Virus record (IMG/VR): IMGVR_UViG_3300021368_002593 | Coordinates: 1 to 51,608 of that record | Length of the DNA: 51,608 nucleotides | Direction: 5' to 3' (one strand) | From: a virus | Part shown: positions 1 to 51,608 of the stretch, one piece after another | How the letters are laid out: each line of letters begins with the position of its first letter | How positions within the stretch are numbered: the first letter of the stretch is position 1 | Translations under genes and position numbers: made by a program | Notes under the pieces: generated by a model | Told to the model about the DNA's origin: nothing | Databases searched by the model: none | What the model saw: only the letters and a program-made list of their open reading frames with translations

Positions 1-278
1 AGTTCATCATGATTGTGCCCACCAAGTCTTGCAACTACGATTGTATCACATTCTTCTCTACATTTCACCAAAGCTGCGATCTCGGCATGTAAAAAGATCT
101 TTTCATGCAATCCCACTCGTTCAGCGAACCGTGCCTGTATGGGATGCGTTTTCGTTTCGATATTTGTGGCAGTTACCACTACTCTACTTTTATTGAGCAA
201 AATAGCACCTACTTGCTTCTTCGATGGTGATGACCTGGCAGTTTCAATCGCCAGATCGTAGATAGAATCAGACAGCAT
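1..278 (-). CDS. Cytidine/deoxycytidylate deaminase-like protein (3' part missing)
   Basis: Reading leftward from an ATG at 278 gives 92 codons with no stop, so the gene runs off the left edge. The protein contains HAEIAALVKC, the HAE zinc-ligand motif of the CMP/dCMP deaminase family, where His binds zinc and Glu is the proton shuttle. The second zinc motif (PCxxC) would lie beyond the edge and cannot be checked. The ATG shares its A with the TGA of the helicase upstream (TGATG), which indicates coupled translation. In T4-like phages such enzymes feed the dTMP pool, but the substrate here is not determinable; RNA-editing or riboflavin-type deaminases share the fold. Confidence 0.8.
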   Translation of the reverse strand, partial: MLSDSIYDLAIETARSSPSKKQVGAILLNKSRVVVTATNIETKTHPIQARFAERVGLHEKIFLHAEIAALVKCREECDTIVVARLGGHNHDE

Positions 279-1474
279 CAGCGGCGCACCGTGGAGATGG
301 CCGGTTCTCCCTGCTCAAAGACGCAATCAACGACCGCCTGAACGCTTCTAGCAGTGCCCAGACCCACACGATCATAGACAGGCACACAGACCAGTCCAAA
401 CGTCTTCTCAGCGCCGCCCAGACGGATCACACGACCGATTGACTGACTGATTCCAATGTAGTCCATGTTACGCATGAACAGAACTGCTTCCAGTCCGTTG
501 ACGTTGATACCTTCAGACAGAATAGAGTGGTGCAAAACTACAAACTTCTTCTCAGGATCTTTGCCCCAAGCGTTCATCGTATCGAAGAACTTATCACGGG
601 TGACTTTCTCACCATCGATGATAGCTCCAGTCTTACTGGTGATATACATGCAAGAATAACCACGATCAGCAAGTTGCTGCTGAAAGTCAGACTCACTCAA
701 CAGTTTTACAATCTGCTTCGTAGAACGTGCAGCAATCAGAATTTTGTTGAGAGAGTTGTCATCAATAGTATCAAGCAGATTTGCACAATCAGACTGACGA
801 TCTTCACCAGTAGGCAACTCCTGAATCACAACTTTAGGAGGAAGAATATAACCTTCTTCAACCAACTTAGGTGCAGGAACATTGCAAATCACCTGACCAT
901 AAACCTCAGGATCATTCATCCCAGGTTTTGAAATAGTAAGACTGTGCTTAGGAGTAGCAGTGAAGAAATAACAACGGCGAGCGTTATTAGCAAAATACTC
1001 GGTAGGGCCAAAGAAATTGCGCTGAACAGAGTTGTGCGCTTCATCAAAATAAATGGTGTCAACATAGATATTTGCTTCTTGAAGACGACCAAGAGAGTGA
1101 TAAGTAGTGAAGATTAGTTCATGCACACCAACTGTACGACAGATGGTTTGGTGCATCTTGATCTGATCAACTTTGGTTGTAGAAGCATTATTAACTTCAC
1201 CACTATGAACATGCAGAACCTCTGCATTTTTGATGTGCTCAGTAAACTCTTCCCACAGCTGCACCGCCAGGAGGATGCGGGGAGCAACAATCACAATGGT
1301 TTTAGGACGATTGCTCTGCTCAAGTTCAGTCAGAGCGTCCTCAATCATACACATGGTCTTGCCACCACCCGTGGGGATGATCACCTGACCTTTGTTGTTG
1401 TCCCACATAGCGTTGACAGCATCGGTCTGGTGCGGGCGGAGAGTGATGGGCATAACCTCTTGCGTTGATGACAT
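278..1474 (-). CDS. Superfamily II DEAH-box helicase (type III restriction Res-subunit-like)
   Basis: ATP-dependent DNA helicase or translocase of about 398 aa. Visible motifs in order: Walker A PTGGGKT near the N-terminus, DEAH box (FDEAH), motif III TATP, and C-terminal motif VI QSIGRVIRLG. These two RecA-like domains without extra domains resemble the Res subunit of type III restriction enzymes more than T4 UvsW, which has an extra N-terminal domain. Role in recombination or replication is inferred. The start is uncertain: ATG 1474 has no Shine-Dalgarno and lies upstream of the start site predicted by the extended -10 at 1476-1484, whereas ATG 1453 (MPITL...) is preceded by AGAGG at very short spacing. 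Downstream it is coupled to the deaminase. Confidence 0.85.
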   Translation of the reverse strand: MSSTQEVMPITLRPHQTDAVNAMWDNNKGQVIIPTGGGKTMCMIEDALTELEQSNRPKTIVIVAPRILLAVQLWEEFTEHIKNAEVLHVHSGEVNNASTTKVDQIKMHQTICRTVGVHELIFTTYHSLGRLQEANIYVDTIYFDEAHNSVQRNFFGPTEYFANNARRCYFFTATPKHSLTISKPGMNDPEVYGQVICNVPAPKLVEEGYILPPKVVIQELPTGEDRQSDCANLLDTIDDNSLNKILIAARSTKQIVKLLSESDFQQQLADRGYSCMYITSKTGAIIDGEKVTRDKFFDTMNAWGKDPEKKFVVLHHSILSEGINVNGLEAVLFMRNMDYIGISQSIGRVIRLGGAEKTFGLVCVPVYDRVGLGTARSVQAVVDCVFEQGEPAISTVRR

Positions 1475-1475
1475 A

Positions 1476-1484
1476 ATTATAGCA
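1476..1484 (-). promoter_or_regulatory. Extended -10 promoter
   Basis: On the minus strand TGC is followed directly by a perfect TATAAT, i.e. an extended -10 (TGnTATAAT). No good -35 is seen. It lies straight after the terminator at 1486-1511 and would start transcription near 1469-1470, serving the helicase and deaminase. The same arrangement recurs at 35725-35733. Confidence 0.6.
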
Positions 1485-1485
1485 G

Positions 1486-1511
1486 AAAAGGGGCCCCTGT
1501 GAAGGGCCCCT
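1486..1511 (-). terminator. Rho-independent terminator after the ParB-like gene
   Basis: On the minus strand an 8-bp perfect stem (AGGGGCCC / GGGCCCCT) with a 7-nt loop is followed by TTTT. It ends the ParB-like unit, 28 nt after its stop codon. Confidence 0.8.
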
Positions 1512-1538
1512 GAACCAGTTCGCAGATTGGCACAGCGA

Positions 1539-2618
1539 TCAATAGTCTTCCAGACGGATGATCTTGAAGAGACGACGCATTGTTTTGTGAGTCTCATCGA
1601 ATGGGAGTTGTGGGTAAACTCCAAGGACACGATACTTGCGGTCTTTAGGTGCCTGAATGTTAATGGCTAGACCACTAGCAGCATAAGTTTTGTTCACAAT
1701 GTCAAAGCACTCATCATAACGGTCATCGACATACTTGAGCATGTCGGTATAACCTTTCTTGATCTTGGAGGGAACTTTGCAAGATGTGTAGAAAACGATG
1801 AGAGTTTCCTCAGGAATGTTGCGAGCAATCTTGCTCCATAGACGTGCTTGGTTAGTGTTACTGGGAGTGGAATATACCTCCAGTTTAGCATGACCAGGAA
1901 GGCAAGGTTCACCAGGCCAACAAACATTATTGGGGATGTCTGGAGACTTTTTCAGGTAAGCAATAACTTCATCCCTGTCAAGTTGAATAACTGCATCTTC
2001 ACCTCTAACAACACGCTCAAAGATGTCATCAACAAGCATGGGAATCTCTTTCTCAGAGATAAAGCGTTCTGCCTCAAACTCATTGTAGACCAGATCATAA
2101 ATGGCGGTCTTTTCGTGCATAATTGCACCAGACTTGATGGCAGCTACACCACCTTCAGAAAGATCTTCAAAGGTTGTAGGACGGTTTACGAGACCATCAT
2201 TAGCGACAAATCCTTCGCTCAGGTTTGCAACGAACTCATCAACAGTTTCGTCTTCCTGAAATACGAAAATGGCAACTGGAATCCACTCCTCACCAGCAAG
2301 AATTGCAGCACGAATCCGTGTACGACCATCACGAATCCTTCCGTCAGTTCCTACAATAGGCGGGAAGTCATTGTATTTCCAACCAACGCGAGAATAGGAG
2401 TGCTTGATCTTCTCATCAGCACGATCCTTGTTTCCGTTGGCACGAATGGCAGCATTATGTAGCTGCTCATCGGAGTAGTCAAGGTCTCCAATATACATGT
2501 AGGAGAACTTAACGAAAACACCACGTTTTGTGTGGTTGTTACATTCTTCTTGGGACCAGCGACCTTCATAGTTTCCAAGGTCAAGCTCTTGTCCGAATCC
2601 TTTTTTAGTTTTGTTCAT
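1539..2618 (-). CDS. ParB-like domain protein
   Basis: A 359-aa protein. Around residues 80-120 it carries DGRIRDGRTRIRAAILAG, the signature of ParB/sulfiredoxin-fold proteins (DG-x-R-...-RAA-x-AG), followed by a predicted strand of the same fold. The rest matches nothing I recognise. ParB-like phage proteins can be DNA-binding regulators, CTPases or nucleases; none of these can be assigned here. It has its own sigma70-type promoter (2692-2720), a pair of direct repeats in its leader (2640-2684) and a terminator (1486-1511), so it looks monocistronic and possibly autoregulated. Confidence 0.75.
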   Translation of the reverse strand: MNKTKKGFGQELDLGNYEGRWSQEECNNHTKRGVFVKFSYMYIGDLDYSDEQLHNAAIRANGNKDRADEKIKHSYSRVGWKYNDFPPIVGTDGRIRDGRTRIRAAILAGEEWIPVAIFVFQEDETVDEFVANLSEGFVANDGLVNRPTTFEDLSEGGVAAIKSGAIMHEKTAIYDLVYNEFEAERFISEKEIPMLVDDIFERVVRGEDAVIQLDRDEVIAYLKKSPDIPNNVCWPGEPCLPGHAKLEVYSTPSNTNQARLWSKIARNIPEETLIVFYTSCKVPSKIKKGYTDMLKYVDDRYDECFDIVNKTYAASGLAINIQAPKDRKYRVLGVYPQLPFDETHKTMRRLFKIIRLEDY

Positions 2619-2639
2619 GAGATGCTAAAAGCAAAGTAC

Positions 2640-2684
2640 CAACCGATTAAGATGTTTGCTAGAAGCAGGTCTCTCAACCGATTA
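2640..2684. repeat. Two direct repeats CAACCGATTA in the ParB-like gene leader
   Basis: CAACCGATTA occurs at 2640-2649 and again at 2675-2684, 35 nt apart, between the promoter and the start codon of the ParB-like gene. Spacing of about three helical turns would suit a repressor operator; this role is inference. Confidence 0.5.
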
Positions 2685-3197
2685 CCTTGTAACTATAACA
2701 GGTGGAGCATGTCCTGTCAAGGCCCTGACGTATTCTCTTTCTAGTCTTTGTCCTAGAACCCTGACACAAAGATCCATACTTACCTGCTGTGGCCTGCCTT
2801 TCCACCCATACCATTTAGTTTTTTTCCCTACATTATATGGTGGATTTTGATTCACTGACCAGTATTGTTCTGCGGTACAATCATATACAATCTCTCCATG
2901 TTGTGCCCACCAATGTTTCTCACCACGATAATCTACACCACTATATGATACCAACTCATCACTATCAATAAGATAGCATAGTGCCTGAGTGGCATGGTAA
3001 CAATGACCATAGAAACGATTGATACCCTTATCTTTTGGATACATCAACCTTTTTCCTTTCAAAAGATCTCCAGTCAGATTCTCTTGAATTAAATTTAATA
3101 CTTCTCCAACATCATCAAGAGACCAGGGCTCAAATTCAAGAACCCTAGTCTCAAAGATATTATCACCATCATAACGGTGTCTTTCAATAGTCTTCAT
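2682..3197 (-). CDS. Unknown protein with Cys-His-Asp pattern
   Basis: A 171-aa soluble protein. Its middle has GHCYHATQALCYL, then KHWWAQH, then VYDCTAEQY. The order Cys on a helix, His on a strand, then Asp resembles the papain/NlpC/transglutaminase-like fold, so a thiol hydrolase is possible but unproven. It has a strong promoter just upstream (3234-3262). The promoter of the next gene lies inside its 3' end. No specific family is recognised; it may be a conserved cyanophage hypothetical. Confidence 0.7.
   Translation of the reverse strand: MKTIERHRYDGDNIFETRVLEFEPWSLDDVGEVLNLIQENLTGDLLKGKRLMYPKDKGINRFYGHCYHATQALCYLIDSDELVSYSGVDYRGEKHWWAQHGEIVYDCTAEQYWSVNQNPPYNVGKKTKWYGWKGRPQQVSMDLCVRVLGQRLEREYVRALTGHAPPVIVTR
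2692..2720 (-). promoter_or_regulatory. Sigma70-type promoter for the ParB-like gene
   Basis: Minus strand: TTGACA at 2720-2715, 17-nt spacer, TATAGT at 2697-2692. It lies within the last codons of the gene upstream. It drives the gene starting at 2618. Confidence 0.7.
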
Positions 3198-3233
3198 AAG
3201 GCCTAGTATCTCAGATCATCCTGGACAAGCCAG

Positions 3234-3262
3234 ATTCTACACATATTTTAGATACTTGTCAA
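3234..3262 (-). promoter_or_regulatory. Sigma70-type promoter
   Basis: Minus strand: TTGACA at 3262-3257, exactly 17 nt, then TAGAAT at 3239-3234, in the gap between the fibre-like gene and the gene starting at 3197. The predicted leader is about 30 nt. Confidence 0.75.
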
Positions 3263-3267
3263 GTACC

Positions 3268-5832
3268 TTATGACATGGTGAATGATGTTGAAACTCCACC
3301 AGTTGCATCTGTAAATGTTAATACAGATCCAGTGACTGAAACTGTAATTTGATTACCAGAAGTTTGTTTAACTAACTGAACCCAAGCTCCATCTGCATAT
3401 GTTTCGAGTGTGTCTGTATCAACGTTGTAGATAACAGCACCATCAACAACACGACTTGAACTTACACTTGTGTTATAATTTCTCTGAACAGTAGTACATT
3501 TTGGTGGTAGAATAAATGAGTCAGTTCTTAGTCCAACGTCAACAGCACATGTGGGAGTATTTGTACTGAATCCAATGTCACCAAAATCACCAGTAGATAT
3601 ATCTCCTGGTGTAGTTGGCTCAACACCAATCTTGATAGTTGGACCACCAAAGATAGCTACCGTTGATCCTGTAACAGAAATACCTGCACCAATTTCACTA
3701 CCAGAACCAGGAGTTCCAACTACTATATTGTCATTAAAGGTAACATCATTTTCAATTTGTGTAAATGAAGCAGAAGTTCCAACTATACTCTGACAATCAA
3801 TATCATTTAAAGTAGCAATACCAGAAACAGTGTTGGTTTCTAGATCACCAAGAATCTTTACAGCACCAGTTAGTGTAGTGATACCTCCAACAAATAGATC
3901 ATTAGATACAGAGAGATCTCCTGAAGCAGTAAGTCTTTCTGCTACACTTAAAGATGCGGTTAATTCTAGAGCATTAAATGTTGATACTCCAGCATCTCCA
4001 GTCTCAGTAACATGACATTGGAAATTTCCACATGTTAATGCAGCACCTATTAAGACATCCGATGATATATCTAGTTTGAAGAATGTTGATACTCCAGATA
4101 GTGTAGCGAAGTTTAAATTTTGTGGAACTGCTGTTGTCAAATCTCCAACAATATTGAAATCAGCAACTGTTGTAATTCCAGTTGTGGTATTGTAATTAAA
4201 ATCAGCTGGTGTGATATTTAAAGCACTTAAAATATCTAGTGTTGCAAATGTTGAAACACCCGTATTATTTGCAATGGTTACATTATCAGGTAGGTCTACA
4301 AGTCCTGTAAATACCGAATTTCCACTGACATTAAAGTCATGTAGAATATCAAACGCATATGCAGTGGAAACACCATTATTTGCATCATTATTAAATGTAA
4401 TACCACGATAGATAATAACATCTTGATCAAACTGAGAGTCACCAGTGACTAATAACTGACCATCAATTTTAGCGTTACCAACTGATTGGAGGGGTCTATC
4501 AGGATTTGTGATGCCAATGCCAAGGTATCCATCCTTGGTAAAAGTCATCTTCTCCTCTCCACCATCACCTCTTAACCATCTAAAGTTTCCATTTAGATTA
4601 GCATTGGGAATTTGTCTACCTAGATGGTAAATGTAATCACCATTCGCATAGTTTGATAGTTCTAGTCTTAAAACTTCTTGTCTAAGTTCTGCTGTACTGT
4701 TACCAATACCTAAGTCACCACCAAGATTTAGAGTTGCAGCTCCAGTTTCTGTAAGAATTTCTAGATTAGTTCCTTGCTGTTGGAAAAGAACAAGTGAAGA
4801 TTGTGGATCTGTGGTGCCTATGCCGACTCCACCATCAGTAATATTAAAGATTGAACCACCTGTGCCAACTTTGAAACTATCAGTACCATCAGTTATTGCA
4901 ATCTTACCAACACTTAAATCACCATAAATGTCAGCTCTGTTGACAGTAAGTGCAATGCCAGCATCAACAGTATTTGCAGATACGAAACCAACTCTAATAT
5001 CTGGAGTTCCTGTTAGTGTTCTAGCAGTAGATGCAACAGCAGTAAGTGTGCCTTTAAACTCACCTTCGTTGAAGGTTGAAATACCAGATTCAATAACTGT
5101 ATTTGCAAAAATTCTTGCCTCACTATCTCTACCTGGTTCTGGTGTAACAGATCCAATGAATCCACCCAGAGCAGTAACAACACCACTTAGTTGTTGATCT
5201 TGTACTAATTTAAAGTCTGGAACGAGAGGAAGTTTATCTAGTTCTAATCTTGGGATTCTTGCTTGAGTTACAATACCAGACGTGAGTTCATCTGCATCTA
5301 AATCTGTTATGAATGTTCCACTACCAGCAAAACGAGTAGCAGTTATAGCTGCGGAAACATATATGTTTCCATACTGCATACCAATACCATCAAAACCCTG
5401 TTCAGGGTTTCCACCAACTTGAAGTTGATATTGTGGAAGTAGAGTTGAGATGCCAACATTACCACCATTGTAAACACTAGAAACACCAATACCAGTGTCT
5501 ACATCTACCCATTGTGATGTTGGAAGATTAGATAATTGTGAACCATCACCAAAGTATGAAACCACCCCAGTAAAGGCGGTCATAATACCATTATTAAATT
5601 CAAAATTACCAACTATAACACTCTTTCCAACACCAGTCTCGAAAGATGCACCACCACCTACACGAATCTCACTAAACGTACTCAAACCTGAAAACGCTGA
5701 TTCAGATCGAACATCCAAGAACTTGGTCGGTATCGATGTTCCGATACCAACCAGAGAACCATTAACAACTAGAGACTGATCAGACGCCTGAAGGCCTTCT
5801 CTAAAATTAAATACCTTCTTAAAATTTGCCAT
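3268..5832 (-). CDS. Large repetitive tail-fibre-like structural protein
   Basis: An 854-aa protein built of many short beta-rich repeats in which GVSTF or GISTF recurs every 40-60 residues, with GIGTTDPQ- and GNSTAEL-like segments in the middle. Such repeats are typical of trimeric fibre or baseplate-attached proteins of cyanophages. The N-terminus (MANFKKVFNFREGLQ) may be the virion-attachment part. It follows the 1959-aa fibre gene in the same orientation and has a CTAAATA late-type box 18 nt before its ATG. The receptor-binding role is inferred from repeat type and position. Confidence 0.8.
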   Translation of the reverse strand: MANFKKVFNFREGLQASDQSLVVNGSLVGIGTSIPTKFLDVRSESAFSGLSTFSEIRVGGGASFETGVGKSVIVGNFEFNNGIMTAFTGVVSYFGDGSQLSNLPTSQWVDVDTGIGVSSVYNGGNVGISTLLPQYQLQVGGNPEQGFDGIGMQYGNIYVSAAITATRFAGSGTFITDLDADELTSGIVTQARIPRLELDKLPLVPDFKLVQDQQLSGVVTALGGFIGSVTPEPGRDSEARIFANTVIESGISTFNEGEFKGTLTAVASTARTLTGTPDIRVGFVSANTVDAGIALTVNRADIYGDLSVGKIAITDGTDSFKVGTGGSIFNITDGGVGIGTTDPQSSLVLFQQQGTNLEILTETGAATLNLGGDLGIGNSTAELRQEVLRLELSNYANGDYIYHLGRQIPNANLNGNFRWLRGDGGEEKMTFTKDGYLGIGITNPDRPLQSVGNAKIDGQLLVTGDSQFDQDVIIYRGITFNNDANNGVSTAYAFDILHDFNVSGNSVFTGLVDLPDNVTIANNTGVSTFATLDILSALNITPADFNYNTTTGITTVADFNIVGDLTTAVPQNLNFATLSGVSTFFKLDISSDVLIGAALTCGNFQCHVTETGDAGVSTFNALELTASLSVAERLTASGDLSVSNDLFVGGITTLTGAVKILGDLETNTVSGIATLNDIDCQSIVGTSASFTQIENDVTFNDNIVVGTPGSGSEIGAGISVTGSTVAIFGGPTIKIGVEPTTPGDISTGDFGDIGFSTNTPTCAVDVGLRTDSFILPPKCTTVQRNYNTSVSSSRVVDGAVIYNVDTDTLETYADGAWVQLVKQTSGNQITVSVTGSVLTFTDATGGVSTSFTMS

Positions 5833-5850
5833 TGATATGGTGTTTTTATG

Positions 5851-5857
5851 TATTTAG
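5851..5857 (-). promoter_or_regulatory. Late-type promoter box (CTAAATA)
   Basis: CTAAATA on the minus strand, 18 nt before the ATG at 5832, in the short gap between the two fibre genes. It resembles the T4 late core TATAAATA. Confidence 0.5.
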
Positions 5858-5867
5858 GACTGGTTCC

Positions 5868-8800
5868 TTACTTGATACGAATAATATAGAATAGACCCAT
5901 GTAAGGAGGTAGGTTTTTGTTAGTTCCACTTTGACCTGTGCTGTCAACTGCGACGTTGTGGCTGTGTGATCCAGCATTACCAACGTTGTGGCTGTGTCCA
6001 CCACCATTACTAACATTACCACCGTGAGAGTGTGAACCACCACCGTCAACGACGTGAGTGTGATTTGATTGGTTAGGAATTTCATGACCATGATTTCCTT
6101 GGCTAGGAATATCATGTCTATGTTGACCATCCCCAGGAATATTATGGCGGTGATTGCCAGCGTTGTTCACACCGTGTCTGTGGTTTCCGTTGTAACTGGT
6201 TTGTACATTCTGACGGTCAGTTCTAGAAGATCTAGAGTTTCTGTTGCCGTATTCAGTCTGATTGTTTCTTCTTTGATATGTGTGTCTGTGAGCACCGCCA
6301 TTATTGGTTTGGTGTCCATGTTGTCCTTCATTACCAGTCTCCCCTTCGTGACTGTGGTTGCCAACGTTACCAGTTTCCCCTTCGTGACCATGTGATCCAG
6401 CACCAGCAACATTTCCACCGTGAGAGTGTGAACCAGCACCCTCAGTGGGGTGGCTATGGTTTGCCTGGTTAGGAATTTCATGTGAGTGAGCATTTGCTGC
6501 TACCACATTGTGAACGTGGTTTGGCTGGTTACTTGCATTACCAACGTGATCGTGAGAAATAACCGCAGCATCTTTACTACCACCAGTTCCACCTCTACCA
6601 TAAAGATTACCACCACCAACAACAAATCTATCCTCTAAGTTTGGAAGTAAGAATGTAGTTCCAGATGGATTTGCACCGAATGGGAATTGAAGACCACCGT
6701 TTGTTATGTTGGCATATAGATCAGGATAATCTGCCTGATTTAGTGTTGAACCATCACAAAGATGCCAGTATTCATTACCACTAATGAATGAAGTTGTGCC
6801 AGACCACATCACAATGCCACCAATAGGTGGTAGGTTGGGAACAATAAGTTGATCAGCAACAATAGTTCCATCAACATCTAAGTTGCCTTCAACTCTAGTT
6901 AAACCTGTGGCAGCTTTGAGGGTTAAGTTGTCAGATGTAGTTTCGATTCTGGATGTTGATGTACCAGAACCAACTTTAATGTTTGCAGCATCAATACCAC
7001 CATTGGCATCAATGTTACCACCAAAAGTACCAACACCAGCAACATCTAGAGCACCATCAATCTCGGCACTTCCACTAGATCTGAATCTTCCAGTGACTTC
7101 TAAGTTTGCATCAACTTTAGTATTGCCAGTAATGTTGACAACATTGTTGACTCTTAGTGGACCATCAAACTGAGATAGTAGTGTCTTGGATGGGCCACCC
7201 TCAACAACTAATCTCTGTCTGACAGTAACTTCATCGAAGATAACAGATAGAACAGAAGCATCCTCACCTCTGATTGATGGAACTGGTGCATCAAATGTCG
7301 ATTCTTCACCAGTTGATGGGTTGATAATCTTGTTACCAATGAAGAAGTCACCATCATTGTTCATAGCGGTGTATACAACCACACCACCAGATCTCTTCTG
7401 AGATTGTGTTAGGAACTCTTCTCTATCAGTCAGAGTAATATTCTGAACCTGAGGTAGACCTGTGGAGTAGTTACCAGGACCATAACCTAGATATTCAAAT
7501 GTATGACCAGAACCTCTCAGGATTGAAGGTCTGCGAAGCTCCATGCCTCTGATGTTGACTCTCCTGACTCTCTCACCCTCTTGATGACTGACAGTTTGAG
7601 AAGCAACAGCACCTCTGAGAACAGTCAACTCATTATTTGCAGATCCAGAGAGTTCTCCATCAGCAATTCTCATGATTTCAGCACCAATCTGGATGTAAGA
7701 TCCGATTGGGAATCTGATGTCAGTTCCTACACCAGAGTTTGCAACTGATAGAATAACTTTATTATCAGATTCAGCACTTCCTAGATCATTTCCTAGAATT
7801 GCATCATCATGTAGGAAGAGTGGTGTAACTCTAGATCCGATAGATTCTGTATCTGCATCGATTGAACCACCTTTTGCATCAAAGATGGTTGGCATTAAGA
7901 ACCTGGGACCAGTCTGTGGAACAGGATTTGAGTTAGCTTGTACAGTAAAGGTCAGAATACCAACTCTTTCTAGTACGTTAAATCCACCAAAACTATTGTT
8001 ATTGTTATCAATGATACCGAAACTAGCACCTGCAACTAATCCGTGTGCATTATTTGTTTCAATGGTTTGAACACCATCAGTAATTGCACCAACTGTCTTA
8101 ATACCAACTGAACGACCACAATCGATTACATACTGATTTTCGGATGGATTTGGATCTCCAGCCGTGATTGCAAAAGACACTCTATCCTTCGCAGGAGTTC
8201 CAACAACACGATAGAAGTTTGTAGCAGTGCTACCAATGCCAGTGATTTGAATTGAGTTTCCAATAAATGTAGAAATACCAGCATCTGTGATGGTGATTTC
8301 TGCACCAGTAAAGTTATCTAGATCTAATGTTTCTCCACTAGAATAACTGGAACCACCGTTGATAATCTGAACGTTTTGTACTGCACCACCAGAACCAACA
8401 GTGACTCTAGCTGTAGCACCATCCCAATCAGATGTTCCATCATTGAATAGTTTTATATTATAGTAATCACCTTCAGTGAATCCACTTCCACCAGTAAGAG
8501 TATCGAAAGTAGCAATACCAGCATATCCATGTGGACGATCTAGAATTACGGTAGCGATACCAACTTCATCATTTCTTTCAAAGTCGAGAATTGTTCTACC
8601 ATATCCAACTGATCTGGCGAACTTATCGATAGTTTCTCTTGTAACACTATTTTCAGGATCGTCAACTGCAACATCACCGATTGGAGCTCTCTTTGCAAAT
8701 GACTTAGCTGCATCTGGGTTGGCAAGAATATTATCTCTATCCAACTGAGGATAATATCTTTCAATGTCTGGTAGGAACTTGAGGTTATCAAATTCTTCTA

Positions 8801-11747
8801 CAATTCGGTTATCAGCAGCGAGGATATTAAAGTGGTAGATACCATCACTAATTCCAGGATTGTGCTGTTGAATTACTTCAGATCTATAGAGTGAAATATT
8901 CTTTTGACTATCAACTCTCTGGTATCTCGCCATGAGTTGAACTCTGGTGTTCATGTCAGATGTAAAATCACCAGGAGATCTTGTAACATTATCAGTATCT
9001 GTTGTTGAGTGTGTGAATGTTAGGTCATCAACAATACTTGTGACTTCAAATGTACCATTGTATCCACTCTTACCAATACCTTCGACGTTAGTTGTACTCT
9101 TGACATCTACAATCTTAACTACATCCCCAACAAATAATTCGTGGGGAATATCAGCTCTGATAGTAACTGTTGAACCACTTGCAGAGCAAGTAGAGATGTA
9201 TCTGTTGTTTCTATTAAATTCAAAGTCTTCACCGTCAAGAGAAGAAATGGTAAAGTCTTGATTACTTCTAGCAGATGTATTGTTACTATCTTGTAGAATA
9301 AATCCGTTTACAGGATCTCTACCAATCGTAGATTCTTTTGGAATGAAATATCTAAGTTTATAAATTTTATCACCAAGTGATCTATTATCAGAGAATCTCT
9401 TGATAAATGTTTCAGCAGTCTGGGCACCAATTCCTGCTACACCTCTAGAAACAATTTCAGTATAAATGTCATTATCTTCTTCACAATGAATAAACCAGTT
9501 ATTCTGATTTGGGTCAAATAATACAGGACATCCAATCTCGTTTGCAGCTTTATCAGATACACGACTTTCTACTCTGAGTCCTGTTCCACCATATACTGTG
9601 ATTGCTTCTCCTCTTAGAGCATCACTAGATGTAGAAGCAACACGGAATAGAGCTAAGTTAATGCCATCAACAATGGCATAGTAAACCCTATCTTCTTGTA
9701 AGTTTTCTGGTAAGTCACCATCTTCACTGATGATACGAACTTTTTCACCAGTTACAAGATTGTGATTAACTTGACAGTTAAATCTTCCTTCTGCATCTAG
9801 TCCAACAATTCTAGTAATCCTTTCTTTGGATCCTTGACCAGTTGCAATCGTAGATGATGCCGAAACAACATTATCGGTGATTAGAATTGGTGCAGAATAT
9901 GCAGTTACACCAAGACCACTAGTCAAATTAACGAATAGTTTATCATTTTCTCTGGCACCAATACGATAACCCTGAGAAATAATTGCAGGGGGATTATCCT
10001 TGTCAGTAAATCCAAAGAGATATAGATGACTGTTGATACCAACCTGTTTTGTCTTGTCAACATCAAGTGTAAACAGATCGACGTTTGATTCAGTTTGTGG
10101 AATAGTTTGTGGTGCAACTAATCCAGTGATATATCCTTGGTCATCTTTTGTAAATGCCTCAGCCTTAAATCCAGATGAGATTAGAGCAATTTGACCAAAG
10201 TTTGAGTTGGAGTTCGTGATAGATGCGTCACCACCAGATTCACAAACAAAGTGACCGTTGAATCCAATAGCGAACACAGACACAACCTGAATGATTGAGT
10301 CATTGTTCATCTTGATGTGAGCAGTCTCCCATCCTTTACGATAAACCGCTCTACTATCTAAGTGATAAACAGTGTTTGAGTTTGTAGAACTAGATTCTGC
10401 TGCTAGTTGAGCACCAGTTACTTTAGTGATGGAAATACCATCATACGTTCTAGATACGGGATTATACTTAACGAAAGCACGGTCATCTTTTTGTAGAGAC
10501 ACAGCCGTATACTGCGCCACAACCATGGATTTAAATCCAGATGCAGTAGAACCATCGGCAAGCATACCATTCATGCCGAAAACGGATCTCAGAGACACGT
10601 TAAAGACGTATGGAGATGCACCCGTCACAGTGTCCGTTTCAATGGTTACATTGGCACCAGAGACGTTTCCAGTGGCAAGTAGAGTGGCATCTACGTCTGT
10701 TAATAGATAACCGAATGTTGTAGAATCTGTGACTGAAGTAACGAACGTTGAAACATTATAATCAGCAGGAGTTACACCTCTAATCTTAATTGGTGTACCA
10801 ACTGTTAATTCATGTGGTTCATTAGTTTCTACAGTGATTAATGAAGATGGTGTTACGCCATCACCAGATTTAATAGTCTTAATTGCAATGGGGTCTGCTT
10901 GGAATGCACCAACAATCTCCCATTCAACTCTACTCTTGGAGAAACCTAGTGGATCAGTTGGGAACTTCTGGTCAATGTTTCTACCTGATGCTTCATTAAA
11001 AGCATTAGATAGTTTGCTATAATACATGTCAAGGTCAGTTAGACCCGTACCATCAACTTCATTTACACCATCAGCAAAACCAAATGCTGTGAGTTTGTGG
11101 TGTGAGAATGTTGGTTTTGATTTATTGATTGATGAGAAATCTTGAGGGTCGGTGTATACCTCTGAGTTTAGATCTCCATCGAAGAATGTAAAGTCTCTGA
11201 AATAACAAGTACCAGTTAGACGAATAACAGCAGAATCACCAGCTTCAGTATCAGTTGGGTTTGGAACGTAAAGTGGTCTAACTTTGGTTTTTCTGAGGTC
11301 AAAACCAACAATAGCAGTACCTCTGGGAAGAATAACTCCACCTCTGTGGTCGTTAAACTTATAAAGCATATTATCTTCGACTTCCAAATCGAAGACTGAA
11401 GATAAAGATAAAGTTAGAGTTGATTGTGCTAGTGTTTCAGTTCCTGCAGGAGAAATTGCTTTTGCAACACCATTATCGTCTTTAATTCTAAATCCTGGTC
11501 TATTATCAACGATATGAGTACCAGGGAACAAAAGAATTGTTGTTCGGTCAAATAAATCGTTATCGTTACCCCTTACATAAGAAAATCTCGCAGACTCTAA
11601 AAGAGCCCTTTGAATAGTCTTAAAGGGTTGAGATAGGGAGTTACCTTGGTTCTCGATGCTATCTGTAGCACCGATATCGTTAGGATTCACATAAAGGATT
11701 TTTCCTTCTGTGTTCTTAATAAAATTTTGGAGCTTACTAAGAGGCAT
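5868..11747 (-). CDS. Giant tail fibre/baseplate protein with tail-collar domain and His-rich C-terminus
   Basis: A 1959-aa structural protein. The N-terminus (MPLSKLQNFIKNTEGKILYV...) starts a long beta-rich body with repeated VGIGT/GSGG-type segments. Around residues 1640-1720 is a phage tail-collar-like domain (GGIVMWSG..., ...HLCDGSTLN...). It is followed by about 200 residues of G-x-H-x-H repeats and a terminal LPPYMGLFYIIRIK. In T4 gp12 clustered HxH motifs bind metal inside the trimeric fibre tip, so these repeats probably coordinate metals. Length far exceeds T4 gp12 (527 aa). A CTAAATA box lies 33 nt before the start. Probable role: host attachment at the baseplate. Confidence 0.85.
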   Translation of the reverse strand: MPLSKLQNFIKNTEGKILYVNPNDIGATDSIENQGNSLSQPFKTIQRALLESARFSYVRGNDNDLFDRTTILLFPGTHIVDNRPGFRIKDDNGVAKAISPAGTETLAQSTLTLSLSSVFDLEVEDNMLYKFNDHRGGVILPRGTAIVGFDLRKTKVRPLYVPNPTDTEAGDSAVIRLTGTCYFRDFTFFDGDLNSEVYTDPQDFSSINKSKPTFSHHKLTAFGFADGVNEVDGTGLTDLDMYYSKLSNAFNEASGRNIDQKFPTDPLGFSKSRVEWEIVGAFQADPIAIKTIKSGDGVTPSSLITVETNEPHELTVGTPIKIRGVTPADYNVSTFVTSVTDSTTFGYLLTDVDATLLATGNVSGANVTIETDTVTGASPYVFNVSLRSVFGMNGMLADGSTASGFKSMVVAQYTAVSLQKDDRAFVKYNPVSRTYDGISITKVTGAQLAAESSSTNSNTVYHLDSRAVYRKGWETAHIKMNNDSIIQVVSVFAIGFNGHFVCESGGDASITNSNSNFGQIALISSGFKAEAFTKDDQGYITGLVAPQTIPQTESNVDLFTLDVDKTKQVGINSHLYLFGFTDKDNPPAIISQGYRIGARENDKLFVNLTSGLGVTAYSAPILITDNVVSASSTIATGQGSKERITRIVGLDAEGRFNCQVNHNLVTGEKVRIISEDGDLPENLQEDRVYYAIVDGINLALFRVASTSSDALRGEAITVYGGTGLRVESRVSDKAANEIGCPVLFDPNQNNWFIHCEEDNDIYTEIVSRGVAGIGAQTAETFIKRFSDNRSLGDKIYKLRYFIPKESTIGRDPVNGFILQDSNNTSARSNQDFTISSLDGEDFEFNRNNRYISTCSASGSTVTIRADIPHELFVGDVVKIVDVKSTTNVEGIGKSGYNGTFEVTSIVDDLTFTHSTTDTDNVTRSPGDFTSDMNTRVQLMARYQRVDSQKNISLYRSEVIQQHNPGISDGIYHFNILAADNRIVEEFDNLKFLPDIERYYPQLDRDNILANPDAAKSFAKRAPIGDVAVDDPENSVTRETIDKFARSVGYGRTILDFERNDEVGIATVILDRPHGYAGIATFDTLTGGSGFTEGDYYNIKLFNDGTSDWDGATARVTVGSGGAVQNVQIINGGSSYSSGETLDLDNFTGAEITITDAGISTFIGNSIQITGIGSTATNFYRVVGTPAKDRVSFAITAGDPNPSENQYVIDCGRSVGIKTVGAITDGVQTIETNNAHGLVAGASFGIIDNNNNSFGGFNVLERVGILTFTVQANSNPVPQTGPRFLMPTIFDAKGGSIDADTESIGSRVTPLFLHDDAILGNDLGSAESDNKVILSVANSGVGTDIRFPIGSYIQIGAEIMRIADGELSGSANNELTVLRGAVASQTVSHQEGERVRRVNIRGMELRRPSILRGSGHTFEYLGYGPGNYSTGLPQVQNITLTDREEFLTQSQKRSGGVVVYTAMNNDGDFFIGNKIINPSTGEESTFDAPVPSIRGEDASVLSVIFDEVTVRQRLVVEGGPSKTLLSQFDGPLRVNNVVNITGNTKVDANLEVTGRFRSSGSAEIDGALDVAGVGTFGGNIDANGGIDAANIKVGSGTSTSRIETTSDNLTLKAATGLTRVEGNLDVDGTIVADQLIVPNLPPIGGIVMWSGTTSFISGNEYWHLCDGSTLNQADYPDLYANITNGGLQFPFGANPSGTTFLLPNLEDRFVVGGGNLYGRGGTGGSKDAAVISHDHVGNASNQPNHVHNVVAANAHSHEIPNQANHSHPTEGAGSHSHGGNVAGAGSHGHEGETGNVGNHSHEGETGNEGQHGHQTNNGGAHRHTYQRRNNQTEYGNRNSRSSRTDRQNVQTSYNGNHRHGVNNAGNHRHNIPGDGQHRHDIPSQGNHGHEIPNQSNHTHVVDGGGSHSHGGNVSNGGGHSHNVGNAGSHSHNVAVDSTGQSGTNKNLPPYMGLFYIIRIK
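5930..6560 (-). repeat. His-rich repeat block inside the giant fibre gene
   Basis: Tandem, imperfect repeats of 24-36 nt encode GNHxH/GSHSHGG/GEHGH-like units. Near-identical copies occur, for example the segments around 6000-6040 and 6410-6440, and the adjacent GHEGETGN/SHEGETGN pair. They are prone to recombination and copy-number change. Confidence 0.75.
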
Positions 11748-11754
11748 GGATATA

Positions 11755-11794
11755 AAAGTCGCTAACTTTGCTTTATGATTTATTTAGCGACTTT
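11755..11794 (-). terminator. Hairpin with T-run between tRNA cluster and fibre gene
   Basis: AAAGTCGCTAA at 11755-11765 pairs with TTAGCGACTTT at 11784-11794 across an 18-nt loop; on the minus strand the hairpin is followed by TTTTAT. It lies just after tRNA-Leu and 7 nt before the fibre ATG, so it may end the tRNA transcript. A late-type box lies in one arm. Confidence 0.6.
11781..11787 (-). promoter_or_regulatory. Late-type promoter box (CTAAATA) within hairpin
   Basis: CTAAATA followed by AATC on the minus strand, 33 nt before the fibre ATG at 11747. It lies in the first arm and loop edge of the hairpin at 11755-11794. Confidence 0.5.
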
Positions 11795-11801
11795 ACATTT
11801 A

Positions 11802-11886
11802 TGCGAGTAGGGAGACTTGAACTCCCACGAGCGTAATGCTCAACAGATTTTAAGTCTGGTGTGTCTACCGATTCCGCCATACGCGC
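11802..11886 (-). tRNA. tRNA-Leu (anticodon UAA)
   Basis: An 85-nt cloverleaf with the long variable arm of a class II tRNA (TGAGCATTACGCTC region). The anticodon loop is CTTAAAA, giving UAA. The T-arm is GGGAG/CTCCC with a TTCAAGT loop. The acceptor stem GCGCGTA/TACTCGC has one C-T mismatch; discriminator A; CCA not encoded. It reads UUA, a codon expected to be more common in this AT-rich phage than in its host. Confidence 0.92.
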
Positions 11887-12028
11887 AAGGCATTACACTT
11901 ATCCGAATGCTTGCTATGGGGCACTCAACCCAACATTCTGACAGTTTGTAATGGAGCAAAGAGAGTAACCAACTCTCAAGATCACAGTGTGGTTAGCACC
12001 GTCGCGGGCGAGCTCATTCCCCGTCTTA
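11887..12028. other. 142-nt spacer between tRNA genes, no gene recognised
   Basis: No open frame or complete cloverleaf fits on either strand. It contains an inverted repeat (GAGAGTAACCAACTCTC at about 11959-11975) and a plus-strand stretch at 12000-12024 resembling a disrupted T-arm, possibly a decayed tRNA. Confidence 0.4.
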
Positions 12029-12101
12029 TGCTTCCTGAGAGGATCGAACTCTCCTTAGGCAAATTATGAGTTTGCTGCATTCACCAGATTGCTAAGGAAG
12101 C
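12029..12101 (-). tRNA. tRNA with CAU anticodon (Met, or Ile2 if lysidine-modified)
   Basis: A 73-nt cloverleaf: acceptor GCTTCCT/AGGAAGC, T8-A9, anticodon arm GCAAA-CTCATAA-TTTGC, T-arm GAGAG-TTCGATC-CTCTC, discriminator A. CAU can be elongator Met or, with lysidine at position 34, Ile(AUA). The primary sequence does not settle this. Confidence 0.9.
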
Positions 12102-12104
12102 AAA

Positions 12105-12176
12105 TGGTTCTGCCGAGAATTGAACTCGGTTCACACGCTTATAAGGCATGGGCTTTAACCAATAAGCAACAGAACC
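12105..12176 (-). tRNA. tRNA-Ile (anticodon UAU)
   Basis: A 72-nt cloverleaf: acceptor GGTTCTG/CAGAACC with discriminator A, D-stem GCTT/AAGC, anticodon arm CATGC-CTTATAA-GCGTG giving UAU, T-arm CCGAG-TTCAATT-CTCGG. UAU reads AUA directly. Most bacteria read AUA with a lysidine-modified CAU tRNA, so this species is unusual. Confidence 0.9.
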
Positions 12177-12183
12177 TCAACAA

Positions 12184-12366
12184 TCAGATGTCACATATAG
12201 GTGGATTGTATTTTAAATATTCTCGAAATGTCATTCTCATTTCTTTTTCTGTCATCCCACAATTCTTTGCTGCTTCGGGGACATTCATTGTGCAATCATA
12301 AAGTGCTTCATTCGATTGCTGTACGTTTTCAGGTGTGGTCTTAACCTTTTTTTCCATTCGATTCAT
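12184..12366 (-). CDS. Small HTH-like protein
   Basis: A 60-aa protein whose C-terminal half (VPEAAKNCGMTEKEMRMTF) looks like a helix-turn-helix: AA-x-x-x-GMT followed by a recognition helix. It could be a small DNA-binding regulator. A strong sigma70-type promoter lies just upstream and would give a leader of only about 7 nt from ATG 12366. ATG 12357 (MEKKVK...) is a plausible alternative start. The same transcript probably continues into the three tRNA genes. Function unknown. Confidence 0.65.
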   Translation of the reverse strand: MNRMEKKVKTTPENVQQSNEALYDCTMNVPEAAKNCGMTEKEMRMTFREYLKYNPPICDI

Positions 12367-12379
12367 CGAATACTCAAGT

Positions 12380-12408
12380 ATTATAAGTGATCAGTGATGC
12401 TGTGTCAA
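12380..12408 (-). promoter_or_regulatory. Sigma70-type promoter for HTH-like gene and tRNAs
   Basis: Minus strand: TTGACA at 12408-12403, 17-nt spacer, perfect TATAAT at 12385-12380. The -35 box overlaps the stop codon of the structural gene upstream. It is the best consensus promoter in the window. Confidence 0.8.
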
Positions 12409-13151
12409 GTGTTGATGCCGCTTGGTCCTGCGTTTGGATAGAAGTTTGCAATCCTATCCTTGCGGTTTAGAGTGTTTCTTCTTCCTCTACTGAAAGCCCA
12501 TGACTGCTTTCTGTACTCTGCTGCTTCTTCTTTAATGGTTTTGGATGTTGTTGCATAATCAGATCTTGGTCCAGATGCCTTTGCACTATTATATGCACTA
12601 ATTGCACTTTGCTGTGCTGTGTATAGTTCTGAACAAGTTTGAGTGCATATTCCAGGAAAAAGTTGACTAGAACTTACATAGAGTAATAATGCACTATCTC
12701 CTGATGTTATTTGATTATCAATACCTCTACCATAGTTGGATGGATTTAAAGTTGTTGATCCACCAGATCCATTCGTTAAATTAGTTGGACTTGCTTCACC
12801 GAGAGGATCATCCCCATCATATCCATCATAACTATTATTATCCATCACATTTTGAGCAATCTCATAATATACAGTCGCAGCTGTTCCTGCCAAAAAATTT
12901 CCAGTGCTTGCCGTAGCAACAGAACAACCACAACCAGTTGCAATAACACCAAAATTAATTGCTTGTGACAGATGACGATTTGCATCAACTACAGTCTGTG
13001 CATATGCTTCATCAGATGCATTAGCTAATGGTGTGATTCCACCTATATGATCATCATACTTATCAAGTTGAGTATCTAAGAAAGCAACGTCGTTTTCAAG
13101 TTGGTTAGTTTCTCTGTCGTAAAAAATTTGTAGCGGAGTCTTTTCTGCCAT
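12405..13151 (-). CDS. Hypothetical structural protein
   Basis: A 248-aa protein. The N-terminal third is helical and acidic; a central Cys-rich stretch (ATGCGCSVATASTG) is followed by Gly/Ser/Thr/Asn-rich sequence and a basic C-terminus with RRNTLNRKDR. It is the last gene of the tail module before the tRNA region, 2 nt after its upstream neighbour, so a virion structural role is likely from context. No family recognised. Confidence 0.65.
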   Translation of the reverse strand: MAEKTPLQIFYDRETNQLENDVAFLDTQLDKYDDHIGGITPLANASDEAYAQTVVDANRHLSQAINFGVIATGCGCSVATASTGNFLAGTAATVYYEIAQNVMDNNSYDGYDGDDPLGEASPTNLTNGSGGSTTLNPSNYGRGIDNQITSGDSALLLYVSSSQLFPGICTQTCSELYTAQQSAISAYNSAKASGPRSDYATTSKTIKEEAAEYRKQSWAFSRGRRNTLNRKDRIANFYPNAGPSGINT

Positions 13152-13153
13152 GA

Positions 13154-14074
13154 TTAATTATTCCCAGGATTTAAAGGAAGAGGAGTGTCGTCGCCATGTT
13201 GTTTATATAGCACAGGTACACCATCTCGTTTTAACTTTTCAGGCACTTTCTCTATATTAGCTGATGTTTCAGTTTTATCTGATCTATACTCAACATACAA
13301 ATCACCAATATCTTTTCTTTCTCCATGAACAATATAAAAGTATTCTAATTCAGATGCCTGATGACCAACTTCAATAGTATACTTTTCAGCAGTCTGTGTA
13401 ATTTTTTTGACATGTAATGTACTACATGCTTTTCCAATGGGAGTGAACTGTACTGTTATGCTATCAAAGTGAACTAGTCCAGTCCAATAATCTGGAAGAT
13501 CGATAGTTTTTGATTTTGTTTTTCCACGATAATAAACACCCATCTCTGGGCCTTCTAAACATGCGTGTGCAAGTCTCCAACCCTCTCCTCTAGTTGGGTG
13601 TTTGATGTCAAATTGCTTAAATGGTGCAGCGACAGCAGCGAATACACCTAGAGCTGCTTTTTGAACTGAACTGGTTATACCACCAGCAGTTGCGTTTGCT
13701 GAAGCGTTTGCTGTTGCTCCTGCCTCAACTGTTGCCCCTGCGGTAACATTAACTGATGCTTTTACATCTGCACCTGCTTTTGAGGCAATACCAGTAACAT
13801 TAAATGCGCCAATGACATTGGTAATACCTGTAAAGTTTGCTGCAATGGGTCCTACAACATTTAGTGAACATACTGCAGGAATTGGTAGTTTTGGTCCAAT
13901 ATTTACTGTACCTAAATCAACACCAGCACCAGGAGCAGTGCCAAAATATGCTGGTCCAGATGCTGTGAGAAGTCCAGGTAATGCAGAAGAAAAAGTTAAT
14001 CCTGAAAGAGCAGGACTGGGAATTATCCCAATATGCAATTTTCCTGTATTAATAGCGTCGGTTGATTGTGCCAT
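13154..14074 (-). CDS. Tail fibre-type protein with C-terminal intramolecular-chaperone-like region
   Basis: A 306-aa protein. Residues 1-130 are Gly/Ala/Ser-rich beta sequence with short repeats of the type AGATVEAGATANASANA. From about residue 155 comes FDIKHPTRGEGWRLAHACLEG followed by PEMGVYYRGK and LPDYW, a conserved C-terminal module of many cyanophage fibres. That module is associated with folding or auto-processing of trimeric fibres. It lies in the tail operon between the spike-like gene and an unknown protein. Structural role confident; chaperone or protease activity is inference. Confidence 0.75.
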   Translation of the reverse strand: MAQSTDAINTGKLHIGIIPSPALSGLTFSSALPGLLTASGPAYFGTAPGAGVDLGTVNIGPKLPIPAVCSLNVVGPIAANFTGITNVIGAFNVTGIASKAGADVKASVNVTAGATVEAGATANASANATAGGITSSVQKAALGVFAAVAAPFKQFDIKHPTRGEGWRLAHACLEGPEMGVYYRGKTKSKTIDLPDYWTGLVHFDSITVQFTPIGKACSTLHVKKITQTAEKYTIEVGHQASELEYFYIVHGERKDIGDLYVEYRSDKTETSANIEKVPEKLKRDGVPVLYKQHGDDTPLPLNPGNN

Positions 14075-14076
14075 AG

Positions 14077-14655
14077 TTATGCAATACTTCTATAGGTGTT
14101 TGAAACGCCCTGCAGGACGCCTGCCCAAGAACCACTCATGAATGATCCAACAATACCAGCAACACTTGGAGCTCCTGAGTTCTTGATGTCCCCAATCAAA
14201 TATAAAAATCCATTAGCATCAAGTACGACATCCTTTTCTCCAGTAATACGAACTTCACCACCCTGAATCATTATAGTTTCATTAGAACTTATGGACATAA
14301 TTCCATTTGATCTAATATCAATTTGACCATCCCTTCCTGGTCCCTCAGCCTCAAAGTAAATGTTCTTTCCTTTGAATTTTATATTGTCAGCAACAACTAC
14401 AAAGTCACCATGGGGACAATAAATTGATTTTGCTATTTGCTCCTTAGTACCAACACTACTTGGGTCTGTATTGCAAACCTCCTTTGATGATCCAGTAATA
14501 ACTTCAGTTTTAGAACCGTTAGCCCAGTGAGTTACTGCATTTCCAGACTTTAACCATGTAGTGAGTTCACGTCCTGTAGCAGCATCATCTCTACCTGGGC
14601 CCGCAAATACTGTTGCGTTTTCATTATCAAGTAGTCTAAAAGTTCTATTACTCAT
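14077..14655 (-). CDS. Baseplate spike-like beta-helix protein
   Basis: A 192-aa protein. Its second half is a run of short strand repeats (ADNIKFKGKNIYFEA, IDIRSNGIMSISSNETIMI, VRITGEKDVVLDANGFLYL) like the triple beta-helix of the T4 gp5 C-terminal domain and VgrG spikes. It directly follows the gp5-like hub gene, which itself lacks such a helix, so the needle part may be a separate polypeptide here. The middle CNTDPSS...CPHGD is unassigned. Confidence 0.65.
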   Translation of the reverse strand: MSNRTFRLLDNENATVFAGPGRDDAATGRELTTWLKSGNAVTHWANGSKTEVITGSSKEVCNTDPSSVGTKEQIAKSIYCPHGDFVVVADNIKFKGKNIYFEAEGPGRDGQIDIRSNGIMSISSNETIMIQGGEVRITGEKDVVLDANGFLYLIGDIKNSGAPSVAGIVGSFMSGSWAGVLQGVSNTYRSIA

Positions 14656-14668
14656 TGTTTACCTAGGA

Positions 14669-17320
14669 TTAGTATCCTCCGTATCCGCCACCACCACTTG
14701 GTGGGGATGGAGAAGGAGAAGGAGATGGACTTGGTGTAGGACTTGGTGTAGGACTTGGGGCAGGTGTGGGACTTGGAGTAGGAGTAGAAACAGTTTCAGA
14801 GGTGACAGTAGATGTTGTTGTCGTAGTGCTTCTACTAGGTAGATTTAGTGCATTTGCAGATGGTGTTACTGGTTCAACTGGAATTGCAGATGATGTAGAT
14901 TGTACAGAAGTACTAGAGGTATTTCTTTGTACAAATGTTCCAAGTGCAGATAAACTTTCCTCAAGAGTATCATAGATGAATGCATGTGCTCTAGGACTGT
15001 GAGCTGCACCAACCATTTTTCTTCCTTCATGCTCATGATATGGTCCATAATATGGTTTGCCGTTGACATAACCAACTAATGGCCTTTTCTTAGAAGTACA
15101 CTGTATGACAGAGAGTGTGCTATTTACATATTTACGTTGATCATCAGCGAGGAAATCAGATGCTTTCGTGAAAGCAATGATTGGTCTAAGTCTTGCACCA
15201 TTACCAGTGTCACTATTTATTCCTATCTCTGGAGTATCCTTCCAACCACAAGCTTCACCCTTAACTACAACTGCAATCAGTTGACCAGAGTCTGAATATT
15301 GTCCCTCCAATATCAAACCAGGTAATGAAGGTTCGGTAAATAATTCATCTCCAATAGCATATCCATATCCAGTTGAAAGAATCTCGACACCAACTAAACA
15401 TCCAACAACGGGAACAGTGAGACGATCGTCATCATCATCAGGATCAGGATCGGGGGTTGGTGGAGTAGGTCCTGGTGGGAATGGATCGTCATCGCCATCA
15501 TCATCACCACCACCGCCGTCTCCACCACCATCGTCTCCGCCGCCACCTCCGCCGCCGCCATCATCATCATCGTCACGATCATCATCATCGGGGAGAGGTG
15601 AAGGTCCAGGTCCAGGGCCTGGTCCAGGGCCTGGTGGATTTGGAGTTAATTCGTCTTCACCATCTGGCGTATCAATATAACCATATCCAGGATTTGTTAT
15701 AATAACTCCAGTCAAACTACCATCAGAATCAATTTCAGCGTAACCAGCACCACCATTGCCATAATTACATGGATCATTGAATGTTACAAATGGTGGATAT
15801 GCATATCCAAGTCCAGAATCTTCTAGTAAAATACCAACAATACTTCCTTTGCCACTAACAACAGCGGATGCTAACGCTTCTGCTGTTGGATTTCCACCAA
15901 AAATATCAACAACTGGTGGACCGCAAGGCTGTGGATCTGTAGTACAAACTGCTGCACCACCAGCGTTTAATCCTGCCTCATCTAACCATCCAACAATACC
16001 AGCTGTGGGATCTGGTATTTGCAATTGATCTAAGAAATTTGCATAATCATCCTGCTGCTGTTTTGTTGGACCAGCCCAGGGACTCGAATTAAATTTAGTG
16101 ACCTCCGAACATTCCTTGGTCAAACATAGGAATCCAAGAATGCCAAGAATTAGATCAATGATTTCGGTGATTTGAGCACCAATATCTAGAACACCATCAA
16201 ATAAATCCCCCAATGCTGCTAATGCAGTATCGAGAGCACTCTGTAGTTCTGCAAGAATACTATTGATCAGTGCGTTTACAAACTTCTCTGCTGCACACAG
16301 TGGAGCAGATGCCAACTTACCAAGAAGTGCTGCAAGAAAGTCTCCGATTAGTCCAGGGAGATCATCTATAATATTTTGAAAAATACAGAATAAAACGTCA
16401 AGAACCTTAGCAAATACTGAATCTTTAATATCTTTTAGAACGTCACCTAAGATAATATCAAGAGCTGCACTAACTTCTCTTCTAACAGTGCCCAGAACAA
16501 AGTTTCTAATTCTCTGTATTAACGTTCTGCAAACACCAGCAATATTATTGATGATAGTTGTAATTTGACCAGCAAAATCATATACTTTATTGATACTGCC
16601 GACCACATATGTTGCATAGTATTTTTTGACACCTTTTAATATAGATGCAACTTTTGAGATCTCTACTTGAATTCTAGAAACAGTATCCGTTCCACAATTA
16701 TTTGGTCCAGAAAATTCTTGATTTAAGTAAGTGAATTCATATGAGTCCATCAAACTAGGAACTGCATATGAAGTATAGGTTGCATCTCCCGATGTCCTAA
16801 GATCGTATTCACCCTTTGGACTTGAAGTCTTTCCTTCCTGGTTTAAATTAGATCCAATATCTGGATTACTTTTGTCAACTCCAATTCTCCAAGTTGGAAT
16901 ATTTTGTCCCGCATATAAAGGTGTGGAAAGGTATGGATTTCCCGAACCAGACTTTAAATCTTCTGCAGATACTTCTGGTTGTGCGGGATCGACAGTAGAA
17001 AGAACACCGTCAATAATTGGTTGTTGGCCGTCATCGGAATCCAAAAAGTATCCTGTGACAATTTCACCACCAACAATTCCACTGTTTACATTGTTTCCTG
17101 CACCAGTGGTGGTTGGTTTCTTGATCATCGCAACAGGAAGATCTTCATCTGGGAGGACTGCTAAGTCCTCCGTATGATAACCTAAAATTCTTACAGGTAC
17201 TCTTTCCCCCCAGTTTTGTCCTTGGGAAATTTCTTTCAAGGTAATTGGAACCTTTCCGATCCAATACCTCATGCCATCACGGCCTAGAAAATGACTAGTA
17301 TAGGGGGTAAAACCTGACAT
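14669..17320 (-). CDS. Baseplate hub protein, gp5-like (no lysozyme domain)
   Basis: An 883-aa protein. The first 150 residues resemble the gp5 OB-fold (RYWIGKVPITLKE..., VRILGYHTED, TGYFLDSDDGQQP). Next come about 250 residues of amphipathic helices, then a beta region, then an extreme Asp/Gly/Pro low-complexity linker at about 560-640. A YHEHEG motif follows near 780 and the protein ends in a Thr/Ser/Pro-rich tail finishing in GGGGYGGY. The T4 gp5 lysozyme domain is absent. Role: centre of the baseplate and membrane-puncturing assembly. It overlaps the cp12 stop by one base. Confidence 0.75.
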   Translation of the reverse strand: MSGFTPYTSHFLGRDGMRYWIGKVPITLKEISQGQNWGERVPVRILGYHTEDLAVLPDEDLPVAMIKKPTTTGAGNNVNSGIVGGEIVTGYFLDSDDGQQPIIDGVLSTVDPAQPEVSAEDLKSGSGNPYLSTPLYAGQNIPTWRIGVDKSNPDIGSNLNQEGKTSSPKGEYDLRTSGDATYTSYAVPSLMDSYEFTYLNQEFSGPNNCGTDTVSRIQVEISKVASILKGVKKYYATYVVGSINKVYDFAGQITTIINNIAGVCRTLIQRIRNFVLGTVRREVSAALDIILGDVLKDIKDSVFAKVLDVLFCIFQNIIDDLPGLIGDFLAALLGKLASAPLCAAEKFVNALINSILAELQSALDTALAALGDLFDGVLDIGAQITEIIDLILGILGFLCLTKECSEVTKFNSSPWAGPTKQQQDDYANFLDQLQIPDPTAGIVGWLDEAGLNAGGAAVCTTDPQPCGPPVVDIFGGNPTAEALASAVVSGKGSIVGILLEDSGLGYAYPPFVTFNDPCNYGNGGAGYAEIDSDGSLTGVIITNPGYGYIDTPDGEDELTPNPPGPGPGPGPGPSPLPDDDDRDDDDDGGGGGGGGDDGGGDGGGGDDDGDDDPFPPGPTPPTPDPDPDDDDDRLTVPVVGCLVGVEILSTGYGYAIGDELFTEPSLPGLILEGQYSDSGQLIAVVVKGEACGWKDTPEIGINSDTGNGARLRPIIAFTKASDFLADDQRKYVNSTLSVIQCTSKKRPLVGYVNGKPYYGPYHEHEGRKMVGAAHSPRAHAFIYDTLEESLSALGTFVQRNTSSTSVQSTSSAIPVEPVTPSANALNLPSRSTTTTTSTVTSETVSTPTPSPTPAPSPTPSPTPSPSPSPSPSPPSGGGGYGGY
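15415..15680 (-). repeat. Asp/Gly/Pro low-complexity stretch within gp5-like gene
   Basis: Trinucleotide-like runs (ATC/GTC/CCACC on the plus strand) encode poly-Asp, poly-Gly and GPGPGP. It is likely a flexible acidic, possibly Ca-binding, linker and a site of replication slippage. Confidence 0.7.
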
Positions 17321-17535
17321 TAATCTTCGTAAATTCTACATTCGTCTGCTTCTGGATTCTCATCACAGTACATTTCAAAGGCGGTGGGATCGTGATGATC
17401 TTCTGGATGTTCTTTATGATAACGCTCAAGGTGTTCCAATTCGTCAGCAGTGTGACGACGTTTCTGTGGTGAAATTGTTGGATCGTCTAGGATTTTCTTA
17501 TCCTTTTCGATATGATCCTCGATAGATTTTTCCAT
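17320..17535 (-). CDS. cp12: CP12-like Calvin-cycle inhibitor
   Basis: A 71-aa acidic protein. The C-terminus YCDENPEADECRIYED matches the conserved CP12 tail (C, eight residues, C, then R-x-Y-x-D), whose disulphide form binds GAPDH and then PRK to shut the Calvin cycle. The N-terminal Cys pair of plant CP12 is absent, as in known cyanophage forms. The start at ATG 17535 was chosen because longer reading would overlap the hub gene; no clear Shine-Dalgarno is seen. It sits inside the tail operon between the two hub genes and is probably expressed late. With talC, zwf and gnd it would redirect carbon to the pentose phosphate pathway. Confidence 0.85.
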   Translation of the reverse strand: MEKSIEDHIEKDKKILDDPTISPQKRRHTADELEHLERYHKEHPEDHHDPTAFEMYCDENPEADECRIYED

Positions 17536-17549
17536 GGCTTTTATGGTTG

Positions 17550-18821
17550 TTAAGACCCTAGTGTATCTCGAACTATCAATAAATGGGAATAAGATCTTGA
17601 GTTCGTGACATGGTGGCAAACTTCTTTGATAAGATACTTACCACTTAGTTTTTCATCATACTCAAATTGGCAACCAGCTTTCGATATATTTACGACAATT
17701 GTGTTGCCTGCATGTAAGTTGAGGTTTTGTGGGACTGTAATATTTAGTATCTGACTAAAAATAGAATTATATGTAATAGGTCCTTGAACATCGAATATTG
17801 AATGATCAAAGTTCACATTCAATCTATCAGTCAATCCCTGCATATCTTGAATGCTTATATATTGTCTAGTAAACTTCAAATCTGTCGCATCTGCTGGTGG
17901 TTCATAAGTAGCATTTCCGAAGAAGGATGTTGCATCAAAGTCTTCATAGTCGAATGTGCTGTTTGCATCTGGATCTAGACCATCACTCGATGGTTTAAAA
18001 TTAAATCGTTTACCACCAAATGCACCAAACATAGCTTTACTATTAAGATTATCCGTTTGTACTTGTCTGTACTTTAGAATTCTTTTTTGAGGATCTTGTC
18101 TACCAAAAGGCGTCTTTGGTTCATATACATCATCAGCTGTGCCACCATAAGTATATGTTTCAGTGATTGGTTGATCAATCAAATCTTTCATAGATCTAAA
18201 ATTATATCCTTCCCTTGTTTGATAGAAGAAAAATCCTGCAGATTTTCCATTTTCTTCACTAGAAGTTCTAGGACAAATATCCATGATAACAGTAAATGGT
18301 TTTCTACTATTACCTTGATATGAGAAAGCAGAAGATGAAGGTGATCCCCTAAATGCTACATCTGAACCAAGATCATCTACTAAAATGCTACGAACATTTT
18401 CTGTTGTGTTTTGAGCTGGAAGTTTCCTGTAGACTCTGGTAGACTCTGATTTGAAATGATCTGGTGATATGAAGTTAAAAAACACAAGATTTTTATCATC
18501 CTGTTGGAATACTTGTGCCGCTTCAAATACTTTTAGTGATAGATTTAATGTCTGATTTCTTTGATTCTCAATAATTATCTCTACATTTTCTCCAGTCTTG
18601 AGTGGAAGAGCAGACATAAACGATTCATCGTACTTATCTCCATCAATCCGAGCTCTTCCAGTGTCTAGCATCAAGGTTTTTGCAGTCATCACTGGAGAGA
18701 ATATATCTTCGTAGAAATAAAAATCTCCAGCAACACCAGCACTGATGTCAACTTGCCTTTCGCCATCAGCACTTGTGAGTAAGAATTTATTAATAAAAGA
18801 TCTTTCTGTTGCTGATGCCAT
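17550..18821 (-). CDS. Baseplate hub protein, gp27-like
   Basis: A 423-aa protein starting MASATERSFINKFLL, rich in beta strands (GDFYFYEDIFSP, LPLKTGENVEIII, GNTIVVNISKAGCQFEY). The length, the N-terminal tube-like domain and the position next to the gp5-like gene and the hydrolase fit the gp27 hub family, which forms the trimeric ring joining tail tube and spike. The final part (GKYLIKEVCHHVTNSRSYSH) resembles the closing strand of gpD-like hubs. The ATG overlaps the stop of the upstream gene (TAATG). Confidence 0.65.
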   Translation of the reverse strand: MASATERSFINKFLLTSADGERQVDISAGVAGDFYFYEDIFSPVMTAKTLMLDTGRARIDGDKYDESFMSALPLKTGENVEIIIENQRNQTLNLSLKVFEAAQVFQQDDKNLVFFNFISPDHFKSESTRVYRKLPAQNTTENVRSILVDDLGSDVAFRGSPSSSAFSYQGNSRKPFTVIMDICPRTSSEENGKSAGFFFYQTREGYNFRSMKDLIDQPITETYTYGGTADDVYEPKTPFGRQDPQKRILKYRQVQTDNLNSKAMFGAFGGKRFNFKPSSDGLDPDANSTFDYEDFDATSFFGNATYEPPADATDLKFTRQYISIQDMQGLTDRLNVNFDHSIFDVQGPITYNSIFSQILNITVPQNLNLHAGNTIVVNISKAGCQFEYDEKLSGKYLIKEVCHHVTNSRSYSHLLIVRDTLGS

Positions 18822-20863
18822 TAGGTATATGCAAGTTGAATATTACCAAGCTTATTTAACATGTCTGGAGCACTCTTTGTTGAAGAAGCTATGGTCTGTG
18901 ACGATGAACCGACTGGTATTGGTTGCGCCACAGGAATTTCTATGGGTACAATTGCAACTCTCTGTCCACTTGAGGTTCTGCCTTTTGATATTGTTCTTTG
19001 ATTTTCAACACCTCTAAAGTTTTTATTCATCCATGATATTGGATCGGTTGGTGGTCTGAAATTACCCGCTGAATCAGGTATATTATTTGAGATTTCCCAG
19101 TGTAAATGATCAGCATACTTATTCGGATTACCATATCCAGATCCACCAACAGTTCCCAACATAGTTTGAGTGCCAAAACTTTGACCCTTTCTTAGTGGAC
19201 TTGGCTCATTCATATGTCCAAAGAAATGATATGCATTAAACTTATCATCCTTCCATGTTACCCAATTTCCATATCCACCATCATTTGCTGCACCTAACCT
19301 TCCAGTTTGATATACTTTTCCAGGGAGATATGAAAAGAGTGGAGTGCCTCTTGAAGCACCAACATCAATACCATTATGTTTCTTTGGACCTGCCCCCAGA
19401 TCACGCATACCCATACCAGAAGTAATTTTTGGTGTATATGTTCCTGGTTTACTTTTTAAAATTGGACTTGTAGGTATACTAACACTGGCACCTTTTCCTT
19501 GAGGTGCATAAGCACTACCAGTAGTACCACTGAGAGGCATCAAACTGCCTGATGTAGTTTGTGGTGGTGGTTGTTGTGGTTGTGCTGGAGGTGGTATTTG
19601 CTGAGTTGGGGGTGATGTTATTTTTGTTTCTGATTTTCCTAAAGGAGTTCCAGCTGCTTCATTGATAAGATCCATCCCAGCTTGATCTTTTAGCAAACCA
19701 GTTCTCTTATCCGCCGTCCAATGACTTAATCCACCACCAGGCATCGTCAATAAAACTGCAGCCAAATAATCTTGAACGTCTGGACTAAATTTTACATTTT
19801 TTGAAATGTTGGCATATCTTAAGGTGTCTTGTAAAGTACCACTTAAAAACTGATATCTTCCAGCAGCATGTATGAAACCCTGATTATTTTGTCGGCTCAG
19901 ATTTTGTGCTGCCAAAATTTCAGCAATCGTCATATCAGTGAGATTCTTTCCAATGATCCCAGCTGAGGGTCCACTCGCTGGTGTTCTTCCACCAGAATCT
20001 GGGATGGTTCCCTGATTCATTGCATTATAGTTTCCAGAACCTGCTGATTCATATTCAGATATTTTATTCAGAGCCTGAATATGAATTGGTTTTAATCTAC
20101 CCCTATAATTTGTACCAGAAGGTCCAGAAGGAGTTGTTGGTTCTTCGGGTCTTTGTTGTGCTTGTCCCTGTCCAGAACCATCTGGATTACCACCAGGACC
20201 ATAATACTCTGGTTCCTTCTCTGGTTTTTGTTCTTCTTTCTCTGGTGGTTTTGTTAGGTTTTGAACATTGAATAATGCATCTTCCCAATTTGTCCCTAAA
20301 GATTCAACTGCCGCTTCTAAATTATCTACTTCTTTCTGAAGTTTTCCTTCTTTATCAGTAAAGTCAAAATTCTTTATGTTAGTTATTGCTTGAGTTACAA
20401 CTCCTTTTAATCCACCGATGATATTTCTAATATCTTGGATCATTCGTTTTGCAGCTTGGACAATATTTCCAATACGAACTTTCAATGTTTCAATTAGTGC
20501 TAGGATTCTAGGTAGTTCTCCAACTAACCAACCGAGGAGTAGATATCCCAGGGCATTCATAATTCTACCCAAGAAACCTTTACCCTTATTGAGAGTTCTG
20601 GATACCAGTCCAGATCCTGGTACTGAACTTGCTTCTAGTGCAGATTCTCTATTTCTTCTCTCTTGTCTAAACCTGAAAAGTTGATTTAATCTTCTTTCTT
20701 TTCTGTATATTGTCGTGCCAATATTATCCCTCTTTCTGAATACATTTACAGCTTTAATTGATGCCTTTCTAGCACCAATCGTACTCTTCCTGAGAGTCAA
20801 TAGATTATCATCTAATGAGGATCTCTTGAATGTATCTCGTAGTAGCGCAGATGAAAGTGACAT
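18821..20863 (-). CDS. Tail-associated wall hydrolase: muramidase-like plus LytM (M23) peptidase
   Basis: A 680-aa protein. Residues 1-200 are basic and helical with a hydrophobic stretch (ALGYLLLGWLVGELPRILAL). A Pro/Gln-rich linker follows. From about 258 to 405 is a lysozyme/transglycosylase-like domain (ISEYESAG..., AAGRYQFLSGTL, with Glu as candidate catalyst). Another Pro-rich linker leads to an M23 domain at about 490-610 with GIDVGA and the zinc motif HLHWE preceded by KKHNGID. It would cut both glycan and peptide parts of murein during DNA entry. It likely replaces the lysozyme that T4 carries in gp5. It sits between the tape-measure candidate and the hub. Confidence 0.8.
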   Translation of the reverse strand: MSLSSALLRDTFKRSSLDDNLLTLRKSTIGARKASIKAVNVFRKRDNIGTTIYRKERRLNQLFRFRQERRNRESALEASSVPGSGLVSRTLNKGKGFLGRIMNALGYLLLGWLVGELPRILALIETLKVRIGNIVQAAKRMIQDIRNIIGGLKGVVTQAITNIKNFDFTDKEGKLQKEVDNLEAAVESLGTNWEDALFNVQNLTKPPEKEEQKPEKEPEYYGPGGNPDGSGQGQAQQRPEEPTTPSGPSGTNYRGRLKPIHIQALNKISEYESAGSGNYNAMNQGTIPDSGGRTPASGPSAGIIGKNLTDMTIAEILAAQNLSRQNNQGFIHAAGRYQFLSGTLQDTLRYANISKNVKFSPDVQDYLAAVLLTMPGGGLSHWTADKRTGLLKDQAGMDLINEAAGTPLGKSETKITSPPTQQIPPPAQPQQPPPQTTSGSLMPLSGTTGSAYAPQGKGASVSIPTSPILKSKPGTYTPKITSGMGMRDLGAGPKKHNGIDVGASRGTPLFSYLPGKVYQTGRLGAANDGGYGNWVTWKDDKFNAYHFFGHMNEPSPLRKGQSFGTQTMLGTVGGSGYGNPNKYADHLHWEISNNIPDSAGNFRPPTDPISWMNKNFRGVENQRTISKGRTSSGQRVAIVPIEIPVAQPIPVGSSSQTIASSTKSAPDMLNKLGNIQLAYT

Positions 20864-20868
20864 TTAGA

Positions 20869-22650
20869 TTATCTTCCTGGTATTTTCACATTAAAATTTC
20901 TTTCCGCAATTCCCGCATAAGGATTTTGAGGATTATATGAGAGAACATCTGGAACTTCATCATCAATAGTATTATGTTTTCCTACTGGATTCATAAATCG
21001 TTCTTTCATTCTGTTCATGTCTTCAGTGAATTGAGCATCAATTGCCCTTTCACCCTCTCTACTTGCTTGATTCACTTGTGCTGCTTTTTGCTCTCCAGAT
21101 GGAACTGGATTAATTGGTGATACTGGAGCACCTTCAATAGCTGCAGCACCCTGTGAAAGTGATTCAGGTGATCCAGCTTCGGATGCTCCTGGTATTGCAG
21201 GAGTTTGGCGGTGTAATTCTGCCAGCGCCCCTTCAACAGAATCAACATCACCATCAGAAGTTTCAGGTTTTTTCATTAACCCTACATCCTGTAGAACTTT
21301 TGTGATTGGATCATTCACACCTTTGAAGAAATTGTCCAAATTCAACGAATCGTAATTTGAATCTAAGAATGGTGTGACAAAAGTAGATCCCAAGTATTGA
21401 CCCAACGCACCACCGCCGATTGCACCTGCAATAGCAGCCAAGAATGCTCCTGGTCCAGTGGTAAGACCAAGTAATCCAGCTAATCCACCACCAATTTTAG
21501 CACCGCCCAACGTCAGCATCATTTCTGGTATCATGGGACCAACTGCTTTGCTGGGAGTCATTCCCTGATCAAGTCTACCTTTGATTGCGCTACCAATATA
21601 TGCAATTTTTAAAGCAGTGCCTAAGAAACTGATAAATCCAGGACTTCTAAGAACAGCCTTGATTCCATTACCAAGTTTATTTTTTCCACCACGAAGCAAT
21701 TCAAATAAACGTTGAATAGCAGTGTTCTTAGTTAGTTTTGGTGGTGCTGATGGTGGTTGTGGGTTAGTAAGTCTAGGATTTCCAGGCCTGGGTGGAACTT
21801 GTTGATTTCCTGATGGTGGTTTTGGTGGTCTTGGTTGTGTTCCTTGGCCACCAGTTGATGGTGGTGGTACTGGTGATCGTCCTTGCCCACCAGTTGATGG
21901 TGGCGTTGGTGTTTTTGGTTGTTTTGGTGTTACTGGTGGTGTTTTTCCCTTCCCACCTGGTGTTGTTGGTGGTGTTTTTGGTGGTTTTGGCGTTACTGGT
22001 GGTTTCTTGGGTAATAATCTACCAAAGATTAAATTAAATCCACCTTTTAATATCCAACCACCAATCTTCAGTGCTAAACCACCAATTGTGGTAATTAGAC
22101 CAAGGACACCACCACTCAATATTGCAAATATACCACCAGCAACTGCTAATCCATTTATAAGTTCTTGTTTTAATTTTTCAAGTTCGTTTGTATTTCCTTC
22201 TGCATCCGCCCGAAATATTTTGAGTAGTTTGGTAGTTAACCATCCACCAAAGAGAAATAGTAAAGCCTTCTTTAAATCAAATAGTTTGTTCTGAACTGCA
22301 CCTTGAATTTTTCTGACAGGTTTCATCAATGCAGAGGTGATCTTTCCCTCTACAACATCTTCTGATCTTCCAAATGCAGTTCTTTCTGCATCTACTAATC
22401 TAGTTCTTCTTTCTTGATTAGCTCTTGCTTGTTCCTTTACAGTCTCACCTTGAATCGCTGCAGTGAGAGTATTGAGATTAGTTGAAATAGCAACAATATT
22501 TCTATTGATGCTTGTTAATTGTTTACCTAAAAAAGTATATACCTGCGTCTGTTGAGCATTATTTTGCTTCTCAACAGCTAAAATGGCATCCTGAGTTCCT
22601 TCCGTATTACCAGCTGGTAGTAGTTTTTGTGGATTTACTCTAGATGCCAT
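20869..22650 (-). CDS. Tape-measure-like tail protein
   Basis: A 593-aa protein. Order: a coiled-coil N-terminus with Gln/Asn; a hydrophobic segment at about 165-205 (LAVAGGIFAILSGGVLGLIT); a Pro-rich linker with repeats such as PPSTGGQG and KTPPVTPK at about 210-300; Gly/Ala-rich hydrophobic segments at about 370-430 (GLAGLLGLTTGPGAFLAAIA); an acidic tail. Hydrophobic blocks plus coiled coil, and its place right after a gp26/frameshift-chaperone pair, fit a tape measure. T4 gp29 has a very similar length (590 aa). Assignment rests on context, not clear similarity. Confidence 0.55.
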   Translation of the reverse strand: MASRVNPQKLLPAGNTEGTQDAILAVEKQNNAQQTQVYTFLGKQLTSINRNIVAISTNLNTLTAAIQGETVKEQARANQERRTRLVDAERTAFGRSEDVVEGKITSALMKPVRKIQGAVQNKLFDLKKALLFLFGGWLTTKLLKIFRADAEGNTNELEKLKQELINGLAVAGGIFAILSGGVLGLITTIGGLALKIGGWILKGGFNLIFGRLLPKKPPVTPKPPKTPPTTPGGKGKTPPVTPKQPKTPTPPSTGGQGRSPVPPPSTGGQGTQPRPPKPPSGNQQVPPRPGNPRLTNPQPPSAPPKLTKNTAIQRLFELLRGGKNKLGNGIKAVLRSPGFISFLGTALKIAYIGSAIKGRLDQGMTPSKAVGPMIPEMMLTLGGAKIGGGLAGLLGLTTGPGAFLAAIAGAIGGGALGQYLGSTFVTPFLDSNYDSLNLDNFFKGVNDPITKVLQDVGLMKKPETSDGDVDSVEGALAELHRQTPAIPGASEAGSPESLSQGAAAIEGAPVSPINPVPSGEQKAAQVNQASREGERAIDAQFTEDMNRMKERFMNPVGKHNTIDDEVPDVLSYNPQNPYAGIAERNFNVKIPGR

Positions 22651-22771
22651 TTGCTTGTTTGCGTTTCAGTTCTTCTTCTTCCAAATATGCTAAGAGGAGA
22701 GAAACATATACTTCTCTTTCCCATGGCATCATATTTTCTAACTCCGTCAAACTGTATTTATGATGCTGCAT
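22640..22771 (-). CDS. gp51-like/tail-assembly-chaperone C-terminal module (frameshift extension of gp26)
   Basis: A 43-codon frame beginning MQHHKYSLTELENMMPWERE and ending in an acidic-basic helix. Its frame stays open upstream, without a stop, to the slippery site at 22828-22834 inside the end of the gp26 gene. It is therefore probably made mainly as a -1 frameshift extension of 62 residues, joined to gp26. Independent initiation at ATG 22771 is the alternative, but no Shine-Dalgarno is visible. Its stop overlaps the ATG region of the tape-measure candidate by 11 nt. Such MPWER-type helical modules recall the T part of G/GT tail chaperones. Confidence 0.6.
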   Translation of the reverse strand: MQHHKYSLTELENMMPWEREVYVSLLLAYLEEEELKRKQANGI

Positions 22772-22821
22772 CAAGGCAAAATTAGTTTGGAAATACGAAG
22801 TTAGAGATTCATGTGCCAGGG

Positions 22822-23538
22822 CTACGCGAAAAAAGATGCTAGACCTTCAAGAACAACTTCATTTTCAACACCAGTCTTTGGATTTGTCACCTTCAATGTG
22901 TGTGACAGTTTTGGCATTGTTGAGAAAAACTTCTCAACTTTTGCAAATTGAGATGATGTCAAGTTGCCAACGAATTCATCCAGTTCTTTCTTGGTGCAAT
23001 CTGCAGTGTTCCAAGACTCCTCTTCAGAATAGACTTGATCTACACAACTTGTGATAATATCAAATCCTTGATCAATACTTACATCTCCACCATCAAAGTT
23101 TGTCTTTACAAACTCATCAAGAGATGGATACTTCATTCTAATAGAAAGTTCATCATCTAGTTTGATGTCTCGATTGTGTTCGTCACTTACATTGATTTGA
23201 ATATCATCAATGTTAATTTGAACCTCGACTTCAGTTTCACCGTCGTCTGGACATGTGACAATTACATCGATAAGTTCACCTACAGACTTTCCACGAACAT
23301 TCAAGAATAGATATTCAATATCGAAAGTAGAAAGATTTTCTACCTTTACACCTCTAGAAAGGATACAAGAAGAAAGAACGTTCTTGACAGCACCTGTAAT
23401 TTGCTTCATATCTTGACTCTCTAGAGCCATGATAAGAACCTTTTCCTCTTTGACTAGAAATGGACGATACTTGATTTTCTTTTTGATTGAAGGCAACTCA
23501 AGTTCATAAACAGGAGTCGAAGACTTTGGTAAAGGCAT
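22822..23538 (-). CDS. Baseplate hub assembly protein gp26-like (probable tail-assembly chaperone)
   Basis: A 238-aa protein starting MPLPKSSTPVYELELPSIKK, with YRPFLVKEEKVLIMALES, the hallmark N-terminal region of the T4 gp26 baseplate family, then alternating helices and beta segments ending in EVVLEGLASFFA. T4 gp26 is about 208 aa. It follows gp54 with a CTAAATA box overlapping the gp54 stop. Its last codons contain a T TTT TTC heptamer and the -1 frame continues into the gp51-like module. Likely role: assembling the baseplate hub and tail around the tape measure. Confidence 0.8.
   Translation of the reverse strand: MPLPKSSTPVYELELPSIKKKIKYRPFLVKEEKVLIMALESQDMKQITGAVKNVLSSCILSRGVKVENLSTFDIEYLFLNVRGKSVGELIDVIVTCPDDGETEVEVQINIDDIQINVSDEHNRDIKLDDELSIRMKYPSLDEFVKTNFDGGDVSIDQGFDIITSCVDQVYSEEESWNTADCTKKELDEFVGNLTSSQFAKVEKFFSTMPKLSHTLKVTNPKTGVENEVVLEGLASFFA
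22828..22834 (-). other. Candidate -1 ribosomal frameshift site (T TTT TTC)
   Basis: Minus strand, zero-frame codons TCT TTT TTC GCG TAG: the heptamer TTTTTTC fits X XXY YYZ and lies one codon before the gp26 stop. Slippage by -1 enters a frame open for 62 codons, to the stop at 22640. Confidence 0.6.
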
Positions 23539-23559
23539 GATATACTATGATGTTTTGAT

Positions 23560-23566
23560 TATTTAG
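23560..23566 (-). promoter_or_regulatory. Late-type promoter box (CTAAATA) for gp26
   Basis: CTAAATA on the minus strand, 21 nt before the gp26 ATG, overlapping the gp54 stop codon. Confidence 0.5.
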
Positions 23567-24513
23567 GGGGTTACTAGAGCACTACCACCAATGGATCCAT
23601 CCGCTCCTCCAGCACCTGAACTGGCGTTAGCAATGAAGCTAATCTTGTCAGATCCTGTAGCAACAGTTGGATTCCACTTACCTTTGACTCCAATGAAACC
23701 ATCAATGAAGTCTTGTGTGATTGCTTTTTGATTATAATTTGAGTTAGTGAAGAACTGTGATAGATCAGCATTGGATGATTGAGTTCCAGTTGCGCTATTT
23801 GCAGTTTTATTCTGGAAATCAATAACGCTGTCGTCAAAGTTTTGAGCAGATGTTGTATTGTTATATGGATATGGAGAAACAGTTCCCTTACCTCTCGCTG
23901 TCAGGAAGTGTCTCTCATAATTAAAGTCAACGGAAAGTCTCAAAACAGAGTTTGAGCTTTCATATGATACTGGTGTAGATGTAATTGCGATTGGGAATAA
24001 TTGAACAAAACTATATGCAGTCATTGCCTCTGATGTTGCCAATCCTCTATCAAACTTATAAATTCTCATACTATCACATTTATATCCATTATTCCCTCTT
24101 GGATATCTCATTCTATAAAAATAACCTGGTGTATATGGACTTACATTATTAGGAAGTTCTGCTCCACCAGAAATATGGCTGATCCATGCTTCAAAAAATC
24201 TCAATACTTGATATTGACTATCACAATAAAAACTAAGATTTATATTATTGAATATCTTTGTATGTGCATACTGCTGCTGAACACCAGTGAAATTTCCTTC
24301 AATTGATGTAGTCGCTAGACTCTGCCCAGGTAAGACTGCACTATAACATAATAAACCAAGATCTTCATTGTAGAAATCACTCAGAACTCCACGATTTGCA
24401 AGAGTTTGTGTGAGTCCACCCGAAAATCCATTAAATGTCACCTGATAATGAGATGATTGAGCTACATCACCAAATGTATTTTTAATGTCTGAGATCTTTT
24501 TTAGTCCTACCAC
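23563..24513 (-). CDS. Baseplate tail-tube initiator, gp54-like
   Basis: A 316-aa protein. The fold resembles tail-tube proteins: LCYSAVLPGQSLATTSIEG near residue 55, FNNINLSFYCDSQYQVLRFF near 95 and VLRLSVDFNYERHFLTA near 195. T4 gp54 (320 aa) has the same length and primes tube polymerisation on the baseplate. The gp48-like cap gene lies 0.8 kb away on the other strand, and T4 keeps 48 and 54 together. The C-terminus is Gly/Ala/Ser-rich. A perfect TATAAATA lies about 95 nt upstream of its ATG. Confidence 0.75.
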   Translation of the reverse strand: MVGLKKISDIKNTFGDVAQSSHYQVTFNGFSGGLTQTLANRGVLSDFYNEDLGLLCYSAVLPGQSLATTSIEGNFTGVQQQYAHTKIFNNINLSFYCDSQYQVLRFFEAWISHISGGAELPNNVSPYTPGYFYRMRYPRGNNGYKCDSMRIYKFDRGLATSEAMTAYSFVQLFPIAITSTPVSYESSNSVLRLSVDFNYERHFLTARGKGTVSPYPYNNTTSAQNFDDSVIDFQNKTANSATGTQSSNADLSQFFTNSNYNQKAITQDFIDGFIGVKGKWNPTVATGSDKISFIANASSGAGGADGSIGGSALVTP

Positions 24514-24514
24514 T

Positions 24515-24521
24515 CTAAATA
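24515..24521 (+). promoter_or_regulatory. Late-type promoter box (CTAAATA) for gp4
   Basis: CTAAATA on the plus strand, 21 nt before ATG 24543, in the divergent gap between gp54 and gp4. It supports ATG 24543 rather than the GTG at 24528, which would lie at the transcription start. Confidence 0.5.
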
Positions 24522-24542
24522 CCTACAGTGAAATTTTTATGG

Positions 24543-24977
24543 ATGGCATATAAAGGTAAATTTCGCCCCTCAAACACAAAAAAGTATAGGGGAAATCCAA
24601 GTAACATTATTTATAGGTCTCTTTGGGAAAGAAAATTCATGGTCTACTGTGACCTGAATGAAAACATTCTTGAATGGGGCAGTGAAGAAATAGTTATTCC
24701 TTATCGATCACCACTGGACTCTAGAGTGCATCGTTACTTTCCAGACTTTTATATTAAAGTTCGTGAAAAAAATGGAAATGTTCAACGATATATTATTGAG
24801 ATTAAACCAAAGAGACAGTGCAAAGAACCAAAGGTTCAGAAGGAAAAGACTAAGAAATATATCTATGAAGTGACTGAGTATGCCAAGAATCAGGCAAAAT
24901 GGAAAGCCGCAGAAGATTATTGTGAAGATCGCAAATGGCAGTTCAAAGTTCTTACTGAGGACGATCTAGGCATATGA
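24543..24977 (+). CDS. Head completion nuclease, gp4-like
   Basis: A 144-aa protein. The N-terminus MAYKGKFRPSNTKKYRGN followed by IYRSLWERKFMVYCD matches T4 gp4 (about 150 aa) at the same positions. A nuclease core is visible: E in SEEIVIPY, D in YFPDFYI, and E-x-K in IIEIKPKR, a PD-(D/E)XK-like arrangement. T4 gp4 completes heads before tail joining. The start at ATG 24543 was chosen over GTG 24528 by homology and by the promoter position. Its stop overlaps the next ATG (ATGA). Confidence 0.85.
   Translation: MAYKGKFRPSNTKKYRGNPSNIIYRSLWERKFMVYCDLNENILEWGSEEIVIPYRSPLDSRVHRYFPDFYIKVREKNGNVQRYIIEIKPKRQCKEPKVQKEKTKKYIYEVTEYAKNQAKWKAAEDYCEDRKWQFKVLTEDDLGI
24608..24615 (-). promoter_or_regulatory. 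Perfect T4-type late promoter core TATAAATA (for gp54)
   Basis: TATAAATA on the minus strand, inside the gp4 gene and pointing towards gp54, about 95 nt before its ATG. Confidence 0.55.
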
Positions 24978-25327
24978 GCAGAGTACAACCACTGATTGAC
25001 AAAATGACTGGTGTCGAAGACCCAGACGATTTAATGATGGAGATCATGGAACTCTTACCAGAAACAGTTGAATCGACAGAAGTCGATGTTGGAAACTACT
25101 GCACGTTTGTATATCAACCAAAAACACCATTCATTCGTTATGATCAAAATCCTCTAGTTGCAGTTGTTGCAAAGTTTGAATGGGGATTTCGTGGTATCAA
25201 TTATCATTGGGGTGCTTACAGAAATTATACCAATGAAGAAGTGGTTGGTGCTGTTCATTTAGTCAACTCTTCGGAGGTGTCTGACTTGAGAACAATACCT
25301 TATCAAAATTATCGACTAAATATTTAA
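24974..25327 (+). CDS. Conserved-looking hypothetical protein between gp4 and gp48
   Basis: A 117-aa protein with an acidic helical N-terminus, then a beta-rich part with FVYQPKTPFIRYDQNP and GFRGINYHWGAYRNYT. It is coupled to gp4 by an ATGA overlap and followed by gp48, so an assembly or virion role is plausible. The YDQNP and aromatic clusters suggest a compact folded domain. I do not recognise the family. Confidence 0.75.
   Translation: MSRVQPLIDKMTGVEDPDDLMMEIMELLPETVESTEVDVGNYCTFVYQPKTPFIRYDQNPLVAVVAKFEWGFRGINYHWGAYRNYTNEEVVGAVHLVNSSEVSDLRTIPYQNYRLNI
25316..25322 (+). promoter_or_regulatory. Late-type promoter box (CTAAATA) for gp48
   Basis: CTAAATA on the plus strand, 24 nt before the gp48 ATG, within the last codons of the upstream gene. 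Confidence 0.5.
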
Positions 25328-25346
25328 ACTAGGGGTCTTTCTATAA

Positions 25347-26231
25347 ATGCCAAGCAAGAGCAAAAAAGGTAAATTACAACCCTTTAGATACCCAGCAGGT
25401 GTCTTGGAAGATCATTCTGACTATTTGTATATTGGGATTCGTTCATACAAACCAAGTAAGAATTCTACAAGTGAGGCATTTAGACTGCAATCCTTGGCAC
25501 AGGGAACATCATTACAACAGTCAAAGTCAGTAGCAAATATAATTCTACCAATCCCAACTTCCATCACTGCTTCAAATGGAGTTACTTGGAATGGTGGAAC
25601 AATGAATGTTCTGGAAAAAGCTGGCGTTGAGGCTGGAATGGCAGCAATGGATGGAAGATTTCAAGAAGCTCTTCAGGGACTAATAGATACAGCAAACGAA
25701 ATTGGAACTGGAGATAGCACCATTAAAGGAGCACAAAGTTTCTTCGCTAGTAAAGCTATACAAGCACTTGGTAGTCAAGTGAGTTTTGAACAAGTTCTGT
25801 CAAGAAATACTGGTCAAGTCCTAAACCCAAATCTAGAGTTATTGTTTTCTGGTCCTGGTTTGAGAAGTTTTTCTTTCAATTATCAGTTATCTCCTAGAGA
25901 TGAAAATGAAGCTCAAACAGTGAAAAATATTCTAAGAGTTCTAAAGCAAAGTATGTCTCCAAGAAGAGGAACCTCTACTGCATTCCTCTGTGCTCCTCAT
26001 CTTTTCCACCTTTCATTCAAAAAAGGAAATGGGGATCATCCATACTTAAATAGATTCAAGACGATGGCACTTGTAAATATTGGTGTCAATTATACTGGCA
26101 CAGGGACATATGCAACATATGAAGATGGTTCTCCTGTAGTGTATAACTTATCAATGGAGTTTCAAGAACTATCACCCGTTTACAATGAAGATTATGCTGG
26201 TGAAGAAGGTCTCATTGGAGCAGGATACTGA
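25347..26231 (+). CDS. Baseplate tail-tube cap, gp48-like
   Basis: A 294-aa protein. Segments VANIILPIPTSI (residue about 65) and LRSFSFNYQLSPRDENEAQT (about 170) match SPIANILLPR and the F-x-W-x-LTPR region of T4 gp48. The segment between is helical, and the C-terminus has a tube-like strand (VVYNLSMEFQELSPVYNEDY). gp48 sits between baseplate and gp54/tube. Shorter than T4 gp48 (364 aa). Its stop overlaps the gp53 ATG by one base. Confidence 0.8.
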   Translation: MPSKSKKGKLQPFRYPAGVLEDHSDYLYIGIRSYKPSKNSTSEAFRLQSLAQGTSLQQSKSVANIILPIPTSITASNGVTWNGGTMNVLEKAGVEAGMAAMDGRFQEALQGLIDTANEIGTGDSTIKGAQSFFASKAIQALGSQVSFEQVLSRNTGQVLNPNLELLFSGPGLRSFSFNYQLSPRDENEAQTVKNILRVLKQSMSPRRGTSTAFLCAPHLFHLSFKKGNGDHPYLNRFKTMALVNIGVNYTGTGTYATYEDGSPVVYNLSMEFQELSPVYNEDYAGEEGLIGAGY

Positions 26232-26872
26232 TGTATTTCAAGGAATTGCCCGACGTAAGTTACCCATCACCTCTATCTGATAGAAGATCAGATAGGGAAT
26301 ATATAACTATCAAAAATCTCTTTAGAAGAGTCAAATTAAGAGATGATCTAGTTGATAAAGTAACAGCATTTGAAAGATATGAGGTCCGTCAAGGGGAGAG
26401 ACCAGATATTGTTGCTGAAGAATATTATGATAATCAAGATTTAGATTGGTTGGTTCTAATCTCAAATAATATTACTAATGTTAGAGATCAATGGCCTCTA
26501 AGTGATAATGAATTATATAATTATGCCGTTGAGAAATATGGTGTAGAAGGTCTAAGTCAAGTTGCATATCACGAAACAACTGAAGTAAAAGATGATCTTG
26601 GAAGATTAATTTTCCCAGCAGGTATCCGAGTAGACTCTGATTTCACAATACCAAATCCAGATATATTTGATACGACTTTGAATCCTGTTAGAGCTATTTC
26701 AAACTACGAAGCAGAATCACGTCTCAATGATGAAAAGAGATCAATAGTTTTATTGAGAAAAAACTTTGTCACTCAAGCCATCCTAGATTTAAGGGAGGAA
26801 TTGACTTACGACAAATCCTCCCAGAAAGTAAATAATAAACTAATTAAAGCAGATAATATTAGACTGAAGTAA
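26231..26872 (+). CDS. Baseplate wedge protein, gp53-like
   Basis: A 213-aa protein. Motifs of the gp53/LysM-like wedge family: an N-terminal YFKELPDVSYPS, then RVKLRDDLVDKVTAFERYEV and the conserved RPDIVAEEYYDNQDLDWLVL followed by NNITNVRDQWPLSD. gp53 joins neighbouring wedges in the T4 baseplate (196 aa). It is cotranscribed with gp48 (1-nt overlap) and meets gp32 tail to tail with no gap, so the two transcripts may interfere. Confidence 0.88.
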   Translation: MYFKELPDVSYPSPLSDRRSDREYITIKNLFRRVKLRDDLVDKVTAFERYEVRQGERPDIVAEEYYDNQDLDWLVLISNNITNVRDQWPLSDNELYNYAVEKYGVEGLSQVAYHETTEVKDDLGRLIFPAGIRVDSDFTIPNPDIFDTTLNPVRAISNYEAESRLNDEKRSIVLLRKNFVTQAILDLREELTYDKSSQKVNNKLIKADNIRLK

Positions 26873-27820
26873 TCATCCGTCTGCTAGTCGCTGGAAATAA
26901 CTTAGAGTGTCATCTTCCTCGTCGGAACTAGGAGTGATGTCAGGTGCGTTGAAGTCACGACCTTCACTCAGTGAATCTAGTTCATTACGCATGGACTGTG
27001 GCATAGGTGCTGCCTCACCACGATTCTCACGACGGAACTGTTCTTCTTCTTCGACAGTCTCTTGATCTTGGAACTTAGGAGTGCCCTTGATACCAAGAAC
27101 ATAGTCAAGACGAGTCTTCAGCTCTTCGTAAGTCTTGAACTGATCAGGAGCAACTAGTGACTGAAGAGAATACTCTTTCTTCCAGATTGCTTCCATAGCA
27201 TCGTCATCATCTAGAAGTGCATCTGGACGTGCAAACTCAGAAGAATCATAGTTCCAGTAACCTGCAACTTTCTTGATCTTCAGTTTGAAGTTAGCACCTT
27301 GCCAGAAGTCGAAGGGATTGATGGGCTCTTCATCTTCAAACTCAGGTTGCATAGCAGCAGTGATCTTATCAAAGATCTTCTTGCCAAACTTGAAGAGGAA
27401 GACTTTACCTTCGTTGTCAGGATTGACAGGATCCTTAACAACATAGATGTTGCTGTAGTAAGACAGTTTACGCTTTTGCTTACGAGCAACATCCTTATCA
27501 GACTCTAGACCACTGTTCCAGAGTTGAGAGTTGTATTCAGATACGGGGTCCTTTTGTCCGAGAGTGGTGAGAGAGTTCTCAATGAACCAACCACCAGGGC
27601 CTTGGAAGGCGTGAGAATACAGTTTTGCCCATGGCAGATCTTCGCCATCGGGAGCAGGGAGGAAACGAATTACAGCGTAACCGTTGCCAGTCTTGTCAAG
27701 TTGTGGTTTCCAGAGACGATCGTCTCCACCACCAGTCTTGGTCATTTTTTCGACTTCCTTCACCAGTTTGTTAGTGAGGGAACCCAGAGAGGATTTCTTT
27801 TTTAGATCGGAAAAGGACAT
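26873..27820 (-). CDS. Single-stranded DNA-binding protein gp32
   Basis: A 315-aa protein. It has the gp32 N-terminal basic self-interaction part (LKKKSSLGSLTNKLVKEVEK), then the OB-fold core with GNGYAVIRFLPAPDGEDLPW, the aromatic/basic KLYSHAFQGPGGWFIENSL and LFKFGKKIFDKI. The C-terminus is acidic (SSDEEDDTLSYFQRLADG) for contacts with replication proteins. The T4 zinc-finger cysteines are missing, as far as I can see. It coats ssDNA during replication and recombination. It has its own promoter (27850-27878). Confidence 0.93.
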   Translation of the reverse strand: MSFSDLKKKSSLGSLTNKLVKEVEKMTKTGGGDDRLWKPQLDKTGNGYAVIRFLPAPDGEDLPWAKLYSHAFQGPGGWFIENSLTTLGQKDPVSEYNSQLWNSGLESDKDVARKQKRKLSYYSNIYVVKDPVNPDNEGKVFLFKFGKKIFDKITAAMQPEFEDEEPINPFDFWQGANFKLKIKKVAGYWNYDSSEFARPDALLDDDDAMEAIWKKEYSLQSLVAPDQFKTYEELKTRLDYVLGIKGTPKFQDQETVEEEEQFRRENRGEAAPMPQSMRNELDSLSEGRDFNAPDITPSSDEEDDTLSYFQRLADG

Positions 27821-27849
27821 TGGATTTGGCCTGTGTTGTGAACGTGTTT

Positions 27850-27878
27850 ATTATAGGATGGGTTGGGTCAGGAGTCAA
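27850..27878 (-). promoter_or_regulatory. Sigma70-type promoter for gp32
   Basis: Minus strand: TTGACT at 27878-27873, 17-nt spacer, TATAAT at 27855-27850. Predicted start about 23 nt before the gp32 ATG. The -35 box overlaps the end of the DUF1825-like gene. Confidence 0.8.
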
Positions 27879-28200
27879 GGTCTTTTCTCATACCCCGAAC
27901 AGTTGCTTTCATTTCTTCAAAGACAGATCTCACATCATTTCCTCCAGCGAATCCCATCATTTCGCAGAATTCTTGGATGTTTTTTCTTCTTTCAATTGCT
28001 GCTGGATCATCACTAAGTGACATACGAGCGTACATCAAACTTTGTGTTTCAATCAGCTCTTCTAGTTTACCCAAATGCTCAATTTTTTCATCATGATTAA
28101 GATTTGGGTAATCCATGACTTCTTCAAAGATTTCTTCTTGAAGTCTTTCAATTTTGTCCAAACCTGCTTGAACAAATTCGGATTCCATAAATTTACTCAT
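27868..28200 (-). CDS. DUF1825-like protein
   Basis: A 110-aa, all-helical acidic protein starting MSKFMESEFVQAGLDKIERL. The segment LEELIETQSLMYARMSLSDD resembles the cyanobacterial DUF1825 family, which suggests host origin. Function unknown. The start at 28200 was preferred over a longer reading from 28287 because it avoids overlap with gp33 and is preceded by a CTAAATA box at 23 nt. Confidence 0.7.
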   Translation of the reverse strand: MSKFMESEFVQAGLDKIERLQEEIFEEVMDYPNLNHDEKIEHLGKLEELIETQSLMYARMSLSDDPAAIERRKNIQEFCEMMGFAGGNDVRSVFEEMKATVRGMRKDLDS

Positions 28201-28223
28201 GTTTATAATTCTTGACCCTTTGG

Positions 28224-28230
28224 TATTTAG
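28224..28230 (-). promoter_or_regulatory. Late-type promoter box (CTAAATA)
   Basis: CTAAATA on the minus strand, 23 nt before the DUF1825-like ATG, overlapping the gp33 stop. Confidence 0.45.
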
Positions 28231-28481
28231 AGTGGTAATTTTGCCTTGGAAGTCTTCTTCATAAAGTTCAGACGAATAGCGTCCCACTTTAGTTTTTCTT
28301 TTAATGGCTTGGTGATTAGTTTTGAAATTGAATCAACTTCAAGGTTATTTTGCTCACAGAAAAAGACGATTGCATCAATGTAATTCATCTTCTCTTTGAG
28401 AACAATTTGTTCAATCTCCTGACAAAATTTTTCAGATGTGATGAACTTTTTTTCTAACTCCTTTTTTAATTCATTTTTCAT
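28227..28481 (-). CDS. Late transcription co-activator, gp33-like
   Basis: An 84-aa protein. The segment NYIDAIVFFCEQNNLEVDSI and the basic end LNFMKKTSKAKLPL match the gp33 family of cyanophages (T4 gp33 is 112 aa). gp33 bridges host RNA polymerase and the sliding clamp for late transcription. The start at ATG 28481 lies 11 nt inside the upstream nuclease gene. Confidence 0.8.
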   Translation of the reverse strand: MKNELKKELEKKFITSEKFCQEIEQIVLKEKMNYIDAIVFFCEQNNLEVDSISKLITKPLKEKLKWDAIRLNFMKKTSKAKLPL

Positions 28482-29127
28482 TGAATCTCCGTAGATATTC
28501 ACCCAACAAATGGATGTATTTTCCTTTGTCGTACTCTTCATAAACTTCGCATTCTCCATTTTCGCATGACATGATAATTACAAATTTCTTCACTATTATA
28601 CCAGTAAGTTCATACAACATGCAAGCATATGCTGCACACTGTACAAAGTATCCATCAATCCAATCTCTTGGTTTTGGTTGCTTACTTGTCTTAAAGTCAA
28701 TGATCGCCAACTCGCCATTGTACTCAGCGATGCAATCTACTGTCCCAGCGACTTTAAGGTTCATACTATATAGTCTCTTTTCAAGACCGTGAATATTGTC
28801 GATATTATTCAGGTATGGTTTCGCAACCTTGAATAACATCTCTGGAAGTGGTTTTACTTTTGGAAGAGATTCATTCTTTAGATAATGCTCAGTCAGAGTG
28901 TGCATGTCAGTGCCACGACTGGACGATTGTCTCAGAGTTCTGTTTGCTACTTCATCACCAACTTTTTTTCTCCACTTAGCAAATTTGTCCCGATTAATCC
29001 AGCTCAACACTGAAGTAATCGAGACAAATTTTACATCTTGGGTGCCAGGCACAACATAGTGCCTAACACCTTCGATTTCTTCTCTTTCTAGATCATTAAC
29101 AAAAGGAATATCAATGTGATTGAACAT
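28471..29127 (-). CDS. PD-(D/E)XK-family exonuclease-like protein
   Basis: A 218-aa protein. SITSVLSW and SSRGTDMHTLTEHYL form the N-terminal helices. The catalytic core is visible as VAGTVDCIAEYNGELAIIDFKTSK, with D in GTVD and D-x-K in IDFKT, followed by the Q of YFVQCAAYA: motifs I to IV of the RecB-like PD-(D/E)XK nucleases (Cas4/RecB C-terminal type). Probable role in phage recombination or host DNA breakdown. It is coupled upstream to phoH, whose stop abuts its ATG. Confidence 0.8.
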   Translation of the reverse strand: MFNHIDIPFVNDLEREEIEGVRHYVVPGTQDVKFVSITSVLSWINRDKFAKWRKKVGDEVANRTLRQSSSRGTDMHTLTEHYLKNESLPKVKPLPEMLFKVAKPYLNNIDNIHGLEKRLYSMNLKVAGTVDCIAEYNGELAIIDFKTSKQPKPRDWIDGYFVQCAAYACMLYELTGIIVKKFVIIMSCENGECEVYEEYDKGKYIHLLGEYLRRFNEK

Positions 29128-29888
29128 TACAAATTAGAATCGAGTTTAGCAAGTAAGTATTCTTTAACGATACCAGATCTTACGATATCGTCAACACCAA
29201 ACTCTACAAGTTCAAATGATGGCATCTTTCTAAGGATGCTCATGAAATCGACAATTCCATTCTTTTCATTAGTTTTGGTAAGATCAGTTTGAGTGGCATC
29301 ACCACAGAAAATAATCTTACTATTCTCACCAACACGGGTGATGATAGAGTCTAGTTCGTGGAAGTTTAGATTCTGGAATTCATCAATGATCAGAATTGCA
29401 TTATCGAAAGTAGTACCACGAATAAAGGAAGTGCTCCAAAAACTTACAGTTTCCTGAGCTTTCAGATTGCCATACAGCATTTCAAAGTCTGTATCTGTAG
29501 GCATCTCAAACATATACTTTACCATATTCTTATATGGAATCTGGTAAAGGGAAGACTTGTCCTCATGATCTCCTGGTAGGAAACCAATCTCTCTAGTTGC
29601 TACCAAAGAGCGGACAACATATACTTTTTCATACGGTGTGACTTCGTTTAAGACATCTGCGAGTGCATTATAAAGAGCAATGAACGTTTTACCAGTTCCA
29701 GCACATCCATATGCAACCAAATGTTTTCCTTCCTCATATGCATCAAAGAATTTCTTTTGATTGTCAGTAAGAGGATTAATGTCAACCATCAAGTCTGAGT
29801 TGATTGGTTTCTTACGCTTCATCTGCTTAGCAGTGAGGCCCACACCGATGGGTTGCTGGGATGAGTTCTTTCTCTTTTTTGCAGGCAT
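29127..29888 (-). CDS. phoH: PhoH-like ATPase
   Basis: A 253-aa protein. Walker A is GCAGTGKT at about residue 65 and Walker B is LIIDEFQNL, with the arginine-bearing VVRSLVATREIGFLPG between, all typical of PhoH (helicase-like P-loop with Q-N-L). A 45-residue basic N-terminal tail precedes the domain. PhoH is common in marine phages; its activity is unsettled (RNA-related ATPase). The start at ATG 29888 was chosen because it lies 13 nt after the stop of the gene upstream. Confidence 0.93.
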   Translation of the reverse strand: MPAKKRKNSSQQPIGVGLTAKQMKRKKPINSDLMVDINPLTDNQKKFFDAYEEGKHLVAYGCAGTGKTFIALYNALADVLNEVTPYEKVYVVRSLVATREIGFLPGDHEDKSSLYQIPYKNMVKYMFEMPTDTDFEMLYGNLKAQETVSFWSTSFIRGTTFDNAILIIDEFQNLNFHELDSIITRVGENSKIIFCGDATQTDLTKTNEKNGIVDFMSILRKMPSFELVEFGVDDIVRSGIVKEYLLAKLDSNL

Positions 29889-29901
29889 AGGTTGAGGTTT
29901 A

Positions 29902-30150
29902 CTAGATTTTTTTGACGTTTGATCCAGGCATCTTTGCGGCTCTTCCGAGCACATCATTCCACCCTGGGTTTTTGGCGACTAATTTATTGCGCCACTCACC
30001 GACTTCCCCGACACCAGGACAGGTGCTGGGATCTGAATAATCTCTTGACCAATCGGGATTATCTTTTTTCCACTGGTCCCATTCATGTACGCTCATTTTC
30101 ACTTCTTTTGTCTCACCTGTTTTAAGGTGGACAACTGGATATGTTGCCAT
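29902..30150 (-). CDS. Small conserved protein upstream of phoH
   Basis: An 82-aa protein (MATYPVVHLKTGETKEV..., DPSTCPGVGEVGEWRN, GWNDVLGRAAKMPGSNVK). The C-terminal part resembles the tail of phage FmdB-like zinc-ribbon proteins, but the ribbon cysteines are lacking (only one Cys). Function unknown. GGAG lies about 9 nt before the ATG and a CTAAATA box 21 nt before it. Confidence 0.75.
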   Translation of the reverse strand: MATYPVVHLKTGETKEVKMSVHEWDQWKKDNPDWSRDYSDPSTCPGVGEVGEWRNKLVAKNPGWNDVLGRAAKMPGSNVKKI

Positions 30151-30170
30151 AAGTTAGAATCTCCACATAA

Positions 30171-30821
30171 TTATTTAGTATGGGCAACCCAACCAAGTGC
30201 TTCAGCAATCACTGGGAACTGACCAGCAAAGATACACTTACACTCATTGGCAATGTCCATATGCTCCTTCTGTGTGCCGTTGGCAGAACGCAGTTGGATA
30301 TAATGGATCCATGATCTTACTGAGCCCGACATGTAGAGTTTTGTGGGCGTGGCCAAAGGAAGCACAAAACGAGCACATTCCTTTGCAATTCCTTTATCAA
30401 GCATTGCCTGATATAGATCCATACCTTCAGCAAAATATCTTTGAATCTGAATCTCAAACTCTTGCTTAGTAAATTCATCAATATCATCAATAGAGTTTTG
30501 ACGATTCTTTGTGTCCTGACGACGAAGATCGAACATTGGAATCTTATCAGCAAGCAGAGATGAATCTGCATATCGCTGGGAAAACTCTTGATATGTGAAC
30601 GAACGATGACGAAGGATTTGGGCCGCCAGTCCCCTGGTGGTGTTGATCTCAAGCGTCATGAATGCCATCTCAAAGATACTCCAATGCTGATGATTGATGC
30701 AGTATTTGAGAAGACCAGCAATCTTTTCGTTCTCTTGATTGTTGGGGTTGCTTACGCGAGCACAATATGCAATATTTTTCTCTGCATCAGGAGTGACAGA
30801 GATCAGTTTAACATGATTCAT
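30171..30821 (-). CDS. thyX: Flavin-dependent thymidylate synthase
   Basis: A 216-aa protein. It carries the ThyX signature RHRSFTYQEFSQRY (RHR, seven residues, Ser), plus QHWSIFEMAFMTLEI and the C-terminal SGSVRSWIHYIQLR. It makes dTMP from dUMP using FADH2 and methylene-THF, supplying AT-rich phage DNA synthesis alongside a deaminase at the left edge. Its ATG lies 14 nt inside the small gene upstream, so translation is coupled. Confidence 0.95.
   Translation of the reverse strand: MNHVKLISVTPDAEKNIAYCARVSNPNNQENEKIAGLLKYCINHQHWSIFEMAFMTLEINTTRGLAAQILRHRSFTYQEFSQRYADSSLLADKIPMFDLRRQDTKNRQNSIDDIDEFTKQEFEIQIQRYFAEGMDLYQAMLDKGIAKECARFVLPLATPTKLYMSGSVRSWIHYIQLRSANGTQKEHMDIANECKCIFAGQFPVIAEALGWVAHTK
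30172..30178 (-). promoter_or_regulatory. Late-type promoter box (CTAAATA)
   Basis: CTAAATA on the minus strand, overlapping the thyX stop codon and 21 nt before the ATG at 30150. Confidence 0.45.
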
Positions 30822-30987
30822 TCTTGAAAAGTTTACGACATTTTTTCACTGCTTTGAGTTCATCTTTGATCATCTGATAGGCATCCTCAGCATTGATTCT
30901 ACCACCAAGTTCCATGGCACAGATAACCTCAACTCTTGTACCGAAATGCTTTAGAGCTTCCTCAAAGCAATTCAATTCCTCATACAT
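30808..30987 (-). CDS. Small protein overlapping thyX
   Basis: A 59-aa reading frame starting MYEELNCFEEALKHFG and ending KKCRKLFKNESC, mostly amphipathic helix, with four cysteines. It overlaps the thyX start by 14 nt and fills the gap to the next gene exactly, which supports it being real. No family recognised. Confidence 0.7.
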   Translation of the reverse strand: MYEELNCFEEALKHFGTRVEVICAMELGGRINAEDAYQMIKDELKAVKKCRKLFKNESC

Positions 30988-30999
30988 TTTAGCATAACC

Positions 31000-31302
31000 T
31001 CAACGTTTTTTCTTTTCCTCCTTGGGTTTGTATCCCCAAAGTTTAGGTTTGATTGTTCCCTTTGTCCATGAGAACTTCACAAAACCCTTCCCAAACTTAT
31101 CATAGTACATATCAAAAAGTTTGACTTCTTTTTGAGTTCTGGTGATATCATAAAAAGTCTCACCGTCAATTTGATACTCTACTAAGAATGCATCCGTAGG
31201 AAGACTTTTATCGTTAGCATCAGATGGACTACAATCTGTCATTAAGATTGTACATCCGTATCTCTGTTTAGTTAGAGATTTTTCTTCCTCGGTCCAAGTC
31301 AT
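31000..31302 (-). CDS. Hypothetical protein
   Basis: A 100-aa protein (MTWTEEEKSLTKQRYGCTIL...). A beta-rich middle (TDAFLVEYQIDGETFYDITR) is followed by a basic C-terminus ending KPKEEKKKR. The start at ATG 31302, 5 nt after the stop of the upstream gene, is preferred over 31383, which would overlap it by 77 nt. Unknown function; it lies in a block of conserved early/middle genes. Confidence 0.7.
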   Translation of the reverse strand: MTWTEEEKSLTKQRYGCTILMTDCSPSDANDKSLPTDAFLVEYQIDGETFYDITRTQKEVKLFDMYYDKFGKGFVKFSWTKGTIKPKLWGYKPKEEKKKR

Positions 31303-31306
31303 GAAA

Positions 31307-31759
31307 TCAGGTGCGATTTCCCCATACGATGTCCTCGAAGGCTTCGGCAACAACGTTTCTTGTGATTCGATATTTTTTTCCAATTTCTTTATCCTTTACT
31401 AAACATAGAAGTTCTGCCTCCTCTTTATGCAGAGACTCAAGTAATTCAATGAACAAGGCTTCACGTCTGGTACGAGTGAGATCTACGTTTCCACCCTCAA
31501 CAAAATTATAGAACATTCGTTGTTGACTGACAAGTCTAGAGACTCCATCACCAATTGGTTTGTCGCTAGGTGTATATGGCACATCACCTTCTGGGATGGC
31601 ACTCTTAATAGACTCATCAAAATTCCAAATGAGAAGAGAAACCAAAGCGGGATTACGATACTCTTTCAGTAAGTTAATCTTAGCCGCTTTAGTTTTTGCG
31701 CTGGATACAGCTTGTAAAATTTCAGATTGTAGTGGATTGGGTGGTAATTTTTTTGCCAT
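31307..31759 (-). CDS. DUF6433-like conserved cyanophage protein
   Basis: A 150-aa protein starting MAKKLPPNPLQSEILQAVSS, with NPALVSLLIWNFDESI, the SAIPEGDVPYTPSD segment and EEAELLCLVKDKEIGKKY. It matches a small family found widely in T4-like phages (DUF6433 as I recall), function unknown. It is all-helical. GGAG lies 8 nt before the ATG. Confidence 0.8.
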   Translation of the reverse strand: MAKKLPPNPLQSEILQAVSSAKTKAAKINLLKEYRNPALVSLLIWNFDESIKSAIPEGDVPYTPSDKPIGDGVSRLVSQQRMFYNFVEGGNVDLTRTRREALFIELLESLHKEEAELLCLVKDKEIGKKYRITRNVVAEAFEDIVWGNRT

Positions 31760-31774
31760 AATTAAACTCCAAGT

Positions 31775-31996
31775 TTAGTCATAATCTTCTTCGTCGTCAA
31801 TAAATCCGTTTTCAAAGCGGAATGCGATTAGTTGGTCAGGAAGGACTCCTCCATCTTCGTCGTACATTTCTGGGTGCAACCCCTGAGGAACATTGAATGA
31901 TATTACGTTCTCTCTTACAATCCATCCAACAATAGACCCCGTAAGAAAGGCACCGATCATAAGGAATGATCCTAAAACAAGTGAGACTGCTAACAT
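31775..31996 (-). CDS. Small single-TM membrane protein
   Basis: A 73-aa protein with an N-terminal transmembrane segment (LVLGSFLMIGAFLTGSIVGWIV) followed by a soluble acidic tail (HPEMYDEDGG..., FIDDEEDYD). AGGAGAGG lies 4 nt before the ATG, a strong ribosome site. Possible inner-membrane protein of unknown role. Confidence 0.75.
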   Translation of the reverse strand: MLAVSLVLGSFLMIGAFLTGSIVGWIVRENVISFNVPQGLHPEMYDEDGGVLPDQLIAFRFENGFIDDEEDYD

Positions 31997-32006
31997 GGTT
32001 CCTCTC

Positions 32007-32204
32007 CTAGACTTTCTGTTTTCTTACATCAAAAGAAAACTTGAACTTAATCGATAATTCTTTTTTAAAAAATCTGAACTTCTGTGCAAAGTCCAGATCA
32101 AGTAACTGCTTTGGTTTTTTGACTCCGTTAAGAATTAGTTCTACGCCTCTATTTATAGGGATTTCAGAGGATTTTTTGCTCTCTGAGGTATCTGATGGTT
32201 TCAC
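32007..32204 (-). CDS. Small basic hypothetical protein
   Basis: A 65-aa protein from a GTG start at 32204, preceded by AGGGGG at 6 nt. Core INRGVELILNGVKKPKQLLD then a Lys/Phe-rich basic end. It overlaps the glutaredoxin 3' end by 41 nt in another frame. Unknown function; reading is supported by the ribosome site and the close fit between neighbours. Confidence 0.55.
   Translation of the reverse strand: MKPSDTSESKKSSEIPINRGVELILNGVKKPKQLLDLDFAQKFRFFKKELSIKFKFSFDVRKQKV
32150..32157 (-). promoter_or_regulatory. Perfect late promoter core TATAAATA
   Basis: TATAAATA on the minus strand within the small basic gene, about 150 nt upstream of the membrane-protein gene starting at 31996. It could drive that gene and the following ones late. 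Confidence 0.4.
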
Positions 32205-32400
32205 TGCAGCCCCCTATTTTTGTTTTTTCTGTGGTCACTTGAGGGAATGTGCTACCCTCCCCAAATTCGTCATAAAATTGTTCTTTGGTGTAATCTACAT
32301 CAAGAGTATAGATCACGTAACGTTGTTCTGTCAAGTCAAACAGATCTTTGACTTTACTGCAATATGGACAATTGTTCTTTGAATAGACGGTAAAAGTCAT
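32164..32400 (-). CDS. Glutaredoxin
   Basis: A 78-aa protein: MTFTVYSKNNCPYCSKVKDL has the CPYC dithiol active site, STFPQVT has the cis-Pro, and IGGCSETIRYL the GG-C/D glutathione-binding end. It reduces disulphides, classically giving electrons to ribonucleotide reductase in T4-like phages (NrdC). No nrd genes are in this window. Confidence 0.92.
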   Translation of the reverse strand: MTFTVYSKNNCPYCSKVKDLFDLTEQRYVIYTLDVDYTKEQFYDEFGEGSTFPQVTTEKTKIGGCSETIRYLREQKIL

Positions 32401-32464
32401 TTAGAAAGTTAACCTCTATGAATGATATATAGTAAGAATTACAATTTGAATTTTAGCAGGAAAA

Positions 32465-33193
32465 ATGAGCATTATCAAATTTAAAGAGAAAAAGATTCAT
32501 CATGTTCACATTCCAAGATGTGCTGGTAAATTCGTTGCTAATCTAATGATGGCACATGGAATTAAAGTCGAACAATATGAAGTTCAACACTGGCCACCAA
32601 ATTCAGAATTCACATCTTTTGAACTTGATGATGAAAACTGTCTACAATTCCAATGGGAAGAACATAATGGTGTTAGAATCAAAACAGCACATAAAGCGAT
32701 ATACCAAGATATGGAGGAATTTGATAATTGCACCCACAGATTTGCTATAGTTAGAGATCCATATCAAAGATTTATTTCAGCTCTTGGTATAACATGCTGC
32801 TTTACTTCAAACTCATACGATTTTCATAAAGTTCTTGAAATGGTTTCAACCAAAGAGGGCTTTGACAAGTTCATGCATTTAGCAAGAACCAAATTTGCTT
32901 ATTGGGGAAATTGGTTAACACCACAACATGAGTTTTTAGTTGGAGATGAACTGATCTGGAGATTTGAGGATGGTTTTGATCTTAATTTCGCTGAATGGTT
33001 TACAGGAAACTTTGATATTCCCTTAGTTTTAGAATCTAATGGAGAACCTGTTGTTGATATTTTACAAATTGAAGCAAGTGATATGGGATATCTGCAAAAA
33101 GAAGAAGAAATGAAAACTGCTAAAATTCCAGAATCTCTTGAAGGATTTGTAAGAGAATATTATGCAAAAGACTATGAACTTCTAGGTTATTGA
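32465..33193 (+). CDS. Sulfotransferase-family protein
   Basis: A 242-aa protein on the opposite strand to its neighbours. HHVHIPRCAGKFVANLMMAH matches the 5'-phosphosulphate-binding loop of sulfotransferases (H-x-P-x-C/T-x-G-T/K). FAIVRDPYQRFISALG matches the 3'-phosphate-binding motif (RDP-x-x-R-x-x-S). It would transfer sulphate from PAPS to a sugar or protein. AGCAGGA lies 5 nt before the ATG. It overlaps the next, convergent gene by 7 nt. Strand switch and content suggest a later acquisition; the acceptor is unknown. Confidence 0.8.
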   Translation: MSIIKFKEKKIHHVHIPRCAGKFVANLMMAHGIKVEQYEVQHWPPNSEFTSFELDDENCLQFQWEEHNGVRIKTAHKAIYQDMEEFDNCTHRFAIVRDPYQRFISALGITCCFTSNSYDFHKVLEMVSTKEGFDKFMHLARTKFAYWGNWLTPQHEFLVGDELIWRFEDGFDLNFAEWFTGNFDIPLVLESNGEPVVDILQIEASDMGYLQKEEEMKTAKIPESLEGFVREYYAKDYELLGY

Positions 33194-33540
33194 AGATCTA
33201 AAGGTTTTTGATTACTGTGGGGTAGGGATTGCTGAATTGGCAATTCTTGCCCCTCTATTTTTATGGTAGCTGGTTCTAGTTCCCTCTCTTCCCACGAACC
33301 ACCAACACCACCGTCCATGTTCACAACAATTTCATTAGTTGGAAGTGCTGGTTGTGGAGTAACATCAACGGTCTGACCATAGAGATAATGATCATTACGA
33401 ACATAAGTTAGAAGATGTGGTCGGTTGGAGACGATCCTTTGTGCATCCATTTCCCATCCACAGTCGCAGTATTTTTTTCCAGTATCTTTCCAGATTACTG
33501 AATACCAGACTCTATCAACATAAGCGTTTCCATTAGACAT
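33187..33540 (-). CDS. Hypothetical protein
   Basis: A 117-aa protein. The N-terminal half has RVWYSVIWKDTGKKYCDCGW and NRPHLLTYVRNDHYLYGQ, a compact aromatic-rich domain with a CxC. The C-terminus is low-complexity (Pro, Glu, Gln). No family recognised. It lies between the sulfotransferase and carbamoyltransferase. Confidence 0.65.
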   Translation of the reverse strand: MSNGNAYVDRVWYSVIWKDTGKKYCDCGWEMDAQRIVSNRPHLLTYVRNDHYLYGQTVDVTPQPALPTNEIVVNMDGGVGGSWEERELEPATIKIEGQELPIQQSLPHSNQKPLDLQ

Positions 33541-33545
33541 AATCG

Positions 33546-35084
33546 TTATTTGTAAATAATGTTGTTTCCATATACCAATGAATCCATATTGGTATTAAAG
33601 AAGAGATCGTATGCGTCTCCCTTTCTAGATGCAATTGGTTTTCCACCCTTGTTCAAAGACGTATTCAATAGCATTGGAATTCCAGTAATTTTTTGGAACT
33701 CTTTTATTAATTTATAATATGCACCATTTGATTCATTTACAGTTTGTGCTCTACATGTATTATCGTAGTGGCAAATAGCAGGATACTTTTCTGGTTCCCT
33801 CAACTCCATAACAAACAGCATATATTCTGATGGGCCCTGCCAATGAAAATAATCTGATACTTCTTCTTCTAACACTGATGCACCAAATGGTCTATACCAT
33901 TCTCGATTCTTGACTCTTTCATTAATCCAGTCTTTTCCATCAGGATGACAAGGATTCATCAAAATACTTCTATGTCCTAATGCTCTAGGTCCAATTTCAC
34001 CATGACCCTGATACCAACCAACAATATTATTGTTTGCTAAATCTTCAGCGACTTCTCTAATAGTTTCATCAGTTGGTTCATTTGGTGGAGCCTCATCATC
34101 TTGCCAGAAAGGAAATCCAGTATTATCAAATGGTTCCTGATCATATTGTTGTCTCAAGAGTTCAACACAACCCAGACTAATTCCAGTATCGTTAGTATGT
34201 GGTGGGATTATTAAATTAGGAATTTTTTTCTTAATTTTGGAGTTGATAACAGTATTCAGAGCAACTCCACCACTATATCCAATACAGTCTTGATCTTTAA
34301 ATCTACGTTTACATACAGTAGAAAAATAATTTGCAAATATATTTTCAGTCGCTTGGTGAGAAACAGAAACAGCGTCCACTGCGTCTTCAAAATCTAGTTT
34401 ACTAAAGCATCCAGTTCCCCAAACATTATCAAGATCACGTATTGTAAGTTGTGATAAAGCATCAATAATTCTTTTTTGTTTTTCTATACCGTAATGATTA
34501 GTTATACCTCTCAAGGCCATTAGTTTGCCTGGCAGATCGTCCATGATCCCAGAAATATTCATCGACATGGCAACTTCTGCCATGATAACACCCAAACTTA
34601 CCAGTTCAGTTTTATGATATGATACATCTTTTTGATAAGAATATCCGTGTTTTGTTTCGGTAATAGTATATCTAGAATGAGTTACATAATCATCACCAAA
34701 CCCATCAAAAACAAAATGATGTTTAATATCTTTATTCAGAGGCCATAAACTAAGAGCATGTGCCAGATGATGTTCTATTCTCCAAATTGGACATTTAAAT
34801 CCACACTCAATCAATACTGGTATCTCCATCACCTCAGCTAACATTTCATAATTTGGTTCAAGTTCTGGATGAACTTGTGGATCAAATGAAATGCAGACAG
34901 CATCAATATCCTCAGGATTTACCCCCCATCTGTCTAGAAGGTACATCCAGGATGTCATGTCATTATGATATCCAAAGTGCTTTATTTGCAAATCTCTTGC
35001 AATTTCACAATATTTGATCTTAGGACCATCTGTGTATGTTACATTAGCACCATGTGCATCTAATCGTAATCCAATGAATTTCAT
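33546..35084 (-). CDS. Carbamoyltransferase (NodU/CmcH family)
   Basis: A 512-aa protein, a usual family length. The N-terminal ASKHA-like domain has RLDAHGANVTYTDG, the catalytic-region CPIWRIEHHLAHALSLWPL with two His, and FDGFGDD. The C-terminal domain has WYQGHGEIGPRALGHRSILM and GIPMLLNTSLN. These enzymes O- or N-carbamoylate small molecules or sugars using carbamoyl phosphate and ATP. In phages they are thought to modify glycans or nucleic acid; the target here is unknown. ATGA overlap with the gene upstream. Confidence 0.92.
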   Translation of the reverse strand: MKFIGLRLDAHGANVTYTDGPKIKYCEIARDLQIKHFGYHNDMTSWMYLLDRWGVNPEDIDAVCISFDPQVHPELEPNYEMLAEVMEIPVLIECGFKCPIWRIEHHLAHALSLWPLNKDIKHHFVFDGFGDDYVTHSRYTITETKHGYSYQKDVSYHKTELVSLGVIMAEVAMSMNISGIMDDLPGKLMALRGITNHYGIEKQKRIIDALSQLTIRDLDNVWGTGCFSKLDFEDAVDAVSVSHQATENIFANYFSTVCKRRFKDQDCIGYSGGVALNTVINSKIKKKIPNLIIPPHTNDTGISLGCVELLRQQYDQEPFDNTGFPFWQDDEAPPNEPTDETIREVAEDLANNNIVGWYQGHGEIGPRALGHRSILMNPCHPDGKDWINERVKNREWYRPFGASVLEEEVSDYFHWQGPSEYMLFVMELREPEKYPAICHYDNTCRAQTVNESNGAYYKLIKEFQKITGIPMLLNTSLNKGGKPIASRKGDAYDLFFNTNMDSLVYGNNIIYK

Positions 35085-35269
35085 TTTTCACTGTCTTTCA
35101 GAATTTTTACTCTATCAAAAAATTGTGGAAATATGACCAGTCTGGGACTAGATCTGCCTTCTTTTCCTGGCAACTTTATTGTGATATATTGAGTATGTAT
35201 AAAGTCAACCGTACCGTAATCACCGTCATACTCAACCTCCATTCCCTCACTGAACATTGGTAAGATCAT
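35081..35269 (-). CDS. Small beta-rich conserved protein
   Basis: About 62 aa from ATG 35269 (MILPMFSEGMEVEYDGDYG...); ATG 35257 is also possible. The segment VDFIHTQYITIKLPG then RLVIFPQFFDRV is strand-rich, like a small beta-barrel. It is coupled to the carbamoyltransferase (ATGA) and overlaps the upstream gene by 23 nt. Function unknown. Confidence 0.65.
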   Translation of the reverse strand: MILPMFSEGMEVEYDGDYGTVDFIHTQYITIKLPGKEGRSSPRLVIFPQFFDRVKILKDSEK

Positions 35270-35432
35270 TGATAAACGCCCACTCTTCTGGTTCAGCACC
35301 ATTCACAACAAACTCTTTGAAGAAACTATCAGCATCTTTGGGACGCTCATCATCAAATAAATCTGTGATGCGCTCACAGAAATACTCTTCAACATTAGTG
35401 ATGAGTTGTTCACGAAGTTGATCAGATGTCAT
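35247..35432 (-). CDS. Small acidic hypothetical protein
   Basis: A 61-aa, mostly helical acidic protein from ATG 35432 (MTSDQLREQLITNVEEYF...). AGGG lies about 8 nt upstream. Its start overlaps the preceding gene by 11 nt. Function unknown. Confidence 0.65.
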   Translation of the reverse strand: MTSDQLREQLITNVEEYFCERITDLFDDERPKDADSFFKEFVVNGAEPEEWAFINDLTNVQ

Positions 35433-35703
35433 AACCACGGCCCTCTAGGTAGATTTTGAGAATTGAAATTTCTTGCTTGTACTTTGTGATTTCCTCCTCT
35501 AGATGCTTGATGCGATCCAAGTGGAATTGAAGTTCTGGAGAAACTTCTTTCTCCTCTGTGATTCCCCATGTGCCGTTCGCCTCTGGACTGTACCAGAAGT
35601 CTTTCCAGTCTTCGGGTGTTGCTTCAGTGATGTTGGGAGAAGTTTTCTTGACCCATCGAAGGAGGGCTTCGTACCTCTCCCGCCAGATTTCAGAGTGATT
35701 CAT
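35422..35703 (-). CDS. Hypothetical protein with C-terminal coiled coil
   Basis: A 93-aa protein: MNHSEIWRERYEALLRWVKK, a Trp-rich middle, then LQFHLDRIKHLEEEITKYKQ, a clear coiled coil. AGAGGTGG immediately precedes ATG 35703, which settles this start. It follows the extended -10 promoter at 35725-35733. Confidence 0.7.
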   Translation of the reverse strand: MNHSEIWRERYEALLRWVKKTSPNITEATPEDWKDFWYSPEANGTWGITEEKEVSPELQFHLDRIKHLEEEITKYKQEISILKIYLEGRGYDI

Positions 35704-35724
35704 GCCACCTCTGTGTACCCCCAT

Positions 35725-35733
35725 ATTATAGCA
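35725..35733 (-). promoter_or_regulatory. Extended -10 promoter
   Basis: TGC followed by perfect TATAAT on the minus strand, directly after a terminator, with no clear -35. The predicted start is about 15 nt before ATG 35703. Same layout as 1476-1511. Confidence 0.6.
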
Positions 35734-35735
35734 CG

Positions 35736-35762
35736 AAAAAAAGCGGGTGCCAGACCCGCTTT
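35736..35762 (-). terminator. Rho-independent terminator
   Basis: Stem AAGCGGGT/ACCCGCTT with a 5-nt loop, followed on the minus strand by seven T. It ends the microprotein unit transcribed from 36.5 kb. On the plus strand only a short T-run follows. Confidence 0.85.
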
Positions 35763-35782
35763 AGAATTTATTCATTTTTTTC

Positions 35783-35875
35783 TCATCTGTACAAAAATTT
35801 CATTTCGCCGTAGATGAGAGAAAGGAATGCTACTGAACCAAGGGATACGATCCCAGCGATTTGTAGTGCTTCCAT
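35783..35875 (-). CDS. 30-aa single-TM microprotein
   Basis: MEALQIAGIVSLGSVAFLSL followed by IYGEMKFLYR: one transmembrane helix with a short charged end. It resembles in size and shape the small subunits of cyanobacterial photosynthetic complexes, though no specific match is claimed. It starts 5 nt after the DUF4278-like stop; no strong ribosome site. Confidence 0.5.
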   Translation of the reverse strand: MEALQIAGIVSLGSVAFLSLIYGEMKFLYR

Positions 35876-35880
35876 GACGA

Positions 35881-36045
35881 TCACTTAGCGTAAGAGTGAC
35901 CGCGATAGCAGAAAGTTCCATGAACTTCTTCACCACCTTGCTGACACTCATACTTGACACCACGATAGGTGGTCATAGCAATCTGAGCATCGTGTAGTGC
36001 AGCTGCTTTCTGGATCTGCTTCTTGATGATAGTAAGTGTGTTCAT
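35881..36045 (-). CDS. DUF4278-like small protein
   Basis: A 54-aa protein: MNTLTIIKKQIQKAAALHDA then TYRGVKYECQQ and FCYRGHSYAK. The paired YRG-x-x-Y motifs match the cyanobacterial DUF4278 family, so it is host-derived. Function unknown. TAGGAG lies 8 nt before the ATG. Confidence 0.8.
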   Translation of the reverse strand: MNTLTIIKKQIQKAAALHDAQIAMTTYRGVKYECQQGGEEVHGTFCYRGHSYAK

Positions 36046-36055
36046 TAGTTTACTC

Positions 36056-36136
36056 CTAAAAGAATGGAAAATTAACCTTCTCTCGTTTCCGAGGATCCGT
36101 TTTCCGTTCCTTCAGTCGTTTGCGTCCCATTGACAT
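36056..36136 (-). CDS. Possible 26-aa basic peptide
   Basis: MSMGRKRLKERKTDPRKREK then VNFPFF; nine or more Lys/Arg. It starts inside the end of the upstream gene in another frame, and its stop lies in the ribosome site of the DUF4278-like gene. No ribosome site of its own; could be chance. Confidence 0.3.
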   Translation of the reverse strand: MSMGRKRLKERKTDPRKREKVNFPFF

Positions 36137-36273
36137 TCGGGTACAGATTCCCTTACGGTTTCTACAAGTTCTACAACCACTGCTGGTGGTAGATTCTTAT
36201 TTTTGCTGATCCTTAACATTAAGGATTCAGCATCCTGACATGTCAACGTTGAATACAGAAGTAATTCAAACAT
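36112..36273 (-). CDS. Small conserved-looking protein
   Basis: A 53-aa acidic protein: MFELLLYSTLTCQDAESLML, NLPPAVVVELVETVRES, ending PECQWDAND. The hydrophobic start with Cys and the WDAND end recall a small protein I have seen in many cyanomyoviruses; function unknown. It lies in the unit driven from 36525-36553. Confidence 0.7.
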   Translation of the reverse strand: MFELLLYSTLTCQDAESLMLRISKNKNLPPAVVVELVETVRESVPECQWDAND

Positions 36274-36309
36274 GGGATGAACGCTCCGTTCCGCGACTTA
36301 CTTGCGTCC

Positions 36310-36507
36310 TCAGGTAAATGTACCATTGCATTCCCCTTCAACTTTTGATTTGAAATACTGGATGAGATTCCATTTCGATCGTTGATCGATGTCGTCCCTC
36401 ATCTGTGTCTCAACTCTGAGTTGTAGAAACCTTTCACAAGACATATGCCACCCATAGGGTGACGGATCGTGATGGGCTAAGGTGAAAGCCAATAGTAGAG
36501 ATACCAT
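36310..36507 (-). CDS. Small protein with signal-like N-terminus
   Basis: A 65-aa protein: MVSLLLAFTLAHHDPSPYGW, then CERFLQLRVETQMRDD, QRSKWNLIQYFKSKVEGEC. The first 11 residues are hydrophobic like a signal peptide ending at A-H. Two Cys could pair outside the membrane. First gene after a strong promoter, with a leader of about 11 nt. Confidence 0.7.
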   Translation of the reverse strand: MVSLLLAFTLAHHDPSPYGWHMSCERFLQLRVETQMRDDIDQRSKWNLIQYFKSKVEGECNGTFT

Positions 36508-36524
36508 TGGATGAACGTATGGTC

Positions 36525-36553
36525 ATTATAGACCGCATCACATATTTAGTCAA
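36525..36553 (-). promoter_or_regulatory. Sigma70-type promoter overlapping a late-type box
   Basis: Minus strand: TTGACT at 36553-36548, 17-nt spacer, perfect TATAAT at 36530-36525. A CTAAATA box (36549-36543) overlaps the -35, so the site may serve both classes of polymerase. It drives the microprotein unit at 35.8-36.5 kb. Confidence 0.75.
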
Positions 36554-36578
36554 GTACTTTTGTATCTTGTGATACAGT

Positions 36579-36764
36579 TTACTCAAAATCTTTAGATTCT
36601 TCTTCCAATTCATCAATGATAGTTTTTTTACCACTCAACTTCTGAATTGTGTGAAGTGTTGATTTGCGATATTTCTTCAATTTTTTGTATTTTTTGAGAA
36701 GACGAGTCATATCTTCAATTGGGAGTTCTACGTCTACTCCGTCAATATCAAATCCTTTTGTCAT
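36579..36764 (-). CDS. Small hypothetical protein
   Basis: A 61-aa protein: MTKGFDIDGVDVELPIEDMT then LLKKYKKLKKYRKSTLHTIQ and an acidic end. The Lys/Leu-rich helix may be a coiled coil. It follows the talC terminator closely and is followed by the promoter at 36525-36553. Function unknown. Confidence 0.6.
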   Translation of the reverse strand: MTKGFDIDGVDVELPIEDMTRLLKKYKKLKKYRKSTLHTIQKLSGKKTIIDELEEESKDFE

Positions 36765-36786
36765 TTTTGAAAAACCCTACAGAGCG

Positions 36787-36815
36787 AAAAAAAGCCAGGG
36801 ATTTTTTTCCCCGAC
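36787..36815 (-). terminator. Rho-independent terminator after talC
   Basis: Minus strand: GTCGGGG pairs with TCCCTGGC (one G-T and one T-G pair) across an A-rich loop and is followed by seven T, 17 nt after the talC stop. Confidence 0.75.
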
Positions 36816-36831
36816 TTTTTGGAATTAAAAG

Positions 36832-37482
36832 TCAATTTTGGTTTTGGACCGCTTTCCAATCATTGTCGAAGATCTCTAGACCTTTGTCAGTTAGAATATG
36901 ATCATACATCTGATCAAATACTTTTGGTGGCATCGTACAGATGTCAGCTCCATTATACCACGAACGAACAGCACGTTGAACGCTACGAATAGAAGCGGAA
37001 AGAACCTGAGTTCTCACACCATGAATACGATAGAGTTCAGAGATAGAACGAACAACCTCTAGGCCTGCCACAGATTGGTCGTCAAGGCGTCCTACGAAGG
37101 GTGAGACATATGTTGCACCAGCCTTTGCTGCTAGGATCGCCTGAGCGGCGCTGAAGATCAATGTGACGTTAACTTTGATATTCTGATCGGAGAGTGACTT
37201 ACAGACTGCTAGTCCTTCACGGGTGCATGGAACCTTTACAGTGCATACATCACCAAATTTTTCATAAAGACGCTTGCCTTCACGATACATTTGACCTTCA
37301 TCACCAACAACTTCCATGCTGATGTCACGAACACCAAGATCTTTGATTTCCTGATAGACTTCTTCTGGGTCTCGACCACTTTTCATGATCAAAGTTGGAT
37401 TAGTGGTCACACCATCAACCAAACCAGTTTTGAAGTATTCGTTGATGATATTAGTGTCAGCTGTATCTAGAAAAATCTTCAT
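36832..37482 (-). CDS. talC: Transaldolase, short TalC type
   Basis: A 216-aa protein from ATG 37482 (MKIFLDTADTNIINEYFKTG). Key segments: GVTTNPTLIMKSG; TVKVPCTREGL; LIFSAAQAILAAKAGATYVS followed by PFVGRLDD, which holds the family's substrate-binding region. The catalytic Lys is in VKVPC. Transaldolase moves a dihydroxyacetone unit between sugar phosphates, running the non-oxidative pentose phosphate pathway with zwf and gnd. The promoter at 37511-37539 and the terminator give it its own unit. Confidence 0.97.
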   Translation of the reverse strand: MKIFLDTADTNIINEYFKTGLVDGVTTNPTLIMKSGRDPEEVYQEIKDLGVRDISMEVVGDEGQMYREGKRLYEKFGDVCTVKVPCTREGLAVCKSLSDQNIKVNVTLIFSAAQAILAAKAGATYVSPFVGRLDDQSVAGLEVVRSISELYRIHGVRTQVLSASIRSVQRAVRSWYNGADICTMPPKVFDQMYDHILTDKGLEIFDNDWKAVQNQN

Positions 37483-37510
37483 ATAATTGTGAGTGTATTT
37501 CATTTCAGGG

Positions 37511-37539
37511 ATTTTAACATTAGTTACTGAATTCGTCAA
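37511..37539 (-). promoter_or_regulatory. Sigma70-type promoter for talC
   Basis: Minus strand: TTGACG at 37539-37534, 17-nt spacer, TAAAAT at 37516-37511, lying across the stop of the gene upstream. Predicted leader about 22 nt. Confidence 0.65.
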
Positions 37540-37690
37540 TGATGTCAAGCACATCATTTAAAGCTCTGTGAGCACCATCATGCCAGTCACCACTTTTATC
37601 ATGATGCTGACCATTATACAATGCGGTTTTCAGTTTATAGACTCTTGAAAGGATATCTACTTTAGACAGTCGCGATCTAGGCATTGGCAT
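37520..37690 (-). CDS. Small protein upstream of talC
   Basis: A 56-aa protein: MPMPRSRLSKVDILSRVYKL, then DWHDGAHRALNDVLDIIDEF. Its ATG shares a base with the stop of the gene upstream (TAATG), so coupled translation favours 37690 over ATG 37684. A helical protein with clustered His. Function unknown. Confidence 0.7.
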   Translation of the reverse strand: MPMPRSRLSKVDILSRVYKLKTALYNGQHHDKSGDWHDGAHRALNDVLDIIDEFSN

Positions 37691-37818
37691 TACTCTTCAT
37701 CATAGTTAAGGACTTGTACAATCACATAACCAACTCCAATAAGGAGAATGATTATGGAAATAATTACACTCCATACAGGATCATTTGGATTCTCTAGTGG
37801 GCGGAGGAGGAGATTCAT
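37690..37818 (-). CDS. 42-aa single-TM protein
   Basis: MNLLLRPLENPNDPVWSVII then a hydrophobic helix (SIIILLIGVGYVIVQVL) and NYDEE. A typical bitopic small membrane protein. It begins inside the end of the upstream gene (38-nt overlap, different frame) and is coupled to the next. Located among photosynthesis and carbon-metabolism genes; role unknown. Confidence 0.65.
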   Translation of the reverse strand: MNLLLRPLENPNDPVWSVIISIIILLIGVGYVIVQVLNYDEE

Positions 37819-37984
37819 GTGATATATTCATTCTTATCCCCTGGTATCTAGGATTGTTCTTTACTTCTTCTGCACACATTATGCTGAATTCGTCACAACA
37901 TTTACACCAGTCTTTCCTAGCATCTTGCGCCCCTAGAGCTTTTTTCTCCACAATCGCTCCCATACATGCCATAACTTGGCACAT
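37781..37984 (-). CDS. Small Cys-rich protein
   Basis: A 67-aa protein with C-x(5)-C near the start and KDWCKCCDEFSIMCAEEVKN in the middle: six cysteines, possibly metal-binding or redox. The end is proline-rich (SPPPPTRESK). It lies 3 nt from the gene upstream. Function unknown. Confidence 0.65.
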   Translation of the reverse strand: MCQVMACMGAIVEKKALGAQDARKDWCKCCDEFSIMCAEEVKNNPRYQGIRMNISHESPPPPTRESK

Positions 37985-37987
37985 TCA

Positions 37988-38140
37988 TCACTCTTCTTCT
38001 GCAGGTGTTCCTCTCGATACATGATTCTTTCCGAAAGGTTCCCAATGCTCCCATCCATATTTATGGACAAGGTGCATTCCTAAGATGGGAACAAATACTA
38101 ATAGTATACCCATGACGCCTAAGCACCAGGGGGTTTGCAT
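37988..38140 (-). CDS. 50-aa single-TM protein
   Basis: From ATG 38140: MQTPWCLGVMGILLVFVPIL then GMHLVHKYGWEHWEPFGKNH. One transmembrane helix, then a His/Trp-rich segment that could face a membrane surface or bind haem or metal. ATG 38173 would add 11 residues but overlap the upstream gene. Function unknown. Confidence 0.65.
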   Translation of the reverse strand: MQTPWCLGVMGILLVFVPILGMHLVHKYGWEHWEPFGKNHVSRGTPAEEE

Positions 38141-38147
38141 GATGTGT

Positions 38148-38390
38148 CTAACCAGGAGCTGAACGTGATTCATTTTGGAAATACTCGGGTAAAGGACATC
38201 CTTTGAACTTTTCTATCTCGTTAATAGACAACACAAACATAGTCACAAATCCAAGGCAAAAAGCAAACAACATCTGAGGAAAATTATAATTCCCCATGTA
38301 AGCAGTAGGATCAGGTTCATCATCATGTGGATGAAGATGTTTACTGATCTGTTCTATTCGTTTTTTCTTTTCCTTTTCTTTGTCATCCAT
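38148..38390 (-). CDS. 80-aa single-TM protein with charged N-terminus
   Basis: MDDKEKEKKKRIEQISKHLH, a short acidic linker, then PQMLFAFCLGFVTMFVLSI as one transmembrane helix and a Cys-containing tail. Its ATG follows the stop of the 27-aa gene by one base. Function unknown; part of the zwf-linked string of small membrane proteins. Confidence 0.7.
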   Translation of the reverse strand: MDDKEKEKKKRIEQISKHLHPHDDEPDPTAYMGNYNFPQMLFAFCLGFVTMFVLSINEIEKFKGCPLPEYFQNESRSAPG

Positions 38391-38391
38391 T

Positions 38392-38475
38392 TTACCCTCG
38401 GTATCTACCTGGCCATGTTAACTGCATTCCAGCAATTAGCAATAGAATGAAAGGAAATACAAACAATACGGTCAT
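38392..38475 (-). CDS. 27-aa single-TM microprotein after zwf
   Basis: MTVLFVFPFILLLIAGMQLT then WPGRYRG. It starts with ATGA overlapping the zwf stop, so it is probably translated by coupling. An upstream ATG at 38490 would add five residues inside zwf. One membrane helix; role unknown. Confidence 0.55.
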   Translation of the reverse strand: MTVLFVFPFILLLIAGMQLTWPGRYRG

Positions 38476-39839
38476 GCTGGATAATCCCATTTAGTAATTG
38501 ATTCTACTTGCTTCCAAGGTCCCCACGTAGAAGGCATATAGACGTAAGGAACAGTGCGAATCTGACATTGATCACCCTCACACAAAAGATCATCAACAAT
38601 TCGCCAGGACTCCATCACTTCTTCTGAGTGGACAAAGTGGGACTGGTCTCCGTTGATTGCATCGTAGAGTAGTTTTTCATATCCGTCGATTGCTCTATCT
38701 TCTGGATAGGCGTGTGTGAGGGTAGCACGCTCAAGATTATCAGCAAGACCAGGGGACTTAATATCCATCCTAATATCCAGATGAGGATGAGGCTGAAGAC
38801 GGATGACGATACGATCATTGATTTCGCCCTCATAGAGTCTTAGCGGTGGTGCTTTTAGTTTGATAACAACCTCTACACATCCATAAGGCATGTGCTTTCC
38901 AGTCATGACGTTAAAAGGAACTCCTTCCCAACGCCAGTTGTCAACGAAAAGAGTACCAGCGAAATAGGTAGGAGTACCACTGTTAGGATCAACGCCCTCT
39001 TCATCACGGTAGCCATGGTATTGTCCAAGAATAACTGTTGGTGATAGTCTAGTCGCTGCCAACACTTTTGTCTTCTCTCTTCTGACTTCAGTTGCTGACA
39101 TTCGGCATGGAGGTTCCATGGCAATCAATGCAAGAACCTGCAGAACATGATTTTGTAACATGTCTCTAACAGCACCAGCAGTTTCATAATATTGAGCTCT
39201 ACCTTCACAACCAATAGTTTCAGTTGCAAAGATCTGAACTTCTTCTATGTACTGCCTGTTCCAAAGTGGTTCCAGTAAAATATTGCTAAAACGGGTGGCA
39301 AGGATGTTATTAACAGTATCTTTGCCAAGATAATGGTCAATGCGATAAACCTGTTTCTCGCGTAGATGTCTAGCAACCAAAGTTGATAGATGATCAGCAG
39401 ATTTAAAATCGTGCCCAAAGGGTTTTTCGATAACCACCCTAGTTTTTTCTGGGTCATCTAAACATCCTGCCTCCTTTAGATTAGCAATTGCATCAGCATA
39501 TCTTTCTGGTGGAACAGAAAGAAAGTAAGTCAGATCGTCAATGTAATCTGGCAAATGTCTAAGTGTATCCACCATAGACAAATCAGCACATTGATAATCT
39601 AAATGATTTAGAAAATCTTCAGGATAATCACCCAAAGATTCCTTCCACATTTCTGCTGTTGGTTCTCTTCTAGCAGAACCCATAATTAAAAAATTGTCTG
39701 GTAGAAGTTCTTTCTGCCAGAGTTTATAAAGTGCTGGAATAAGTTTTCTCTTGCATAGATCTCCAGTCGCACCGAAGATAACTATGCCTTTAGTGAGCGG
39801 TTCCGTTTCCATCGTAGTCGTCTGAGTCGTAGTAGTCAT
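38472..39839 (-). CDS. zwf: Glucose-6-phosphate dehydrogenase
   Basis: A 455-aa protein from ATG 39839. GATGDLCKRKLIPALYKL is the NADP-binding Rossmann start, RIDHYLGKDTVNN is the substrate-binding active-site signature, and EKPFGHD also matches the family. It makes NADPH and 6-phosphogluconolactone, entering the oxidative pentose phosphate pathway. AAGGTG lies a few bases before this ATG, which decides the start. The upstream 43-aa gene overlaps its first 50 nt in another frame. Downstream it is coupled to a microprotein. Confidence 0.96.
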   Translation of the reverse strand: MTTTTQTTTMETEPLTKGIVIFGATGDLCKRKLIPALYKLWQKELLPDNFLIMGSARREPTAEMWKESLGDYPEDFLNHLDYQCADLSMVDTLRHLPDYIDDLTYFLSVPPERYADAIANLKEAGCLDDPEKTRVVIEKPFGHDFKSADHLSTLVARHLREKQVYRIDHYLGKDTVNNILATRFSNILLEPLWNRQYIEEVQIFATETIGCEGRAQYYETAGAVRDMLQNHVLQVLALIAMEPPCRMSATEVRREKTKVLAATRLSPTVILGQYHGYRDEEGVDPNSGTPTYFAGTLFVDNWRWEGVPFNVMTGKHMPYGCVEVVIKLKAPPLRLYEGEINDRIVIRLQPHPHLDIRMDIKSPGLADNLERATLTHAYPEDRAIDGYEKLLYDAINGDQSHFVHSEEVMESWRIVDDLLCEGDQCQIRTVPYVYMPSTWGPWKQVESITKWDYPA

Positions 39840-39921
39840 TTTCACCTTTTCGTATCCCGAAATATATCGTGGCCAGTACAAACGGTATTGAAATCCATGT
39901 GAGTGCATCAGAGAAGATCAT
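39790..39921 (-). CDS. 43-aa single-TM protein overlapping the zwf start
   Basis: MIFSDALTWISIPFVLATIY then FGIRKGENDYYDSDDYDGNG and TAH. One membrane helix followed by an acidic Tyr/Asp-rich tail. Its last 50 nt are also the first codons of zwf in another frame. It starts 14 nt inside the end of the upstream gene. Role unknown. Confidence 0.6.
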   Translation of the reverse strand: MIFSDALTWISIPFVLATIYFGIRKGENDYYDSDDYDGNGTAH

Positions 39922-40057
39922 TTCTTTCGTTCAGTCCGTGTTCTTTTAAATAATCAATCCACCATTGTAATTTTTGTTTTCTCCAAACAGGAACTGGTAA
40001 TCCCTGTTCAGAGTAGTATTCAAACAGAGCACTATCGATAGTCTGTGAGATCTCCAT
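39908..40057 (-). CDS. 49-aa hypothetical protein
   Basis: From ATG 40057 (MEISQTIDSALFEYYSEQGL, then LQWWIDYLKEHGL). AGAGGA lies 2-3 nt upstream of the ATG. A longer reading from 40138 would overlap the preceding gene by 107 nt. Helical with aromatic residues; unknown function. Confidence 0.6.
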   Translation of the reverse strand: MEISQTIDSALFEYYSEQGLPVPVWRKQKLQWWIDYLKEHGLNERNDLL

Positions 40058-40244
40058 ATTCCTCTTCATCTTTGTCAACGTCCTCATATGGGTTTGCCAC
40101 GTAGGGTCCTCTTTTTCGTAAAGGTTCTTTTCTGACATAATCCGATTCGGTATTAATTGCAGATAACCAAACTGCCAATTTCATTACTATGTAGACTACT
40201 ACTAGTGGTGTGAAGCATAACAGAAGGGTTATTTGATACTTCAT
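40032..40244 (-). CDS. 70-aa single-TM protein after gnd
   Basis: MKYQITLLLCFTPLVVVYIV then MKLAVWLSAI, a membrane helix, followed by a charged tail ending DKDEEEYGDLTDYR. The ATG overlaps the gnd stop (ATGA). Function unknown. Confidence 0.7.
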   Translation of the reverse strand: MKYQITLLLCFTPLVVVYIVMKLAVWLSAINTESDYVRKEPLRKRGPYVANPYEDVDKDEEEYGDLTDYR

Positions 40245-41260
40245 CTTACGTCATGTCCTCCAAACATTGCTCGCATACCGTTCAATACTTTGAACGCGAA
40301 AGCCCCCAAACGACGAGATTCAAAACGCTCAAACAACGCCGTAGAAATGACAGGAGTGGGAACACCCAAATCGACAGCGGCATGAACAGTCCAGCGACCT
40401 TCACCGCTATCGGAAACCCCTCCATCGAACTTATCAAGCTCTGTATTGCCCCGAAGTACATCCGCAGTAAGATCCAATAACCAACTGCCGACCACGCTAC
40501 CACGACGCCATAACTCAGCCACCTCAGCACAGTCAATATCGTAGCAGTAATCTTGTGGATTCTCCATCGGAGCCACCTCAGCATCACCTGCTTTGACGTA
40601 CTTGCTCCCAGCATTAGCTTCATGCAGGATATTAAATCCTTCTGCGTATGCTTGCATGATTCCATACTCAACACCATTATGAACCATTTTTACAAAGTGA
40701 CCAGCGCCTGGTGGTCCACAATGTAACCAACCATACTCGGCAGATGTTGCTCTAGAGAGTGGGTCAGTTCTATCAGCTGCTCCGATGCCTGGTGCAAGTG
40801 CCCTAAAGATAGGAGAGCAGACGGATACTGCAGTATCTGTACCACCAACCATAAGACAGTATCCACGCTCCAGACCATAAACTCCACCAGAAGTACCGCA
40901 GTCAAGATATTGGATGCCCAACTTAGATAACCTTTCTGCTCTCCTGCGAGAGTCCTTAAAATTACTATTGCCGTGATCAATAATAATATCTCCTTCACCA
41001 CAAAACTGTAGTAACTCATTAAGTGTATCCTCCACGGTTTCTGCTGGAACTACCATCATAAAGATGCCAGGACCTTTTGATCTAACTTCGCTACAAAGAT
41101 ATTCTATAGATGTACAAACACCTGAGACATAACCTTTCTCAAATGCCTCTTCAGCCTTGGCATAGTTTCTTCGATATCCCCAGACTTCAATGTCTGCTTT
41201 CATCATACGGCGAGACATACCCTCACCCATTCTTCCAAGACCAATCAATCCAACTTTCAT
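40241..41260 (-). CDS. gnd: 6-phosphogluconate dehydrogenase (decarboxylating), short form
   Basis: A 339-aa protein. It starts MKVGLIGLGRMGEGMSRRMM (NADP-binding G-x-G-x-M-G), with IIIDHGNSNFKDS, the GTSGGVYGLERGYCLMVGG signature, and GAGHFVKMVHNGVEYGIMQA holding the catalytic Lys/Asn. The length matches the short bacterial form rather than the 470-aa form. It turns 6-phosphogluconate into ribulose-5-phosphate, CO2 and NADPH, following zwf. Its ATG overlaps the stop of the PTOX gene. Confidence 0.96.
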   Translation of the reverse strand: MKVGLIGLGRMGEGMSRRMMKADIEVWGYRRNYAKAEEAFEKGYVSGVCTSIEYLCSEVRSKGPGIFMMVVPAETVEDTLNELLQFCGEGDIIIDHGNSNFKDSRRRAERLSKLGIQYLDCGTSGGVYGLERGYCLMVGGTDTAVSVCSPIFRALAPGIGAADRTDPLSRATSAEYGWLHCGPPGAGHFVKMVHNGVEYGIMQAYAEGFNILHEANAGSKYVKAGDAEVAPMENPQDYCYDIDCAEVAELWRRGSVVGSWLLDLTADVLRGNTELDKFDGGVSDSGEGRWTVHAAVDLGVPTPVISTALFERFESRRLGAFAFKVLNGMRAMFGGHDVR

Positions 41261-41769
41261 TTAATCATCTCCATTGCTTTGAGTAATTCATTACTATGTG
41301 TTAGTTCATCATTTAAGATCTCAAGGATCTTATCATCGTGACCATTGAGTGCTAAGTATTTGGCATATGTGGTGGCAGCATGGACTTCTACTTCGTAGGA
41401 GAGATGGTAAGCAGACCTAGGAGCCAACCAGTAATAAACCACGTTGACCCAATAGTAGATAAGTACAAGGTGTCTGGCCACAAAGCGATCCACAAGATAA
41501 GTGTTACCGCCCCTACTCTCCATATACTCAAGATGTTCTGTTTCGTTAAGTGTTTGAGCAAAATGTTCCTCCATCAGATAGATGTGTTCTGGACCACGTA
41601 ACCCCATAGATTCTCTAAAATGTAGCACACTCAAGAATGCAAAATAGGGTGCCCGAGCAATCTCTTCAAGCACCCAAAACCGTTGATAATCTCTTCCCTT
41701 ATAAAGGAAGTCCAGAATTGCTACTGTGATATCTAAAACAAGTTCATTGAGTTTCTTCATCTTCTTCAT
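41257..41769 (-). CDS. Plastoquinol terminal oxidase (PTOX/alternative oxidase family)
   Basis: A 170-aa protein. All di-iron ligand motifs are present: VLEEIARAPYFAF (E), HFAQTLNETEHLEYME (E and H), YEVEVHAATTYAKYL (E), NDELTHSNEL (E and H). Two hydrophobic stretches could lie in the membrane face. It oxidises plastoquinol and reduces oxygen to water, draining electrons from photosystem II. ATG 41760 is an alternative start. It lies between plastocyanin and gnd in one transcription unit. Confidence 0.93.
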   Translation of the reverse strand: MKKMKKLNELVLDITVAILDFLYKGRDYQRFWVLEEIARAPYFAFLSVLHFRESMGLRGPEHIYLMEEHFAQTLNETEHLEYMESRGGNTYLVDRFVARHLVLIYYWVNVVYYWLAPRSAYHLSYEVEVHAATTYAKYLALNGHDDKILEILNDELTHSNELLKAMEMIK

Positions 41770-41920
41770 AGTCGTAAGTTAAGCGACAGTCCCAATAGTG
41801 GTCTTCTTCCCACTCTGGTTCATAAAGAGGACAAGGTTCCTCAAAGAGATGTTGCATCCTTAGTTGATTGATACGCTCTCTGAGGGACTTATAAAACTCT
41901 CTCTTTTGTTCTGAATTCAT
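41744..41920 (-). CDS. 58-aa acidic hypothetical protein
   Basis: MNSEQKREFYKSLRERINQL, then a Trp/Glu-rich end (YEPEWEEDHYWD, YEEDEETQ). It starts with ATGA overlapping the plastocyanin stop and overlaps the PTOX start by 26 nt. Function unknown. Confidence 0.65.
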   Translation of the reverse strand: MNSEQKREFYKSLRERINQLRMQHLFEEPCPLYEPEWEEDHYWDCRLTYDYEEDEETQ

Positions 41921-42240
41921 TCTACATGAACAGTGCCAATCATACCTGCACCTTTATGGGGACCACACCAATAAGTATAGTCACCAGCTTCGGGAAATGC
42001 AACATCAAACTCTTCGCCTGGTAACATTGCCAGGGCTTCGTGACCTAATTCTGGATGATCCTCAATAATTACATTATGAGGAGGAAGCATATTATTAACA
42101 AAATGAACAGACTCCCCAGCACTGATCGTTACCTCTGCAGGATCGAAAACTAAATTGCCATTAGAACCCATTTGAACATCAACAGCCCAGGCAGGGACTG
42201 CAAAAAACAGGGATGCTAGAAACGCGAAAAAGAACTTCAT
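41917..42240 (-). CDS. petE: Plastocyanin precursor
   Basis: A 107-aa protein: a 19-residue signal peptide (MKFFFAFLASLFFAVPAWA), then the cupredoxin fold. Copper ligands: His in PPHNVIIED and Cys, His, Met in YWCGPHKGAGMIG. It carries electrons from cytochrome b6f to photosystem I in the lumen. It lies with PTOX and gnd in one unit and likely maintains or redirects electron flow in the infected cell. Confidence 0.96.
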   Translation of the reverse strand: MKFFFAFLASLFFAVPAWAVDVQMGSNGNLVFDPAEVTISAGESVHFVNNMLPPHNVIIEDHPELGHEALAMLPGEEFDVAFPEAGDYTYWCGPHKGAGMIGTVHVE

Positions 42241-42246
42241 GTTCTG

Positions 42247-42450
42247 TTACTCGACTACACTATCTAGGTATTTCCGCTCTTCTTTATACAAAAAATCAAG
42301 ATTTCTATCTAGATATATTTCGATTCCCTGACGTAAATCTGGTAGCAACCATTCATCAATACGATAGCAATATTGCCAGTTGGCTGGTTGAATGCAATTC
42401 ATTACAACAACAGTCCAAAATGCCGTTAAGTGATTAGTAATAGTAAGCAT
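42247..42450 (-). CDS. Hypothetical protein downstream of a terminator
   Basis: A 67-aa protein (MLTITNHLTAFWTVVVMNCI then QPANWQYCYRIDEWLLPDLR). A hydrophobic N-terminus precedes a charged helical part. The ATG at 42450 sits immediately after the terminator's T-run, leaving no room for a ribosome site, so ATG 42402 (MNCIQ...) may be the true start. Function unknown. Confidence 0.6.
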   Translation of the reverse strand: MLTITNHLTAFWTVVVMNCIQPANWQYCYRIDEWLLPDLRQGIEIYLDRNLDFLYKEERKYLDSVVE

Positions 42451-42451
42451 T

Positions 42452-42475
42452 AAAAAAGGACCCGTAGGTCCTTTT
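42452..42475 (-). terminator. Rho-independent terminator
   Basis: AAAAGGACC pairs with GGTCCTTTT across a 4-nt loop; T-runs on both strands. On the minus strand it closes the gene at 42501-42698. The petE-PTOX-gnd-zwf unit starts right after it. Confidence 0.85.
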
Positions 42476-42500
42476 ATTGTATCATAGGTTCGATTTTAAT

Positions 42501-42698
42501 TCAACCAACAGGGTGATCTCTTAGTACCTCCCGACATACTTTTTTACACGTTGCTTGACTATCATCACACTCAATCAAACAATCATAGTAATCGTTAATT
42601 ACATCGGCTTCCTCCATTGATCGATCCAGAGATTTGTTTAGACGACGGAATGATTCTTTCCATCCAGCAAGTTGATTATGCGAGAGTAAATTGTGCAT
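42501..42698 (-). CDS. Small Cys-rich hypothetical protein
   Basis: A 65-aa protein from ATG 42698 (MHNLLSHNQLAGWKESFRRL), preceded by GGAG at 7 nt; ATG 42710 is weaker. The C-terminus has YYDCLIECDDSQATCKKVCR: C-x3-C-x6-C-x3-C, suited to a helical hairpin with two disulphides (CHCH-like) or to metal binding. Function unknown. Confidence 0.75.
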   Translation of the reverse strand: MHNLLSHNQLAGWKESFRRLNKSLDRSMEEADVINDYYDCLIECDDSQATCKKVCREVLRDHPVG

Positions 42699-42710
42699 AA
42701 TGTTCTCCAC

Positions 42711-42834
42711 TATTTACATTCATGATCAGAAATTGAAGGGGGGTTTCACTTCATTCGTGAGTTCCTAATTCTATATTCTATGTATACAAGTTTGTGTTAA
42801 TTAACTAACATTTGTTAAAAGAACATAAAAGTAC
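42711..42834. other. Gap between two small genes, promoter-like sequence only
   Basis: No open frame. On the minus strand TTAACA near 42805-42800 stands 17 nt before AATATA, a weak promoter candidate for the gene starting at 42698. Confidence 0.35.
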
Positions 42835-42866
42835 AAAAAAAGAGAGGTTGTGAAACCTCTCTTTTA
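42835..42866 (-). terminator. Rho-independent terminator closing the psbA-psbD unit
   Basis: AGAGAGGTT pairs with AACCTCTCT around a 4-nt loop, flanked by A-run and T-run, so it could act on both strands. It lies 5 nt after the stop of the gene at 42871. Confidence 0.88.
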
Positions 42867-42870
42867 AGTT

Positions 42871-43080
42871 TTATTTGTCTTCGTATAATTTTTCTAGTTT
42901 CTCTCTAGAAAGATCTACATACATTACTTCATCACCAGGAGCAGGAGCTTCTGGATGGCGTGGTTTGGGTTTATTCATTTCCACATTAATGGATTGAATA
43001 TTAGACCACATCATCGCAAACGAAGCACCTGCAATAATACCAAAGCAAAGAAAGTAAAAGAAAATTTCAAAGTTGTTCAT
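42871..43080 (-). CDS. 69-aa single-TM protein downstream of psbD
   Basis: MNNFEIFFYFLCFGIIAGAS then FAMMWSNIQSINVEMNKPKP and an acidic tail VMYVDLSREKLEKLYEDK. One membrane helix. Its place right after psbD in the same unit suggests a role at the thylakoid membrane; this is inference. Confidence 0.75.
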   Translation of the reverse strand: MNNFEIFFYFLCFGIIAGASFAMMWSNIQSINVEMNKPKPRHPEAPAPGDEVMYVDLSREKLEKLYEDK

Positions 43081-43083
43081 AGT

Positions 43084-43206
43084 TTAATTTCCTTGATAGG
43101 TTGGAATCATCATGCCACCTCCCATATCATCATCGTCATCAGGATTCTGAGTGACGAAATATAAGATCATGAGTATAACAGTTCCAACCAAATATTCAAA
43201 GTGCAT
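43084..43206 (-). CDS. 40-aa single-TM protein overlapping psbD
   Basis: [20 protein letters not shown] then [21 protein letters not shown] membrane helix followed by poly-Asp and a Met-rich end. It starts 11 nt inside the end of psbD. The size resembles small photosystem subunits, but no match is claimed. Confidence 0.65.
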
Positions 43207-44251
43207 TTCCACGGGGGAGAACTTCCTCAGGGAAGATGAAGTTTTCATGTGGTTGATCAACTTGAGCCATCCAGTTACGGAGACCTTCATTTAGAAGGAT
43301 GTTCTTGGTGTAGAACGTTTCAAACTCTGGGTCTTCTGCTGCACGAATTTCTTGAGAGACAAAATCATAAGCGCGAAGATTGAGAGCAAGTCCGATAATA
43401 CCAATAGAAGCAGTCCAAAGACCCATAACGGGAACAAAAAGCATAAAGAAATGAAGCCAACGCTTATTAGAGAAAGCAATGCCAAAGATCTGCGACCAGA
43501 ATCTATTTGCCGTGACCATTGAATACGTCTCTTCTTCTTGAGTCGAATCAAAAGCCTTAAAAGTGTTTGCTTGTTCGCCATCTTGATACAGGGTATTTTC
43601 TACAGTCACTCCATGAATTGCAGAAAGGAGTGCTCCTCCAAGTATACCAGCAACTCCCATCATATGGAAGGGATTAAGCGTCCAATTGTGGAATCCCTGA
43701 AGGAATAGGAGAAAGCGGAAGATCGCTGCAACACCAAATGACGGCGCAAAGAACCAGCTGGATTGTCCAAGAGGATAGATGAGAAATACACTAACAAATA
43801 CGGCAATAGGACCCGAAAAAGCAATTGCATTGTACGGTCTAATCCCTACGAGACGACTAATTTCAAACTGCCGAAGCATGAAACCTATGAGAGCAAAGGC
43901 TCCGTGGAGCGCCACAAAATTCCAGAGTCCCCCAAGTTGGACCCAGCGGACGAAATCTCCCTGAGACTCAGGACCCCAAAGTAGAAGAAGAGAATGACCC
44001 ATAGCGTCAGCAGGAGTTGACACAGCTGCCGTGAGGAAATTAGCACCTTCAAGATAGGAAGACGCCAATCCGTGGGTATACCAGCTTGTAACAAACGTCG
44101 TGCCAGTAAGCCAGCCACCAATTGCCATATAAGCAGTGGGAAAAAGTAGTAGTCCAGACCAGCCCACAAATACAAAGCGGTCTCGTTTAAGCCAGTCATC
44201 CAGGACATCGAACCATCCTCTCTGTGGTGGTGAAAGTGTTGATGCTACCAT
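43196..44251 (-). CDS. psbD: Photosystem II reaction centre protein D2
   Basis: A 351-aa, full-length D2 (host about 352). It starts [20 protein letters not shown]; it has the five membrane helices, [19 protein letters not shown] with the P680/iron histidines, [17 protein letters not shown] and the C-terminal [19 protein letters not shown]. It keeps photosystem II supplied with D2 during infection. Two small genes separate it from psbA in the same orientation. Confidence 0.98.
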
Positions 44252-44253
44252 TA

Positions 44254-44484
44254 CTATTTAAAACCTCCATTAGATTTTTTTGTTTTATTGTTTTCTTTAT
44301 CTAACACTTCAACGTGTGAGATAAATTGTGGTGGATTTTGAAACCATAACATCTGAACAGTATCCCAATTGTCAGTAACAATTGTTTTGCCATTTGTCAT
44401 GAAGACTTTGTAATCATGTCTGTCATATGGCTCTTCAGAAGTTAATTCAAAATACTGTGGATCACTTTTTTGAATTAGATTCAT
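44254..44484 (-). CDS. Hypothetical protein between psbA and psbD
   Basis: A 76-aa protein from ATG 44484 ([20 protein letters not shown]), strand-rich ([24 protein letters not shown]), ending in a Lys/Asn-rich tail. The start lies 23 nt inside the upstream gene; a GTG at 44508 is possible. It ends 2 nt before psbD. Function unknown. Confidence 0.7.
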
Positions 44485-44821
44485 GAGGATGTGCTGGTTT
44501 GAATTCACCTTCTGGAAATGGTTGAGATTTACTCAAATCTCTACGAGACTGGTTCTTAATAATAATGAAAGCATCTTTATTATACTTTCGAGTACCTAAA
44601 GGTGATTGCCACTTTTTGTTGTACTCCTCACCAACATCAATACCAGAAACTGAAGTACCACCAATCTCTATGTCAATCTCATCGGTTGATTCCCACCCGA
44701 GAGTTTTAATTGTTGCTTGTACCGTGTCCATGATACCGCCTTCTTTCCAGGCAAAGTATTCAGGATCTTCCATAACGTGTTCCTCTGGATCAAGTTTACC
44801 AATCATAATAGTATCACACAA
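44462..44821 (-). CDS. Hypothetical protein downstream of psbA terminator
   Basis: A 119-aa protein (MCDTIMIGKLDPEEHVMEDP...), acidic; the middle DEIDIEIGGTSVSGIDVGEE and KDAFIIIKNQSRRDL are strand-rich. ATG 44806 (MIGKLD...) is another possible start. Not an HNH endonuclease of the kind sometimes found near phage psbA. Function unknown. Confidence 0.65.
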   Translation of the reverse strand: MCDTIMIGKLDPEEHVMEDPEYFAWKEGGIMDTVQATIKTLGWESTDEIDIEIGGTSVSGIDVGEEYNKKWQSPLGTRKYNKDAFIIIKNQSRRDLSKSQPFPEGEFKPAHPHESNSKK

Positions 44822-44854
44822 AGTAAAGGGACAACAACAGTTGAAATACCTATA

Positions 44855-44885
44855 AAAAACCCCGCCAGATATTCTCTGACGGGGA
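44855..44885 (-). terminator. Rho-independent terminator after psbA
   Basis: CCCCGTCAG pairs with CTGGCGGGG (one G-T pair) around AGAATAT, followed by TTTTTT on the minus strand, 21 nt after the psbA stop. A textbook intrinsic terminator. Confidence 0.92.
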
Positions 44886-44905
44886 TGGGACTACCATCAG
44901 TCATA

Positions 44906-45985
44906 TCAACCGATGGAAGGAGCAGTTAGAGCCACAGGAGTGGATTCAGCAGCAGCAAGGTCAAGAGGGAAGTTGTGAGCGTTACGCTCATGCATGACTT
45001 CCATGCCTAGACCAGCGCGGTTGAGTACGTCTGCCCAGGTGTTCAGAACACGACCTTGACCATCTTGGATGGACTGGTTGAAGTTGAAACCATTGAGGTT
45101 GAATGCCATGGTGCTAACACCAAGTGCAGTGAACCAGATTCCTACGACAGGCCATGCTGCGAGGAAGAAGTGTAGTGAACGGGAGTTGTTGAAAGACGCA
45201 TATTGGAAGATGAGACGACCAAAGTAACCGTGAGCGGCGACGATGTTGTAGGTCTCTTCTTCTTGACCGAACTTATAACCATAGTTCTGGGACTCGGTTT
45301 CAGTGGTTTCACGAACCAGTGAAGAGGTAACTAGTGAACCATGCATTGCGGAGAACAGTGAACCACCGAAGACACCAGCCACACCTAGCATGTGGAAGGG
45401 GTGCATTAGGATGTTGTGCTCTGCTTGGAAGACAAGCATGTAGTTGAAAGTACCAGAGATGCCAAGAGGCATACCATCAGAGAAAGAACCTTGACCGAAA
45501 GGATAGACCAGGAACACTGCACTCGCTGCAGCAACAGGTGCCGAGTATGCAACACAGATCCAGGGACGCATACCTAGACGGTAGGAAAGTTCCCACTCAC
45601 GACCCATATAGCAGAAGACGCCAATGAGGAAATGGAATACTACAAGTTGGTAAGGACCACCGTTATACAGCCACTCGTCAAGCGATGCGGCTTCCCAGAT
45701 GGGATAGAAGTGAAGACCAATTGCGTTGGAAGAGGGAACAACTGCACCAGAGATGATGTTGTTTCCGTACATGAGTGAACCAGCGACGGGTTCACGGATG
45801 CCGTCGATGTCCACAGGGGGAGCAGCGACGAAGGCGGTGATGAAGCAGATTGTGGCTGCCAACAGAGTTGGGATCATCAGCACACCGAACCAACCGACAT
45901 AGAGGCGGTTATTGGTAGAAGTTACCCACTCGCAGAAAGATTCCCAAGTGGATGCGCCTTGCTGGCGCGAAAGAGTTGAAGCCAT
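44906..45985 (-). CDS. psbA: Photosystem II reaction centre protein D1
   Basis: A 359-aa protein from ATG 45985 ([20 protein letters not shown]). It has [19 protein letters not shown], the His-containing [19 protein letters not shown], the QB-site [20 protein letters not shown] and the Mn-cluster end [13 protein letters not shown] with the C-terminal extension removed by CtpA. No intron. It replaces photodamaged host D1 in infection. It has its own leader with a hairpin, a late-type box and a terminator. Confidence 0.99.
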
Positions 45986-46035
45986 TGTTTTAAACAAAAA
46001 AGTAAGACCATCAGGGAAATGGTGGAGTTACTATT

Positions 46036-46056
46036 TCCTCTCACCCTTAGAGAGGA
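46036..46056 (-). promoter_or_regulatory. Hairpin in the psbA leader
   Basis: TCCTCTC pairs with GAGAGGA across a 7-nt loop, about 51 nt before the psbA ATG. A second weaker hairpin (CCAT...ATGG) follows nearer the start. They may affect mRNA stability or translation. Confidence 0.45.
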
Positions 46057-46147
46057 TATGAAAGACGTTTTTATACTCCCTAGAGGTCTTGGTTTACGGG
46101 GAGTTGAACAAAAAATTAAGAACGTTACGTTTCTTAACCTGTTGACT

Positions 46148-46154
46148 TATTTAG
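46148..46154 (-). promoter_or_regulatory. Late-type promoter box (CTAAATA) for psbA
   Basis: CTAAATA followed by AG on the minus strand, 162 nt before the psbA ATG, giving a leader of about 150 nt. It lies near a divergent box at 46195-46202. Confidence 0.4.
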
Positions 46155-46194
46155 TATAACAGATCCTAGGGGGCCCGTCAAGAGGATTGGTCAG

Positions 46195-46202
46195 GATAAA
46201 TA
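46195..46202 (+). promoter_or_regulatory. Late-type promoter box (GATAAATA)
   Basis: GATAAATA on the plus strand, 27 nt before ATG 46230. It matches seven of eight positions of the T4 late core and would start the rightward secreted-protein unit. Confidence 0.5.
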
Positions 46203-46229
46203 GAAGCAGCTAACCTAATGGGTCAATTC

Positions 46230-46718
46230 ATGAAAAAAGTATTTTTGACTTTGGGAATGCTTTTGATGGCCGCCCCTGCTTACGCAGACATTACAACTAA
46301 AATGTCCTCTAGCGTTCAGTTGACCGTAGACGCTGCCGCCTCACAAGCAACCCGAATTGGATCTTCATACTCTGTAAGTGGATCTAACGTTTCGATTACC
46401 ACGGAGGGTGGTCTTGGAGCACTTACTGCTGGTAGCGCAGTTGGTTATACAGCAACCGACTACTCTGCCCCCTCCGATGGAACCGCCTACAGCTTCAGTG
46501 AAGCGTTCACAGAAGGAGACGCAACCCCATCAAACACAACCATTACTAGCGGTGTGGCTCCATCCCTCCCCGCGTTTGGAAGTGTCACGACCACTGCTGG
46601 TGGGGTGGCTGGCGACCTCGCTGGGAGTATCGATAGCTCTGGCACGCTCTCACTGACCGCTGGCGGAGCTGGTACTTCAGCCACTGGCCAATTCGTAACC
46701 GAAATCACCGTCAAATAA
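46230..46718 (+). CDS. Secreted-type protein 1
   Basis: A 162-aa protein from ATG 46230. Signal peptide MKKVFLTLGMLLMAAPAYA, then a Ser/Thr/Gly/Ala-rich beta protein with no Cys (SSVQLTVDAAASQATRIGSS, GGVAGDLAGSIDSSGTLSL). First of three rightward genes with signal sequences. In cyanophages such proteins are often found in virions, but the signal peptide argues for export; role unknown. Confidence 0.75.
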   Translation: MKKVFLTLGMLLMAAPAYADITTKMSSSVQLTVDAAASQATRIGSSYSVSGSNVSITTEGGLGALTAGSAVGYTATDYSAPSDGTAYSFSEAFTEGDATPSNTTITSGVAPSLPAFGSVTTTAGGVAGDLAGSIDSSGTLSLTAGGAGTSATGQFVTEITVK

Positions 46719-47162
46719 ATGACTAGATTACAAGAAGCAATCAGTCTAGGATTGGTTCTTGGTGTGATTCATGGTTTGGTTCAACCTGCATATTCAGTGC
46801 CTGTTGTACCAAACTTCACACAGGGCTCAATGACGAGCCACACCGAAACCACATCCAAGGTAACTGAGACCATCAATTCGATGGACTATAACACTGGATA
46901 TCAATATTCAGCAACTGGATCTGGTATTACAGCAAATGGAAATTTATCCCCAGGTACGGGATCTATAAATGTAACTATTGATGGAGTGACATCATCATGG
47001 ACAGGGGTAACAAGCAAACCAACGTTCCAACAAACAACACCAGGTGCAGCGTTTCAGTTCACGGAAACGTACATGGGACCAGGGCTAAGCAACCACACGA
47101 TTATTCAGAGAGAAACGGAAGTAACAAGCGTCACAGACACTACAAGTATCTTCCAGCAGTAA
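46719..47162 (+). CDS. Secreted-type protein 2
   Basis: A 147-aa protein. N-terminal hydrophobic signal (EAISLGLVLGVIHGLVQPAY followed by SVPVVPNF), then Ser/Thr/Gly-rich strands (TTSKVTETINSMDYNTGYQY, GSINVTIDGVTSSWTG). The ATG follows the preceding stop directly. Similar composition to its neighbour suggests shared origin or a shared complex. Function unknown. Confidence 0.75.
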   Translation: MTRLQEAISLGLVLGVIHGLVQPAYSVPVVPNFTQGSMTSHTETTSKVTETINSMDYNTGYQYSATGSGITANGNLSPGTGSINVTIDGVTSSWTGVTSKPTFQQTTPGAAFQFTETYMGPGLSNHTIIQRETEVTSVTDTTSIFQQ

Positions 47163-47980
47163 TCGCATTGCTATTTGCATCTCCAGTAAATGCAGAAACT
47201 GTTGGTGGTGTTAGTGCAACTGCTGCTCCTGTAGCAAACTCATCAGGATCAGTGACCAATCAGGCCATCCAGGTATTACAAGGCCCATATATCACTAACA
47301 CGTATGGTGGAGGAATCCAGTGTCAAGGGCCCACTCTAAATATCACCCCATTCATAACAGGTTCTGCATCTGCACAAAAACCTTTTGAGGATTTTTATGA
47401 TACTCCAGTTTATGATATGCGTGATCTAGATGAAGATGGAGCACCCGATAATCCAGGCTCGATTCTTTGGTATCAACCAACAAGAACTGGACAGAAAGAC
47501 AATTACAATCTGTCACTAGGTGTCAGTGCAACGTGGTCAATTCCACAAGATAAAAAATTACAAGATCAATGTAAGCAAGCAGCAAATGCAAACATCGATC
47601 TTATGCGTCAACAACATGCCAATAAAAGGCTCGACTTTGAGATAGCTCGTCTCAAGAATTGTGGCGAATTAATGCAAAAAGGAATCATGTTTCACCCAAA
47701 GAGCCCATACTATTCTGTGTGTGCAGATGTGGTGGTGATGAATAAAAATCAAATTGCACCACATCGCCATACTATCCCCGCCCCTTCAAGGTCCGAATCG
47801 CCTTATTCCTCAGACGCTGCTGCCCTCGGCGCTCCTTTAACGACTCCACCTGGGTCTTCTTACCCCTTATCGCGGCAATCTTCTTTATCACCTTCTTCAC
47901 AGTCGGTTTCACCACTCTTAACAAAAGATCAGCAAGAGGTTTTGCGAGCAGTGCAGAAGTCGTCGCAACAACGGCAATAG
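46997..47980 (+). CDS. Secreted-type protein 3 with problematic start and 3' extension
   Basis: A 327-aa frame. The recognisable protein begins at the signal-like KYLPAVIALLFASPVNA (about 47143) and continues with VLQGPYITNTYGGGIQCQGP, YNLSLGVSATWSIPQDKK and a Cys-containing helix (KNCGELMQKGIMFHP), resembling a cyanophage structural protein type. No ATG/GTG lies near the signal sequence; the only ATG (46997) adds about 48 residues in overlap with the gene before. The last 69 codons run antisense through the next gene and are low-complexity Ser/Pro. Both ends may be altered. Confidence 0.6.
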   Translation: MDRGNKQTNVPTNNTRCSVSVHGNVHGTRAKQPHDYSERNGSNKRHRHYKYLPAVIALLFASPVNAETVGGVSATAAPVANSSGSVTNQAIQVLQGPYITNTYGGGIQCQGPTLNITPFITGSASAQKPFEDFYDTPVYDMRDLDEDGAPDNPGSILWYQPTRTGQKDNYNLSLGVSATWSIPQDKKLQDQCKQAANANIDLMRQQHANKRLDFEIARLKNCGELMQKGIMFHPKSPYYSVCADVVVMNKNQIAPHRHTIPAPSRSESPYSSDAAALGAPLTTPPGSSYPLSRQSSLSPSSQSVSPLLTKDQQEVLRAVQKSSQQRQ

Positions 47981-48527
47981 ATGCAGTGGTGGTGATTGCA
48001 CCCGCTGATGGTATTGCCTGAACAATCTGATCTGGGATCTTGATATCTTCTTTAACTGGTATACATTCTTTTCCGACCAGTCTATATTCAACAATTTTTT
48101 TAGTCCCACCATCTACTAGTGTACCGATAGGTTCCTTGAGTTCTTGTGCTTCTGTTGGACAGTTTACAGTGACAGCTCGATCGACTGGAATTTCAGGCGT
48201 TTCTGGTACTGCTGGTGGGGCTTTATATGGTGGAACTGGTGCCTTAGGTGTTTGTATGTGATCTTCAGCATTAAAGTTAATTGGATTAAATGCTGGAATA
48301 CTACCATCACAAAAAACCCTGGCACCATTTTCATCATCATCTGATAGTTCACCATTTCTTCCCCTGTCTTGTGGGTGTGCAACAACACACCCAGGGATGT
48401 CAACAACTGGAACTCCAATGTTCTGTGTGACAGGAACAGTTGGTGGTAATGATTGTGGTGGTGTACGTACCCAAGTATTGATCTCTGGAATATCAAGAGA
48501 TCGGATTCCAATATCACGAATTTCCAT
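47772..48527 (-). CDS. Hypothetical structural protein with basic C-terminus
   Basis: A 251-aa protein from ATG 48527 (MEIRDIGIRSLDIPEINTWV). Proline-rich N-terminal half, a Val/Ala hydrophobic segment (AITTTASIAVVATTSALLAK) near 180, then a strongly basic end with KKVIKKIAAIRGKK and RERR-like repeats. TGATG overlap with the gene upstream. It overlaps the convergent gene by 209 nt. Virion role is plausible; function unknown. Confidence 0.7.
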   Translation of the reverse strand: MEIRDIGIRSLDIPEINTWVRTPPQSLPPTVPVTQNIGVPVVDIPGCVVAHPQDRGRNGELSDDDENGARVFCDGSIPAFNPINFNAEDHIQTPKAPVPPYKAPPAVPETPEIPVDRAVTVNCPTEAQELKEPIGTLVDGGTKKIVEYRLVGKECIPVKEDIKIPDQIVQAIPSAGAITTTASIAVVATTSALLAKPLADLLLRVVKPTVKKVIKKIAAIRGKKTQVESLKERRGQQRLRNKAIRTLKGRG

Positions 48528-49099
48528 CAGCAATCATTAAACGCACTACCAATTTCAGATCCAATTTCAGATCCTGCTTTTTGACCCAACATCAATGCCC
48601 AACCACCAGCTAACCATCCAACATAAGGAATACTAGAAACAGCAGGAACTGCAACACCAGCAGCGATAGCACTACCCGCCATTGCACCTTGTGACCGTGC
48701 TCCAGCGTCCGCCACGATGCACTCTACTTCTTTTGCAGACTTTCCCTCACCGTCCAGCGTTGTGGCACCTCCCATGTTTCTAACACCGTCCATGGTAAAT
48801 TGATCGGTACGGTATTCTCTCCGCTTCTCAACTCCTCCGCCAAAGAGCCCTTTCTTGTCACGATCAACTTCTAGTGTCTTATTGGACTCTAAGATAGCAG
48901 GATCATTTGCTTTAAATTTGATTTTATACCCATCTTTATTTGCTTCTACTTCATATGAGGAGTAGTCACCAGATGGGAAATTTATCATTGGATAGTCTGG
49001 TTTGGTTTCCTGCATAAGATAACCAAGCAAACCTACATGAGCAACAGCAAAAAGACCGCCAACAACAATGCCAACAGTCTTGAAAGTAAATGGTTTCAT
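48527..49099 (-). CDS. Membrane-anchored hypothetical protein
   Basis: A 190-aa protein: MKPFTFKTVGIVVGGLFAVA begins an N-terminal membrane anchor, then a charged soluble domain (GYKIKFKANDPAILESNKTL, EVDRDKKGLFGGG), and a Gly/Ala-rich C-terminal hydrophobic part (SAIAAGVAVPAVSSIPYVGW) like a second membrane segment or glycine zipper, with Cys. TGATG coupling to the next gene. Function unknown. Confidence 0.7.
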   Translation of the reverse strand: MKPFTFKTVGIVVGGLFAVAHVGLLGYLMQETKPDYPMINFPSGDYSSYEVEANKDGYKIKFKANDPAILESNKTLEVDRDKKGLFGGGVEKRREYRTDQFTMDGVRNMGGATTLDGEGKSAKEVECIVADAGARSQGAMAGSAIAAGVAVPAVSSIPYVGWLAGGWALMLGQKAGSEIGSEIGSAFNDC

Positions 49100-49101
49100 T
49101 T

Positions 49102-49359
49102 TTAGAAAGGCATCACGCCACCAGTAGCACTAGGAACTTCGGGAACAACATTGCCAGTTACTTCTGGTAACTCAGGCATTGCTCCATCCAACATACCAGG
49201 GAGTGCTGAAGTAATTGCTTCAGTGGCATGTTTTGTTACTTGTTCTTTAACGCCATCAATAATAGCGTCTCTTTGTAGATACAAATAAGTTCCACCACCG
49301 ACGATGCCTGCAACACCGACGAATGATAGAACTGATAGAACATTAATTAACTTTTGCAT
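49102..49359 (-). CDS. 85-aa membrane or exported protein
   Basis: From ATG 49359 (MQKLINVLSVLSFVGVAGIV then GGGTYLYLQRD), with a strong AAGGAGGA ribosome site 6 nt upstream that decides this start over 49413. One N-terminal helix, then an Ala/Pro/Glu-rich tail (MPELPEVTGNVVPEVPSATG). Function unknown. Confidence 0.75.
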   Translation of the reverse strand: MQKLINVLSVLSFVGVAGIVGGGTYLYLQRDAIIDGVKEQVTKHATEAITSALPGMLDGAMPELPEVTGNVVPEVPSATGGVMPF

Positions 49360-49642
49360 TTTCTTCCTCCTTTTTACCAATAGGTGGTGCTTTCTTAGGA
49401 GCAGTACCACCATTTTTGGCAGGACTCAAACCAAATGCAGCTAAAGAGCCAGAAAACACTGATGCAATGAAGGTAGGGTCAAAATCAAGAATTTTTTGAC
49501 CGTTTGGAAGTCTGACGTAGCTAAACGTGAGAAGAGATGCGGACCATATAAGTACGACAACTTTCACCAGATTACCAAGAACTTCACTCTTATCTTCATC
49601 ATGGTCCTTCTCTTCTACATCTGCTTTGGATTTTCCAAGCAT
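49343..49642 (-). CDS. 99-aa two-helix membrane protein
   Basis: MLGKSKADVEEKDHDEDKSE is an acidic N-terminus, then VVVLIWSASLLTFSYVRLPN and FIASVFSGSLAAFGLSPAKN as two likely membrane helices, then a Lys/Pro-rich tail. Topology would suit a holin-like protein, but no lysis family is recognised. It overlaps the next gene by 17 nt. Confidence 0.7.
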   Translation of the reverse strand: MLGKSKADVEEKDHDEDKSEVLGNLVKVVVLIWSASLLTFSYVRLPNGQKILDFDPTFIASVFSGSLAAFGLSPAKNGGTAPKKAPPIGKKEEENAKVN

Positions 49643-49672
49643 TAGTAGAGAGCAAGGCCCTGGTATTTAGCA

Positions 49673-50557
49673 TCAGTGGAAGTGAAATTTAGATCTAGAA
49701 TGTCTTGAACTCCTACCATGATGTCGATGACCTTCACCATGAGAATGTTTATGACTATGAATCATATCTTTCCTCCAATGATAATGAACATGCTTATGAC
49801 GCTGATAATTGTGATGATGGTGACGATGATATCCCCTTGGATAGAAATAAAAATCATACTCAATATGAGGAAGATAATTATTTTCCTGCAACCATTCACG
49901 GGTCATAGGAGTGGGCTCATAATCAGACCACATCGTTCCAGCAGCACAGGACTCAAGTGCCTTTTGAGTCATACCCTCAGTCTTTCCTGCCCATGATGCT
50001 TCCGCTTCCCAAGGCACTGCTGCCGAAGGGTATGTACTTTCTACCATTTTACGCCATACTGATGGCACCGAATCTTCAGGAAGAATAATGGCAACCAATG
50101 AATTATCGATTGTTCCAGCCATACAATCCTGTGCAGCGTGCCAACCTTCATGACGCATTACACTCATCAATACATGCGGGCGATGCATGAATGCTTTGTT
50201 TAGAAAAAAGTTGTTACTAACAGTGTGGTAAACGCCACGATGTCCAATAGGAAAATATTTGGAATCTGCTAGAAACACCTCAACTCCGATCTGTTTAAGA
50301 GAAAAGAGCATTGAGTTGAACTCGTTAGCAACAAAATCAAAATCAGTATCGGGATACTCGTCAGCAATACGAGCGATACTTTCGACTTTATCGACTCCAT
50401 TTGTACATTCGCGAAGGAGCATACAACCCATGGCATCCATGGTATTGTACCCTTTAGTTATCTTATCTTCATTCGCTAGTGTTGGACTCGTCCCGAACAG
50501 GCAAGTACCAATTAGGATTGAGTTCAAGGCATTTTTCAAGTTGATAAACTTGTTCAC
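49673..50557 (-). CDS. Secreted putative zinc metallopeptidase with His-rich tail
   Basis: About 294 aa from GTG 50557 with a signal peptide (NALNSILIGTCLFGTSPTLA); TTG 50539 or ATG 50605 are other starts, all overlapping the upstream gene. The motif VMRHEGWHAAQDCMAGT contains HExxH (HEGWH), the zinc site of gluzincin-type peptidases; a third ligand could be the Glu in WEAEASWAG. Several Cys suggest disulphides. The last 60 residues are His/Arg-rich (HRHHHHNYQRHKHVHYHW) and may bind metal. Peptidase activity is inference. Confidence 0.7.
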   Translation of the reverse strand: MNKFINLKNALNSILIGTCLFGTSPTLANEDKITKGYNTMDAMGCMLLRECTNGVDKVESIARIADEYPDTDFDFVANEFNSMLFSLKQIGVEVFLADSKYFPIGHRGVYHTVSNNFFLNKAFMHRPHVLMSVMRHEGWHAAQDCMAGTIDNSLVAIILPEDSVPSVWRKMVESTYPSAAVPWEAEASWAGKTEGMTQKALESCAAGTMWSDYEPTPMTREWLQENNYLPHIEYDFYFYPRGYHRHHHHNYQRHKHVHYHWRKDMIHSHKHSHGEGHRHHGRSSRHSRSKFHFH

Positions 50558-50756
50558 GATGAGTGTTCTCCAAATAATTTTCAAAATGATATTCGATATG
50601 GTCAATACCTGTGTTGCCTTGACTTACCCAGTCGTGACAAAATTCATATACAGCACGACAGTGTTCATTCAAATGATGACTTAGGGCGCGAAAAACAGCC
50701 GCACGTAGTTGCATCCTGTCGTCTGCATACCTCCAGTCTTTTGGAAATTCAGACAT
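50469..50756 (-). CDS. Hypothetical protein
   Basis: A 95-aa protein (MSEFPKDWRYADDRMQLRAA, HLNEHCRAVYEFCHDWVSQG). Helical with clustered His and Cys. It follows the pstS terminator by 6 nt. The metallopeptidase start lies within its 3' part. Function unknown. Confidence 0.7.
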   Translation of the reverse strand: MSEFPKDWRYADDRMQLRAAVFRALSHHLNEHCRAVYEFCHDWVSQGNTGIDHIEYHFENYLENTHREQVYQLEKCLELNPNWYLPVRDESNTSE

Positions 50757-50762
50757 GATAAT

Positions 50763-50797
50763 AAAAAAGGACTACGGTATATATCATACCATAGTCC
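50763..50797 (-). terminator. Rho-independent terminator after pstS
   Basis: GGACTATGGTAT pairs with ATACCGTAGTCC (one mismatch) around a 5-nt loop, followed by TTTTTTAT on the minus strand. Confidence 0.9.
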
Positions 50798-50823
50798 TAG
50801 TATAGTGCAACGTCAGTAAAGTG

Positions 50824-51608
50824 TCAACGAAGAGTTTCAACAGCAGCAAGAGCCTTTTGTCGAAGATCCTCTGGGAGAGGTACATAACCCAGAGCATCAG
50901 ACTTTGCTTGTGATTTTTCACTCAACATATAACGAAGGGTTTCCTTGACGCCAGGAGCAGACTCTGGGTAGGCAAGGATCCAAGTAAGGGAGACAATTGG
51001 ATATGCATTAGCACCAGCAGGATTTGCATCAGCACCACGGAGTTGATCGTCAAGAACAATCTTAGACAGACCAGCAGCAGAAGTTTCGCTGTTAGCAGTT
51101 ACAAAGTTACCCGCTCTGTTTTGTAAGGCAACCTGTTGGAACTTTCCACCATTTACATAACCATAATTTAGATAACCAATAGAACCAGGTTGATTCTTGA
51201 TAGTAGCAGCAACACCAGAGTTACCTTTACCACCAACACCAACTGGCCATCGAACTGATTTACCAGTTCCTACAGTCTTCTTAAACTCGGGAGAGAAGGC
51301 AGACAGAGAATTGGTAAAACCTTTGGTAGTGCCAGAACCATCAGAACGCCATACAGTAACGATCTGCTTGTCAGCACAACCGAAAGCAGACCAGTTGGTG
51401 ATCTTACCAAGGAAGACATCAGCCAGTTCAGTCTGAGTCATCTTGGCATCACAACCAGGATAGTTGTAAGCAGGAACGATGGCACCACCAGTCATGGGAA
51501 CATGAACCATGGGCAGTTTCTGCTTAGCATCTGACACAGCACCATCAGAGGCACCGAAGTCAACAGTCTTTGCAGTATATTGACGGACACCAGCACCACT
51601 ACCAACTG
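50824..51608 (-). CDS. pstS: Phosphate ABC transporter binding protein PstS (5' end missing)
   Basis: The reading frame is open to the right edge, giving 260 codons; the N-terminus and signal peptide lie outside. Visible: VGSGAGVRQYTAKTVDFGAS and GGAIVPAYNYPGC near the start, then VWRSDGSGTTKGFTNSLS (Arg/Asp/Ser/Gly/Thr of the phosphate site) and NQPGSIGYLNYGYVNGGK. It captures phosphate in the periplasm for the host PstCAB pump; phage copies are typical of P-limited waters. Its promoter, where a Pho box would be, is not in view. Confidence 0.97.
   Translation of the reverse strand, partial: VGSGAGVRQYTAKTVDFGASDGAVSDAKQKLPMVHVPMTGGAIVPAYNYPGCDAKMTQTELADVFLGKITNWSAFGCADKQIVTVWRSDGSGTTKGFTNSLSAFSPEFKKTVGTGKSVRWPVGVGGKGNSGVAATIKNQPGSIGYLNYGYVNGGKFQQVALQNRAGNFVTANSETSAAGLSKIVLDDQLRGADANPAGANAYPIVSLTWILAYPESAPGVKETLRYMLSEKSQAKSDALGYVPLPEDLRQKALAAVETLR

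Follow-up and report, generated by a model that had tools for sequence, protein, structure and literature searches.

Does the gp26 gene of a T4-like cyanophage make one protein or two? We addressed this question in a 51,608-nucleotide stretch of viral DNA (hereafter the window), in which a gp26-family gene lies on the minus strand at positions 22822-23538. Its 0 frame encodes 238 amino acids that match Pfam family PF12322 (E = 3.6e-74) and phrog_150 (E = 9.9e-81), and this product is a putative short, G-like form of a tail assembly chaperone (TAC). On the minus strand the 3′ end of the gene reads ...GAA GGT CTA GCA TCT TTT TTC GCG TAG. As the original prediction had it, the slippery heptamer T TTT TTC (22834-22828) is in frame with gp26 and lies one codon ahead of the TAG stop (22824-22822). 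From the slip site, the −1 frame on the same strand (22640-22828) runs for 62 codons to a TAG at 22642-22640. The slip site and the conserved −1 frame together predict a frameshift fusion (22640-23538, minus strand) of 237 + 62 = 299 amino acids, which would be the long, GT-like form of the chaperone; both the 62 open codons and the size of the fusion agree with what had been proposed for this locus.

Searches based on gp26, run across viral contigs and named phages, recovered about 80 relatives, and all of those in which the gp26 stop was present had an open −1 frame and an in-frame TTTTTTC or TTTTTTT just 5′ of that stop. A second search with the −1 module as the query yielded 80 further loci, while a scan of viral contigs with the gp26 of Vibrio phage VmeM-32 as the query returned no confirmed relatives. 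The two-frame set comprised 171 related loci, or 105 at 85% non-redundancy, with gp26 identities to the window protein reaching down to ~30%. It spanned Kyanoviridae, other marine contigs, Caulobacter phage Cr30, Sinorhizobium phage phiM7, Pseudomonas phages pf16 and Milchi, Vibrio phage VmeM-32, and the Aeromonas phiAS5 group. Both the heptamer and the −1 frame at the gp26 3′ end were retained in 171/171 loci, with TTTTTTC in 157, TTTTTTT in 13 and TTTTTTA in one; the offset was −1 throughout, and the heptamer was present even where gp26 was only about 30-38% identical to that of the window. In every one of the 105 non-redundant loci, the first slip codon was TTT and the preceding codon ended in T. 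Given the frequencies elsewhere in the genes (TTT 72%, third-base T 45%), the nominal chance of such invariance is ~10^-51, a figure that is indicative only since the loci are not independent. As an internal control, T-TTT-TTY occurred in just 1 of 95 other FF pairs of the same genes.

The −1 frame itself also bears the marks of a coding sequence. Complete loci keep it open over about 57-64 codons, and its conservation begins at the slip site, as illustrated by the translations 5′ of the first ATG in two examples, FFRIALAHESLTSYYQTNFAL and FFQLALAHENLENYYKVNFAL. In 32 non-redundant loci whose −1 frame lacks an ATG ahead of codon 12, codon positions 1/2/3 showed 0.45/0.29/0.65 differences per codon, a pattern indicating that the −1 frame is coding between the gp26 stop and any start. 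In 10 of the 105 loci the frame opens just 2-3 codons ahead of the first post-slip codon, so that a start far upstream within this frame is impossible. Taken as comparative evidence, the heptamer in 171/171 loci and the conserved −1 frame strongly support a −1 frameshift at this site.

We then weighed whether gp51, the name under which the −1 module is annotated, could be a separate short gene that begins just past the gp26 stop and is translated by coupling or reinitiation. RefSeq and GenBank do list a separate gp51 in P-SSM2, S-SM2, S-RSM4, S-T4 and ACG-2014f, and an ATG stands at the fourth −1 codon in 60 of the 105 loci; that ATG is nevertheless missing in the other 45 and is buried in a strong hairpin in 46 of the 60 that have it. 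Nor is the first −1 ATG preceded by a Shine-Dalgarno (SD) sequence (mean anti-SD energy, −0.9 kcal/mol over 88 loci), in line with the lack of a ribosome site noted by the original prediction, although the −1 frame of the window holds three post-slip ATGs (the M of ALMQHH and the MM of NMMPWE) and not the single internal one then counted. Two distant Vibrio phages, D528 and Ackermann BX-1, speak for separate initiation, as TAATG overlaps are present and the TTTTTT heptamer was not found in either; both fall below our automatic criteria. A separate start would leave the perfectly kept heptamer without explanation, and the −1 frame is conserved 5′ of the first ATG. Because of the missing ATGs, the lack of an SD sequence, the conservation ahead of the ATG and the kept heptamer, we reject separate initiation of gp51 as very unlikely. 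As regards the annotations, six public records give inconsistent starts for gp51 or, in ACG-2014e, omit it, though the −1 frame is continuous with gp26. As regards the two Vibrio phages, both are gp26 relatives with a −1 module and TAATG stop-start overlaps, and BX-1 carries GTTTTT, which has been described as the motif of TAC genes in Vandenendeviridae.

Many relatives of the window have putative stimulatory elements on both sides of the heptamer. Of the 87 loci with Glu as the fifth codon before the slip, 72 use GAG, compared with 32% elsewhere. Mean anti-SD energy reaches a peak of −7.5 kcal/mol ~16 nt 5′ of the heptamer, against a flank average of −0.1, and the regional best of −7.5 falls to −5.6 after synonymous recoding; the gp26 start and that of the gene that follows average only about −2. 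Most relatives possess a dnaX-like internal SD-like element, mostly GAGG, about 9 nt 5′ of the heptamer. On the 3′ side, a 60-nt segment beginning 12 nt past the first base of the heptamer folds with a mean z of −2.3, an effect that fades at other offsets. A stem placed 5 nt 3′ of the heptamer forms at least 9 of 11 pairs in 47 of the 105 loci; controls gave 0-2 loci with slid partners and, after synonymous recoding, a mean of 5 (maximum 11 over 200 trials). Only one stem position shows clear compensatory pair changes (T-A, G-C, A-T).

The window itself departs from this pattern. Its upstream element is GAAGG (22844-22848, minus strand), a weak counterpart with an anti-SD energy of −3.9 kcal/mol against the mean of −7.5 in the non-redundant set, and only 4 of the 11 stem pairs form; its closest relatives, the members of its clade, are likewise without the stem. 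The combination of an upstream SD-like element and a downstream hairpin that characterizes the dnaX-like cassette is therefore found in many relatives and not in the window. With no stem and only GAAGG, the window site may depend mainly on the heptamer, and its frameshift efficiency is uncertain because the strong SD-like element and hairpin of many relatives are missing there. We lean, by a small margin over an even chance, towards a broader proposal in which cyanophage TAC genes carry a tuned three-part cassette of internal SD, T TTT TTC and hairpin after a 5-nt spacer. Clades would keep or drop the stimulators, so that the ratio of short to long form, and possibly tail assembly, would be tuned in each lineage, with T4-type phages having escaped this arrangement via duplication. 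The internal SD element and the hairpin apparently go beyond earlier work on TAC genes.

These elements also bear on whether the fusion could arise from transcriptional slippage on the T run, with no involvement of ribosomes. The loci do have a run of six or seven T, yet almost all stop at six bases, whereas bacterial transcriptional slippage has been described for A or T runs nine bases long (PMC5009743); in addition, ribosomal slippage fits the SD-like element and the hairpin that relatives carry at set distances on either side of the heptamer. We reject this explanation as extremely improbable on both counts. A last reading, in which the open −1 frame is a pseudogene, an artefact of sequencing or a chance event, has nothing in its favor beyond the presence of the stop codon; it is next to impossible and is refuted by the recurrence of this two-frame layout and stop in 171 loci, which come both from isolates and from viral contigs of metagenomes.

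The −1 module matches phrog_634 (E = 5.5e-27), which is labeled "baseplate hub assembly catalyst". It further matches the final columns (241-276) of the gp26 family profile phrog_150 (E = 1.2e-4). PF12322, which recognizes the gp26 of the window, likewise matches T4 gp26 (E = 8.8e-64) and T4 gp51 (E = 3.9e-52). T4 gp51 (249 aa) matches phrog_150 over 13-280 of 282 columns as well as phrog_634, and a phrog_634-type module is found in frame at its end. Profile comparison of gp51 with gp26 by hhalign gave 98.2% probability and E = 4.2e-14, the alignment stopping at VF/FF, which is the slip position. Because of these family matches and the alignment up to the slip position, T4 gp51 is, as judged from its sequence, a full-length gp26 paralogue with the module fused in frame. 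The original suggestion of a gp26/gp51 chaperone pair is thereby strongly supported on comparative grounds and refined, in that T4 gp51 consists of a whole gp26 paralogue plus the module and not of the module alone.

In T4, genes 26 and 51 are separate and divergent. The TTTTTT heptamer was not found at the gp26 end of T4-type phages having both genes, where FF is encoded by TTC TTT (for example, in T4) or has been lost. A tree of the shared body, for which the root was not inferred and in which some branches are long, placed the single-gene sequences on one side of a branch (support 100/98) and all T4-type gp26 and gp51 sequences on the other. Such a topology fits the view that duplication took the place of frameshifting on the T4 side. 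In RB43 (L111, 2501-3794), gp51 and a gp26-like gene follow one another on one strand, whereas those of T4 diverge; such a tandem order would be expected soon after a tandem duplication.

The gene that follows on the minus strand (20869-22650) had been proposed as the tape-measure candidate. Its position and length (593 aa) agree with that proposal, and it has one hydrophobic segment. In phmmer searches it resembled the syntenic genes of P-SSM2 (E = 1.2e-15) and phiAS5 (E = 1.1e-5), but similarity to T4 gp29 was not significant (E = 0.57), and comparison of the next-gene family profile with T4 gp29 gave no support. The annotation of Caulobacter phage Cr30 labels a nearby gene as tape measure. 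On position, length and weak similarity, identification of the next gene as the tape measure is plausible. The first 11 nt of this gene, beginning with its ATG, are shared with the end of the −1 module (22640-22650), an overlap of a kind seen in 82% of 88 loci, and its translation could be coupled to frameshifting ribosomes. Farther downstream, positions 18821-20863 encode 680 aa that include an M23 peptidase domain (E = 1.6e-12); this protein matches tape-measure families weakly and over the M23 domain. Elsewhere in the window, three tRNA genes, Leu(taa), Met(cat) and Ile(tat), occupy positions 11801-12176.

We consider it highly probable, at about 92%, that the locus is the TAC gene of a T4-like cyanophage, producing short and long forms via −1 frameshifting, and that T4-type phages use two genes instead. 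The slippage, product ratio and chaperone function that we infer would operate as follows. Most ribosomes would stop one codon past T TTT TTC and release the 238-aa short form, gp26, while a minority would slip back by one base, with tRNA-Phe re-pairing on TTT TTT, and produce the 299-aa long form with the gp51 module at its C-terminus. By analogy with lambda G/GT, the tape-measure protein would be coated by many copies of the short form and a few of the long one, whose C-terminal module would bring in tail-tube subunits. The same two products would come, in T4 and the phages close to it, where the slip site is gone, from the paralogous genes 26 (short) and 51 (long).

The gp26 model of the window (pLDDT 85.5) gave no significant match (E > 3) in a PDB fold search, although the two highest probabilities among the 50 matches listed are those of two known TACs, 3FGX (0.47), which is a TAC according to PMC9603447, and HK97 gp13 (2OB9; 0.25). 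No meaningful fold match in the PDB emerged for the gp51 model, and a PDB sequence search with the family profile found nothing. Published work on T4 classes gp26 and gp51 among the hub assembly chaperones and describes gp51 as an essential protein that the particle lacks (PMC3004832). Some genetic work places T4 gp26 in the baseplate hub (PMC3004832), which counts against pure-chaperone behavior.

Under the frameshift reading, the annotation of gp26 and gp51 would be corrected in hundreds of cyanophage genomes, gp51 being the tail of a frameshift product and not a separate gene, and, at the level of sequence, the essential gp51 of T4 can be read as the longer partner in a pair of chaperones. 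Phages with one gene and a frameshift against those with two genes and none, and sites with stimulators against those without, make the required ratio of short to long form directly testable.

The layout resembles lambda G/GT in having a short protein and a −1 extension directly upstream of the tape measure (here a candidate), with the slip near the stop. It differs in its longer body (238 aa) and in slipping on T TTT TTC, the slip sequence of lambda being GGGAAAG. With E. coli dnaX, the relatives share an SD-like element ~9 nt before the heptamer (in most) and a stem 5 nt after it (47/105), whereas the gene and the slip sequence are different and the window is without strong versions of both stimulators. 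The TAC locus of Vandenendeviridae and Andersonviridae similarly has a −1 frame open through a separately annotated gene before the tape measure, with GTTTTT as its motif in place of the TTTTTTC of the window (PMC12846349). The frameshifted TAC core is already known in outline for T4-like phages, in which, as relayed by two later papers (PMC10885494, PMC12846349), Vladimirov, Gautam and Davidson identified the TAC genes (2022, Virology 566:9-15). According to the PRFect paper (PMC10885494), which draws on that study, a short gene and a long fused gene occur together in some T4-like phages, and the paper on phage Adele (PMC12846349) names the same study as its source on poly-T frameshift signals in the TAC genes of T4-like phages. 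On these accounts, the T4-like TACs are very probably the same family as the window locus (gp26/gp51, PF12322, PHROG 150/634), differing where two gene copies do what one gene and a frameshift would do in the window.
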